Below, piece by piece: positions 1 to 44,198 of a DNA stretch of 44,198 nucleotides. Source of the DNA: a virus; IMG/VR virus record IMGVR_UViG_3300035698_001279, positions 1-44,198 of that record. One strand, given 5' to 3'. The translations under genes and the position numbers were made by a program. The first letter of the stretch is position 1; each line of letters opens with the position of its first letter. The notes beneath the pieces are model-generated. The model did not search any database. It was not told the DNA's origin and was given only the letters and a program-made list of their open reading frames with translations.

Positions 1-47
1 GGTGTCCACCTGCGCCCGTCCTAATAGTTGTATATTGGGGGTCTTAA

Positions 48-1106
48 ATGTATGGGAAAATATTTGATTCTATGTATGACGGGACTTTAGCCGAAGATTG
101 GCGGGCCTTGGTAACATTCCAACAGATGATTGTCTTATGTGACGCTGACGGGACTATTGACATGACTCCTGCGGCGATTTCGCGCAGAACTGGAATACCG
201 ATTGAACATATAAAGGCCGGAATCGACATCTTAGAAAATCCAGACCCATATACGCGAACTAAAGGCGACGAAGGACGGAGGATTTTAAGACTTGACGACC
301 ATCGGCCTTGGGGTTGGTCTATCGTAAATCATGAAAAATACAAGTTTATGGTGGATTCTGACACAGTTAGGGCACAAAACAGGGAACGAAAAAGAAGGCA
401 AAGATTGCGAGAATCGGGGTTAGACGACAATAAAAAGCATAAATGTGCATATTGTGGAGGCGAGGCTTACGGCCCTGACCACATAATACCTAAGAGCAAG
501 GGCGGTACTGACGAAGCTAAAAACATAGTTTCTTGTTGTAGAAGGTGCAACCAACATAAAGCCCGCCAAGATGCCGCTACTTTTATCAATGAGGCACAAT
601 ATGATTTTCTAAATTTAGATTTAATACTAGGAAACCCCAAATTGTCACAATTCGTCACGATTCGTCACAATTCGTCACGGCATACAGATACATACACAGA
701 CACAAACACAAACAAAGAAGTCAAAACCCTTGTTCGACAAGTCGAACACGACGACGGCTTTGATGCGTTTTGGAATCTTTACCCAAAGAAGCAAGGCAAA
801 GGCGCTTGTAAAAAGATTTGGAAAAAGATGAAGTTTTCTGCGGAGTTGCAAGTTAGGATATTTGCCGCAGTTGCTTACCAAAAGAAGTCAGAACAATGGA
901 CGAAAGACGGCGGGCAATTCATACCGATGCCCGCAACATGGCTGAATCAGGGCCGATGGGACGATGAAATGGAGGTCGAAAGTGGTAAAAAAAGAAGCGC
1001 TGTCGAGGATTGGGCCAGAAAGCAAACTGGTAACTCTAAAAACGATGTGCTTGTCGATGAGAGTGTTGGAGGCTACCTTTCCGAACATGAGTCTGACAGA
1101 CGATAA
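48..1106 (+). CDS. Phage replication initiator with embedded HNH-like domain
   Basis: Probable origin-binding replication protein of 352 residues. The N-terminal ~120 residues look like a replisome-organiser/winged-helix region (PAAISRRTGI, then a basic stretch near 108-121). Residues 133-167 carry an HNH-like zinc module: CAYC at 133-136, DHIIPKSKGG from 144, and CCRRCNQHKA from 163. The C-terminal part (about 238-306: FDAFWNLYPKKQGKGA, then PATWLNQGRW) matches the conserved C-terminal region of many phage replication initiators. The linker between the two is coded by 10-bp DNA repeats that look like an origin. The start has a G-run ribosome site at 37-41. The next gene is a helicase loader, which supports the role. 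An HNH module inside an initiator is unusual; it may be a structural zinc domain or an active nuclease. Confidence 0.8.
   Translation: MYGKIFDSMYDGTLAEDWRALVTFQQMIVLCDADGTIDMTPAAISRRTGIPIEHIKAGIDILENPDPYTRTKGDEGRRILRLDDHRPWGWSIVNHEKYKFMVDSDTVRAQNRERKRRQRLRESGLDDNKKHKCAYCGGEAYGPDHIIPKSKGGTDEAKNIVSCCRRCNQHKARQDAATFINEAQYDFLNLDLILGNPKLSQFVTIRHNSSRHTDTYTDTNTNKEVKTLVRQVEHDDGFDAFWNLYPKKQGKGACKKIWKKMKFSAELQVRIFAAVAYQKKSEQWTKDGGQFIPMPATWLNQGRWDDEMEVESGKKRSAVEDWARKQTGNSKNDVLVDESVGGYLSEHESDRR
642..680 (+). repeat. Four tandem 10-bp iterons inside the initiator gene
   Basis: Four consecutive 10-bp units read TTGTCACAA (degenerate first unit, 9 of 10 positions), TTCGTCACGA, TTCGTCACAA and TTCGTCACGG. 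A 10-bp period is not a multiple of three, so the repetition is not kept for the protein, which has only a low-complexity linker here. Iterons followed by a CA/A-rich stretch (681-720) and an inverted repeat (731-748), all inside the initiator gene, is the organisation of the lambda origin inside gene O. Inference: this is the phage replication origin and the gene product binds it. Confidence 0.7.
731..748 (+). other. 18-bp inverted repeat beside the iterons
   Basis: TGTTCGAC, then AA, then GTCGAACA: two perfect 8-bp arms with a 2-bp centre, 50 bp downstream of the iterons and separated from them by a CA-rich low-melting stretch. It may be part of the presumed origin (compare the palindrome downstream of the lambda iterons) or an operator. 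Confidence 0.5.
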
Positions 1107-1482
1107 ATTGGACGTATGGGCCGAACTATTAAGCGACCTTACGGAAGAACAGCTAAAAACCGGAGTTAAAACCTTCGTTCTTAAACACAAGGAAATCTAC
1201 CCAAACACGAATGTAGTTGCTTATATTCGAGAATATGGGTTGGGACTCGCAACGCAAATGACCCCTGCGGAAGCGTGGGGGCTTGTTCTTAAAGCGATTG
1301 GGTCTGTCGGGGTGTACGGAGTGCCAAAATTTGAAAACGATGCTGTGAAACGCTCTGTGGACTGCGTGGGCTGGCGAGATATTTGCATGAGCCCTAATAT
1401 CGGGGTTGAGAGAGCACACTTCATGCGGGCTTACGAGGCCTTACTGGCGCGGGACTTTCACGAACAAATGACAGGATGTTAA
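982..1482 (+). CDS. Replicative helicase loader
   Basis: Likely loads the host replicative helicase at the phage origin; the window has no helicase of its own. The pattern MRVLEATFPN...TDDKLDVWAELL followed by the C-terminal GWRDICMSPN and FMRAYEALL resembles the SPP1 gp39/G40P-loader type and related phage loaders. A GTG start at 982 is chosen because GGAGG lies 7 bases upstream, although an in-frame ATG at 964 and later ATGs at 1045 and 1057 exist. From GTG the protein has 166 residues. It overlaps the end of the initiator gene by about 125 bases in another frame, which fits a coupled initiator-loader pair. Confidence 0.75.
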   Translation: MVKKEALSRIGPESKLVTLKTMCLSMRVLEATFPNMSLTDDKLDVWAELLSDLTEEQLKTGVKTFVLKHKEIYPNTNVVAYIREYGLGLATQMTPAEAWGLVLKAIGSVGVYGVPKFENDAVKRSVDCVGWRDICMSPNIGVERAHFMRAYEALLARDFHEQMTGC

Positions 1483-1501
1483 ATAACAAAGGAGAATAAA
1501 A

Positions 1502-1666
1502 ATGGCTAATCCAAGAGGGGCCGCAAGGCCAAAAAACGGAAGTGGCAAAGGGACGGGACAAAAGGGCGGTCAGGGTGGTGGTAGAAATACAGGCGGCTGC
1601 ACTAAAGGCGGCGCTGGTGGTGGTGCTGGTGGCGGCAAAGGTAAGGGTACGGGACGTAAAAAATAG
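1502..1666 (+). CDS. Small Gly/Lys-rich basic protein
   Basis: A 54-residue gene with an excellent ribosome site (AAAGGAGAATAAAA before ATG). The product has glycine runs interspersed with Lys and Arg, a single Cys, almost no hydrophobic residues and no acidic residues. Such a composition predicts a disordered, strongly positive protein that could bind nucleic acid or condense DNA, but no family is recognised. It sits directly after the helicase loader, so a replication-associated or histone-like role is possible. The function is inferred from composition only. Confidence 0.6.
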   Translation: MANPRGAARPKNGSGKGTGQKGGQGGGRNTGGCTKGGAGGGAGGGKGKGTGRKK

Positions 1667-1676
1667 GGGGTAGGTG

Positions 1677-2093
1677 ATGAATAAATACTTAAAATGGATA
1701 ATGCTGGCGGCTGGTCTTACGATATTTTCAGTTGTGTTTCTGATGTTCGCCGTGCCGGAAGTCGAGGTCATGCCAGATGAAATCATACCGATGATGATTG
1801 TCAATCCAAGTGAGAGGCCGGAAGAACACGATTATGAAGCTGATATGGCCGCTGATTTCAACAATGAGTTTACAATATCATATGAGAACTATGGAATTAA
1901 AGGGGTGGATGAACTAGCCGAAGTCCTCGATGTGAAGCCTTATGATTCTACCAAGGCAATAGAAGTGAGTCATTTATATCTTATACAAGGCGTAAAGCAC
2001 GAATATGACATGATAGAAATGTTCCGGCGTCACGTTTTAATGATGAAACTGTCGGCGGTGAGTGAATTAAGACGGCTGGAACTTAACAAATAG
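1677..2093 (+). CDS. Single-pass membrane protein of unknown function
   Basis: 138 residues from ATG 1677; a GTG lies just before it at 1674. One hydrophobic segment (about residues 6-27, WIMLAAGLTIFSVVFLMF) is followed by an acidic soluble region of about 110 residues. The N-terminus MNKYLK is positive, so the acidic domain is predicted to face the periplasm. No lipobox or recognisable domain. It is followed closely by another small gene with a similar G-rich ribosome site. Confidence 0.6.
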   Translation: MNKYLKWIMLAAGLTIFSVVFLMFAVPEVEVMPDEIIPMMIVNPSERPEEHDYEADMAADFNNEFTISYENYGIKGVDELAEVLDVKPYDSTKAIEVSHLYLIQGVKHEYDMIEMFRRHVLMMKLSAVSELRRLELNK

Positions 2094-2102
2094 GGGGCTG
2101 TG

Positions 2103-2426
2103 ATGGCAAAGGGATGGGAGGACGTTTTGAAGGGGCTTGGACATAAAAAAGAAACGGCGATAATGGACGTAGGAATAGGCGATATTGTAGAACAGGCAAT
2201 CGGTGTTTATAGGCTATATCGAATTGGTGGCTACGATATGGTTATGGATATGATAGTTTTTAGCATGGAAAAAATGGAGAATAAAAGCTGTTACTGGGGC
2301 GACTTTATAGAAATGCAGTCGGAGGTCATGGTAATAACCCTAGAATTTATGGAAAGACTGATTGACATCGACAGGAAGGTGCTAGTCGCAGAAGGCGACA
2401 ACGGCGGGTTTGGCAATATTTGCTGA
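2103..2426 (+). CDS. Hypothetical protein
   Basis: 107 residues from ATG 2103 behind TAGGGGGCTGTG; a GTG at 2100 is an alternative. Predicted helical with many Met and hydrophobic residues (VMDMIVFSMEKME) but no clear transmembrane segment. No family recognised. Position in the early-type small gene cluster suggests an accessory role. Confidence 0.55.
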   Translation: MAKGWEDVLKGLGHKKETAIMDVGIGDIVEQAIGVYRLYRIGGYDMVMDMIVFSMEKMENKSCYWGDFIEMQSEVMVITLEFMERLIDIDRKVLVAEGDNGGFGNIC

Positions 2427-2444
2427 TTGTGATAGGGTATTTGA

Positions 2445-2774
2445 ATGGTTATTTCACGAAACAAATACAGGGCAAGGAAGGCTGAAATCGACGGGCTTAC
2501 TTTCGATTCTAATAAGGAATGTACGCGATATATGGAGTTGAAATTGCTTGTGAAGGCCGGAGAGATTAAGGAGTTAGTCGTTCACCCGATATATAGACTC
2601 GACGTCAACGACGAACATATCTGCAAATATATTGCTGATTTCAACTACAAAGACAAGAATGGTAGGGTGGTCGTCGAAGACGTCAAATCACCCGTTACGA
2701 AGAAGCTGCCGACATATAGGCTGAAAAAAAAACTTCTTCACGCGATATACGGGCTAGATATCTTAGAGACATAG
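2445..2774 (+). CDS. DUF1064-family PD-(D/E)XK nuclease-like protein
   Basis: 109 residues matching the DUF1064 pattern: NKYRARKAEIDGLTFDSNKE at the N-terminus, YMELKLLVKAGEI, then YIADFNYKDKNGRVVVEDVK and a final YGLDILE. The ADF...EDVK arrangement fits a PD-(D/E)XK active site. Members occur widely in phages near replication genes and are thought to act as structure-specific or Holliday-junction-type nucleases; that activity is inferred. No RusA or RuvC-like resolvase is seen elsewhere, so this could fill the role. Confidence 0.75.
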   Translation: MVISRNKYRARKAEIDGLTFDSNKECTRYMELKLLVKAGEIKELVVHPIYRLDVNDEHICKYIADFNYKDKNGRVVVEDVKSPVTKKLPTYRLKKKLLHAIYGLDILET

Positions 2775-2783
2775 GGGGTAAAC

Positions 2784-3005
2784 GTGGAAAGATGCAAATG
2801 GGTAGGAAATAGACAGCTTGATTATGTTTATGTTTGTAAGGAAATCGAAGCACCCAAACCCGCAAAAATAACTGAAAAGGGGTCGTGGTTTGATTTCGTA
2901 GTTTGTGCGCTTCAATGCCAAGGCTACGATAGTTTCAGCTATGACAGTAAGAACGACAAATGCACTTGTAAGGGCGATTGGCGTCCTATGATGTGGCGGC
3001 GCTAG
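2784..3005 (+). CDS. Small Cys-containing protein
   Basis: 73 residues with a GTG start behind AGGGGGTAAAC. It contains six cysteines (CKWVGN, CKEIE, CALQC, CTCKG), suggesting a small zinc-binding or disulphide fold, plus many aromatic residues. The C-terminus (GDWRPMMWRR) overlaps the start of the next gene. Not recognised. Confidence 0.55.
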   Translation: MERCKWVGNRQLDYVYVCKEIEAPKPAKITEKGSWFDFVVCALQCQGYDSFSYDSKNDKCTCKGDWRPMMWRR

Positions 3006-3493
3006 TGGACGGGTATAGGGGTAAAATAATCTACCCTAAATGGTTTTGGGGGCTTGCAGACGAAATAGGGAAAGCACGAAGCGTCTTAAACAAAAGCCTA
3101 AAGTCACGCAATAAGAAGTACCAACGCCAAGACGAACAGCGGATTGATAGGGATGGGGTGCTTGGGGAACTGATTTGCAGACATTTCCTTGAAGCCGAAG
3201 GCCTCGAATACAAAGCCGCGCCGTTGCTGTCTTTAAGACCTGAGATAACCCCTGACTTTATTATCCAAAACAAGCGATATGACACAAAGTCGGTAGGAGA
3301 AACGATGCCATTTTTTATGGTCAATTACGATTCTCATTATAAGAAAGAGTGCGACTTCTATTGGTTTGTTATTCTTGGCGAGATTGCCAGACACTATCTA
3401 TTCCGGTGGAATTGCGTTGACCTATGGCCTGTAAAGCAGATGAAATATTCAAAAGTATTGTCAATTCCGAGGGGGCTAAATGAAAATGAATAG
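2978..3493 (+). CDS. Putative PD-(D/E)XK endonuclease
   Basis: 171 residues if read from the TTG at 2978; GTGs at 2993 and 3005 are alternatives and none has a convincing ribosome site, so the start is uncertain. Residues 92-104 read PDFIIQNKRYDTK, a PD...DxK nuclease motif, with GEL (Glu 64) upstream as a possible extra metal ligand. The rest (DFYWFVILGEIARHYLFRW) resembles restriction-endonuclease-like folds. It follows the DUF1064 gene, giving two nuclease-like proteins in 1 kb. Substrate unknown. Confidence 0.6.
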   Translation: MASYDVAALVDGYRGKIIYPKWFWGLADEIGKARSVLNKSLKSRNKKYQRQDEQRIDRDGVLGELICRHFLEAEGLEYKAAPLLSLRPEITPDFIIQNKRYDTKSVGETMPFFMVNYDSHYKKECDFYWFVILGEIARHYLFRWNCVDLWPVKQMKYSKVLSIPRGLNENE

Positions 3494-3839
3494 ACGGGAC
3501 AGTTGTTTGATTGACCAAATTAAGGAAGATGTAGAAGTCGCAAGACATCAGATTCCGACATTGAGCGAAGGGACTTTGACGCCTCGACTCCTGAGAAGAA
3601 GCATTGCTTACGTTGAATTTCTTTTGGGACTTGTCGAGAAGCTGGCCGGATTAAAGACGTTGCCGCAGGGAACTGTCTTAGATGCAGACCTGATGCGGAT
3701 TTCTGACGTTGAACTCGACGGCGAGTGGATTCCGCTTGACGGTAGAACTGTCCAAGTGAAAGACGGCAATGGCTGTTTGAAGGATTGGAAGCTTCCAGAC
3801 TATAAAGGGCGGGGCAACTTCGTAATAAAATCAAAATGA
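3480..3839 (+). CDS. Hypothetical protein
   Basis: 119 residues, start ATG 3480 with GAGGGGG just upstream (a second ATG at 3486). The first half is helical (IKEDVEVARHQI, YVEFLLGLVEKL). The second half looks like a small beta domain (DGEWIPLDGRTVQVKDGNG). No family recognised. Its stop overlaps the start of the following HNH gene as ATGA. Confidence 0.55.
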   Translation: MKMNRRDSCLIDQIKEDVEVARHQIPTLSEGTLTPRLLRRSIAYVEFLLGLVEKLAGLKTLPQGTVLDADLMRISDVELDGEWIPLDGRTVQVKDGNGCLKDWKLPDYKGRGNFVIKSK

Positions 3840-4132
3840 TGATACTCAAACGAATAGAGGTTAAGGCCGAATGGTGGGCGAAAGAAGTGCGCTCAATGCG
3901 TTGCTGTGTCCCTGGATGTCTCAATGATGGTGTAGAGTTTCACCATTTGCTTAAAATGCGGTGGCGTGACGATATGGGAACGCCGCTTTGTAAGCACCAT
4001 CACACGTTTGCTAAGAACTCTATTCATATCATGGGCGACATTTCGTTCATGGCTTTTCACGGGTTCAATATATACGAATACTGGCTAAAGGTCTTAATGC
4101 CGCAATACGAACAAATGAAAGCAAACCGATAG
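3836..4132 (+). CDS. HNH endonuclease-like protein
   Basis: 98 residues. Motifs: CCVPGC, then VEFHHLL, RDD, PLCKHHH and SIH, the layout of a beta-beta-alpha-metal (HNH) nuclease of the small phage Ref/DUF968-like type. Cys ligands in CCVPGC and LCKHHH can hold a structural zinc, with the HH pair as catalytic candidates. ATG 3836 overlaps the previous stop; ATG 3839 is next. Role may be recombination or packaging-related cutting; which one is not visible. Confidence 0.7.
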   Translation: MMILKRIEVKAEWWAKEVRSMRCCVPGCLNDGVEFHHLLKMRWRDDMGTPLCKHHHTFAKNSIHIMGDISFMAFHGFNIYEYWLKVLMPQYEQMKANR

Positions 4133-4140
4133 GGGGGGCA

Positions 4141-4425
4141 ATGCTAAAACTTGTAACGGAGCCTAAAAAAAGAGAATGGCACTTGAAATGCTTTCCGATT
4201 CAAAAGACCGACGACGGGCGATATTTACACCGCTACGGATTGTCGACACCGGCTGACCTAAACTACGAAGAAACAACGGCCAGAGGTATTGGCATGAACT
4301 TTGAATTTACGTCAATGAGCCCTGACATGAACAACCCTGACGTCGCGGCGACCTTCACGAAAGCGCGGGCAATGACTGAGGCCAAACTCATAGAACATAT
4401 AAGACAAAGCCTTAATCCTATCTAA
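4141..4425 (+). CDS. Hypothetical protein
   Basis: 94 residues with a 7-G ribosome site (AGGGGGGGCA) directly before ATG. Contains KREWHLKCFPIQKTDDGRYL and a C-terminal helix (EAKLIEHIRQSL). Not recognised. It is the last gene before a promoter that opens the methyltransferase operon. Confidence 0.5.
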   Translation: MLKLVTEPKKREWHLKCFPIQKTDDGRYLHRYGLSTPADLNYEETTARGIGMNFEFTSMSPDMNNPDVAATFTKARAMTEAKLIEHIRQSLNPI

Positions 4426-4459
4426 TATATTTGACCAAAATGCTCGAAGCCTGTAAGGT
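4424..4459 (+). promoter_or_regulatory. Sigma70-like promoter for the methyltransferase operon
   Basis: AATATAT then TTGACC (4431-4436), a 17-bp spacer and TAAGGT (4454-4459). The A/T tract before the -35 is the same as at the early promoters at 39.4 and 41.1 kb. It lies about 20 bp upstream of the ATG at 4479 and is well placed to start the operon running to 8656. The -10 is imperfect. Confidence 0.5.
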
Positions 4460-4478
4460 GTTTTCACTTGGGGGGGTC

Positions 4479-5315
4479 ATGTTAAAAGCGCATACAGAAA
4501 AATTCCAAAAAGTTAGGTCTTTCATAGAAGCATCTAAATGGACTTTCGCAAAGACGATGCCTCAAAACCCGCATTGGTATGTTGTAGGGCCAACGAATCA
4601 CCCGCCGCTTATTGAAATGGCGCAGTTTACCCGCAAATATGGCTACACGCGCAAGTTTCGCGGGACAAATTACCAATGCTATGACGTCGGGCCCTTCAAA
4701 TATTGGACGATGCCAGAGCCTATCGAAGAAGTTTATCTTATAAATCGAAACTACATTAGCAAAACTATGGCCCAGCCAGAATATGACCTTATCGCGGAAG
4801 ATTACGACTTGCTTTCATTAGTGCCGGAAAGCCACGAAGAAAACTTGCTTATATCCAGTTTCCTCAAGCCATATGAGAATAAGGTAATATACGACATAGG
4901 CTGCGGAACGGGTCTTTTAGTGCAGTTGATAAACGTCACACCGTCCAAATATTTCGGCGTTGACCCATCTTCCAAAATGATAAAACAATTTGATGTCAAG
5001 CACCCGCAATATGAAAAATTTATTTCTCAGGGCAAGGCTGGGGATTTCAAAAACACCCGATGTAGCATTGCAGTAGCCTTAAACGGCTCTATCAACTACG
5101 TTTCCGACGACTATCTATTTAACATTCCAAACGAGTTTGAGAACTATTTTTTGATGTTCTTCAAGCCTGACCATTTCCCTGACATCTACGCGAAATCCGA
5201 GTTGTATATGCCGCACAGAACGACGTCTTTAAGCGAACTCACGACCCTTTTTGAAAAGGTTATTGTAACAGACCGATTCTATATTGCTCACAACTTAGAG
5301 GATATTGCGATATGA
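4479..5315 (+). CDS. SAM-dependent methyltransferase with N-terminal phage domain
   Basis: 278 residues from ATG 4479, chosen because a seven-G ribosome site lies just upstream; upstream in-frame TTG and ATG codons would overlap the promoter. Residues 10-92 (FIEASKWTFAKTMPQNPHWY through KYWTMPEPI...YLINR) form a domain I know from other phage and bacterial proteins but without an assigned function. Residues 137-147 (IYDIGCGTGLL) are motif I of a class I methyltransferase and GVDPS (160-164) is motif II. Substrate unknown; nucleic acid is plausible given the neighbouring DNA methyltransferase, overlapped as ATGA. Confidence 0.75.
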   Translation: MLKAHTEKFQKVRSFIEASKWTFAKTMPQNPHWYVVGPTNHPPLIEMAQFTRKYGYTRKFRGTNYQCYDVGPFKYWTMPEPIEEVYLINRNYISKTMAQPEYDLIAEDYDLLSLVPESHEENLLISSFLKPYENKVIYDIGCGTGLLVQLINVTPSKYFGVDPSSKMIKQFDVKHPQYEKFISQGKAGDFKNTRCSIAVALNGSINYVSDDYLFNIPNEFENYFLMFFKPDHFPDIYAKSELYMPHRTTSLSELTTLFEKVIVTDRFYIAHNLEDIAI

Positions 5316-5941
5316 TATACGAGATAGGACGGCATAAGGTAAGACATGGTGACGTCATGGAAGGTCTTGACTCATTGATGGGCGACGCAAAAGCCGACAT
5401 TCTATATTCTGACCCGCCTTGGGGCGAAGGAAATCTAAAATATTGGCAGACCATGAATGTCAAGCAGAATCCAGGCGCAGAACGAACAGAAGTCAACCTA
5501 CTGGCGTTTCTGAATAACATTTTCGACATAGCTTCAAAATACTGCAAAGAGATTTGCTTGATTGAATACGGTGTAAGATGGGACGACCTTGTCAAAGAGT
5601 ACGGCGAAAAGCACGGCTTCATTCATAACGGATTTGCAACTTCCAGATATAAGACCGGCAATGGCCCCTTGCCGTTGCATCTGCACGTTTTCTCAAGAGT
5701 GCCTTTAAACCTACCGGAATCTTACTTTAAAAGCATCGAATGGACTTATGACATGAACACGTTGCGAGCCGCCATTACTCCGTTTATCAAGCCAAACTAT
5801 ACAATCTTAGACCCTTGTTGCGGCATGGGCTTCACGGCGCAATTCGCGATAGACAACGGCCTGACTTTCTACGGCAACGAATTGAGTAATCACAGAATAC
5901 AGAAAACACTAAAGAGGCTCCGAAATGAAAATAGCAAATGA
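5312..5941 (+). CDS. DNA methyltransferase, DPPW type
   Basis: 209 residues. DPPW at 34-37 is catalytic motif IV of amino-methyltransferases (N6-adenine, possibly N4-cytosine). TILDPCCGMG (164-173) with the following FYGNEL is the SAM-binding motif I region. Motif IV before motif I is the beta-class order. The protein is short and lacks an obvious large target-recognition domain between the motifs. It overlaps the upstream methyltransferase and the downstream decarboxylase. Likely modifies phage DNA, for protection or regulation; the target sequence is not visible. Confidence 0.8.
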   Translation: MIYEIGRHKVRHGDVMEGLDSLMGDAKADILYSDPPWGEGNLKYWQTMNVKQNPGAERTEVNLLAFLNNIFDIASKYCKEICLIEYGVRWDDLVKEYGEKHGFIHNGFATSRYKTGNGPLPLHLHVFSRVPLNLPESYFKSIEWTYDMNTLRAAITPFIKPNYTILDPCCGMGFTAQFAIDNGLTFYGNELSNHRIQKTLKRLRNENSK

Positions 5942-6458
5942 AATGTTCTTGGTTCACGGGGTAGGACGCCATGAAGATAAGCTGGTAAGCTTCGAAATGG
6001 CCCTGCGCGACGCCGGAATACAAGCCTTCAATCTGGTGAGGGTGTCAAGTATATTCCCGCCGAACTGCGAACTCATAGATTCGGACGCGGGCCTAAAAAA
6101 GCTGGCCGCCGGTGAAGTCGTCTTTTGTGTATTGTCCGACGCGGCTTCAAACGAAGCAAACGAAAGACTTATAGCATCGGTATCTGTGGCGATTCCAAAC
6201 GACAAAAGCATCTATGGTTATATAGCCGAAAAGCATCATACAGGGGACTGCTACGCTTATACCGGTTCGGATTCCGAAGGTATGGCAGTCGAAATGCTGG
6301 CGACCGCGCTGGGGAGTAAGGCGTTATTCGGCGATTCCGGCTGGGTTATCGACGGCAAACATATAGAAACCCGAACAGCTTTCGTTGATAGTGGCGTATT
6401 TAAAGATGGAGAATGGACGACAGCAGTTGCAGCGGCTGTCTTAGTTGGCATTGAATGA
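5925..6458 (+). CDS. pdaD: Pyruvoyl-dependent arginine decarboxylase
   Basis: 177 residues, the usual length for this family. It would convert L-arginine to agmatine with a self-made pyruvoyl group. Residues 8-46 (FLVHGVGRHEDKL...ALRDAGI...NLVRVSSIFPP) match the archaeal and bacterial enzymes; cleavage is expected between Ser 41 and Ser 42, giving beta and alpha chains. VFCVLS (66-71), AVEMLAT and GYIAEKHH with Glu 102 as the expected catalytic acid are all present, so it looks intact. The start has GAGG 7 bases upstream. It overlaps the methyltransferase before it and the PP-loop gene after it (ATGA), so it is translated with a DNA-modification-like operon. Confidence 0.88.
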   Translation: MKIANEMFLVHGVGRHEDKLVSFEMALRDAGIQAFNLVRVSSIFPPNCELIDSDAGLKKLAAGEVVFCVLSDAASNEANERLIASVSVAIPNDKSIYGYIAEKHHTGDCYAYTGSDSEGMAVEMLATALGSKALFGDSGWVIDGKHIETRTAFVDSGVFKDGEWTTAVAAAVLVGIE

Positions 6459-7564
6459 AAATCTACAAGTCACAAAACGTATTTGACGCGGCCTTAGACC
6501 GCATTAGGTTCTTCTTCGATGAGTTTGACGACGTCGTCATAGGTATGAGCGGCGGTAAAGACAGCACGGTAACTTTCAACTTGGCTATGATAGTGGCGAA
6601 GGAGAAACACCGGTTACCCCTTAAAGTCTTATTCTTAGACCAAGAAATCGAGTGGCAGCACGTTATAGATTACATTAAGACGGTCATGTATAGGCCTGAC
6701 GTCGACCCTTTATGGGTGCAAGTGCCGTTTGATATGCCTAATTCAACGTCGACTACAAAGCATTGGCTGGAATGTTGGAAAGAGGGCGACACATGGATGC
6801 GGGACAGGGAGCCTATTGCAAGAACTGAGAACATTTATGGCAAGACAAAATTCTACGATATGTTTAATGGCATCATGGACGTTGAACACGACGGCAGAAA
6901 GTGCTGTTTGTTAGGTGGCGTAAGAACTGAAGAATCGCCAGGGCGTTTCGGTGGGCTGACCAATAGCGCTACATATAAGTGGATTACTTATGGTAAGGTT
7001 TTGAATAAGAAAAAGGAGCAATACACGTTCTACCCTATTTATGATTGGTCTTATACGGACGTCTGGAAGGCTATCAACGACAACGATTGGGATTACTGCA
7101 AAATATATGACTTCATGCACCGATACGGAGTGGCTACAAAGGACATGAGGGTTTCCAACTTGCACCACGAAACGTCGGTCAGATGGATGTTCATTCTGCA
7201 AGAAGTAGAGCCGGAAACCTACGAGAAGGCCGTTCAAAGACTTCCAGGGTTGGACATGGCCGCTAAAATGGGGAAAGACGATTATTTCGTTAGGAAGCTG
7301 CCCTTCATGTTCGCATCTTGGGAAGAATATCGGGATTATCTACTCGACAAGCTAATCACAAATGAGAAGTGGAAGGCTGGATTTCAGAAGATGTTCAAGA
7401 AATTGGACTCCATCTACTTGAACGAATTAGGCGATAAGCTATATAAGACGGAAATCTCGTCTATTCTTACAAACGACTTTGAATATACAAAACTCAAGAA
7501 CTTTGAAAGTAGGCCGGAAATGCAAAGGGTCAAGAAACGGGCGTTAGGGGTGGAATTATGGTAA
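6455..7564 (+). CDS. PAPS-reductase-like PP-loop protein (IbrA-like)
   Basis: 369 residues. MSGGKDSTV (31-39) is the PP-loop of N-type ATP pyrophosphatases, and LFLDQEIEWQ and LLGGVRTEES fit the PAPS-reductase fold. The C-terminal half resembles the DUF3440 extension of IbrA. It is paired with a ParB-like gene, as IbrA is with IbrB in enterobacterial prophages. Family members activate a substrate by adenylation; true sulphate reduction is not established for IbrA. Possible roles are DNA modification (compare DndC, also of this fold) or transcription control. Confidence 0.8.
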   Translation: MKIYKSQNVFDAALDRIRFFFDEFDDVVIGMSGGKDSTVTFNLAMIVAKEKHRLPLKVLFLDQEIEWQHVIDYIKTVMYRPDVDPLWVQVPFDMPNSTSTTKHWLECWKEGDTWMRDREPIARTENIYGKTKFYDMFNGIMDVEHDGRKCCLLGGVRTEESPGRFGGLTNSATYKWITYGKVLNKKKEQYTFYPIYDWSYTDVWKAINDNDWDYCKIYDFMHRYGVATKDMRVSNLHHETSVRWMFILQEVEPETYEKAVQRLPGLDMAAKMGKDDYFVRKLPFMFASWEEYRDYLLDKLITNEKWKAGFQKMFKKLDSIYLNELGDKLYKTEISSILTNDFEYTKLKNFESRPEMQRVKKRALGVELW

Positions 7565-8115
7565 ACGAACACAATCCGGTTTCAGATGTTCGATGGGTGT
7601 CAATCGACAAGGTCAAGGCTAATGACTACAATCCGAACACAGTTGCTAAAAACGAAATGCGATTGCTTTACGTTTCCATTAAACACGACGGCTATACACA
7701 GCCCTGCGTCACCGTACATGACCCCGAGAAGGACGAATATACAATCGTCGATGGTTTCCATAGATACTTAGTGATGAAGTCGTTTAAGGACATTTACGAC
7801 CTTAACGGCGGTTTGCTTCCCATCGTCGTTATCAAGAAGGACATAAACGACCGTATGGCTTCCACAGTCCGGCACAACAGGGCAAGGGGCAAACATTCTA
7901 TGACCGGCATGGCCTCAATGGTGTTTGAAATGCTCGACAACGGGTGGAAGGACGCTGAAATCTGCAACGAACTTGGTATGGAGGCCGACGAACTCGTAAG
8001 GCTAAAGTACGTCACCGGATTTGCCAAGCTATTTGAAAGCACGGAGTATAAGAAGTCATGGGAAACTAAAAAAATGATAAAAATGAGGAGCGACGCCAAT
8101 GGAAATCAAGATTGA
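7558..8115 (+). CDS. ParB-like protein (IbrB-like)
   Basis: 185 residues from ATG 7558 with an AGGGG site upstream, overlapping the PP-loop gene by 7 bases. The ParB N-terminal fold is shown by WVSIDKVKANDYNPN, YTIVDGFHRY and RHNRARGKHS; VDGFHR is the nucleotide-binding loop (ParB-like domains bind and hydrolyse CTP or ATP). A helix-turn-helix-like region follows (DAEICNELGMEADELVRLK). Partner of the gene upstream; together they match the IbrA/IbrB arrangement. Confidence 0.8.
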   Translation: MVNEHNPVSDVRWVSIDKVKANDYNPNTVAKNEMRLLYVSIKHDGYTQPCVTVHDPEKDEYTIVDGFHRYLVMKSFKDIYDLNGGLLPIVVIKKDINDRMASTVRHNRARGKHSMTGMASMVFEMLDNGWKDAEICNELGMEADELVRLKYVTGFAKLFESTEYKKSWETKKMIKMRSDANGNQD

Positions 8116-8656
8116 AACGGTCAATATAGACCTTATAAAGCCGTATTGGAGAAATCCGCGTAACAACGACCAAGCAATCGAGCCGGTAAAAGAGTCAATC
8201 AAACGCTTCGGCTATACACAGCCTATCACTCTCGACAAAGAGAATGTAATAGTCACCGGCCACACGAGGTATAAAGCACTAAAGCAACTCGGAATCACCG
8301 AAATTCCCTGTATTCGACTCGACTTATCACCTCAAAAAGCTAAAGAATATCGCATAATTGACAATAAGACGTCTGAATTTGCGTCATGGACAAACGATTT
8401 CGTGGTAGAATTACGAGAGTTTGAGGACATAGAGTCATGCGAAGTCTTTTTCCCTGACATCGACATCGGGTCGATTCTTAACAATTCGGTCGGGATGAAG
8501 TATAAAGACGTGAACAAGACCGATATAAGCAAGCAGTCTGATGAACTCAACAACAAATTTAACGTCGGAGGGAACGATTCTGACAAACTAGAACTGATAT
8601 GCCCTGAGTGCGGTAATACGTTCTACGTCACAAAACATGATTTCGATACCAGATGA
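8099..8656 (+). CDS. Second ParB-like nuclease-fold protein with zinc ribbon
   Basis: 185 residues. N-terminal ParB/Srx-like domain: LIKPYWRNPRNNDQAIEPVK, then YTQPITLD and VIVTGHTRYKALKQLG. A C-terminal CPECGNTFYV suggests half of a zinc ribbon. Proteins of this kind often lie next to phage terminase genes, as here. It overlaps the IbrB-like gene by 17 bases, with GGAG upstream of its ATG. Possible roles are DNA binding at packaging or regulation of modification; not determinable from sequence. Confidence 0.75.
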   Translation: MEIKIETVNIDLIKPYWRNPRNNDQAIEPVKESIKRFGYTQPITLDKENVIVTGHTRYKALKQLGITEIPCIRLDLSPQKAKEYRIIDNKTSEFASWTNDFVVELREFEDIESCEVFFPDIDIGSILNNSVGMKYKDVNKTDISKQSDELNNKFNVGGNDSDKLELICPECGNTFYVTKHDFDTR

Positions 8657-8663
8657 GGATAAT

Positions 8664-9239
8664 ATGAAGAAAAAGAAGGAAGTCACAGCAAAACCCAAGG
8701 CCAGAAAAACAACTCAAACAAAACCGGCGACCATGAAGGCTTTAAACGAAGTCGATTATGTCCATCTTGAAGGGCATTTCGGCAAGTTTGAAGTCAGGAA
8801 AACAGCTAATGCATGGTGGGGAAGCCAGTTTAACGGGCCCTTAAAACTGATTGAGTTTCTGAACGCCATAAAGATGGATATGCCTACTCTAAGGGCGTCA
8901 GCTTATGCCGGTTTGACACGGAATCAGATAGAATACTTCTTGAGATTGCATCCAGAGATTTCAACAATTCTGCCACCTTTACGGGAAAGTGTTAATATAG
9001 CGGCAACTGCGAACATTGCCAAAGCTGTCATGGGGTCAAAAAAGGAAGGCATCTTGCCAAGTCTTGAGACTTCCAAGTGGGTTGCGGAACGTCGCATGAA
9101 GGCTGAATACTCGATAAGAACTGAACTCACAGGGGCCGACGGTAAGGGCTTGACTGATTTGGACGACGAACACCAAGCACGAATCGCAAACGCAGTCTTG
9201 AAATCAATAGAAGCCAAAAAGAAAATAGAAAATGAGTGA
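8664..9239 (+). CDS. terS: Terminase small subunit
   Basis: 191 residues from ATG 8664 (GAGG 8 bases upstream); an upstream ATG at 8637 lies inside the previous gene and is less likely. After a Lys-rich N-terminus, residues about 55-100 look like a helix-turn-helix (LRASAYAGLTRNQIEYFLR), followed by helices typical of small terminases (SLETSKWVAERRMKAEYSIR) and a conserved end. It would recognise the packaging site and feed DNA to the large subunit encoded next. Confidence 0.8.
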   Translation: MKKKKEVTAKPKARKTTQTKPATMKALNEVDYVHLEGHFGKFEVRKTANAWWGSQFNGPLKLIEFLNAIKMDMPTLRASAYAGLTRNQIEYFLRLHPEISTILPPLRESVNIAATANIAKAVMGSKKEGILPSLETSKWVAERRMKAEYSIRTELTGADGKGLTDLDDEHQARIANAVLKSIEAKKKIENE

Positions 9240-10575
9240 CATCTTCGAGTTGGCACAGAGCAATTTAACAGCTTACGCTCAAGTCATGTGGAAGGATTAC
9301 ATGACCCCTGAACACGTTTTGAAGCTGAACGCCTATCTCGAAAAGGTCGAATCCGGCGAGATAACCCGTCTTTTAGTGTCCATGCCTCCACGACATAGTA
9401 AGTCAATGAACGTCGCACAGTATTTTCCGGCTTGGTTCTTGGGAAGAAACCCCGATAAGGACGTCATATATTCGAGTTATGCACAAGACCAAGCTACGAA
9501 GTTTGGCCGATTGGTAAGAAGCCAATTTTCTGAGCCTTCCTTCATTAAGATGTTTCCAAACGTCCATATCACCCCTGAGAGCAAGGCCCGCGACAGATTC
9601 ATAATGACTGATAAGGGCTCGTACTATGCGGTCGGTAGGGGCGGCCCTATCACCGGCAAAGGGGCTGATTTGTTCATCTTGGACGATATGTATAAGGACA
9701 ATAAGGAGGCTGAGAGCAAACTCGTAAGAAAAGGTGTGATTGATTGGTATAAAGCAGTAGCTTCCACAAGACTGCAAAAAGGCGCTAAGGTTGTCATGTG
9801 CGGAACTCGATGGAACGAGGACGATTTGATAGGCTGGGCGCAGAAGTCATTAAAAGACCAAGGATGGGTCGTTTTGAACTTCCCAGCTATCAACGCAAAA
9901 GACGAGGCTCTATGGCCTGAGATGTTTCCGCGTGAAAAACTGGAAGAAGTGAAAAGGACATTGGGCCCTTATTTCTGGAACGCTTTATATATGGGGCGGC
10001 CATCGTCACCGGAAGGCAATATCTTTAAAAGGAAAAGCTGGCAATTCTACACCGAACTACCTCCGAAATTCGATACGGTCATTCAGTCATGGGACGCGAC
10101 TTTCAAGAAAACTGAGGCTGGGTCTTATGTGGTGGGCCAGGTTTGGGGCAAGATTGGGCCTCGTTATTATCTCATTGACCAAGTAAGGCTGAGAATGGGC
10201 TTCACAAAAACGGTTGAGTCGATTATGATGGTGTCCAGAAATTATCCAGAATCATACGAGAAACTAATTGAGGACATGGCAAACGGCCCTGCAATTATTG
10301 AAGTTTTACAAGATAAAATAGAGGGTATCATACCAATAAGACCAGACGGCGGCAAAGAGGCAAGAGCAAACGCCATGAGTTATATACAGGAAAGCGGCCA
10401 GATATACCTACCAAAGCCGGAAATCAGAAGTTGGGTTGAGGACTATATCGAAGAACACGCCGCCTTTCCAAATGCCGATAGGGACGACCAAGTTGACGCA
10501 ACGACACAGGCTATAAACTATATGCGTTCTGAGGGCAATCCGATGGAGAGACTGCAAGATATGCTTAATTTTTAG
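9232..10575 (+). CDS. terL: Terminase large subunit
   Basis: 447 residues, normal length. The N-terminal ATPase has a Walker-A-like MPPRHSKS (51-58) and Walker B LFILDD (147-152). CGTRWNEDDL is the coupling region. The C-terminal RNase H-like nuclease has SWDATFKK (Asp 288) and DRDDQVDA near the end. It packages DNA into proheads. ATG overlaps the small subunit by 8 bases with no clear ribosome site, so coupling is likely. The short R-type Walker A (PRHSKS) is common in this terminase group. Confidence 0.93.
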   Translation: MSDIFELAQSNLTAYAQVMWKDYMTPEHVLKLNAYLEKVESGEITRLLVSMPPRHSKSMNVAQYFPAWFLGRNPDKDVIYSSYAQDQATKFGRLVRSQFSEPSFIKMFPNVHITPESKARDRFIMTDKGSYYAVGRGGPITGKGADLFILDDMYKDNKEAESKLVRKGVIDWYKAVASTRLQKGAKVVMCGTRWNEDDLIGWAQKSLKDQGWVVLNFPAINAKDEALWPEMFPREKLEEVKRTLGPYFWNALYMGRPSSPEGNIFKRKSWQFYTELPPKFDTVIQSWDATFKKTEAGSYVVGQVWGKIGPRYYLIDQVRLRMGFTKTVESIMMVSRNYPESYEKLIEDMANGPAIIEVLQDKIEGIIPIRPDGGKEARANAMSYIQESGQIYLPKPEIRSWVEDYIEEHAAFPNADRDDQVDATTQAINYMRSEGNPMERLQDMLNF

Positions 10576-10585
10576 GAGGTTTTAA

Positions 10586-11941
10586 ATGGCTACAAAGAGT
10601 TTTGAAGCAGTTAATGACGCTATCGACGAGATTCAGCAATCAATGGATGGGTGGGGAAACGTATTGACGGGCCTTGGGGAAGAAAACCGCGATAGACGTA
10701 TGGCGGCGACACCAAGTAAGACGCTATTGACCGTTGACCGGCTGGAGGCTTTATTTCAATCGGACGATATAGCGGCCAAGATAGTCAATTTTAAACCGGC
10801 TGAAATGATGCGTGAAGGCTATACGCTCAAAATCGACGGTGACGACGACAACGAACAAGCAAAGCAAGCGGTTGCGGTCGCCGATTCGTTGGAAATTGAC
10901 CAGAAAGTCGAAGAACTGTTTAGAATGGCCCGCCTTTATGGTGGCTGTGCCATACTGAAAGGTTCGATAAGCAATGGCAGGGCTTTCACGCCGAGAAGTG
11001 TTAAGTCGTTTACGGTGCTTGATTCGTCCATTCTATATGCTGATACGAACAGTATTATTTCAGACATTACGCAGCCGGACTTTGGCTTGCCGGAGTTTTT
11101 CCAAATATCCAATACAAACGCCACGCAGAACAATAGCAAAATCCATAGGTCAAGGCTTATCATCGTGCAAGGTGACGAATTACCGCGCCGGTTGATGGCT
11201 GAAAATGGCTATTGGGGGCAAAGCGTATTGATAAGGGTATATAACGCGCTACGCAATTTCAATACCGGCTACGATTCAATGGCAACGATTCTTACGGATT
11301 TCGTGCAAGCAGTATTCAAAATCAAGAATTTGAGCGCGATACTCAAGCGTGGTCAAGAGGGGGAAGCGTTGATTCGCACGCGCTTGAGGTTGGTCAATGT
11401 CTTGAAATCGGTCATAAACGCAGTTGTGATACAGGACGACGAAGAATACCAGAAAACAACGTCGAACATTACCGGTCTAGCGGATGCCCTAAAGATGCTT
11501 AACAACCGTTTGGTATCGGCTACCGACACACCTCACACGATTTTGCTTGGTGAGAGCCCTTCGGGATTGGGTGCTACCGGCGGTAGCGAACTCACCGATT
11601 GGTATAATAAAATAGCGTCAGAACAGCAGATAAGACTTGCTCCGGTGCTTCGGCAGATTTACGATATTATCCTATTTCAGCAGCTTGGTGATATTCCTGA
11701 CTACACGATAAGCTTCAATCCGTTATGGCAGATGGACTTAAAAGAACAGGCCGACATTCGCAAGATAATGGCTGATACAGATGGTGTTTATGCCGACAGG
11801 GGCATATTAGGAGTGAGTGAAATAAGAAATAGCCGTTTCGGTAAGGACGAATATTCGGTAGAAACCGAACTCGACCTAGATGTAGAACTGGCAGAGCCAG
11901 CCGAAATCGAACTTCAAGAGGGCGATAATGAGGTTGAATGA
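10586..11941 (+). CDS. Portal protein (DUF1073 type)
   Basis: 451 residues with a near-perfect ribosome site AGGAGG. The N-terminal RMAATPSKTLLTVDRLEALF and IVNFKPAEMMREGYTL, the central ARLYGGCAILKGS, and LLGESPSGLGATGGSELTDWYNKI near residue 325 are hallmarks of the DUF1073 phage portal family. It forms the dodecameric DNA channel at one capsid vertex. The acidic C-terminus (LAEPAEIELQEGDNEVE) is usual. Position after the terminase supports the call. Confidence 0.9.
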   Translation: MATKSFEAVNDAIDEIQQSMDGWGNVLTGLGEENRDRRMAATPSKTLLTVDRLEALFQSDDIAAKIVNFKPAEMMREGYTLKIDGDDDNEQAKQAVAVADSLEIDQKVEELFRMARLYGGCAILKGSISNGRAFTPRSVKSFTVLDSSILYADTNSIISDITQPDFGLPEFFQISNTNATQNNSKIHRSRLIIVQGDELPRRLMAENGYWGQSVLIRVYNALRNFNTGYDSMATILTDFVQAVFKIKNLSAILKRGQEGEALIRTRLRLVNVLKSVINAVVIQDDEEYQKTTSNITGLADALKMLNNRLVSATDTPHTILLGESPSGLGATGGSELTDWYNKIASEQQIRLAPVLRQIYDIILFQQLGDIPDYTISFNPLWQMDLKEQADIRKIMADTDGVYADRGILGVSEIRNSRFGKDEYSVETELDLDVELAEPAEIELQEGDNEVE

Positions 11942-12921
11942 TGACATGGACAAAGGACAGCTTGCCAAACGTGGCGAAAAAATGGCCGGAACACCTGAAA
12001 GCCGAATGTGTGACGATTGTAAATTCCGCATTGGAGGATGGTGCAACGGAGCGCGAAGCGATATTCGCTTGCATCGGTGTGATGGGAAACGCAGAACGGG
12101 CCGACGTCAGGGACGTCCCAACACCCATTGAATACGCTAAGACGCTAAGGGGCAATAAGAAGGCTCCCACTATACCGCCACCGCCTGAAACAAAGGTTCA
12201 AGAGGCCGAATATTACCGCGAGTTAAAGCGGATGGTCAATTTCCAGAAAAGAACTATAAGGGAAATCATCATGCCGGAAGTGCCTCACATATTGAGGAAG
12301 TCTAGGGTCGACTCTCCACGCTTGGACGATTACGTCGATGATTTGGAAAACTCCATGACAGAAGCAAGGGCTATGTTTTTGGAAGAATACCCGCCAAGAC
12401 GGTTAGAGCAAATGGCCGCCGCCGCCGCTGTACTTACTGATAACGTCAATAAGGTCTATTACAATAAATTCTATCGCATTATTGGGCTTAATCCGTTGAT
12501 TTCGGAGCCTTGGTTAGCAGTCAAGTCAAAGGCGTTTGTGGCCGATAACGTCAGCCTCATAAACAACTTGACGACTGATGAATACGCTAGGGTGGAGGGT
12601 ATAGTCTCGCGGGGGGCGCAATCCGGCGATACTGTAAAGGCGGTTGAAAGCAATATAAGAGCCACTTATCCCAAGCTTGATAATCGCGCCAAGCTAATCG
12701 CCCAAGACCAGATTCAGAAATTCAACGGGTCTTTAAATCATTCCCGTCAAGTTGACGCTGGCGTCACAAGCTACATATGGGTTTCATCAGGGGATGAGCG
12801 CGTCAGAACTACGCACAGGGCTTTCAATACAAACGTGTATAGCTGGAAGGTCGGCTCACCGGAAGGACACCCAGGGATGCCTGTAAGGTGCCGGTGCAGG
12901 GCCAAGCCTATAATCGAGTGA
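11938..12921 (+). CDS. Minor head protein, SPP1 gp7/Mu gpF-like
   Basis: 327 residues, ATGA overlap with the portal gene. The C-terminal region (IRATYPKLDNRAKLIAQDQ, then TSYIWVSSGDERVRTTHR and GMPVRCRCRAKPI) is the head-morphogenesis domain. The N-terminal 45 residues (WTKDSLPNVAKKWPEHLK...) resemble a small ChaB-like module. It is needed for prohead assembly and may be ejected with DNA. Ends just before a promoter and terminator pair. Confidence 0.85.
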   Translation: MMTWTKDSLPNVAKKWPEHLKAECVTIVNSALEDGATEREAIFACIGVMGNAERADVRDVPTPIEYAKTLRGNKKAPTIPPPPETKVQEAEYYRELKRMVNFQKRTIREIIMPEVPHILRKSRVDSPRLDDYVDDLENSMTEARAMFLEEYPPRRLEQMAAAAAVLTDNVNKVYYNKFYRIIGLNPLISEPWLAVKSKAFVADNVSLINNLTTDEYARVEGIVSRGAQSGDTVKAVESNIRATYPKLDNRAKLIAQDQIQKFNGSLNHSRQVDAGVTSYIWVSSGDERVRTTHRAFNTNVYSWKVGSPEGHPGMPVRCRCRAKPIIE

Positions 12922-12949
12922 TTGACTTTCAGAAGTTTCTAACTATTAT
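12922..12949 (+). promoter_or_regulatory. Sigma70-like promoter in the head gene cluster
   Basis: TTGACT (12922-12927), a 16-bp spacer and TATTAT (12944-12949, five of six consensus bases). It immediately follows the minor head gene and lies upstream of a terminator hairpin, so its transcript would be only about 55 bases unless the terminator is read through. No gene start occurs before 13039. Confidence 0.5.
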
Positions 12950-12977
12950 AAGCAAATCATGTACCCCCTAGGTTTGG

Positions 12978-13013
12978 GCCCTTTCTCAGCTTTTTGAGCG
13001 AGGGCTTTTTTTT
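12978..13013 (+). terminator. Rho-independent terminator or attenuator
   Basis: GCCCT (12978-12982) pairs with AGGGC (13001-13005), with an inner CTCA/TGAG stem and a short loop, followed by eight T (13006-13013). It is a standard intrinsic terminator between the minor head gene and the protease gene. Because late genes must pass it, it may reset dosage or attenuate. Confidence 0.8.
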
Positions 13014-13038
13014 GACTTTGACAGAGGGTAGGGCTCTC

Positions 13039-14331
13039 ATGTATTATCACCCCATGAAGAAAACTGTCCAAAGATTTGATGCTGGTGAGATTAAAAGTCC
13101 TACCATAACAGCCCAAGGCTATTTAAAAAGCGATGGATTCGCCACACGAAGCGGGGTTTTTGAATATATGTCGCTTGACGGAAGCCTTTACAGGGAATTT
13201 AGACATCCAGAGGACGTATTTAAAGCCGAAAGCCTGAAAAGTCTTGAAGGTGTCCCGATTACCAACGACCACCCGCCTGAGTTTCTCAATAGTGAAAATA
13301 CTGCAAGATTTATAGCTGGTTTTACCGGTGACAACGCCATTCAAGACGATGATTTCGTTAAGATTGGCACGACTATCACAGACGCCAAGGCTATTGACGA
13401 TATAATGAAGAAAAACAAACGCGAGTTATCATGCGGCTATACTTGCAAGTTGGTCGAAGATGCTGGCGAGTGGTTTGGCATAAAGTACGATTTCAGACAG
13501 ACCGACATCGTTTATAATCATTTATCAATCGTGGACGTAGGCAGGGCTGGGCCAGAGGCCAAGCTGAAACTTGACTCCAATAATCACAGCGCCTTGTCAG
13601 GTGATGCAGTTATGAGAACGGATAGCGGCGTCATGGTGCGCCGTATTGATGCCGAGGAAGGCAAACCGGTCAAAAGAAAATTGCCTATTTCAAGTAAAGA
13701 TGCTAAACATTCAAAGACTAGCAATAAAAAAGACAAAAAAGGAGAAAAGACAATGCCGAAACTCAAACTTGGAAATGTTGAATTTGATATCGAGGATGCC
13801 GGAGTTGCACAGGCGGTCGATAAGTTTATGACAGAGCACGTTGAAATGAAGGAAAAACTCGACGGTCTTGCCAAAGCTAAGGACGAAAGTGATGCAAAAG
13901 CTGACGCCGCAACCGAAGAACTCAAGAAAAAAGACGACAAAATCGCGGAACTCGAAGCTGCAAAACCTGACTTCGAGAATATGCGTAAAATTGTCCAAGA
14001 TAGAATCGACCTTGAAACAGATGCGACGAAACATCTTGGCGAAGAAGTAAAGTTTGATGGAATGTCTGACTTAGACGTCAAGAAGGCTGTCATTGTCAAA
14101 CTCTCCGAGAAAACAGACCTAACCGACAAGTCTGATGATTATATCAATGCCCGTTTTGACAGCATGATGGAACTCGTCGTGAAAGAGGACGAATCAGGCA
14201 AGACAGACGGCAAGGTTATTCTCGAAGCCGGTAAGAAAGAGGACGACCTTGAGAAAATCAGAGCAGACCGTAAAAAGGTCGATTCTGAAAAGTGGAAAAC
14301 CGAATGTCCGGCAAGAGTGGCAAACAAGTAA
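13039..14331 (+). CDS. Prohead protease-scaffold fusion (DUF2213)
   Basis: 430 residues from ATG 13039 (GAGGGTAGGG upstream); ATG 13054 is a real alternative because family members start near MKKTVQRF. Residues about 20-185 are DUF2213 (GYLKSDGFATRSGVFEY, GVPITNDHPP, RELSCGYTCKL, HLSIVDVGRAGPEAKL), a capsid maturation protease; His in NDHPP and HLS and Ser in ELSCGY are candidate catalytic residues. A Lys/Ser-rich linker leads to a coiled-coil scaffold (about 238-430) with many Lys, Glu and Asp. Major capsid and cement genes follow. An internal ATG gives the scaffold alone. Confidence 0.85.
   Translation: MYYHPMKKTVQRFDAGEIKSPTITAQGYLKSDGFATRSGVFEYMSLDGSLYREFRHPEDVFKAESLKSLEGVPITNDHPPEFLNSENTARFIAGFTGDNAIQDDDFVKIGTTITDAKAIDDIMKKNKRELSCGYTCKLVEDAGEWFGIKYDFRQTDIVYNHLSIVDVGRAGPEAKLKLDSNNHSALSGDAVMRTDSGVMVRRIDAEEGKPVKRKLPISSKDAKHSKTSNKKDKKGEKTMPKLKLGNVEFDIEDAGVAQAVDKFMTEHVEMKEKLDGLAKAKDESDAKADAATEELKKKDDKIAELEAAKPDFENMRKIVQDRIDLETDATKHLGEEVKFDGMSDLDVKKAVIVKLSEKTDLTDKSDDYINARFDSMMELVVKEDESGKTDGKVILEAGKKEDDLEKIRADRKKVDSEKWKTECPARVANK
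13753..14331 (+). CDS. Internal in-frame start: scaffold protein alone
   Basis: Within the protease-scaffold gene, AAAGGAGAAAAGACA directly precedes an in-frame ATG at 13753, yielding a 192-residue product: a short beta segment (MPKLKLGNVEFDIEDAG) then a long charged coiled coil. This mirrors lambda C/Nu3, where the scaffold is made separately from a nested start. The ribosome site is as good as those of the real genes nearby, and lies at the domain boundary after the Lys-rich linker. Confidence 0.7.
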   Translation: MPKLKLGNVEFDIEDAGVAQAVDKFMTEHVEMKEKLDGLAKAKDESDAKADAATEELKKKDDKIAELEAAKPDFENMRKIVQDRIDLETDATKHLGEEVKFDGMSDLDVKKAVIVKLSEKTDLTDKSDDYINARFDSMMELVVKEDESGKTDGKVILEAGKKEDDLEKIRADRKKVDSEKWKTECPARVANK

Positions 14332-14359
14332 ATAGAATTTTAAAAAAAGGAGTCTAATC

Positions 14360-15136
14360 ATGCAGACAAGCTATAACACCGAAATGGATGCCGCAATAGC
14401 TGGCGCGGTCGCAGAATCATTTTCACCTAAAGACCTAGTCACTAGATTTAGTGACGACAGAGTCGCATTTGGCCTCGGACTGATTCCAGGAACGGACGCC
14501 GACGAAGCGAAACTTCCCGATGTGGTGACTGAAATCACCGAAAAATTTGGCGTAGCTGTTTTTGATGCCACGCAAGCAGAACTTTTCTATGCTCCGAACG
14601 CTTCCCTCTGCATGATGTTTAGCGGAAGAATCTGGGTAGAAGTCGAAGAAAATATAGCTATTACTGATGCAGTTTATGTACGCTGGAGTGGCAGAGCACA
14701 GGCTCAGACGATTACTTTTGACGCTGACTTGGTCAACTTGAACGTAATAAATATGACGATTGATGGCGTTGCAATGGCTACGGTAACTTTTGCTGGAACG
14801 CATGACGCAACGATGGCTTTACTCTGTGTCGCAATCGCCGCTAATGCCGGAATCAACACCGCAACTTGTCCAGGAGCCGGTTCGAGAGTCATTACGGTAA
14901 CAGGCGCAGTCAACGGCGTTGACAATGCAATAGCTGGAATCCTCGTAACCCTCGGCGTATCACAGGCTGGCTCGGTAGTCGCAGAAACCGTTGACGGTGT
15001 CCTCGATTCAGCTATCGGCAAATTTAGAACTGATGCTGACGCTGGAACGGCAGCCCTTGTAAATACAGCGGTCGCAAAGTGGATGAGTACGGGAGTTGCA
15101 AACGGCCTTGCCAAACTGCAACTGCTGTCAACCTAA
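14360..15136 (+). CDS. Capsid cement/decoration protein with inserted domain
   Basis: 258 residues behind AAAAGGAG. The frame (1-112 and 214-258) resembles Gp24-like structural cement proteins: MQTSYNTEMDAAIAGAVA, LGLGLIPG, then after the insert IGKFRTDADAGTAALV. Residues about 113-213 are an inserted beta-rich domain (ITFDADLVNLNVINMTIDGV through AGILVTLGVSQAGSVVAET) that is clearly homologous to one in the tail sheath gene. The protein likely trims the capsid surface and the insert may project outward. Precedes the major capsid gene as usual. Confidence 0.75.
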   Translation: MQTSYNTEMDAAIAGAVAESFSPKDLVTRFSDDRVAFGLGLIPGTDADEAKLPDVVTEITEKFGVAVFDATQAELFYAPNASLCMMFSGRIWVEVEENIAITDAVYVRWSGRAQAQTITFDADLVNLNVINMTIDGVAMATVTFAGTHDATMALLCVAIAANAGINTATCPGAGSRVITVTGAVNGVDNAIAGILVTLGVSQAGSVVAETVDGVLDSAIGKFRTDADAGTAALVNTAVAKWMSTGVANGLAKLQLLST

Positions 15137-15174
15137 AATAAATTTTTCGACTATGAGTTGAAAGGAGCATAACA

Positions 15175-16119
15175 ATGCCAGGTAAATTATCAGAAAGCTT
15201 GAAAGAAAAAATGGATGCCAGCGACCAGATATTTTTTGAGGAAGAACTGCGAGCAACCGAGAGAGAAATCGAAACGATTGATTTTCCCGTAATGCAGGGA
15301 AGAACGCTGTTTCCGGTTGATTTTAACTACCCTAACGGAACGCAGACCATTACATACTACACCATCGAAAAGACCGGTGTGGCACAATGGCTTGCAAATG
15401 CCGCAATGGACTTGCCTAGAGCGACGATTAAGAAAACCCGTCAATCTTCGGAAGTGAGAACTATGGTTTCAAGTTATGCTTGGACAATAGACGATATAGA
15501 AGCCGCACAGATGGCCGGTCTTTCTCTCGACAGAGAAGAAGCCGAAGCCGCCCGCCTAGCCGTTGCTCAGTTTGAAAATACGGTTATGTGGAATGGTGAT
15601 GCAGACTACAATATCGACGGTATTCTCGACAACGCGAATATCCCGACATTTACGGTCGCCGCTGATGGTGGTGGTGGTCTTACAACTTGGGTTTCCAAGA
15701 CACCGGCCCTTATCATAAGAGATATTGGCGCACTTCTTACCGCAGTCATAACGAACACGAACAAGATTGAAGCAGCTAACACAATATTGCTTCCGGTCGC
15801 ACAGTACGAAATGATTTCGAGAACTCCGTTCAATCAGAACTCAAGCGTCACAATCTTGCAGTTTATCCTTGGCAACAACCCAGGATTGCAGATTTTTTCG
15901 GTTCTTGAGATGGCCGCAGCTAACAACGATGTCTATGGCGTCGATATTATGATGGCTTACGACAGGAATCCTCGCAAAATCAAGATGGCAATTCCTATTG
16001 ATTTCGAGTCCAGACCTGTTCAAATTAAGGGCTTTGAATTTGAAGTCCCTTGCCGCGAGAAATTTGGTGGCGTGATAATCAAAAAGCCGTTCAGCATGAA
16101 TATCGGCATGAACATATAA
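15175..16119 (+). CDS. Major capsid protein (DUF2184 type)
   Basis: 314 residues with GAAAGGAGC upstream. The sequence EELRATEREIETIDFPVMQGRTLFPV, VMWNGDADYNIDGILDN and the C-terminal RPVQIKGFEFEVPCREKFGGV are typical of the DUF2184 capsid family with an HK97-like fold. IRDIGALLTAVI fits the spine helix. It forms the icosahedral shell; no N-terminal scaffold extension is present, in keeping with a separate scaffold. Confidence 0.88.
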   Translation: MPGKLSESLKEKMDASDQIFFEEELRATEREIETIDFPVMQGRTLFPVDFNYPNGTQTITYYTIEKTGVAQWLANAAMDLPRATIKKTRQSSEVRTMVSSYAWTIDDIEAAQMAGLSLDREEAEAARLAVAQFENTVMWNGDADYNIDGILDNANIPTFTVAADGGGGLTTWVSKTPALIIRDIGALLTAVITNTNKIEAANTILLPVAQYEMISRTPFNQNSSVTILQFILGNNPGLQIFSVLEMAAANNDVYGVDIMMAYDRNPRKIKMAIPIDFESRPVQIKGFEFEVPCREKFGGVIIKKPFSMNIGMNI

Positions 16120-16130
16120 AGGGGGGGAAT

Positions 16131-16559
16131 ATGTCTGATTTACTCGTAATGTGGGACAAGCCTAATATTCACAATATAGGCTTAACCCACGCAAAAGCAC
16201 CGCTAGGCGTTTTGAAGCTAATGCCAGGCGTCAATGTAGTCGATGAAGAAGTCTGGGCCGAAGCTATGAAAAACCCAGGAATCAAAGATATGGTCAAAGA
16301 TGGACTGATTAAGGAAAGAAAAGTCCCTATCAAGGCCAAGAAGGACGAAGAAGTTAAGTTGAATGATTTGTCCGGCATGAAGCCTAAAGACGCTTTAGAC
16401 CTTATCGACGATTGCTACGACACGAAGCTGTTGAAGTCATGGATGGTCAACGAGAAAAGGCATAAAGTGTCTTGCGCGTTGAGAGATAAACTTAAACTAA
16501 TTGAAACCCCTGCAAAGGAAGCAGAAAAAGCTAAAAAAGCAAAGGGTGACGATATATAA
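16131..16559 (+). CDS. Probable head-associated protein
   Basis: 142 residues from ATG 16131, chosen over an upstream in-frame codon inside the capsid gene because seven G lie just before it. The N-terminal part (LLVMWDKPNIHNIGLTHAKA, LGVLKLMPGVNVVDEEVW) recurs in phage head-neck regions; the rest is basic and helical, rich in Lys. The position between capsid and neck adaptor suggests a connector or assembly role. Confidence 0.55.
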   Translation: MSDLLVMWDKPNIHNIGLTHAKAPLGVLKLMPGVNVVDEEVWAEAMKNPGIKDMVKDGLIKERKVPIKAKKDEEVKLNDLSGMKPKDALDLIDDCYDTKLLKSWMVNEKRHKVSCALRDKLKLIETPAKEAEKAKKAKGDDI

Positions 16560-16571
16560 CGAGGGGGGCTT

Positions 16572-16982
16572 ATGTCGGTTTCACCTAGTGATATTTTAGT
16601 AATAGCCCCTGAATTTGCAACGCTGACAAGCACCGTTATTCAAACTTTTATCAACGCCGCTGGTCTGTCCGTAAACTCCGAAGCATGGGGCGAAAAGACA
16701 GACCTCGGCGTTTCTTATTTGACGGCCCACAGGCTGACGATAAGTTTCCCAGGGGGTAGCGCAACCGGTGGCGACCCTACAACGGGAACGATTAAAAGTG
16801 AGAAAGTCGGGGACTTGGCCCGAACTTATGGCGAATCAAGTAGCCCAAGCACGGGGTCAACAGGGGAAAAGATGCTTGCTTCTACCAAGTACGGCCAGAT
16901 TTTCCTTACGTTGCAAGACGAAGTCCCAGCGGGCCCTATGGTTATAACCCCAGGCTTGATTCAGTCGGGGATATTGACCTAA
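16572..16982 (+). CDS. Head-tail adaptor (DUF4054 type)
   Basis: 136 residues, GAGGGGGG before ATG. SPSDILVIAPEFATLTSTVIQTFINAAGLSV, LGVSYLTAHRLTIS and MLASTKYGQIFLTL are the DUF4054 pattern, similar in role to the HK97 gp6/SPP1 gp15 adaptor that binds the portal. Gly/Ser-rich central loop. Followed with one-base overlap by the next neck gene. Confidence 0.75.
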   Translation: MSVSPSDILVIAPEFATLTSTVIQTFINAAGLSVNSEAWGEKTDLGVSYLTAHRLTISFPGGSATGGDPTTGTIKSEKVGDLARTYGESSSPSTGSTGEKMLASTKYGQIFLTLQDEVPAGPMVITPGLIQSGILT

Positions 16983-17482
16983 TGAGCGTTAAAATCAAAG
17001 ACCGTGACATGGGATGGCGGCGCATTAAGCAAGAATTGGCGTTGGCTAGAAAGGCCTATGTGAACATCGGAATTTTAAGTGATGCCGGTGTCCATGAGGG
17101 TAATGAGAAATCGAAAAAGTCTATAACCTACGCCGAAATAGCTTCAATCCAAGAATTTGGCAATAAGACGAATAAATTCTATGGACACCACGCGCCCATT
17201 CCAGCAAGACCATTTATGAGAATGACCTTCGACAAGAACAAAAGGAAAATAAAGCAAACGGTCGAAGTATTTTTAGACAGGATTTACAGCGGAATTGGAA
17301 CTGCGAAACAAGGGTTGAAGCGTTTGGGCTTAGAGCATCAGAGTGACGTTCAGACTACGATTGAGTCGGGACGTTTTAAAGCAAATGCACCCGCCACAAA
17401 GGATAGAAAAGGGTCGTCAAAACCCTTAATTGATAGCGGAAACATGAAAAACAAAATCAGTTTTGAATTGAAAGGGGTCTAA
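16982..17482 (+). CDS. Neck/tail completion protein, HK97 gp10-like
   Basis: 166 residues. The N-terminal helix plus AYVNIGILSDAGVHEGNEKS, ITYAEIASIQEFGNKTN and IPARPFMRMTFDKN are typical of phage virion morphogenesis/neck proteins (HK97 gp10 class). The C-terminus (KPLIDSGNMKNKISFE) agrees. It probably forms part of the tail-proximal neck ring. Confidence 0.75.
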   Translation: MSVKIKDRDMGWRRIKQELALARKAYVNIGILSDAGVHEGNEKSKKSITYAEIASIQEFGNKTNKFYGHHAPIPARPFMRMTFDKNKRKIKQTVEVFLDRIYSGIGTAKQGLKRLGLEHQSDVQTTIESGRFKANAPATKDRKGSSKPLIDSGNMKNKISFELKGV

Positions 17483-17483
17483 A

Positions 17484-17753
17484 ATGCAGGACTATCTTGT
17501 AATAAATAAGAGAAAATACGTTTTGAAACGCTCGGGATTTAACTTTTTGCCAGACAAAAACGTCATTCCGGCGAATGTTTGGGAAGTCTTACGCGAAACC
17601 GGCGAAGTCAAATTACAGCTTATCAAGGGCGCTTTGGTCATTCATAAGAAACCCGATGTGCCGGTCATAAAGGCCAAGAAGGTTGAACGCAAGTCGGTCG
17701 ATATGAAGAAAGTCGGCGATAAACCGGTAGAGTCAAAGGTGAAGCGTAAATAA
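17484..17753 (+). CDS. Small basic neck-region protein
   Basis: 89 residues behind GAAAGGGGTC. N-terminal part YLVINKRKYVLKRSGF; then a Lys-rich C-terminal tail (KKVERKSVDMKKVGD) that is likely disordered. Not recognised. Wedged between two neck genes and overlapping the next by one base, so a structural assembly role is likely. Confidence 0.5.
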   Translation: MQDYLVINKRKYVLKRSGFNFLPDKNVIPANVWEVLRETGEVKLQLIKGALVIHKKPDVPVIKAKKVERKSVDMKKVGDKPVESKVKRK

Positions 17754-18103
17754 TGCCCTCCACAATGATAGCGACATTCGGCGAAACTATAGGCGTTTCA
17801 AGACCAGCAGTTGCGACGTTGACAAACGGTCGATGGGTCGCGGGCGCGGGAACGGCCCTAACTATCATTATGAGCGTTCAGCCTTTAAGCGGTGACGATA
17901 TCCAAGAATTGCCAGAAGGACAAAGGACGCGGAACTACATTAAAGGATATACAGCAACGGAACTAAAAACGGCAGATGAGCCTAATGGTCGGAAGGCTGA
18001 CATTGTGACTTATAACGGCAAGACGTTTGAGGTTCAATCCGTCCAACGGTGGCGCGGTGATATGAACTTTTGGAAGGTCTTGATGGTGGAGTTTCTACGG
18101 TGA
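17753..18103 (+). CDS. Head closure/tail completion protein
   Basis: 116 residues. MIATFGETIGVSRPAVATL, IIMSVQPLSGDDIQELPEGQR and KTFEVQSVQRWRGDMNFWKVLM resemble small beta-barrel head-closure proteins located at this position in myoviruses of this group. It overlaps the preceding and the following gene by a few bases. Confidence 0.65.
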   Translation: MPSTMIATFGETIGVSRPAVATLTNGRWVAGAGTALTIIMSVQPLSGDDIQELPEGQRTRNYIKGYTATELKTADEPNGRKADIVTYNGKTFEVQSVQRWRGDMNFWKVLMVEFLR

Positions 18104-18636
18104 CTAGAGCAGATATCGAAAATAGCCTTTATACTTGGATTGCGTCGGTTGTGCCTTCTGGTACTAGCGTTTTATTTGCAGACCAAGACTATCCGCGAGC
18201 CGGAAGCCCATTTGTCACCATTCAAATCGGCACAAACGTAAGGCTTGGGCTTCAAGACGAGTATTTGGGGTCGCCTGACGCGGTCGGTGAAGTGGTTATA
18301 GCCGGTGAGCGTCGTATGACAGTTAGCTTAGAGGCCTACGGGTCGGGAGCCTTTGACATAATGGACGACATCTTAGGCTCTTTGAATAAGTTTTCAGTAC
18401 GGAACGCGCTTTATTTCGACGGTAACCTTGCCGTGATGAGTGCAGAGAGCATTACAAACCTTACAGAAATGGTTGACACTAATTACGAAGCAAGGTTTGC
18501 TATGGACATCATAATAGGCTATAAATACATTGATGTCGAAGATGTAAGTTGGATTGAGAAGGTAGAGATTACCGGCTTGATTGATACATGGACGGAAACT
18601 AGAACGATGGGGCCATTTGAAGTCTCATTAACGTAA
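18100..18636 (+). CDS. Neck terminator protein, LIC_12616-like
   Basis: 178 residues from the GTG at 18100, which overlaps the previous stop as GTGA and has GGAG about 10 bases upstream; the in-frame TTG at 18070 lacks a site. The pattern ADQDYPRAGSPFVTIQIG, LGLQDEY and IAGERRMTVSLEAYGSGAFD is that of a family found immediately before the sheath in related myoviruses. It probably terminates the tail and joins it to the head. Confidence 0.7.
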   Translation: MTRADIENSLYTWIASVVPSGTSVLFADQDYPRAGSPFVTIQIGTNVRLGLQDEYLGSPDAVGEVVIAGERRMTVSLEAYGSGAFDIMDDILGSLNKFSVRNALYFDGNLAVMSAESITNLTEMVDTNYEARFAMDIIIGYKYIDVEDVSWIEKVEITGLIDTWTETRTMGPFEVSLT

Positions 18637-18647
18637 AGGAGTTAATT

Positions 18648-19979
18648 ATGCCAGGTGCCATTTCAGACATTGTTGATGTAACTATTCAGAGGCAAACAAA
18701 AGTTGTAAGCAAACGGGGTTTTGGAATCCCGCTTATTTTAGGTTCTACGGCATGGGTCGGCGCGGATATTGTTAGAGAATATTCGACGATTAACGACGTC
18801 CTAGACGACTTTCTGTCAACAGACCCCGAATACCTTGCGGCATCTGCACTATTCGGCCAAACGCCCGCACCTTCGACCATTAAAATCGGTCAAAAAGCAG
18901 CGGCAGCGGCTCAAGTTCAGACTATCGTTTTTAGCGCTGACATCATTACGGCCAATACGATTGCTTGTACGATAGACGGCGTTGCTTTGGCCGCGACCCC
19001 GTTCAACGCGTCGAATCCTCAGACCTTGACAGATTTCGCCGCAACGATTCAAGCGGTGGCTGGTGTAACGACTGCTGTTTCAGATGGCGCTCACACAATT
19101 ACAGTCACGGCGGCAACAGCTGGAATACCGGTTATTATCTCCGGCGTTTTGGTGACGCTTGGTGTAACTCAGGCTACTGCAGTTATTGCAACGACTACGC
19201 CTAATCATGGCCCAGCGGAAGATTTGACCGAAATCAGCCACGTTGATGACGATTGGTATTTGCTAATCAATACAGACCGCACAGAGGCTTTCGTGCTTCA
19301 AACAGCATTTGCTATAGAGTCTCGCAAGAAACTATTTATCACTTGTTCGGACGACACAGACATCTACGACGCAGTTTCAACTGCTGACATAGCTTACATT
19401 TTATCGGCGGCAAACTACGAGAGAACAGCGGTCATATTCAACGAAACAATGACCGATTATCCCGACGCGGCATGGGCTGGCAGGGTATTACCTGAAGACC
19501 CAGGCTCCGCAACTTGGAAGTTTAAAGTCCTATCCGGTATCACCGCAAGCAATTTGACCCCGACACAGCTTACAGCCTTAAAGAATAAGGAATGTAACGT
19601 CGTGACGGATTATCTAAATCAATCAATCACCCAAGAGGGAACGGTAGCGGAAGGCGAGTATTTAGACATCATGCGCGGCACAGATTGGCTGCAAGCCCGT
19701 ATTGAAGAAAATGTCTATACGTTGTTCGTCAATGAGGACAAAGTCCCTTATACGGACGCTGGCGTGACTCAGGTCAAAAACATGATTCGTGCGCCTTTAC
19801 AGCAAGCGGTCGATAACGGTTTGCTGGTAAGCGACCCGATGCCGGAAGTTACAGCACCCCTAGTTGCCAATGTTTCGTCAACTGATAAGGGAAATAGGCT
19901 TTTGCCAGATGTAGAATTTACTGCTCAATATGCGGGAGCAATTCACAAGGTCGAAATTGATGGTGTTGTAACCGTCTAA
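18648..19979 (+). CDS. Tail sheath protein (DUF3383) with inserted domain
   Basis: 443 residues with AAAGGAG upstream. DUF3383 sheath features: ISDIVDVTIQRQTKVVSKRG, FGIPLILGSTAW, then after an insert EISHVDDDWYLLINTDRTEA, AAWAGRVLPEDPGSATWKFK, GTDWLQARIEENVYTLFVN and GNRLLPDVEFTAQYAGAIHK. Residues about 87-185 (TIVFSADIITANTIACTIDG to VTLGVTQATAVIATTT) are an extra beta-rich domain homologous to that in the cement protein. It contracts during infection; the insert would decorate the outer surface. Confidence 0.88.
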   Translation: MPGAISDIVDVTIQRQTKVVSKRGFGIPLILGSTAWVGADIVREYSTINDVLDDFLSTDPEYLAASALFGQTPAPSTIKIGQKAAAAAQVQTIVFSADIITANTIACTIDGVALAATPFNASNPQTLTDFAATIQAVAGVTTAVSDGAHTITVTAATAGIPVIISGVLVTLGVTQATAVIATTTPNHGPAEDLTEISHVDDDWYLLINTDRTEAFVLQTAFAIESRKKLFITCSDDTDIYDAVSTADIAYILSAANYERTAVIFNETMTDYPDAAWAGRVLPEDPGSATWKFKVLSGITASNLTPTQLTALKNKECNVVTDYLNQSITQEGTVAEGEYLDIMRGTDWLQARIEENVYTLFVNEDKVPYTDAGVTQVKNMIRAPLQQAVDNGLLVSDPMPEVTAPLVANVSSTDKGNRLLPDVEFTAQYAGAIHKVEIDGVVTV

Positions 19980-19996
19980 TCGAAAGGAGAAATACA

Positions 19997-20419
19997 ATGG
20001 GCGTCAAAAATTATGACCCAACTCAGGTCAAGGTTATCGTAGGAACGCACAGCGTTTCTGGAACTGCTTTTGGCACATTTGTCACCGTAAAGAGAACTGA
20101 GGACAGTTTTGCCCTTAACGTCGGTTCTGATGGTCAAGGCGTAAGGATAAAATCAAGCAATAAGTCCGGCGAAGTTGAGTTGACGTTGCAGCAGTCGAGC
20201 GATTCCAATTTGATTCTATCGGCTTTGTTGCAGACTGATGAACTCTTGTCAGCTGGTAATTTTCCTCTCACGATTGAAGATTTAAGCGGAACTTCTCTAT
20301 TCTTTTGCGAAACTGCATGGATTAAGAAGCCGCCTGATTCTGCGTTTGGAACCGAAGAAAACGACAGGGTCTGGCTATTTGCAAGCGACAATATCGTGTT
20401 CAATGTAGGTGGAAACTAA
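19997..20419 (+). CDS. Tail tube protein (DUF3277)
   Basis: 140 residues with AAAGGAGAAATACA before ATG. VKNYDPTQVKVIVGTHSVSG, FVTVKRTEDSFALNVGSDGQ and TAWIKKPPDSAFGTEENDRV are the DUF3277 pattern. It forms the inner tube below the sheath gene, in the usual order. Confidence 0.85.
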   Translation: MGVKNYDPTQVKVIVGTHSVSGTAFGTFVTVKRTEDSFALNVGSDGQGVRIKSSNKSGEVELTLQQSSDSNLILSALLQTDELLSAGNFPLTIEDLSGTSLFFCETAWIKKPPDSAFGTEENDRVWLFASDNIVFNVGGN

Positions 20420-20438
20420 AAATTAAACGGGGGGGACA

Positions 20439-20861
20439 ATGCAAGAAACAAAGGAACTGGTAGTTGATAGCGTTAAATATGTGTCGTCGATGTATTCACC
20501 CACGAAAGGAATGACGTTGTTTGGTAAGCTGGTCAAGTATTTAGGCCCGTCGCTCGCAAGTGGCTGTGAGTCGATTACGACAAACGCCGATTTAATGAAA
20601 GCTGGGCCGATGGTCTTACGCGCTTTGTTCACAACGATGGAGCCGGAGGATTTAGTGCCAACCTTGAACGAAGTGTTTAGCACGACTCAAATCTATGCTG
20701 ATGGTGGCATAAGACCTATAGTTTTCGACAAAGATTTCAGAGGCGGTTATGTCCACGCCGTAAAACTTGCTAAAGAGGTTTTGGAGTTTCAATTCGTGGA
20801 TTTTTGGGACGCTATCAGGGATATGTTAGGCGACAATCCAATGGTAGCCGCAGCAAAATAA
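20439..20861 (+). CDS. Tail assembly chaperone, short form
   Basis: 140 residues, seven-G site before ATG. Sequence KYVSSMYSPTKGMTLFGKLV, CESITTNADLMKAGPMVLRA and FVDFWDAIRDML match chaperones found between tube and tape measure genes in this myovirus group. The gene ends in AAAA followed by TAA, from which a -1 shift would join it to a downstream frame. The short form should be the abundant product. Confidence 0.75.
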   Translation: MQETKELVVDSVKYVSSMYSPTKGMTLFGKLVKYLGPSLASGCESITTNADLMKAGPMVLRALFTTMEPEDLVPTLNEVFSTTQIYADGGIRPIVFDKDFRGGYVHAVKLAKEVLEFQFVDFWDAIRDMLGDNPMVAAAK

Positions 20862-21043
20862 AATGGGAGAATAAGCACGAAATTGTCTGGCCCGTCTGGA
20901 GAGTCATTTTAGCAAAAGTCGCCACGCTACACGAAATCGAAACTTATTGGTCTTTGCACGATTTGTTCGACGCCTTGGAAGTCCTAGATTTGATAGAAAA
21001 TGCCGAACATGAAGCGCAAGAGAAGGCTAATAAAAAGAGGTAG
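20439..21043 (+). CDS. Tail assembly chaperone, -1 frameshift product
   Basis: Slippage at 20855-20858 would add about 61 residues in the -1 frame (IKWENKHEIVWPVWRVILAK ... ENAEHEAQEKANKKR), giving a protein of about 201 residues. The downstream frame has no ATG or GTG after the shift site before its conserved part, so it can hardly be translated alone, yet it is clearly protein-like and ends 2 bases before the tape measure gene. This is the G/GT-type arrangement of many tailed phages. Confidence 0.7.
20855..20861 (+). other. Probable -1 frameshift site A-AAA-TAA
   Basis: A lysine AAA codon (20856-20858) preceded by A sits next to a TAA stop. The P-site tRNA can slip back one base onto AAA while the stop delays the ribosome. 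I see no strong downstream hairpin or upstream ribosome-site-like stimulator, so efficiency is unclear. Confidence 0.55.
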
Positions 21044-21045
21044 AA

Positions 21046-22404
21046 ATGATTTCTGGTGGAATTACAGTCAGAGAACTTATCACGAAGCTAGGCTTCGATG
21101 TCGATTTCAGCAAACTCAAAGAATATGAAAGCCGGTTGAAATCGGCGTCCGACTCAATGGTAAGGGTCGGCAAGACGATGTCCTTGGCGGTTACGTTGCC
21201 TATAGTGGCCCTTGGTGCTGGCATGATTAAGGCCGCGTCTGATGCCGAAGAAACGGCGTCTAAGTTTGGGGTCGTGTTTAAAGAGGTCGGCGCAGAGGCC
21301 GATGAAGTCGCTAATAATCTAAAGGAAAATTTCGGTTTAAGCAGCGTTGCCGCCCAAAAGCTATTGGGAGATACCGGCGATTTGCTTACAGGCTTCGGAT
21401 TTACCGGTAAGATGGCGCTAGACCTATCCAAAAACGTCAATGAGTTGGCTGTCGATTTGGCATCGTTTACGAACTATTCCGGCGGCGCGGCGGGTGCTAG
21501 TGCGGCATTGACTAAAGCCTTGCTGGGAGAGCGTGAGTCGGTGAAGTCTTTAGGCATTTCGATACTAGAGGAAGATGTCAAGAAACAGATGGCAATTCAG
21601 TCAGCCGAAGGGCTTGCCTTCGCAACTGAACGTCAGGCCAAAGCCTACGCAACTCTCACAATCGCACAGAATCAAAGCAAAAACGCCATAGGCGATTACG
21701 CCAGAACAAGCGAACAATTCGCCAACGTAATGAGAAGGACGAAGGGCCGCCTAACTGATTTAGCGGTTGCCTTCGGAAAGATACTGTTACCAATGGCTAC
21801 CAAGGTTCTAAAAAAAATTGAGAAGCTAATCAAGATTTTTGGTGGTCTTACTGAAAGTCAAAAAACAGTCATTCTATGGATGGGCGCACTTGCCGCCGCA
21901 ATAGGGCCCGTATTACTAGGGGCGGGATTACTTCTCAAAGCGGTGTTATTGGCAAAGGCTGGGTTCTTAGGTTTGAACGCTTCGATGCTGGTTTCTGTCC
22001 TTGCGGCACTTGCTATCGCCGCCGCAATCGTTTTGATAGGTTTGGCGGTTGATGATTTAGTCAAATATCTTAGAGGTTTTGAAGATACCCAATTCGGGAA
22101 GTTTGTCGAATGGCTCGAAAGAGTGGACAGATTACTATTTAAAGAAGGTGAGTTTTCACAGCCTAAGCAATATCAAGCTTTGATTGATGCTGGCATCCAG
22201 AAGGGCGTCGGGTCGCCAGACATTCCATATATTGCACCTCGCGGGCCTAAAAATAGCAACGTCACAAATACCGTGACAATCACGGCTCCGGTCGGTGCAG
22301 ACGCCGAAGAATATGCTACTATTATGAAAGATGAGTTGCAGTCCATGATGGACGGCGAAAAGACAGACGCTTACGCCAGCACTTCAAATGACGGTGGGAC
22401 ATAA
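21046..22404 (+). CDS. Tape measure protein
   Basis: 452 residues. N-terminal RELITKLGFDVDFSKLKEYE and AGMIKAASDAEETASKFGVV are typical tape measure starts; VNELAVDLASFTNYSGGAAG and a helical middle follow. Residues about 275-340 are strongly hydrophobic (LAAAIGPVLLGAGLLLKAVL and LAALAIAAAIVLIGLAVDDL), likely membrane-inserting during ejection. At 1.5 angstrom per residue the length predicts a tail of roughly 65-70 nm. It follows the frameshifted chaperone, as expected. Confidence 0.85.
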   Translation: MISGGITVRELITKLGFDVDFSKLKEYESRLKSASDSMVRVGKTMSLAVTLPIVALGAGMIKAASDAEETASKFGVVFKEVGAEADEVANNLKENFGLSSVAAQKLLGDTGDLLTGFGFTGKMALDLSKNVNELAVDLASFTNYSGGAAGASAALTKALLGERESVKSLGISILEEDVKKQMAIQSAEGLAFATERQAKAYATLTIAQNQSKNAIGDYARTSEQFANVMRRTKGRLTDLAVAFGKILLPMATKVLKKIEKLIKIFGGLTESQKTVILWMGALAAAIGPVLLGAGLLLKAVLLAKAGFLGLNASMLVSVLAALAIAAAIVLIGLAVDDLVKYLRGFEDTQFGKFVEWLERVDRLLFKEGEFSQPKQYQALIDAGIQKGVGSPDIPYIAPRGPKNSNVTNTVTITAPVGADAEEYATIMKDELQSMMDGEKTDAYASTSNDGGT

Positions 22405-23111
22405 TGTCACAGATATTCAATCTAATATTTAACATGAATAAGACCTCGGCTGGCATTTCCTACGAGAAAGTCGTCGCGGGAGTCACCTATCAACAGAGTG
22501 TCGAAATCGACGTTGTGACTAGCGAACTGCACGAAAACGCCGCTACTATTACCAAAAACCCGATAGAAGATGGCTCGATAGTGGCAGACCATGTTGAAAT
22601 CCAGCCTGTCAGCATTACTTTCCAAGGCATTTTGTCGGATAGCCCTATCAAATACCCCATAATAAGCAATTTTGTGAACGGGGTCAGGAGTGTCTCGACA
22701 TTGTTTGGACAGACCCGCCGCTCAGTTGAACTCTATAATGACTTGCTGAATTTGCAAACAGACAAGCAGACGTTCACGGTCACAACCGGCTACAAGAAAT
22801 ACGACAATATGTTTTTGGAGGTTTTAAGCGCACCAAGAACGGCAGAAAACGGCGACGCGGTGGTCTTTACGGCCAAAATGTCGCAACTTCTTTTCGTGGA
22901 GTCACAGCTTATCAATGTTGAACAATTCGATGCAAGCGTGAGCGACTTAGCTTCGCCTCGGAGTAATAGGGGCTCGCGAGCAAGCGACGCCCTACCAGCA
23001 AGTAATCCAGACGCGACAGATGCGGCGGCTGTTACAGATGGTAGTAGAAGGGCTTCGGCGTTTTCAGACTTATTAAATGGGGCATCGTCTTTACTGAAAG
23101 GGGTGTTCTAG
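22404..23111 (+). CDS. Dit-like baseplate/tail protein
   Basis: 235 residues. SVEIDVVTSELHENAATITK, DHVEIQPVSITFQGILSD and LYNDLLNLQTDKQTFTVTTG match the N-terminal domain of Dit-like tail proteins that follow the tape measure in this group. The C-terminal 60 residues are Ser/Ala/Asp-rich and probably disordered. It likely forms a hub ring at the tail tip. Confidence 0.7.
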   Translation: MSQIFNLIFNMNKTSAGISYEKVVAGVTYQQSVEIDVVTSELHENAATITKNPIEDGSIVADHVEIQPVSITFQGILSDSPIKYPIISNFVNGVRSVSTLFGQTRRSVELYNDLLNLQTDKQTFTVTTGYKKYDNMFLEVLSAPRTAENGDAVVFTAKMSQLLFVESQLINVEQFDASVSDLASPRSNRGSRASDALPASNPDATDAAAVTDGSRRASAFSDLLNGASSLLKGVF

Positions 23112-23434
23112 TGGGTAATTTATACGAAGTGCCGTTAGACACAGACGACGCTAATTTCCAGATAAGAACGGATTTAGACGGGACTCAATACGTTTTAAGG
23201 TTTCGATGGAATACCCGCGCAGAGAAATGGATATTCAGCATCTTGGATTCTGGCGAAAACCCCCTTGCTATGGGGCTTAAACTCAATGTAAACGCAAACC
23301 TAATAAATGCTTTCAATGCAAACGAGGATTTTCCTCAAGGCCCGTTGTTTCTATGGGACAAACAGAACTTGGGCGCAGAAGCAACGCGGGAAAACTTGGG
23401 GTCTGATTACGTTCTTTATTACGGTGGGAACTAA
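23111..23434 (+). CDS. Baseplate plug protein, Pam3-like
   Basis: 107 residues from GTG. YEVPLDTDDANFQIRTDLDG, YVLRFRWNTRAEKWIFSIL and NPLAMGLKLNVNANLI fit the small beta-rich baseplate plug family. It sits between the Dit-like and hub genes, overlapping both by one base, which is the usual order. Confidence 0.7.
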   Translation: MGNLYEVPLDTDDANFQIRTDLDGTQYVLRFRWNTRAEKWIFSILDSGENPLAMGLKLNVNANLINAFNANEDFPQGPLFLWDKQNLGAEATRENLGSDYVLYYGGN

Positions 23435-24240
23435 TGCCAAGACTCTTTAACAGAAAAGTAAAGCTTACGATTCTTCCTTCGGAGGGTCAAGGTGTTGCGA
23501 TTGATGGCTTGCGAATGTCGTTCATGTGCGAAAAGTCAATCGAAAAAACCCCTAATTCTCTAAAACTTAGCATCTACAACATGAATCGCGACCACCGAGC
23601 GCTTATAGAAGCGGAAAAAACTCGTGTTTCGCTTGATGCTGGTTACGAAAAGACGGTTGCAGTCGTATTTATAGGGAACGTGGAAAAAGCTGTCCACAAG
23701 AAAATGGGCGGCGACATTATCACGCAGATTGAGTGCAAAGACGGGGGCAATAGATATAGAAACGCGAGAATCAATAAGTCGTTTGGCCCTGGGGCGCGTA
23801 TAGCGTCCGTTATAAATGCACTTGCTGACGAACTCGGCTTACAAGTAAGTGAATTTGTCGACCTTCCGGCGACTCAATACGCCAACGGGCTTACATTGTC
23901 GGGACTTGTAAGGGACGAATTTAGTAATATTTTAGACGGGGCCGGTTTGGAGTGGTCTATTCAAGACGAAACCCTGCAAGTGACACCTATTGACAAGACG
24001 ACGAATGAAGGAGTTATAAATCTATCGTTTGAATCGGGACTTATCCACAGGCCTACAAAGACCAAGAAAGGCGTCAATTTTACGTCACTTTTACAGCCGG
24101 ACTTGAAGCCTGGAAACGCAATAAACATTGATGTCGAAGCGGAAGAATTGAAGGGCATATTTAAGCTGAAAAAGGTCGTTCATCAGGGCGACAGTAATAA
24201 GGGAAAATTTCAAAGTATATGCGAGGCAATTAGACAATGA
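23434..24240 (+). CDS. Baseplate hub protein (gp27/gpD-like)
   Basis: 268 residues. KSIEKTPNSLKLSIYNMNRD, VSLDAGYEKTVAVVFIGNVE, LSGLVRDEFSNILDGAGLEW and GLIHRPTKTKKGVNFTSLLQ are typical of the tube-like hub proteins of contractile tails. The end (LKGIFKLKKVVHQGDSNKGK) is the last hub beta segment. It docks the spike encoded next (ATGA overlap). Confidence 0.8.
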   Translation: MPRLFNRKVKLTILPSEGQGVAIDGLRMSFMCEKSIEKTPNSLKLSIYNMNRDHRALIEAEKTRVSLDAGYEKTVAVVFIGNVEKAVHKKMGGDIITQIECKDGGNRYRNARINKSFGPGARIASVINALADELGLQVSEFVDLPATQYANGLTLSGLVRDEFSNILDGAGLEWSIQDETLQVTPIDKTTNEGVINLSFESGLIHRPTKTKKGVNFTSLLQPDLKPGNAINIDVEAEELKGIFKLKKVVHQGDSNKGKFQSICEAIRQ

Positions 24241-24926
24241 GTGGGCCGACATACATAGAGGAAGAAGTAAAACCCTTAGAAGATGAGGCTACGCCGACTC
24301 TTGCCAAGGTTCTTGAGTCCGCTATAAGAGCGCAAATAGTGGACTTGCGCGTGTCCATGCCAGCGATAGTTGATAAATACGACAAAGATAAACAGAGTGT
24401 CGACGTCATGCCGTCCTTGAAGCGCAAATTCAACTCCGGCGACGTCATTGCTTTACCTAAGATTTTCAACGTGCCGGTGATATTTCCAAGGGCCGGAAAC
24501 GCAATAATAGCTATGCCGTTGCAGAAGGGTGATGTCGTTCAGCTTCTTTTCGCAGACCGGTCGTTGGACAAATGGCTGTCAAATGGCGGTGTAGTTGACC
24601 CTGACGACTTTAGGATGCACCATTTAGCGGATGCGGTTGCCATACCTGGGGGCTATCCGTTCAATAATCCGGTAGAATTAGCAAACGACCGCGACATCAT
24701 TATCAAGAACGCTACCACGGGGTCGTCGTGCGAAATACGAATCAGCAAAAACGGTCATATCCAGATACTCAATAAGAACAACGAACTCATAAAGCTGTTA
24801 ACAGAATTGATTGAATCTATAATAAATGCTACTGTGAACACCGGACTAGGGCCACAGAAGCTAATCGACCTTACAAACCCGTTCCTTACACAGCTTGCGA
24901 AGTTTAAGACGTTTCAGGAGCAATAA
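24237..24926 (+). CDS. Membrane-puncturing spike (Gp138-like)
   Basis: 229 residues. An OB-fold N-terminal domain follows a helix: IRAQIVDLRVSMPAIVDKYD, VIFPRAGNAIIAMPLQKGDV, VQLLFADRSLDKWLSNGGVV and MHHLADAVAIPGGYPF are the Gp138_N pattern. After it comes a short beta-helix-like stretch (CEIRISKNGHIQILNKNNEL) and a helical end. No peptidoglycan-cleaving domain is fused. It would pierce the outer membrane. Confidence 0.8.
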   Translation: MSGPTYIEEEVKPLEDEATPTLAKVLESAIRAQIVDLRVSMPAIVDKYDKDKQSVDVMPSLKRKFNSGDVIALPKIFNVPVIFPRAGNAIIAMPLQKGDVVQLLFADRSLDKWLSNGGVVDPDDFRMHHLADAVAIPGGYPFNNPVELANDRDIIIKNATTGSSCEIRISKNGHIQILNKNNELIKLLTELIESIINATVNTGLGPQKLIDLTNPFLTQLAKFKTFQEQ

Positions 24927-25282
24927 TGAGCGCACTTATTTTAGACCAAACAACCGGAGATTTGCAGCTTACGAACAATCTTTTTTCGTTCAATTCTGGC
25001 ATTGAGTCTATCAGACAGCACTTGCAAGTCCGGTTACGCATGGCAAAGGCTGAATGGTTCTTAAACATCTATTTGGGGGTGCCTTATTATCAGGACATTT
25101 TTAAGAAAAACCCGAATTATATAAACGTCACAAACGCCTTTCGTTCTGCGATTTTAGATACTCCTGGGGTGGTCGAAATTTTAGATTTCAACTATGACTA
25201 CGACGCCGCGTCAAGGCTTTACTCATTATCGTTTAGAGCCCTAACTGATGCGGGTTTGCTAGATTTCAATATGGACTTATAA
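24926..25282 (+). CDS. Baseplate wedge protein (gp25-like)
   Basis: 118 residues. ESIRQHLQVRLRMAKAEWFL, LGVPYYQDIFKKNP and AILDTPGVVEILDFNYDYDA are typical of gp25/W-type wedge proteins, which link the sheath to the baseplate. Position immediately before the J-like gene is canonical. Confidence 0.8.
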   Translation: MSALILDQTTGDLQLTNNLFSFNSGIESIRQHLQVRLRMAKAEWFLNIYLGVPYYQDIFKKNPNYINVTNAFRSAILDTPGVVEILDFNYDYDAASRLYSLSFRALTDAGLLDFNMDL

Positions 25283-25291
25283 GGGGTCAAA

Positions 25292-26764
25292 ATGGCTTAT
25301 GGTATAACTGACAAAGGTTTCGTCGCAAAAACTCTCGATGAGATAAAGCTTGAACTTCAAAACTCGGCAAAAGCTAAGTTTGGAAATGCTATAAACTTGC
25401 GCGAAGATGAGTTTTTGGGCGGGATGATAGGTATATTTTCGGAGAGATTCGCCCTTTTATGGGAATACGCCGAGGATGGTTATAACAGCGCCTACCCCGA
25501 AACGGCAGACGGTGTGAATCTAAGCAACGTCGTGACAATCACCGGAATTACTCGCAAAGGAAAGACACGCTCCACGGTGACGGTGAATTGCTACGGGACT
25601 TTAGGAACTGCATTGCCGGTCGGTCAAGTTGTGTCGGTTTTGAATGATTCGACGACTCGATTTGTAAGCACGGTTTTAGGGACAATAGGGGCCGGAACTG
25701 ATGAGGTTCAGACAGTCACCTTTTCAGACACCCCTACCGCCGGTTTATTTACTCTCATATTCGCCGGTGAAGAAACGGCCACAATAGACTTTTCAGACAA
25801 TGCGGCGGCGGTTCAAGTAGCTTTAAACAACCTTGTAGCCTTATCTGCTGTCACGGTTGCCGGAACTTTCGCGGCTGGCTTCGTCGTAACTTTCGCCGCC
25901 GCAGATGGTTCACAGCCACAGGGAGCGTTGACGGAGGGCCAGAACACCCTTACTTCTGGCGCGGGCGCTAATGACATAACTATTACAGAAACGACCCCTG
26001 GACTATATCCAAACGTCGATGTTGAGTATGAAGGCGAAGATACGGGGTCTTTATCGGCAAACGCTGACAGTCTTACAGTTATTGAAACACCGGTTGCCGG
26101 TTGGACAGGCGCTACAAACGCATTAGACGCCGAAGAAGGAAACGACGACGAAACAGACGCTTTATTGAGGGCGCGTCGGACACTTTCTCTTGCGTTTCCT
26201 GGGTCTGGCACGGAAGAAGCAATACGGGCCAAGGTTTTGCAAGTGACAGACGTCACAAATTGTAGCGTGGTTTCCAACAGAACTATGGTCATTGATGGCG
26301 CTGGCAGACCCCCTAAGTCATTTGAAACAACTGTTTTGGGTGGCGCGGATGCTGATATAGCCGAAGAAATATGGGTTAATATGCCCGCTGGAATCGCGTC
26401 TTACGGAACGACTCCGATAGTTATAGTGGATTCGCAAGGCTTTAATCAGACGATAAATTTCTCAAGACCTACTCCGGTGCCTATTTACGTTGATGTCACA
26501 GTCGAAGCTGGGGCTATATTCCCTGCGGGTGGTGCGGCGGCAATAGCAGAAAATATCGTCAGCTTTGGCGAAAGCGAGTTTTCAGTCGGTGACGACGTCA
26601 TTCTAACACAGCTTTACACCCCGATAAATGAGGTAGATGGTGTCATAGACATTACGCTTTTGATTGACACGGTCACGCCCGCAGTCGGTGTGATTAACAT
26701 AGCTATTGCAGCCAACGAGATTGCTACTTGGGACACAACTAGAATTACCGTGACGGTGGTTTAA
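25292..26764 (+). CDS. Baseplate J-like protein with inserted domain
   Basis: 490 residues. J-like features: FLGGMIGIFSERFALLWEYA, NLSNVVTITGITRKG, GNDDETDALLRARRTLSLAF, EEAIRAKVLQVTDVTNCSVV and EIWVNMPAGIASYGT. Residues about 139-237 (VQTVTFSDTPTAGLFTLIFA to DITITETTPG) form an Ig-like repeat domain common in phage structural proteins and probably looped out. The protein builds the baseplate wedge. Confidence 0.85.
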   Translation: MAYGITDKGFVAKTLDEIKLELQNSAKAKFGNAINLREDEFLGGMIGIFSERFALLWEYAEDGYNSAYPETADGVNLSNVVTITGITRKGKTRSTVTVNCYGTLGTALPVGQVVSVLNDSTTRFVSTVLGTIGAGTDEVQTVTFSDTPTAGLFTLIFAGEETATIDFSDNAAAVQVALNNLVALSAVTVAGTFAAGFVVTFAAADGSQPQGALTEGQNTLTSGAGANDITITETTPGLYPNVDVEYEGEDTGSLSANADSLTVIETPVAGWTGATNALDAEEGNDDETDALLRARRTLSLAFPGSGTEEAIRAKVLQVTDVTNCSVVSNRTMVIDGAGRPPKSFETTVLGGADADIAEEIWVNMPAGIASYGTTPIVIVDSQGFNQTINFSRPTPVPIYVDVTVEAGAIFPAGGAAAIAENIVSFGESEFSVGDDVILTQLYTPINEVDGVIDITLLIDTVTPAVGVINIAIAANEIATWDTTRITVTVV

Positions 26765-26765
26765 T

Positions 26766-27755
26766 ATGAGCATAACCGTAATTACAGACCACAATCAAGA
26801 GGCTATAAACCGCCTTTTGGGTCAATTCCGCAATAAGGATAATATTGAGGACTTGCTGACGATATTCACCGAGCAGATTCAAGATTTAGAAACGTGTAAT
26901 ACGCAGCTTGTCACTTTAAGACTTTTAGGAACTGCGTCGGGTGTCCAGCTTGACCAATTTGGCAAAGTAGTAGGCCAGCTTCGCGGGGGCCGGAACGACG
27001 AAGATTATAGAATAGTTTTGGCTGGCAAAATCGGCGTGAATAACTCCGAAGGCACAGCAGAAGAACTTATAAGCACGTTTCATACCTATTCTGACATAAG
27101 TGATTTTCAATATTTCCCATACTATCCGGCGGCCTGTCAGATTATCACAGACAGTATTCCGGTTTATCCTGGGGAATGGATTACAGACGGGGACATGGAA
27201 GCGGCGGGCGTTGCGTCATGGACGCCAATAAATAGCGCGACGTTGACCAAGAGCCTGATAGCACCTTATGCCGGAACTCAGTCATTGAGAATCGCCTACA
27301 ACGGCGTCAACGACCCTGCGGCGCAACAGACGACCCTAGTAAATGGGGCGTTTTATTGGCTTCGGGGCCGGATTAAAACCCAAAATATCGGGGTTGCCGT
27401 GCCAAGAGTCTGGAACGGCGGCGGCATTTTATGGTCTGGCGTCCCGTGGTTAGCGTGGCAAGAATTTAACGTAATTTTCCAAGCTACGCATGGAAACCTA
27501 AGTCTTGGGGCTAATTTTACTGTGCCAGAATGGATTGAATATGATAGTGTGAGTTGCACTAGAGTAAAGAAGGACTACGCAGACGAAATATTTGATATTT
27601 GTCAAAGAGTTATAGGTGCTGGTGTCGAGTTGATTCAGATTGTTTATTACGACGGTCAAGACGAGTCATTTGCTTTTCAAGGCGGCCCGTTAGGGCTAGG
27701 ATTCGGAAGTGTGACAGACCCGACAATCGGTGGTAAGCTATCGTCACTATTTTAA
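26766..27755 (+). CDS. Baseplate protein (DUF2612) with inserted CBM-like domain
   Basis: 329 residues. The DUF2612 halves are 1-134 (LGQFRNKDNIEDLLTIFTEQ, LDQFGKVVGQLRGGRNDEDY, GVNNSEGTAEELISTF) and 269-329 (VELIQIVYYDGQDESFAFQG, GFGSVTDPTIGGKL). Between them, about 135-268, is a carbohydrate-binding-module-like beta-sandwich (ITDGDMEAAGVASW, YAGTQSLRIAYNG, AFYWLRGRIKTQ, WIEYDSVSC). The normal family is about 190 residues, so the insert explains the extra length. It likely contributes both baseplate structure and surface contact. Confidence 0.75.
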   Translation: MSITVITDHNQEAINRLLGQFRNKDNIEDLLTIFTEQIQDLETCNTQLVTLRLLGTASGVQLDQFGKVVGQLRGGRNDEDYRIVLAGKIGVNNSEGTAEELISTFHTYSDISDFQYFPYYPAACQIITDSIPVYPGEWITDGDMEAAGVASWTPINSATLTKSLIAPYAGTQSLRIAYNGVNDPAAQQTTLVNGAFYWLRGRIKTQNIGVAVPRVWNGGGILWSGVPWLAWQEFNVIFQATHGNLSLGANFTVPEWIEYDSVSCTRVKKDYADEIFDICQRVIGAGVELIQIVYYDGQDESFAFQGGPLGLGFGSVTDPTIGGKLSSLF

Positions 27756-27764
27756 GGGGAAATA

Positions 27765-29249
27765 ATGAGTTTATCAAAATCAGAAAAAACGGGATGGGTA
27801 GCAACAGTACCCAATACAGTAGAGCCAGCGGCAACGAAGAAAACGACCGGATGGCTACCTGCTGAACGCCCGCCTTCCGAGTGGTTTAACTGGATAATGA
27901 ATCAGGAATACGCTTGGCAAACATGGAGCGACCTTTTTCTCTCATTCACGCAGTCCTTAATGCTAAGAAGTGACACCGTCCTTACATGGGTGTCCCCTAA
28001 TATTTCATTCGCAAACGATTTAGAACTGCTCTTTAAAACGGCCTCAATAGGCTACACGAACTCCATTGCCCTTGCTGATAGTCCAATTGCATTAGCCGAC
28101 GGCGAGGTCGTGGTGGCGATTTTTGACGATTCTGCGGCCACATTAACGGCGGCGGCCTACGGTGCTATTACGACCGGCAATTATTCGATAGTTGCAGAGG
28201 CTTCGCTTGTCGCAAATGAACTCGAACAGGAAGTCATAATTTTCAGACGTCGCGGAACTGATTTAGAAGTGCCGTTTATAGGGGTTATAGTTGATGAAGG
28301 CGATTCTTGGGCTCCAGGTGGTATCGTTGACCATGAACATTTAGCAACTGGCGACGGTGGCATCTTGGGAACGGATTCGGTAGGGCCAGACCAGCTTGTA
28401 GATACTTTGACTTGGGCCGCTGTGTTCGTAACTGCTGGTAACGGCGACCACGACCATACTACCAACGCCAAAGGTGGCACGCTAGGCGCAAACACAGTCG
28501 GGGCAAGTCAGCTTGTTGATACCCTTACTTGGGCGCAGGTCTTTGCAACGGCTACAAACGGCAATCACAGTCATCAGAATACGTCAACAGGCGGTCAACT
28601 AGACCACGGGCTTGCTTTAACGGGCTTGGGTGACGATGACCATACGATTTATAGTTTAGCAGATGGAACGAGAGATTTTACTGGGAACGTCAAGTGTACA
28701 GCCGCCGCGCCTATAAATATAGCAGATTTAACAAGAAAAGATTATGTTGACGGGTTAATTCCTACGGTAACAGACCCAGCCTATCCTAATGTCAGAGATA
28801 CACCGGTCACATCCTATCAAGCAGTTTCATTGACAGCGGATGTCGAAGGTCAAATGGCAATTAAAATGGGTTATACAACAGACCCAGCATTTGCACTTGA
28901 CTTTATGGACTTGACGGCGACGGTCAACGGGATTCTCCATATGGAATTTACAGGCATGGTCAATTCCGATTCCTCCGGTGAATTGGCAACGTCTGGCGGT
29001 GGAATAACTGTTTTGTTAGGCCCTGCGGTGACTTCGGTAGCTGGCGCGGTCGCTTTATCTAGTAGTTGGGGCGTACTTATAGCTGATTGCGACAGGGAGT
29101 TGTTGACGCTGTCTTATGCTGGCGCGAACGCAGGAGCCGCTGGTTATGTGAAGGTCAGGTTGTCGTCGGCAGACTCAGGCAGAATTGTCAGGGGCGAATT
29201 TAATTGCACTTATTGGTTTAGGACTTACGACGTTTCAACGCCTTCATAA
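27765..29249 (+). CDS. Tail fibre protein
   Basis: 494 residues. The N-terminal 55 residues (KTGWLPAERPPSEWFNWIMN) are a fibre attachment region. Two 39-residue repeats follow (about 199-276: GILGTDSVGPDQLVDTLTWA and GTLGANTVGASQLVDTLTWA), each ending in a His pair (HDH, HSH) as in metal-binding fibre shafts, then LTGLGDDDHTIYSLADGTRD, a common fibre motif. The C-terminal region is a beta-rich tip. No signal peptide. First gene of the fibre cluster, so it probably attaches the others. Confidence 0.8.
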   Translation: MSLSKSEKTGWVATVPNTVEPAATKKTTGWLPAERPPSEWFNWIMNQEYAWQTWSDLFLSFTQSLMLRSDTVLTWVSPNISFANDLELLFKTASIGYTNSIALADSPIALADGEVVVAIFDDSAATLTAAAYGAITTGNYSIVAEASLVANELEQEVIIFRRRGTDLEVPFIGVIVDEGDSWAPGGIVDHEHLATGDGGILGTDSVGPDQLVDTLTWAAVFVTAGNGDHDHTTNAKGGTLGANTVGASQLVDTLTWAQVFATATNGNHSHQNTSTGGQLDHGLALTGLGDDDHTIYSLADGTRDFTGNVKCTAAAPINIADLTRKDYVDGLIPTVTDPAYPNVRDTPVTSYQAVSLTADVEGQMAIKMGYTTDPAFALDFMDLTATVNGILHMEFTGMVNSDSSGELATSGGGITVLLGPAVTSVAGAVALSSSWGVLIADCDRELLTLSYAGANAGAAGYVKVRLSSADSGRIVRGEFNCTYWFRTYDVSTPS

Positions 29250-29261
29250 AGGAGAATGAAA

Positions 29262-29735
29262 ATGAAAAAAATACTGTTTGTTTTAGCCTTGACTTTGATA
29301 GCTTCGCCGGTTTTCGCGGCTGGATATTTACTTCCAGACCCCGTGAATCAGACTGCAAGCGGCATTTCCGGCGCTGATGCTGGTGGAAAGTCGGAAGTCG
29401 TTAGAGTCACCGACGGAGCCCTTCACTTCACCGAAATAGCAGGTATTTTGGCCGCCCCTATCAATGGCGTTGTCGATATACCCGCCGCCGGTGTTGCTGA
29501 CAGAACACAGCTTCCAGACACGACCGAAGTTTATTCTTGCACGGTTCAGGCTATGCTTGCAAACGCCGGAGCAATCTACGTTGGCGGTGTTACAGTAACA
29601 AATGCCGCCGGAGCAAACGAAGGAATCACTTTGATGCCTGGATGGATGATTACAGTCGGTAAGCTGATGTCTTTAAATGAATATTACGTTGCGACCGATA
29701 ACGCGGGCGACGATGTAAAATACCTTTGCAAATAA
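29262..29735 (+). CDS. Secreted-type protein in fibre cluster
   Basis: 157 residues from ATG 29262; the ATG at 29256 is closer to the GGAG and less well spaced. A clear Sec signal peptide is present: MKKILFVLALTLIASPVFAAG, with likely cleavage after VFA. The mature part (about 138 residues) is beta-like and Gly/Ala-rich with two Cys (YSCTV and terminal YLCK). No family recognised. It is co-oriented with fibre genes behind and ahead. Confidence 0.65.
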   Translation: MKKILFVLALTLIASPVFAAGYLLPDPVNQTASGISGADAGGKSEVVRVTDGALHFTEIAGILAAPINGVVDIPAAGVADRTQLPDTTEVYSCTVQAMLANAGAIYVGGVTVTNAAGANEGITLMPGWMITVGKLMSLNEYYVATDNAGDDVKYLCK

Positions 29736-29747
29736 GGGGTCAAACTA

Positions 29748-30353
29748 ATGAAAAAATATCTAGTAATAGCAATCGTTTTAAGCGCCTTGATAGCCGGAAT
29801 TGCATATAGTGACGTCGGCCAAGTCATAGCCAACTATTTCTACACGACAGCGACGAAAACGGTTCTATTCGGGCCGCCAAGTCGTTATATTTCAGTAGGT
29901 GAAGGGCCTGGAACGACTCACGGCCTATCGGCGAAGGAAGATTTACTTGTCGAAGGTGACTTGGAAGTCGCCGGAACTGCATTTCTAAGCGTGATTGTCC
30001 CTGCGCCTATTCCGCAATTTCTCGGTCTCACGACTGCGACTTATGATGGTAACGACGCGGGAAGCTATGAACTTGCAAAGGCTGAGTGCGTTACTGATAT
30101 GGCAGACGGTGACGCGAGAGTTTGTCTTGATGAAGAAATAGGCCGCCTTGTCGAAGAAGGCTACGCATTTGGAGCATTGACCGATGAGATTTGGGTCAAC
30201 GAGTTTGCACCGTCTTACACAGCTTTTGCAAACGATTGTGACGCATGGTCGTCGGTTGCCGTTGGTTATTACGCGAGATATTGGCAGTTGAACTCAAGGA
30301 AAGCCTATCTGTCCGGTTGCGGGTCGTCAAAAAAATATGCTTGTTGCAAATAA
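29748..30353 (+). CDS. Signal-peptide fibre or adhesin with Cys-rich C-terminal domain
   Basis: 201 residues. N-terminal signal peptide or anchor (LVIAIVLSALIAGIAYSD). Residues 40-85 have a fibre-like beta pattern (VEGDLEVAGTAFLSV). Residues 90-201 form a domain with Cys at 114, 126, 164, 191, 199 and 200 (AKAECVTDMADGDARVCLDE, NDCDAWSS, CGSSKKYACC), which resembles Cys-stabilised lectin-like domains seen at the C-termini of bacterial surface proteins. Disulphides would need periplasmic oxidation, which agrees with the signal peptide. A receptor-binding role is inferred. Confidence 0.6.
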   Translation: MKKYLVIAIVLSALIAGIAYSDVGQVIANYFYTTATKTVLFGPPSRYISVGEGPGTTHGLSAKEDLLVEGDLEVAGTAFLSVIVPAPIPQFLGLTTATYDGNDAGSYELAKAECVTDMADGDARVCLDEEIGRLVEEGYAFGALTDEIWVNEFAPSYTAFANDCDAWSSVAVGYYARYWQLNSRKAYLSGCGSSKKYACCK

Positions 30354-30365
30354 GGAGTTATACCC

Positions 30366-33300
30366 ATGAAAAAAATTCTAATATCAGCTATCGCACTTAT
30401 AGCAATGACATTACCGTTGAAGGCTATGGCGGCTTACTCAGGTTGTTTGCACTCTTACGGCGGCCAGAACTGCGTTGCGGATTATGTCATGCTTGGCAAG
30501 AACTGTGCGCCGGAAGCCGCCGGTGGCGACCCTAATGATTCGTCTTTAATCTCATGGGATGCTTATTGCCTCACGGTTACTCATGCGACCGGTGTCTCAT
30601 GCTTAAATACGGCATTTGACGCCGCATGGAACGCTGCCTATTGTGCTTGCGATACTGGTTATTCTGGCGCGACTTGTGCTTCATGCGCATCTGGATATGT
30701 GGAAATTGTAGCAGGAACGTGCATAAAGGAAACAGCCCTTATTTATGATGCTGATAAAGATACGATTGTCACAGTAGAGGAATCGGCTGATTCAGATACT
30801 ATTATAAAAGTTGCTAATGGCAACACATACGAAGTTTTAGACCCATCCTCAGATGATTTAATTACAGTTACAAAAACGAGCGGTGGCCTCATTGCTGGTC
30901 AAATACAGTCGGCACACAGGATTGATTTATCAAATAACATCTTGGATGACCCTGAAAGCCTAAGCGTTGCTTATATGATAAACGCAACCGATAATTCAGA
31001 GCCTAACTTTTTAGAAAATGGCGATTTTGAAGATTGGGAAAATGTTTGGATTCCTAACAACTTCGAGCCAGATGATGACCCACCGACATCAACATCAATA
31101 GGGAGGTCGACAGATTCCCATGCGGGAACGTATTCTTTTTATATGACAACCGACTTACTTGACGGCGGCGTGCAACATTCGCCTTTCTGGATGAATGATA
31201 CAGTTGAATTTGCAGCGGGCGAAACTGTTCAATCAAGGTTCTGGATTAAAGCAGATTCGGGAACGCCTGATATAAACATCGTTTATATGTATGAAGATGG
31301 GGCTGGCGATACATATGTTTATAATTTCTCAGGTGCGAATATTGGAACGTGGACGCTTGAAGGTGCTGGCCCAGCGGCAGAAACGATGGACTCATTTACA
31401 GCAACGGGAAGTTGGGTGCAACATTCATCAGCAGTTGCAACGGCTCCAGTTGGCGTTGTCGATGAAACGGCAATCGTCTTTGCTGCCACAGGTGCAAATG
31501 CAACCGACATAATTCTCTTTGACGATTTTGAAGGAACGATTGCCGGAGTTGACGAAGCCACAAATGGAGATTTTGAATTATGGACTGAGATGCCTTATAT
31601 CTTAGAAGATTGGAACACAGGAACTTTCGGCCCTAACGATGAAATAAGACCATCGGTCGAAGATACAGTAGTTTATTCTGGCATCTATGCTGTAAGACTA
31701 TTTTCCGAGGATAACACTTCAACTTTCATCGAACAAGCGACAGTTGATACAGGAACGGAAAACCTTTCAGTTTGGATTCACGCATCAGGCGGCGGCGGCC
31801 AGACTGCAAGGATGGCTATTTTGAATGGCCCTGTTGCTAGTGCAACTCAAGAATATGATTGCACCGCTGATACATGGGGCGCGTATGCTGGTGGAGAGCC
31901 AGCGAAATATGTTGAAATAGTAGATGACGGCACATGGCAAGAATTGGATGCTGGTGACGTAACGCTCCCAGTTTCAGGCATAAGGAACGTGGTTCTTTGG
32001 AAAGATATTACGGCTGGCGACACAATAACTTTATTTGATTTAACTTATTTTGGAGATGAAACACTTTTTCCTAAACTGATGGGATTTCTAATCCAAGGTG
32101 ACCAAGTGGCTCCGACCATGGGAACTGTAAATCAGCATTTATTTTTAAGCGCACTTGAACTTGACGAAACAGGAACATTTGAAACAGCGGGCTTCAATAC
32201 ATACCTCCAAGCAAGTAATGCCATATCCCAAACTAACGCCGTTGATGGTGGAGAAGTTAGCATAGAGGCTGGTTCTGGTGACGGGAATGGCGATGGCGGT
32301 GACGTTAGAATCATCGGCGGTGATGGTGACAATACGGGTGATGGTGGAAATATAATTTTAGAAGGCGGCCAGAGTACGGGCGCGGGCGATAGTGGGCAGA
32401 TAAATTTTAGAAGCTATACGTCTTTTGACATAGGTTCAGCAATCAATGAATATTCGATTGACGGCACAATGGCTGGCAATTCTGACATTGCGGTTCCTTC
32501 GGAAAAGGCAGTAGTAACTTATGTTGCATCGGAACTAGCTGGAGCAATAACGGCTGGTGTTCAGCGTATAGTTGATGCCGACACAGACACTTATATTGAT
32601 GCAGAAAAAAACGCAGACGAGGATATTTTAAGATTCTCCACGGGTGCGCTTGAATGGCTGACGATGAGTACAGCGGCCGTTGATTCTGGATTGATGCAAG
32701 CAATAGATGGTGCTGATAATTCTTTAAGCGATGATGGTGGAAATATCCTTTTATACTCTGGTGACCCTCGCGCTGGTTCAAATGGCAACGGCGGCTCGAT
32801 TGTTTTAAACGCAACTGAGCAAGACGGCACAGGCACAACAGGCGCGGTCGAAATTAAATATGACGGCACTAGATTGATGGACATATATCTGGCCGATGAT
32901 AAGAACGACACAATTTTTCTTTCCCATACAACGGGCGCGGCAGATGCGACCGCTTTCATATTAGCTTCAAGTGTAAATTTGAACGCAGATGCTTGGATTT
33001 TCGGATTGATGGATGATGTTGCCGTAACGCCAGATTTAATATTCGGAGTTGACTCAAGCGGTCAACTCGCATTGGGAGATTACGGCGCGGTTGAAACAGG
33101 CGGCAATGATGAAATGATAATAGTAGCTAATACAGCCGCAACTCATTCTGGAATATATCTTGGTGCTAACAATGTTTTAAATGCAGACGACTCACTTGTA
33201 AGATTTGTAAATGGTTGGGACACAATATCAGACACAGTTGCCTATATATCAGCAGACGGAAGCATCGGCGGTGAAGGTGTATTGACGATGGGGAACGGTT

Positions 33301-34340
33301 CAACGACAGATTTCCCATATGCTCAAGGTGTTCTTGGCTTTGATAACACTACCCACGCAGATGCAACTTACAACATAGGCTTGGTTGGCGAAGCCTCGGG
33401 TGATGCTGCTCGCAGCGGTGCTGGCTTATACGGAGTTGGCAAAACATCAGCAACTCATGGCGCAGTTGGTGTCAATGCGATAGCGAAAGTTGACGCAGCT
33501 AGTGACGCAGTTGGCGCGGTTGCTTTAAACGCTTCATCTGGTGACGTTCATACGGGCGCGGTACTTGGGATAAACATAGCAGTCGAGGCTAATGCTGCAA
33601 ATAGTACGATAGGCAACTATTCTTTCCATAGTTTAGCCGGACAGATGTTTAATACTGATGTTGCAAGATTTGGTGGAGCAGCAGCAAGCACTACATATTT
33701 CCCAAACTCAGCTGTTATATCGGCCTATTCTTCAGTTGGCGTAAGCATCTATACTGAACTTGTTGGCATTACAGGAATAGCAACTGCTGATTCTGCCGAA
33801 GGTGTTGGCGTGTTTGGAATAGGTAGGGCTGATGGTGGTGACGATTCCGCTGGTGTAAAAGGTCGCGGAGTTGTCACCGCAACTGGCGATGCTGCAAATT
33901 CAGTAGGCGTTTATGGTGTCGCTAACATGGCCCACATAGGCGGCACAAATGTCGGTGTTTATGGTTTGGCTTCGGCTGGAGCAGAGAGTTACGCTCTTTA
34001 TTCAGAAGGAAGTCTTTACGTTGACGGCACGACTATCTATCAACCCTCTAGCGACACTTCTTTAAGCAACAACGATAATATTACGGTCACAAAAAGCCTA
34101 ATGAGAGTTGTCGGTAATGGCGGCGCGGTCAATAATAACGGATTTGTCGATGGCGATAAAGATGGCGCAAGAGTAATTCTTCAAGGAACACACAACACAA
34201 ACACAGTAACGATAGCTGATGGACAGAATTGCGCTCTGGCTGGAGGTTCTAACTTCACAATGGGGTTAGGCGATACAATGCAGCTTATATGGGATTCAGG
34301 CGAATCAGATTGGTATGAAATTTCACGCTCAGATAATTAG
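30366..34340 (+). CDS. Giant fibre/adhesin with signal peptide, EGF-like and CBM-like domains
   Basis: 1324 residues, the largest product here. Signal peptide 1-22 (LISAIALIAMTLPLKAMA). Residues 27-119 hold ten Cys, ending in an EGF-like unit (CACDTGYSGATCASC). About 126-175 and again near 740-790 are related units (DADKDTIVTVEESADSDTII; DADTDTYIDAEKNADEDILR). Two CBM-like beta-sandwiches start at ENGDFEDW (about 217) and at NGDFELW (about 398). A Gly/Asp-rich beta-helix shaft follows (GDGNGDGGDVRIIGGDGDNT). The last 80 residues (VILQGTHNTNTVTIADGQNC, GDTMQLIWDSGESDWYEISR) are a tip common in phage fibres. It probably binds host glycans. Confidence 0.72.
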   Translation: MKKILISAIALIAMTLPLKAMAAYSGCLHSYGGQNCVADYVMLGKNCAPEAAGGDPNDSSLISWDAYCLTVTHATGVSCLNTAFDAAWNAAYCACDTGYSGATCASCASGYVEIVAGTCIKETALIYDADKDTIVTVEESADSDTIIKVANGNTYEVLDPSSDDLITVTKTSGGLIAGQIQSAHRIDLSNNILDDPESLSVAYMINATDNSEPNFLENGDFEDWENVWIPNNFEPDDDPPTSTSIGRSTDSHAGTYSFYMTTDLLDGGVQHSPFWMNDTVEFAAGETVQSRFWIKADSGTPDINIVYMYEDGAGDTYVYNFSGANIGTWTLEGAGPAAETMDSFTATGSWVQHSSAVATAPVGVVDETAIVFAATGANATDIILFDDFEGTIAGVDEATNGDFELWTEMPYILEDWNTGTFGPNDEIRPSVEDTVVYSGIYAVRLFSEDNTSTFIEQATVDTGTENLSVWIHASGGGGQTARMAILNGPVASATQEYDCTADTWGAYAGGEPAKYVEIVDDGTWQELDAGDVTLPVSGIRNVVLWKDITAGDTITLFDLTYFGDETLFPKLMGFLIQGDQVAPTMGTVNQHLFLSALELDETGTFETAGFNTYLQASNAISQTNAVDGGEVSIEAGSGDGNGDGGDVRIIGGDGDNTGDGGNIILEGGQSTGAGDSGQINFRSYTSFDIGSAINEYSIDGTMAGNSDIAVPSEKAVVTYVASELAGAITAGVQRIVDADTDTYIDAEKNADEDILRFSTGALEWLTMSTAAVDSGLMQAIDGADNSLSDDGGNILLYSGDPRAGSNGNGGSIVLNATEQDGTGTTGAVEIKYDGTRLMDIYLADDKNDTIFLSHTTGAADATAFILASSVNLNADAWIFGLMDDVAVTPDLIFGVDSSGQLALGDYGAVETGGNDEMIIVANTAATHSGIYLGANNVLNADDSLVRFVNGWDTISDTVAYISADGSIGGEGVLTMGNGSTTDFPYAQGVLGFDNTTHADATYNIGLVGEASGDAARSGAGLYGVGKTSATHGAVGVNAIAKVDAASDAVGAVALNASSGDVHTGAVLGINIAVEANAANSTIGNYSFHSLAGQMFNTDVARFGGAAASTTYFPNSAVISAYSSVGVSIYTELVGITGIATADSAEGVGVFGIGRADGGDDSAGVKGRGVVTATGDAANSVGVYGVANMAHIGGTNVGVYGLASAGAESYALYSEGSLYVDGTTIYQPSSDTSLSNNDNITVTKSLMRVVGNGGAVNNNGFVDGDKDGARVILQGTHNTNTVTIADGQNCALAGGSNFTMGLGDTMQLIWDSGESDWYEISRSDN

Positions 34341-34349
34341 GATGAATTT

Positions 34350-34967
34350 ATGGTTCAATTAGGACAAGGTTTAGGCGACGCGTTTGGTGATATCCCTAGT
34401 GGATATAATTTTGCAATTGCCGCTGATGGTGTCGTAACCCTGAATGGCGCTGCTAGAATATATAAAACCGATACTTTCACTTTCAACTATGCGAGAATAA
34501 CCGGACAAGGCAAGCCAACGCTGGTTCAACAAGGTGTTGCCTTTGGGTTCAGCTTGCCAGTTTATTCCGCTGATGACGAAGAATTGTTCTCTTGTAGATG
34601 TATCCCTGCAGATTGGGATGGCGAGGACGTAACTCTCTATTTAGGCGGGTGGCTAGGCGCGGCAAACACAAGCAAAAAATTCAACCTTCAAGTCTCGTGG
34701 GATACTTGGTCGCCAACAGATAATGACATTGTGCCGACAGCCGTGGCAGATGTACCAGTTGAAACAACGACAGGTGCATGGCTTATAGATGCCAGCTTCA
34801 AGATTCCATTTGTAATAGCCCTCGGCTCATCTGGTGCAGTCCCAGGCGATATTTTTGCTTTCAGAGTAAGAAGATTAGCGGCTAGTGGCGATGAAATAGC
34901 TGGCGAGGTTGTAATTGAAGGCGCAGCCGTTCAATACATGGCAGACAAAATAGGATTGCCAATTTAA
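34350..34967 (+). CDS. Fibre-associated beta-rich protein
   Basis: 205 residues without signal peptide, following the giant fibre by 9 bases. Predicted mostly beta (FTFNYARITGQGKPTLVQQG, DVTLYLGGWLGA, KKFNLQVSWDTWSP, IFAFRVRRLAASGDEIAGEV), like jelly-roll head or receptor-binding proteins found beside fibres. No named family. It may be a fibre tip, a chaperone-like partner or a head fibre. Confidence 0.55.
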   Translation: MVQLGQGLGDAFGDIPSGYNFAIAADGVVTLNGAARIYKTDTFTFNYARITGQGKPTLVQQGVAFGFSLPVYSADDEELFSCRCIPADWDGEDVTLYLGGWLGAANTSKKFNLQVSWDTWSPTDNDIVPTAVADVPVETTTGAWLIDASFKIPFVIALGSSGAVPGDIFAFRVRRLAASGDEIAGEVVIEGAAVQYMADKIGLPI

Positions 34968-35003
34968 TAGGGATTTATTATGGCGTGTGACCCTATAGCA
35001 TAA

Positions 35004-35040
35004 AAATGTAATTGGACTATTGAATCAAATATGCTAGGTT
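35004..35040 (+). promoter_or_regulatory. Possible promoter before the last fibre gene
   Basis: In the 107-base gap after 34967 there is TTGGAC (35012-35017), a 17-bp spacer and TAGGTT (35035-35040). The match is weak, but the gap is long for this genome and the downstream gene has a strong AAAGGAGG site. Confidence 0.25.
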
Positions 35041-35074
35041 TAGGGCAATTAAACTGTTTTAAAGGAGGCAAAGA

Positions 35075-36724
35075 ATGAAGAAAATACTCGGATTTATAGC
35101 AATACTGGCTGTTTTAGCGTTTTCGGTAGTTTCAAACGCCCAGCTTGTGAATGTTGACAGAACTGGCAGGACACAATGGTATCTGGACGACGCAGCCCTA
35201 TGGTTTGGGAATTTGCCAGACGATTCGCTTCTTCATAACTCCCGACAAGACGTTGGGTCTTTGCAGTTGGGCCTTGCAACTTCAAACACCTTCTTAATTT
35301 CTGAATATGCAGATTTAAACTCGGATTTCAACCTTACAGTCCAGACGAATCCGACCTTGAGAATCCAGAGCGAGGATGCAACGACTCCGCTAGAATATAT
35401 TTCAATTTCACATGATGGAGTCAACGGCGTAATAGATGTTGGAACTGGTGCTGTATCTATCCCTGATGGAATTATAGCCCCGATAACGGCAACAAGCCCA
35501 TTTACAGTAGTTGAGGACGATGCCGGAGCAATTGGCGCAATCAATATTCTATTCCATGATTCAGCATCTCCAGCTTCCGGAGATATTGTTGGCCGCGTCA
35601 ATGCTTTGAGCACGGATGATGCAGGGAACGAAACTCATTATGTACAAGTTGATGCTATGATATTCAATCCTGCTGATGGTGCAGAAGTGGGCGCATATGC
35701 AATTTATCTTGCAAGCGGGACGGGTGGTGCGCTTCCAGCTGAGCCTCAGTTTTCAATAAACGGCGCGTCCGGCACAGTAGATATAGCACAAATTTCTGAT
35801 GGCGATGAGGGTGCTGGACTAGGCTTTTTTCACAGTTCAGCAAGTCCGGCGGCTTACGATATTATCGGCTTTATTACCGCTGAAGCAATGAACGATGCTG
35901 CTGGTGAAGCTGATTATGGTTCGTTAGGGTTTGCAATTTTAGACCCCGCCGACGGCGCGGAAGTTGGCGGATTTTCAGTAGGTCTAGCAAACGGAAGTGG
36001 AGCAATCCCAGATGTTGGACAATTTACTGTCAACGGCGATTCAGGAGCAATCGCTGTCAATCGCACCGATGCCGGAGCAACAGGCTCCGCAGTAGTTCTA
36101 AATCATATCTCAGCAAGCCCAGCAGTTTCAGACGAAATTGGTCTTATCAAATTCACAGGCTTGGACGATGGTGCTGGCGTGGTTGAGTATGCAACGATTA
36201 AAGGCATAATCGACAGCCCGACTGATGCAGCAGAAATTGGACATCTAGCTTTCTATTCTCAAAATGGCACAGGAGCATTTCCTTTAAGCGCATCAATCGG
36301 ACATAATGGCTCTTATGGTTTTATCGCTCTTGGTGACGGAGCCGCAGCTGGTCTTGTTAAATCAAGCGGTGATTTCGACCTTATAATCGAAACAGGAAAC
36401 GCAGTATCTTCAAGCATGACTATAACGGACGGCGCAGATGGCAATATCACGCTAGATGTCAACGGTGCTGGTGTTTTTACCGATGGAACTTTCTCGGTTG
36501 ATGACGGTGCTTTCACAGGCGTTGCTTCGATAGTTGCAACGGGTGATATTACTTCTTCCGATGCCGGTGACATAGGTTGGTCGATTGTTGCAGGAGCAAA
36601 CACAGCTTGCTCAACGACTTGCACATTCGCTTGTGTGGCTGGACAGGACGCAGACGCAGCAAACGTATTAGTTGACTGTGCAAATGCAGCCGCAGACCTT
36701 TGTATCTGTGCTGGCGCTAATTGA
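35075..36724 (+). CDS. Signal-peptide fibre protein with three 90-residue repeats
   Basis: 549 residues behind AAAGGAGG. Signal peptide: GFIAILAVLAFSVVSNAQ. A fibre N-terminal-like region (RTGRTQWYLDDAALWFGNLP) is followed by three tandem repeats of roughly 90 residues starting near DDAGAIGAINILFHDSASPA, GDEGAGLGFFHSSASPAAYD and RTDAGATGSAVVLNHISASP, each containing a DxxDGAEVG-like segment. The C-terminal 40 residues are Cys-rich (ACSTTCTFACVAGQDADAAN, then DLCICAGAN). Probably an elongated adhesin with a disulphide-linked tip. Confidence 0.65.
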   Translation: MKKILGFIAILAVLAFSVVSNAQLVNVDRTGRTQWYLDDAALWFGNLPDDSLLHNSRQDVGSLQLGLATSNTFLISEYADLNSDFNLTVQTNPTLRIQSEDATTPLEYISISHDGVNGVIDVGTGAVSIPDGIIAPITATSPFTVVEDDAGAIGAINILFHDSASPASGDIVGRVNALSTDDAGNETHYVQVDAMIFNPADGAEVGAYAIYLASGTGGALPAEPQFSINGASGTVDIAQISDGDEGAGLGFFHSSASPAAYDIIGFITAEAMNDAAGEADYGSLGFAILDPADGAEVGGFSVGLANGSGAIPDVGQFTVNGDSGAIAVNRTDAGATGSAVVLNHISASPAVSDEIGLIKFTGLDDGAGVVEYATIKGIIDSPTDAAEIGHLAFYSQNGTGAFPLSASIGHNGSYGFIALGDGAAAGLVKSSGDFDLIIETGNAVSSSMTITDGADGNITLDVNGAGVFTDGTFSVDDGAFTGVASIVATGDITSSDAGDIGWSIVAGANTACSTTCTFACVAGQDADAANVLVDCANAAADLCICAGAN

Positions 36725-36750
36725 TGGTAACACTTTCGGAGGCTTGCACT

Positions 36751-36981
36751 ATGGCAAACGGCAACGACTTGAAGTTTAATTCATCTTTAGTGCGCCTCAT
36801 AACCCTGATAATTGTCGCGGTCATAGGAATAACAGCAAGTTGGGCTTCCGCGAGGGAATATACGGACGTCCGAGTAGAAAAATTAAGGCAAGAAATTGTG
36901 ATTTCAATAAATAAGATGGACGAAAAACTTGATTTTGTAAGTGAGAACGTGAAAGTCTTGATAGATAGGAGCAACCGTTAG
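36751..36981 (+). CDS. Small membrane protein with coiled coil (lysis region)
   Basis: 76 residues from ATG 36751, chosen because CGGAGG lies 8 bases upstream; ATG 36724 overlaps the previous stop. A single transmembrane segment (about 13-33, LITLIIVAVIGITASWAS) is followed by a coiled-coil region (VEKLRQEIVISINKMDEKLD). Placed directly before the endolysin, it could be a holin, antiholin or haemolysin-XhlA-like accessory; none is certain. Confidence 0.6.
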   Translation: MANGNDLKFNSSLVRLITLIIVAVIGITASWASAREYTDVRVEKLRQEIVISINKMDEKLDFVSENVKVLIDRSNR

Positions 36982-36989
36982 GGGGGGGG

Positions 36990-37538
36990 ATGGGCGTTAA
37001 GCGTATTTGTATTGACCCAGGACACGGGGGTAGAGACCCAGGCGCTCATGTAATAAGCCTGAGCGAGAAAGATTTTACCTTAATAGTGTGTTCGATGGTG
37101 GCGGTTCAGCTTTCTCAAATGGAATTTGAAGTCACGCTTACAAGATTTGACGACTCATACATAGGTCTTAGAAATCGGTGTCAGATTGCTAATGAATTTG
37201 ACGCCGATTTGTTCGTTTCAATCCACGCAAACGCCGCAATGACAGTAAGGGCAAAGGGATTCGAGGCTCATTACATATCGGACGCCGGTAAAAGCTACGC
37301 TCGCAAAATCTTACAGAACATTATGCGGGTGTTTCCAGAGAAGATAAACCGTGGAGTCAAGCAGAGTAATTTTACAGTTTTGAAATACACGAAAATGCCA
37401 GCGGTCTTAATAGAGTGCGGATTTATGACCAATACAGGCAACTTATTTATGATAAAGGACGAAAGAGCCGAGGTCATGGTGGCAACGGCTATTTGTAACG
37501 GTATAAAGGAGGCTTTCAATGGAGGGGATATTACTTGA
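36990..37538 (+). CDS. Endolysin: N-acetylmuramoyl-L-alanine amidase (Amidase_3)
   Basis: 182 residues. It cleaves the bond between muramic acid and the peptide stem. Zinc ligands His 12 (DPGHGG), Glu 26 (LSEKDF) and His 79 (SIHANA) and catalytic Glu 142 (IECGFMTN) are all present. There is no signal peptide or cell-wall-binding domain, so it needs a holin and fits a Gram-negative host. The ribosome site is a run of nine G (36981-36989). Confidence 0.9.
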   Translation: MGVKRICIDPGHGGRDPGAHVISLSEKDFTLIVCSMVAVQLSQMEFEVTLTRFDDSYIGLRNRCQIANEFDADLFVSIHANAAMTVRAKGFEAHYISDAGKSYARKILQNIMRVFPEKINRGVKQSNFTVLKYTKMPAVLIECGFMTNTGNLFMIKDERAEVMVATAICNGIKEAFNGGDIT

Positions 37539-37929
37539 ATTTGTGAAGGGGCTGTTTGCGCTATTGGCTTTGGTGGCCGGAAGTTTCGCAACGATAGCTG
37601 TCAAGAAAATCATGACCAAATACGGGATAGAAGTTGACGCGAAAAAGGAAGCACTTATTCGTGAAGCGGCTCAGAACTCGATTCTGTACGTTGAAGAATG
37701 GTCGGCAAACAAACTGAAAATTGGCGAGAAACTTGCAGTCGGCGAACAGAAGCTTGCAAAAGCGGTTGAGTTGATAATGGGAAAGATTCCAGGCATATCG
37801 TCCGAGGAAGCACAACAGCTTGTCAAAGAAGAACTTCCTAAACTCGGTCATGGGGCAACGAATTTGCTTGAAAGTATTGCAAGTAAAATTGCAGAAAACC
37901 CCGATAAGCTGAAAGAGTTGGTGAAATAA
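37519..37929 (+). CDS. Holin, phage LL-H-like
   Basis: 136 residues overlapping the endolysin by 20 bases. One N-terminal transmembrane helix (about 6-29, FVKGLFALLALVAGSFATIA), then a charged helical domain (AAQNSILYVEEWSANKLKIG, KLAKAVELIMGKIPGISSEE) resembling the LL-H holin superfamily. It would make the membrane lesion that releases the amidase. An alternative is the tail-proximal lysis regulator, but adjacency to amidase and spanins supports holin. Confidence 0.7.
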   Translation: MEGILLEFVKGLFALLALVAGSFATIAVKKIMTKYGIEVDAKKEALIREAAQNSILYVEEWSANKLKIGEKLAVGEQKLAKAVELIMGKIPGISSEEAQQLVKEELPKLGHGATNLLESIASKIAENPDKLKELVK

Positions 37930-38186
37930 TGGAATGGACGGCCCTTATACCTCCGTTTCTCTTGTTAATTTTCAAACTTATCTCCATGTTTCTGGACGAT
38001 AAAGAGGATGAAAGCGCTTATGGAAAAACTATCAGAGCAAGAAAAGAGAAACTGGACGAGGCTATTGTTAGGGGTGATATTGGCGACCTTAATCGTAGGT
38101 TTGAAGATGTCTCTATGCGGCTGCGCAAAGCAAACATCTTACGGAGTCGTGCACAGCGACAAGGCTATAATCCGGCAGATGGATAA
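37929..38186 (+). CDS. Putative inner-membrane spanin
   Basis: 85 residues. A hydrophobic segment (about 3-21, WTALIPPFLLLIFKLISMF) is followed by a charged helical stretch (KTIRARKEKLDEAIVRGDIG ... RFEDVSMRLRKANIL). A lipoprotein-like gene overlaps it in another frame, which is the Rz/Rz1 arrangement. No strong sequence match recognised; the assignment rests on topology and context. Confidence 0.6.
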   Translation: MEWTALIPPFLLLIFKLISMFLDDKEDESAYGKTIRARKEKLDEAIVRGDIGDLNRRFEDVSMRLRKANILRSRAQRQGYNPADG

Positions 38187-38274
38187 CGGCAATTATGAAG
38201 TCACGGAGTCATGGATTCGGGAGCGATACCACAACGAAGAAATTTGTGCCGACATCTTAGACTTGCCAGAATAA
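38008..38274 (+). CDS. Putative outer-membrane spanin (lipoprotein)
   Basis: 88 residues from ATG 38008; ATG 38020 is an alternative. It begins inside the previous gene in another frame. A hydrophobic signal (LLLGVILATLIVGLKMS) ends in a lipobox-like LCGC, so the second Cys would be lipidated. The mature part is about 50 polar residues (YGVVHSDKAIIRQMDNGNYE). Embedded o-spanin within i-spanin is the classic Rz1 pattern and implies a host with an outer membrane. Confidence 0.6.
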   Translation: MKALMEKLSEQEKRNWTRLLLGVILATLIVGLKMSLCGCAKQTSYGVVHSDKAIIRQMDNGNYEVTESWIRERYHNEEICADILDLPE

Positions 38275-38300
38275 ATCAGACACTCCCGTAATAGGACGTC

Positions 38301-38329
38301 TGAGGGTTACGTCCCCTCCAAAACCCTCA
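38301..38329 (+). repeat. 8-bp inverted repeat before the terminator
   Basis: TGAGGGTT (38301-38308) and AACCCTCA (38322-38329) can form a hairpin in the 3' end of the lysis transcript, just upstream of the terminator. It may protect the mRNA end or act in termination. Confidence 0.45.
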
Positions 38330-38335
38330 TCTCTT

Positions 38336-38365
38336 GGGCCTCCGGTTCGCTGGGGGCCCTTTTTT
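38336..38365 (+). terminator. Strong terminator after the lysis genes
   Basis: GGGCCTCC (38336-38343) pairs with GGGGGCCC (38352-38359), including one G-T pair, around an 8-base loop, and is followed by six T. It closes the late transcript right after the spanin genes. Confidence 0.85.
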
Positions 38366-38557
38366 GCACCGCCATTCTTACACAATGAAGCCCCACGCGA
38401 CGAACACCCCTAACCCTGATTGATGGTATGTCCGGAAGATTAAGTCGCTTACAGGCGATTCTGCGCGTTTCTATCTCGTTGCACGGACATATAGAGACAC
38501 GAGGTTGGTCACACCTTGTCAAGCAAGGGAACTCATGCAAAATATCGACACCGGTTC

Positions 38558-38593
38558 TTGCCCTCTCCACTTTTGCAAAACACGAGAGGGCAA
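38558..38593. repeat. 10-bp inverted repeat with nested palindrome
   Basis: Perfect arms TTGCCCTCTC (38558-38567) and GAGAGGGCAA (38584-38593) enclose CAC, the palindrome TTTTGCAAAA (38571-38580) and CAC. The structure can form a cruciform or a stable RNA hairpin. No T-run follows, so it is not a simple terminator. Confidence 0.65.
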
Positions 38594-38679
38594 AATCGAC
38601 CGACTCGACGGCGGGTGATTAAGGACGCAAAAAAGGTGTCTTAATACTCCTATCAAATTCAAAGACTTGCGAAATAGTT

Positions 38680-38691
38680 ACGAATATTCGT
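38680..38691. promoter_or_regulatory. 12-bp palindrome upstream of early promoter
   Basis: ACGAATATTCGT is a perfect 12-bp palindrome ending 9 bp before the -35 box at 38701. That position suits an operator or activator site for a dimeric regulator. I did not see the same palindrome at the other early promoters. Confidence 0.5.
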
Positions 38692-38692
38692 C

Positions 38693-38729
38693 AAATCTAT
38701 TTGACAATGCGGTCTAGTTGTCATATATA
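38693..38729 (+). promoter_or_regulatory. Early promoter 1
   Basis: AAATCTAT, then perfect TTGACA (38701-38706), a 17-bp spacer and TATATA (38724-38729). Transcription should start near 38736, giving a 5' leader of about 48 bases before the ATG at 38784, which has AAAGGAG. The sequence after the -10 is shared with early promoter 2. Confidence 0.85.
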
Positions 38730-38783
38730 TATGGCATGGACAACGACACAAACAACGAAACAAAAACCGAAAAGGAGAACTAT

Positions 38784-38975
38784 ATGAACACGGAAAAAGA
38801 CTTCGCTAAAATCGACACCTTAATAGAAAATGCCCGCAAGAGAGAGGACAACGACGACCATCTGGAAACCTCTGAACGTGCGGAACTCGTTGCTTTATAC
38901 AAAGATTTATTCCCCGAAGTTAAACTAACTAATGACCTTGATGCTGACTTCACAGACATAATATATTCTAACTAA
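38784..38975 (+). CDS. First early protein, unknown
   Basis: 63 residues from ATG 38784, chosen because AAAGGAG lies 7 bases upstream and the promoter's transcript would begin near an upstream in-frame ATG (38736). Very acidic (NDDHLETSERAELVALYKDL, NDLDADFTDI). Small acidic proteins made first are often host-takeover or DNA-mimic factors; here that is only a suggestion. Not recognised. Confidence 0.6.
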   Translation: MNTEKDFAKIDTLIENARKREDNDDHLETSERAELVALYKDLFPEVKLTNDLDADFTDIIYSN

Positions 38976-38989
38976 CGAAAGGGGCGGAT

Positions 38990-39364
38990 ATGAAATACGT
39001 TGAACTACAAAACAAGCTGATAATCGAATATAGGATTGTCCATAAGCCAGACTCAAAATGTTGGAATAGGACGCATTGCCACCCAAAAGAACGGCAAGTC
39101 TGCAAACATCATATCAAAGAAAGCTACAAGTCCCTATTCACGCTCTTACACGAAATCGGACATATCGAAACCGACAGACCGTCAATGAGAAGATGCGAAC
39201 AAGAAAGTGAAGCAACCCTATGGGCTGTGGACAAGTTGAAGCAACTTGGAATACCGGTAAAGCGAAAAGTGATTAAGGAATATAAAGGCTATATAAAAAT
39301 GACCTATGATAGAGGTGTTAGACGCGGTCTAACTGGCTGCAATAAAAAAGACCTATTTATGTAA
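38990..39364 (+). CDS. ImmA/IrrE-like zinc metallopeptidase
   Basis: 124 residues with GAAAGGGGCGG upstream. LLHEIGHIE (HExxH at 54-58) supplies two zinc ligands and the catalytic Glu; CEQESEATLWAVDKLKQLGI provides the downstream Glu, the ImmA/IrrE layout. The N-terminal half has several Cys and His (CWNRTHCHPKERQVCKHH) that may bind a second zinc. ImmA peptidases cleave XRE-type repressors; an XRE regulator is encoded 2 kb downstream, though no lysogeny genes are seen. Confidence 0.7.
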   Translation: MKYVELQNKLIIEYRIVHKPDSKCWNRTHCHPKERQVCKHHIKESYKSLFTLLHEIGHIETDRPSMRRCEQESEATLWAVDKLKQLGIPVKRKVIKEYKGYIKMTYDRGVRRGLTGCNKKDLFM

Positions 39365-39400
39365 AATATATTTGACAAGTGTTTGGTGTTGCCGTATATA
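39364..39400 (+). promoter_or_regulatory. Early promoter 2
   Basis: AAATATAT, TTGACA (39372-39377), a 17-bp spacer and TATATA (39395-39400). The following bases (ATGACATGGGCAACGACACA) nearly repeat the leader of early promoter 1. It serves the ATG at 39446, which has CCGGAGG. Confidence 0.85.
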
Positions 39401-39445
39401 TATGACATGGGCAACGACACACAAACAAACAAACCGGAGGATAAA

Positions 39446-39757
39446 ATGGAAAAAGCAATCGGATGGACATTGGTTCAAAATGGAACGTGTAGCAAAGTCA
39501 ACATCGGCGACAAAGTCACGTTGCCTAGTGGTAAGGTTGGCGAAATCGTCGGGATGACACCGCCGCAGTATAAAATGACCGGCAATACTCCTAGGAAAAC
39601 AGACAACGGCTCCGTGAGGGTGAAGTTAAACGACGGTTCTGTTCACAGTTTTTCGGGTGGGGTCAATTCGTATTGGGTCTATTATATGAACGCGGAATCT
39701 CCGAGATTAAGAACTAAGGCCGAATTTCAGGCCAACGTCGCAAAGATGGGTTCATAA
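39446..39757 (+). CDS. Early protein, unknown
   Basis: 103 residues from ATG 39446 (CCGGAGG upstream; the longer in-frame start lies inside the promoter). Predicted small beta-barrel (CSKVNIGDKVTLPSGKVGEI, GSVRVKLNDGSVHSFSGGVN), reminiscent of KOW or SH3-like barrels, which can bind nucleic acid or proteins. No family certain. Confidence 0.6.
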   Translation: MEKAIGWTLVQNGTCSKVNIGDKVTLPSGKVGEIVGMTPPQYKMTGNTPRKTDNGSVRVKLNDGSVHSFSGGVNSYWVYYMNAESPRLRTKAEFQANVAKMGS

Positions 39758-39782
39758 CGAAAACAACCGAAAGGGGCATAAT

Positions 39783-40079
39783 ATGACGATTCAAGAATTT
39801 GCAAAAGTGGTCGAAACTCAACAACTCGCAAGGATGAAAGCTGACGGCCTTGATTGCGAAGCAAACATATTGCAATGCAAAACGACCGTCAAAGTAGGCC
39901 GGAAATACACTAAGATTGACCTTGGAACGTGCGGTCATTTGATGGTTGACGCTGATGGCAATATCTTCGGAATAAAGGCTTACGGAGTCATTCACAAAGG
40001 CCACCAATACGGAACGCTTGAAACGGTCGACGAATGGAACTGGAGCAATTACTCAGTCCAGAAAAAGAGGACGATATGA
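39783..40079 (+). CDS. Early protein, unknown
   Basis: 98 residues with GAAAGGGGC upstream. Pattern IQEFAKVVETQQLARMKADG, then VKVGRKYTKIDLGTCGHLMV and GNIFGIKAYGVIHKGHQYGT, similar to small proteins I have seen in other phages near recombination genes but without function. Stop overlaps the next start (ATGA). Confidence 0.55.
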   Translation: MTIQEFAKVVETQQLARMKADGLDCEANILQCKTTVKVGRKYTKIDLGTCGHLMVDADGNIFGIKAYGVIHKGHQYGTLETVDEWNWSNYSVQKKRTI

Positions 40080-40330
40080 ATATAGCTAAAATCGAGTACG
40101 AAGGAACTACGATAGGTGACAAAATAGAGGCTATTGCTAACAACTTGCTTAAAAGCCAAGTCGGGTTTTTCATGGTCGAACAAATCTTAAAAAAAATGAC
40201 CGAAAGCACGGGCAGTTTGGTCTATCTCAATAGACTTGGGGTCAATACGTTGATAAGCGAAACGGACGGCTACAAGAAACATTCGGCCAAGTGGGATGAA
40301 GCGATAGCAAACATGAAAAAGGATGGCTAA
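40076..40330 (+). CDS. Early protein, unknown
   Basis: 84 residues from ATG 40076 (AAGAGGACG upstream), ATGA overlap with the gene before. Mainly helical (DKIEAIANNLLKSQVGFFMV, EQILKKMTESTG) with no recognised motif. Confidence 0.5.
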   Translation: MNIAKIEYEGTTIGDKIEAIANNLLKSQVGFFMVEQILKKMTESTGSLVYLNRLGVNTLISETDGYKKHSAKWDEAIANMKKDG

Positions 40331-40331
40331 T

Positions 40332-40499
40332 ATGAAGTTAGAAACTAAAGCTGATTGGCAAACGAAGGCTAGGGGAACGAATCAGGACGAATACGACATC
40401 TACAAACGCTGCGCCAATGATGGCAAAGGCGGTGACATAACAAACGACGGGAAACCGCTTAAAACCTTTAACGAGTGGCTTGGCGGGGGTGACGAATGA
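40332..40499 (+). CDS. Short early protein, unknown
   Basis: 55 residues, too short for most gene finders. AAGGA lies about 10 bases before ATG 40332; the stop overlaps the next start as ATGA. Contains DWQTKARGTNQDEYDIYKRC and the end KPLKTFNEWLGGGDE, hydrophilic. It fills an otherwise empty gap between two coupled genes, which supports it being real. Confidence 0.55.
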   Translation: MKLETKADWQTKARGTNQDEYDIYKRCANDGKGGDITNDGKPLKTFNEWLGGGDE

Positions 40500-40777
40500 A
40501 ATATCTACACAAAATAGTAGTCATAGAAACTTATGAAATAGAAGGCCCCGAAGGTTTGGGAATGAGCGAAGTCTATGAAAGATACGTTGACAATACTGTT
40601 GATGGTTTACCAGAACCTTGCGAAATTGAAGAAATCGACATTTCCGTTGAACTTCTACTTGCCGCGCCTGACATCCTAGAAGCTATTGAAAATCTTGAAA
40701 ATGACGACAATTCAATCCCTGCCCACGCGTGGAGCAAAATAACTAAAGCAATAAATAAAGCTAGGGGGATGAAATGA
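40496..40777 (+). CDS. Phage small protein of a common unknown family
   Basis: 93 residues. The C-terminal part (LLLAAPDILEAIENLE, then IPAHAWSKITKAINKARG) is a motif common in phage hypothetical proteins of unknown role. It starts with ATGA overlap and ends by overlapping the next ATG. Confidence 0.6.
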   Translation: MKYLHKIVVIETYEIEGPEGLGMSEVYERYVDNTVDGLPEPCEIEEIDISVELLLAAPDILEAIENLENDDNSIPAHAWSKITKAINKARGMK

Positions 40778-41082
40778 ACGAGCAAAAAATGACAGCTATC
40801 ACGATTCTTGAACAGCTTGGGGGCAATAAATTTGTCGCTATGACAGGCGCTAACAACTTCGTCTATGACAAACACGGGACTATATTGTTTTCATTTAAGG
40901 GGTCTAAGGTATTTAACAAGCTGAAAATCCGGCTCAACTCAATGGACACCTACGACATGACCTTTTTCAAGTTGGGCCGCGCACCGAATTTCAAGCTGAC
41001 AAACAAGGAAATCAACGGGGTCTATTACGACCAACTGCAAGGGGTTTTCACGGCTGAAACAGGACTAAATTGCTGCCTATAA
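40774..41082 (+). CDS. Phage small protein of a common unknown family
   Basis: 102 residues with AGGGGG upstream. ITILEQLGGNKFVAMTGANN, LKIRLNSMDTYDMTFFKLGR and INGVYYDQLQGVFTAETGL form a pattern repeatedly seen in phage genomes, of unknown function. It ends shortly before early promoter 3. Confidence 0.65.
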   Translation: MNEQKMTAITILEQLGGNKFVAMTGANNFVYDKHGTILFSFKGSKVFNKLKIRLNSMDTYDMTFFKLGRAPNFKLTNKEINGVYYDQLQGVFTAETGLNCCL

Positions 41083-41086
41083 CGTG

Positions 41087-41122
41087 AAATATATTTGACA
41101 AACATAATCAACCTGATAGGGT
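41087..41122 (+). promoter_or_regulatory. Early promoter 3
   Basis: AAATATAT, TTGACA (41095-41100), a 16-bp spacer and TAGGGT (41117-41122). The -35 and the upstream tract equal early promoter 2, but the -10 is weak. It lies just before the XRE regulator gene (ATG 41129), so the leader would be very short or absent. Confidence 0.5.
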
Positions 41123-41128
41123 GGTGCT

Positions 41129-41374
41129 ATGAAAAAATTTAACGGAGTAAAATTGAAAAATGCTAGGGAATCTGTGGGGTTAAGTGGCCCTGCATTAGCT
41201 GAACGAATGACGAAATATTTTCCTACAATCAGCCGGTCAATTATAAACTATTGGGAGAATAGTGCGAAAGCTAACCCGACGGCAAATCACTTGTTTGCGC
41301 TGTCGTTTATTCTCAAAAGGAAAACAGACTATTTCTTCAACGGGGGGGTCAATGGAAAATCTACCGAATTATGA
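41129..41374 (+). CDS. XRE-family HTH regulator
   Basis: 81 residues. KLKNARESVGLSGPALAERM and ISRSIINYWENSAKANPTAN show a Cro/C1-type helix-turn-helix, ending in LFALSFILKRKTDYFFNGGV, the usual fifth helix. The whole protein is one DNA-binding domain, like Cro. It overlaps its successor gene by 23 bases. It may repress the early promoters; its operator is unknown. Confidence 0.8.
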   Translation: MKKFNGVKLKNARESVGLSGPALAERMTKYFPTISRSIINYWENSAKANPTANHLFALSFILKRKTDYFFNGGVNGKSTEL

Positions 41375-41681
41375 CCTATGGAAGTTGTCGGAGCCGGACG
41401 GGAATTTCTGGCTTGGGTCGTGTTATGACTGCGCTGATGATTTCGACGAAGGCCAACAGACCTACAAAATTTTCGATTCTGACACGAAAAAGGAAGAACT
41501 TATCTGTGAGGACTGTTTGAAAATAAGACAGGATGAGGCTTTAATTGAAGTTTGCCAAGACGTTTCTGACAGTCTGGACGACCTATACAAACATGAGCCG
41601 GAAATCGCCGGAACGCACTTCGGCGCAGCGCTATCTGAACGCATGAAGAACGCAATCAAAACTACCAAGGGGGGAATATGA
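41352..41681 (+). CDS. Putative zinc-binding early protein
   Basis: 109 residues from ATG 41352, behind seven G. Two Cys pairs (CYDC and CEDC, about 30 residues apart) suggest a zinc ribbon. The second half is acidic and helical (EVCQDVSDSLDDLYKHEPEI, AALSERMKNAIK). Not recognised. Confidence 0.6.
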   Translation: MENLPNYDLWKLSEPDGNFWLGSCYDCADDFDEGQQTYKIFDSDTKKEELICEDCLKIRQDEALIEVCQDVSDSLDDLYKHEPEIAGTHFGAALSERMKNAIKTTKGGI

Positions 41682-41986
41682 AAAAGGTTGAGGATGCTTA
41701 CATAGAGGACGAAGCAATATTCAAATCGAGAGAGGCAAGGACTGCTAAAGTTATGACGCGAATCACAGAAGCTAAGATAGTGGACGAACTGATGTATAGA
41801 AGCTACCGCGCCCAAAGGTTGCTTTACGACCTCACGGCTGAACGGTGCGCCAAGTTTTATGACGACGCAACGCTGTTTGAAATCCGCTTACAGGAAGAAC
41901 TCAATCCAAAAGCTAGGGAAAACGAAATCAATAAAGGCCGGATGTATAGGGGAAAGTCCGACCTTAATAATCAGCCTTTAAACTAG
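41678..41986 (+). CDS. Early protein, unknown
   Basis: 102 residues, ATGA overlap with the gene before and an AAGGGGGG site. Highly charged helical protein (KSREARTAKVMTRITEAKIV, RLLYDLTAERCAKFYDDATL). Not recognised. Precedes the ERF gene. Confidence 0.5.
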   Translation: MKKVEDAYIEDEAIFKSREARTAKVMTRITEAKIVDELMYRSYRAQRLLYDLTAERCAKFYDDATLFEIRLQEELNPKARENEINKGRMYRGKSDLNNQPLN

Positions 41987-41999
41987 GCGAAAGGGGTAT

Positions 42000-42641
42000 A
42001 TGATGCAAAGTCCAGAAATAAATGAACTGACGGCTGCTCTAATCAAGGTGCAGTCGAATCTTAAACCGGCGAAATTCAACGCTACAAACAAGCATTTTAA
42101 ATATAGATATGCTGACCTAAATAGTGTTTGGGACTCATGCCGGAAACTGTTAGCTGACAACGGGTTCGCTATCATTCAAACGATGAGCCATGACGACACA
42201 ACCTCGCCTATTATCAAGACGATTCTGGCTCACACTTCCGGCCAATGGGTAGATGGGTCGCTTAAAATGCAACCGACTAAGGACGACCCGCAAGGGGTTT
42301 GCTCTGCAATAACTTACGCAAGAAGATATGGGCTGTCTGCCATGCTTGGTATAGTTTCTGATGAGGACGACGATGGGAACGGCGCTGTTAGTCCGGCGTC
42401 GCACAAAGACCCGCAAAACTCTTATGAGCCTTCCAAGAAGGGGTCGCTATTGATAAGTAATGCACAGGCTAAACGGCTTTACGCCATAAGCAAGTCGGTT
42501 GGTATTCCTTCGGGCCTCGTCACGGAGTATATGCTCGAACATTTCGGGATTACGAAATCAGAAGAAATCAAAAAAGCTGAATATGAGCAAATTTGTAATT
42601 GGGTCAACAGCTACATAAAGCCCGAACAGGGGGCCGAATGA
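42000..42641 (+). CDS. erf: ERF-family single-strand annealing protein
   Basis: 213 residues. The N-terminal ERF domain is clear: INELTAALIKVQSNLKPAKF, HFKYRYADLNSVWDSCRKLL, NGFAIIQTMSH, TSGQWVDGSLKM and QGVCSAITYARRYGLSAMLG. The C-terminal 70 residues are helical (NAQAKRLYAISKSVGIPSGL). ERF anneals complementary single strands in phage recombination and genome circularisation. Neighbouring genes likely belong to the same recombination set. Confidence 0.88.
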   Translation: MMQSPEINELTAALIKVQSNLKPAKFNATNKHFKYRYADLNSVWDSCRKLLADNGFAIIQTMSHDDTTSPIIKTILAHTSGQWVDGSLKMQPTKDDPQGVCSAITYARRYGLSAMLGIVSDEDDDGNGAVSPASHKDPQNSYEPSKKGSLLISNAQAKRLYAISKSVGIPSGLVTEYMLEHFGITKSEEIKKAEYEQICNWVNSYIKPEQGAE

Positions 42642-42865
42642 GTCTATTCGAGATAATCGCGGAAGAAATTGAAACCGACGATGTCAGCTACGAAAAGAAA
42701 AGCGCACAGATTATAGCCTTGTGGCATTGCGCTAATCAAGAACGACGGGAGGTCATGGACTCGCTAATGATGAGTCTATGCGGTTGGAGTCTTACAACTT
42801 TAATAAAGAACTATAACGAAGAAACGGGGGGGCCTGATGGAAGTAATAGACAAAAAAACGGGTGA
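42638..42865 (+). CDS. Small protein in recombination cluster
   Basis: 75 residues from ATG 42638 (GGGGGCCGA upstream, ATGA overlap with erf). Helical (LFEIIAEEIETDDVSYEKKS, QIIALWHCANQERREVMDSL). Not recognised. The next gene starts inside it. Confidence 0.55.
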   Translation: MSLFEIIAEEIETDDVSYEKKSAQIIALWHCANQERREVMDSLMMSLCGWSLTTLIKNYNEETGGPDGSNRQKNG

Positions 42866-43289
42866 AATTCTTGACATCGAGCAGAGCGAAGTTGATGGGC
42901 TTATAGACGAACTGTTTAAAATAAAGGAAATGGAATCGCAAATCAAAGACGCTAGATTCTCAATCGAGGCTCAACTTGCTATGATGGCCGATTCAATCGA
43001 AAGCGATTCAAAGACCAAAAGAATAGCCGGAAGCAATCACGCTATCAAAGTGACGTTCAAGGAAAACGTAAGATGGGATTCTAACGCATTAAACAACGTC
43101 AAAGACGAGGTCGGGGAGGCAACTTTCTTTAAATACTTCCGCATTGATAAGTATAAACCCAATGCAAGGGAAATGAAGAAACTGATTTCGACCTTCGGGA
43201 ACGACGACCTTTGCAAGTTGTTCAATACTGCGCGCGAAACGTCACAGGGGCGGCCCTACATAGAATTTGAGGACAAGGCTAATGGATAA
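42837..43289 (+). CDS. Recombination-cluster protein, unknown
   Basis: 150 residues with seven G upstream. The N-terminal helical part (VDGLIDELFKIKEMESQIKD) is followed by KTKRIAGSNHAIKVTFKENV and FFKYFRIDKYKPNAREMKKL, a pattern found in phage genes near erf or recT. It may assist an exonuclease or protect ends as Gam-like proteins do; not demonstrated. Confidence 0.6.
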   Translation: MEVIDKKTGEILDIEQSEVDGLIDELFKIKEMESQIKDARFSIEAQLAMMADSIESDSKTKRIAGSNHAIKVTFKENVRWDSNALNNVKDEVGEATFFKYFRIDKYKPNAREMKKLISTFGNDDLCKLFNTARETSQGRPYIEFEDKANG

Positions 43290-43647
43290 CGTCATAAAAA
43301 TAGGGGCCTTGTTTGACGGGTATTCTACAAGGGCCGACAAAAGCCTCAAGTTGGTGTTTACGCTCCAAGAAATAGACCCCGAAATGGCTGCCAATATGCT
43401 CCGGCTTCATCAGCAATTCGGATGGTTGATTTTCGCGCCGGAAAGTGCGAAAGAAGTGGTCATTCCAGATGAGCCGCCGAGAAACAATCAGGTTAAGAAG
43501 TCGGATTCTCAACGGCAACGCTCTTTATATTTCGTATGGTGGAAGAAACTGGGAGAGCCCTACGGTGATTTTGAAGAATGGAAAAGACGTAAAATGGAAG
43601 AAGTCAACAATGTTATCCGTCAAGGGATAGCTGAACTGGAAGATTAA
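43282..43647 (+). CDS. Recombination-cluster protein, unknown
   Basis: 121 residues from ATG 43282 (GAGG 9 bases upstream). The N-terminal 60 residues (IKIGALFDGYSTRADKSLKL, LQEIDPEMAANMLRLHQQFG) look like a small beta domain with a helix. The C-terminal half resembles a phage domain with WWKKLGEPYGDFEEWKRRKM. No known function. Confidence 0.6.
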   Translation: MDNVIKIGALFDGYSTRADKSLKLVFTLQEIDPEMAANMLRLHQQFGWLIFAPESAKEVVIPDEPPRNNQVKKSDSQRQRSLYFVWWKKLGEPYGDFEEWKRRKMEEVNNVIRQGIAELED

Positions 43648-43658
43648 AAGGGGACAAA

Positions 43659-43952
43659 ATGGACAGCAAAAAAATGAAGGACAGCTTTTTGATGGCAATG
43701 TCGTGCGCTTTTGGGTTTGCTAAGACGGGTTTCATGGTCGTGGCTGCTTGCTCTATGGTCTTTATGGTCTTTTTGAGTTTTCAAAGCTACTTAGGGTCGT
43801 TAAGTAACGTCCAAGCGTTGGTAACGCAGTCTCAAAAATGCGTCTCTGACTCAAGGGTACTCATCGGCCAAGTCAAGACGCTTGGGGAAGAACTCAATGC
43901 GTCTAAAAGCAAAGATGCTCAAGCTATTTATAAGAAGTTTTTCACAAAATAA
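43659..43952 (+). CDS. Small membrane protein
   Basis: 97 residues. One hydrophobic segment (about 24-43, GFMVVAACSMVFMVFLSFQS) with a short cytoplasmic N-terminus, then a helical C-terminal region (VLIGQVKTLGEELNASKSKD). Unknown function; early membrane proteins may exclude other phages. Confidence 0.55.
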   Translation: MDSKKMKDSFLMAMSCAFGFAKTGFMVVAACSMVFMVFLSFQSYLGSLSNVQALVTQSQKCVSDSRVLIGQVKTLGEELNASKSKDAQAIYKKFFTK

Positions 43953-43965
43953 TCATGGGGGGTCT

Positions 43966-44198
43966 ATGATACGCGACACAAGCAGACAGGCTTACAATAC
44001 TATCAAAAAATCGGGCTTAATGGGTGCTTTGCAGTTTAAGGTCTATGACTGTGTTTACAGTCATGGGCCTTTGACTCAAGGTGAGGCTTGGAAGTTACAT
44101 TTCAACGACCGCCAGAGGCACGACGTTTGCCCTAGATTCGCCGAACTCGAACATCTTGGGGTCATTAAGTGCGTCGGTGAAAGACCTTGCAGAATCAC
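43966..44198 (+). CDS. Winged-helix protein, truncated by the window end
   Basis: At least 77 residues from ATG 43966, behind six G. Sequence QFKVYDCVYSHGPLTQGEAW followed by RQRHDVCPRFAELEHLGVIK is the helix-turn-helix and wing of a small MarR-like phage regulator. The frame is open at the end. If the genome is circular, it would continue at position 1: with one extra base at the joint it would end at the TAA at 22-24. With a direct joint it would run to TGA at 65-67. Confidence 0.65.
   Translation, partial: MIRDTSRQAYNTIKKSGLMGALQFKVYDCVYSHGPLTQGEAWKLHFNDRQRHDVCPRFAELEHLGVIKCVGERPCRI

Follow-up and report, generated by a model that had tools for sequence, protein, structure and literature searches.

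Related enzymes and gene systems

The pyruvoyl-dependent arginine decarboxylase (PvlArgDC, or PdaD) of Methanocaldococcus jannaschii is known from solved structures (PDB 1n2m, 1mt1 and 2qqd). The viral protein described here shares its full-chain fold, its Ser-Ser cleavage pair and equivalents of its residues Asn47 and Glu109. It differs in being phage-borne, in sequence (31% identity in the structural alignment), in carrying Glu24 for Asp35 and in having extra residues in its C-terminal part. The closest named cellular relatives (39-46%) are the PvlArgDCs of Thiodictyon and the Archaeoglobales. These form the Glu24 subtype and share the motifs HxxxLxxFE, VSSIxPP and GYxxExH, but their genes are chromosomal or plasmid-borne, with an agmatinase adjoining in Thiodictyon and no IbrAB annotated beside them.

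Polyamine enzymes are established among viral genes, as the original prediction noted. However, the phage pyruvoyl-dependent arginine and ornithine decarboxylases reported so far, described in a systematic study of such enzymes in viruses, derive from AdoMetDC (Li et al. 2023, PMC9992855). They too can make agmatine, but their fold is not homologous to that of PdaD (the same paper names the M. jannaschii enzyme as having a different fold) and no linkage to IbrAB has been reported for them.

Three further systems resemble the surrounding genes. The phage IbrA/IbrB pair (PMC4541368, PMC4490671) corresponds to the two genes directly 3' of the viral PdaD gene; the published examples are without PdaD. 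In the CmoA/CmoX/CmoY system of cytosine hypermodification (PMC12783734), CmoY, an AMP-forming ligase resembling asparagine synthetase, couples glycine to a modified cytosine, and genes with ParB domains are often found close by. The logic of joining an amine to a phage base in this way may be shared, whereas neither CmoA nor a C5-methyltransferase was found in our locus and its candidate ligase is PAPS-reductase-like. Finally, Dnd phosphorothioation also employs a PP-loop enzyme acting on DNA (DndC).

The sequence analysed here (the window) comprises a 44,198-bp virus record from IMG/VR. The enzyme family is a known one, but its viral setting appears to be unreported, and the genes that repeatedly accompany it suggest a chemistry that can be tested directly. 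The window phage is a myovirus, with genes for portal, major head, tail sheath, baseplate, endolysin, an Erf-like protein and a replication initiator. A search with its first 25 kb found no close DNA-level relative among isolate phages. Misassigned host DNA is ruled out by the head, tail, lysis and terminase genes of the window and, for the related contigs described below, wherever terminase genes adjoin PdaD; this conclusion covers the window and those contigs, with some large non-cassette contigs (L022, L030 and L032) outside it. At 48-1106 the window also encodes a replication-initiation-like protein, apparently with an HNH endonuclease domain inserted.

The decarboxylase gene and its product

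The open reading frame predicted at 5925-6458 is present exactly, and it encodes a real pyruvoyl-dependent arginine decarboxylase of the PdaD type. PF01862 is matched over profile positions 2-161 of 161 (E=1.4e-48; 165 bits against a cut-off of 22.7), TIGR00286 scores 140.7 (cut-off 106.95) and phmmer finds M. jannaschii PvlArgDC at E=3e-12. PF02675 (AdoMet_dc) has no match anywhere in the window record.

Comparison of a predicted structure with archaeal PdaD, one of the checks originally suggested, gave the same answer. We used an AlphaFold2 model built from 26 relatives (pLDDT 94.7, pTM 0.89). The best 12 PDB matches found by Foldseek are all M. jannaschii PvlArgDC (E 1.7e-18), and structural alignment with this enzyme (VIA) gives Z 22.1 and 1.9 A over 154 residues. 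The next-best structural match is a pyruvoyl histidine decarboxylase at Z=6.4.

The self-cleavage site and catalytic glutamate had been recognised correctly: Ser41-Ser42 and Glu102 align with Ser52-Ser53 and Glu109 of M. jannaschii. Together with Asn36 these residues are kept in 33/33 viral copies (see below), which suggests that selection has maintained an active enzyme. Glu102 is also kept in all 52 cellular copies compared. On the substrate side, M. jannaschii Asp35 is replaced by Glu24 in the window protein, and substrate preference could therefore differ. The change is also found in a cellular subgroup: 19 cellular relatives have the Glu form, one of them adjoining an agmatinase. With this fold and these residues, the enzyme is predicted to yield agmatine in the infected cell.

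The gene neighbourhood

The genes around PdaD are listed in Table 1. Translational coupling had been proposed, and the reading frame does overlap the upstream MTd by 17 bases and the downstream IbrA by 4 (ATGA). Two methyltransferase genes lie 5', as described, and the PP-loop and ParB-like genes 3' can now be defined more closely as IbrA, IbrB and a second ParB-domain protein, ParB2.

Table 1. Features of the decarboxylase locus (positions in the window)
Feature	Position	Strand	Remarks
MTc, class I methyltransferase, TTG start	4431..5315	+	Methyltransf_25 E=3.9e-6; relatives recur in cassette
MTd, small N6/N4 DNA-methylase-like protein	5312..5941	+	DPPW and DPCCGMG motifs
AAAGAGG, ribosome-binding-site-like	5911..5917	+	7 bases 5' of ATG; read from sequence
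PdaD-type pyruvoyl-dependent arginine decarboxylase (PvlArgDC) proenzyme	5925..6458	+	177 aa, ATG start
Asn36 codon	6030..6032	+	Counterpart of M. jannaschii Asn47; kept in 33/33 viral copies
Ser41-Ser42 self-cleavage pair	6045..6050	+	Aligned to M. jannaschii Ser52-Ser53; 33/33 viral copies
Glu102 codon (in GYIAEKHH)	6228..6230	+	Counterpart of M. jannaschii catalytic Glu109
IbrA-like PP-loop protein, PAPS-reductase domain and DUF3440	6455..7564	+	PF01507 E=1e-15, PF11922 E=1e-6, phrog_2302 E=7e-81
IbrB-like ParB-domain protein	7558..8115	+	phrog_2159 E=2.5e-70; PF02195
ParB2, second ParB-domain protein, C-terminal CxxC	8099..8656	+	phrog_620 E=1e-42; phrog_498 DNA methyltransferase E=6e-31
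Small terminase candidate	8637..9239	+	Precedes large terminase; 39% identical to same-position protein of related viruses
Large terminase subunit	9232..10575	+	phrog_38 E=8e-114; Terminase_6C

MTd matches phrog_67 (DNA methyltransferase, E=1e-10), PF01555 below its cut-off (E=2.4e-4) and a PADLOC type II methyltransferase. ParB2 matches PADLOC MTase_II (E=3e-21), is similar to the N-terminal half of fused ParB-methyltransferase proteins and has conserved cysteines at 168 and 171. The window IbrB is 56-58% identical to the IbrB of other cassettes with PdaD. MTc was considered as a CmoA-type Cx-SAM synthase and rejected, no CmoA model being matched; its N-terminal half (4431-4850) has no Pfam match at all and is possibly a new domain.

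The DNA-methylase-like, class I methyltransferase, ParB and PP-loop genes of the window all fit DNA hypermodification, and related cassettes further encode glycosyltransferase (GT)-like, N-acetyltransferase (GNAT) and oxygenase-like proteins. In composition the cassette thus resembles a DNA-modification system, which would be its probable function.

IbrA carries the ATP-pyrophosphatase motif SGGKDS at residues 32-37, and its model (pLDDT 89) lies closest, among solved folds, to FAD synthase, CysD and APS reductase, a set that includes enzymes transferring adenylyl groups. Residues 260-369, the C-terminal helical DUF3440 region, are barely covered by these solved-structure matches. A role for IbrA in sulfur transfer, like that of DndC, was also considered, since it matches DndC weakly (E=2e-8). 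Unlike in the Dnd system, however, no neighbouring gene matches a DndD or DndE model. Moreover, none of the cysteines is strictly conserved among 73 phage IbrA proteins (the best column reaches 74%), which argues against sulfur transfer. The modelled fold and the motif would fit adenylate chemistry better, without proving it.

PdaD genes in other viruses

PdaD is rare among known viral genes. Three divergent queries matched nothing among 50,697 phage genomes, no PHROG family was matched, and the fold has no BFVD match at E<=0.001. In the literature on viral PvlArgDC, on K02626 in viromes and on agmatine in DNA modification we found nothing relevant beyond PMC9992855.

Scans for viral PdaD with single sequences and with a two-sequence profile also found none. 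Widened profiles, in contrast, recovered 32 further distinct copies from IMG/VR, giving a viral set of 33 sequences with that of the window. These overturn the reading that PdaD is unique to this virus. PdaD-fold arginine decarboxylases thus appear to have been unreported in viruses until now, and they occur in diverse uncultured phages.

Of the viral loci, 15 are not part of the cassette; some of these belong to large phage genomes or adjoin genes for tail or lysis proteins. In L029 (about 471-5463), for example, PdaD follows, at a distance of a few genes, what look by eye like tail-sheath and tail-tube genes, an unusual site for a metabolic gene.

A common phage cassette with and without PdaD

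The linkage seen in the window recurs in other phages; its absence from related phages had originally been named as a refuting outcome. A search for the same neighbourhood in other phages, also suggested originally, identified 17 more contigs in which PdaD accompanies IbrA, IbrB, ParB2, methyltransferases and GT-like proteins, as a full or partial set, just 5' of the terminase. The set is full in L042, L047-L050, L056 and L060, and partial or rearranged, with several contigs ending within it, in L038, L043, L044, L051-L055, L057 and L059. In L042, L048 and L050 the order is IbrA-IbrB-ParB2-PdaD-MTd-GT-GT-TerS-TerL, with variants in L047, L049, L056 and L060/L061. L043 is rearranged (GT-GT-MTc-PdaD-IbrA-IbrB-IbrB-like-TerS-TerL). 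The GT1 of the cassette belongs to phrog_854 ('glucosyltransferase'). When whole records were searched, IbrA was found in 7/7 cassette records versus 0/16 other PdaD virus records. The nearest terminase relatives of the window phage (L016-L020) are without PdaD; the two with sequence available 5' of the terminase (L017 and L019) have a ParB-methyltransferase fusion there instead.

The gene context had been singled out as unusual, and it does matter; the cassette itself is widespread and usually without PdaD. In the 80 IMG/VR loci nearest to the window's IbrB, PdaD is found in none, IbrA in 79, ParB2 in 68, MTc in 49, the large terminase in 41, GT1 in 39 and MTd in 28. The cassette thus does not need PdaD, which is an uncommon, interchangeable module of a common phage cassette.

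The slot directly before IbrA, which is the place of PdaD in the window, is occupied in these 80 loci by MTd (20), oxygenase-like proteins (13), GNATs (12), GTs (9) or MTc (8). In one locus (L092, 227-658) it holds an AdoMetDC-fold (SpeD-like) protein (PF02675, E=5e-21). Here the PdaD slot is filled by another kind of pyruvoyl decarboxylase, not homologous to PdaD; the substitution is striking but a single case.

The oxygenase-like proteins form a family of about 170 aa (L103, 5207-5740; L071, 4312-4824; and 11 related loci); their label is taken only from HxD...H motifs, with no support from Pfam and no good PHROG match. The GNATs are small (for example, L066, 3827-4192; L065, 5411-5776; L082, 5349-5744), and one has a weak match to the Mom family of DNA modification. 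A small GNAT of the same type adjoins PdaD in L053 and L060.

Independent recruitment

We placed 85 PdaD sequences in a maximum-likelihood tree, where 16 cassette copies group together as a viral clade with support of 98/92. The window PdaD, on a long branch, belongs to a separate clade (support 100/99) that also contains archaeal, bacterial and further viral copies. A single clade of cassette copies, under a constraint applied to those other than L043, is rejected by the AU test (p=0.0004). With a single origin rejected by both tree and test, PdaD has joined the cassette at least twice. The tree position of L043 is unreliable (long branch) and we do not count it as a third certain recruitment.

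How often such linkages would arise by chance depends on the frequency of IbrA. The probability of at least two IbrA linkages among approximately 11 viral PdaD lineages besides the window is approximately 0.001 at the rate seen in isolate phages (214/50,697), 0.02 at a base rate of 2% and 0.10, which is not significant, at 5%; L043 is counted among the two events in this calculation, and the rate in IMG/VR may differ from that in isolate phages.

Possible functions

We favour, with a probability of about 0.38, the reading that PdaD is a cassette module making agmatine to be used locally, most likely to supply the amine for a phage DNA modification. The PdaD chain would cut itself between Ser41 and Ser42, Ser42 would become the pyruvoyl cofactor, and Glu102 would protonate the product to give agmatine, which neighbouring cassette proteins would consume locally. 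IbrA could activate by adenylation a group on the DNA itself or one on a base that MTd or MTc has previously altered. Attack by agmatine on the activated group would then leave the phage DNA with a positively charged side chain that hides the DNA from nucleases and neutralises charge before packaging. Given the precedent of CmoY, agmatine would be the amine in an analogous reaction; counting against this, the top IbrA folds include no demonstrated amine ligase. A more specific form, in which IbrA attaches agmatine to a DNA base with IbrB, ParB2 and the methyltransferases, by analogy with lysidine and agmatidine in tRNA, so that the virion DNA would carry its own counter-ions, seems to us less likely.

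If local use in DNA modification is correct, a charged base bearing an amine would have consequences for evading restriction, for packaging and for tools that label DNA. The recurrent capture of PdaD also provides a small-molecule candidate for the role of a common, uncharacterised IbrA/IbrB/methyltransferase/GT cassette.

Agmatinase, agmatine deiminase and AdoMetDC were all absent from 23 records including the window, some of which may be fragments. Agmatine therefore looks like a virus-made end product, and a complete viral polyamine pathway was rejected. Together with the convergent linkage, this favours use by the neighbours over polyamine supply or packaging, though not decisively.

Indeed, supply of polyamines or counter-ions is nearly as likely, because in the window's own clade most of the other phages with PdaD are without the cassette, so that PdaD can serve phages that lack it. 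Agmatine, as a divalent cation or as putrescine made by host enzymes, would then aid DNA condensation, packaging or translation, and the position beside the terminase or IbrAB would be incidental. The 15 viral loci outside the cassette point the same way, as do the established viral polyamine enzymes, including the non-homologous phage arginine decarboxylases (PMC9992855). Hosts may be able to process the product: cellular PdaD is common in some phyla (136/148 and 90/249 genomes), and one copy lies beside an agmatinase. This explanation leaves unaccounted for, however, the recruitment at least twice into the same modification-like cassette and the AdoMetDC-fold protein in the same slot of L092, and none of the 23 records has a polyamine-processing gene.

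We consider it still less probable that PdaD is a passenger in a pre-terminase accessory hot spot with a host-directed effect, such as arginine drain, acid tolerance or nitrogen use. Bacterial relatives of PdaD do have acid- and arginine-linked roles. The region before the terminase gathers accessory genes, many of them swappable, and shared location alone is thus weak evidence for a common function. Nevertheless, the other occupants of the slot are nearly all group-transfer or oxidising enzymes and not random morons, and the ATGA overlap of PdaD with IbrA in the window and the invariant catalytic residues of the viral copies are not what a passenger would suggest.

Least probable of all is a self-processing enzyme whose substrate is not arginine but a derivative of it, ornithine or some modified amino acid: the change of Asp35 to Glu24, the long branch of the window protein and the substrate switches of the unrelated viral AdoMetDC-fold enzymes (PMC9992855) would allow it, but the Glu form also occurs in the 19 cellular relatives, including that beside an agmatinase, and 17 of the 18 cassette copies retain Asp.
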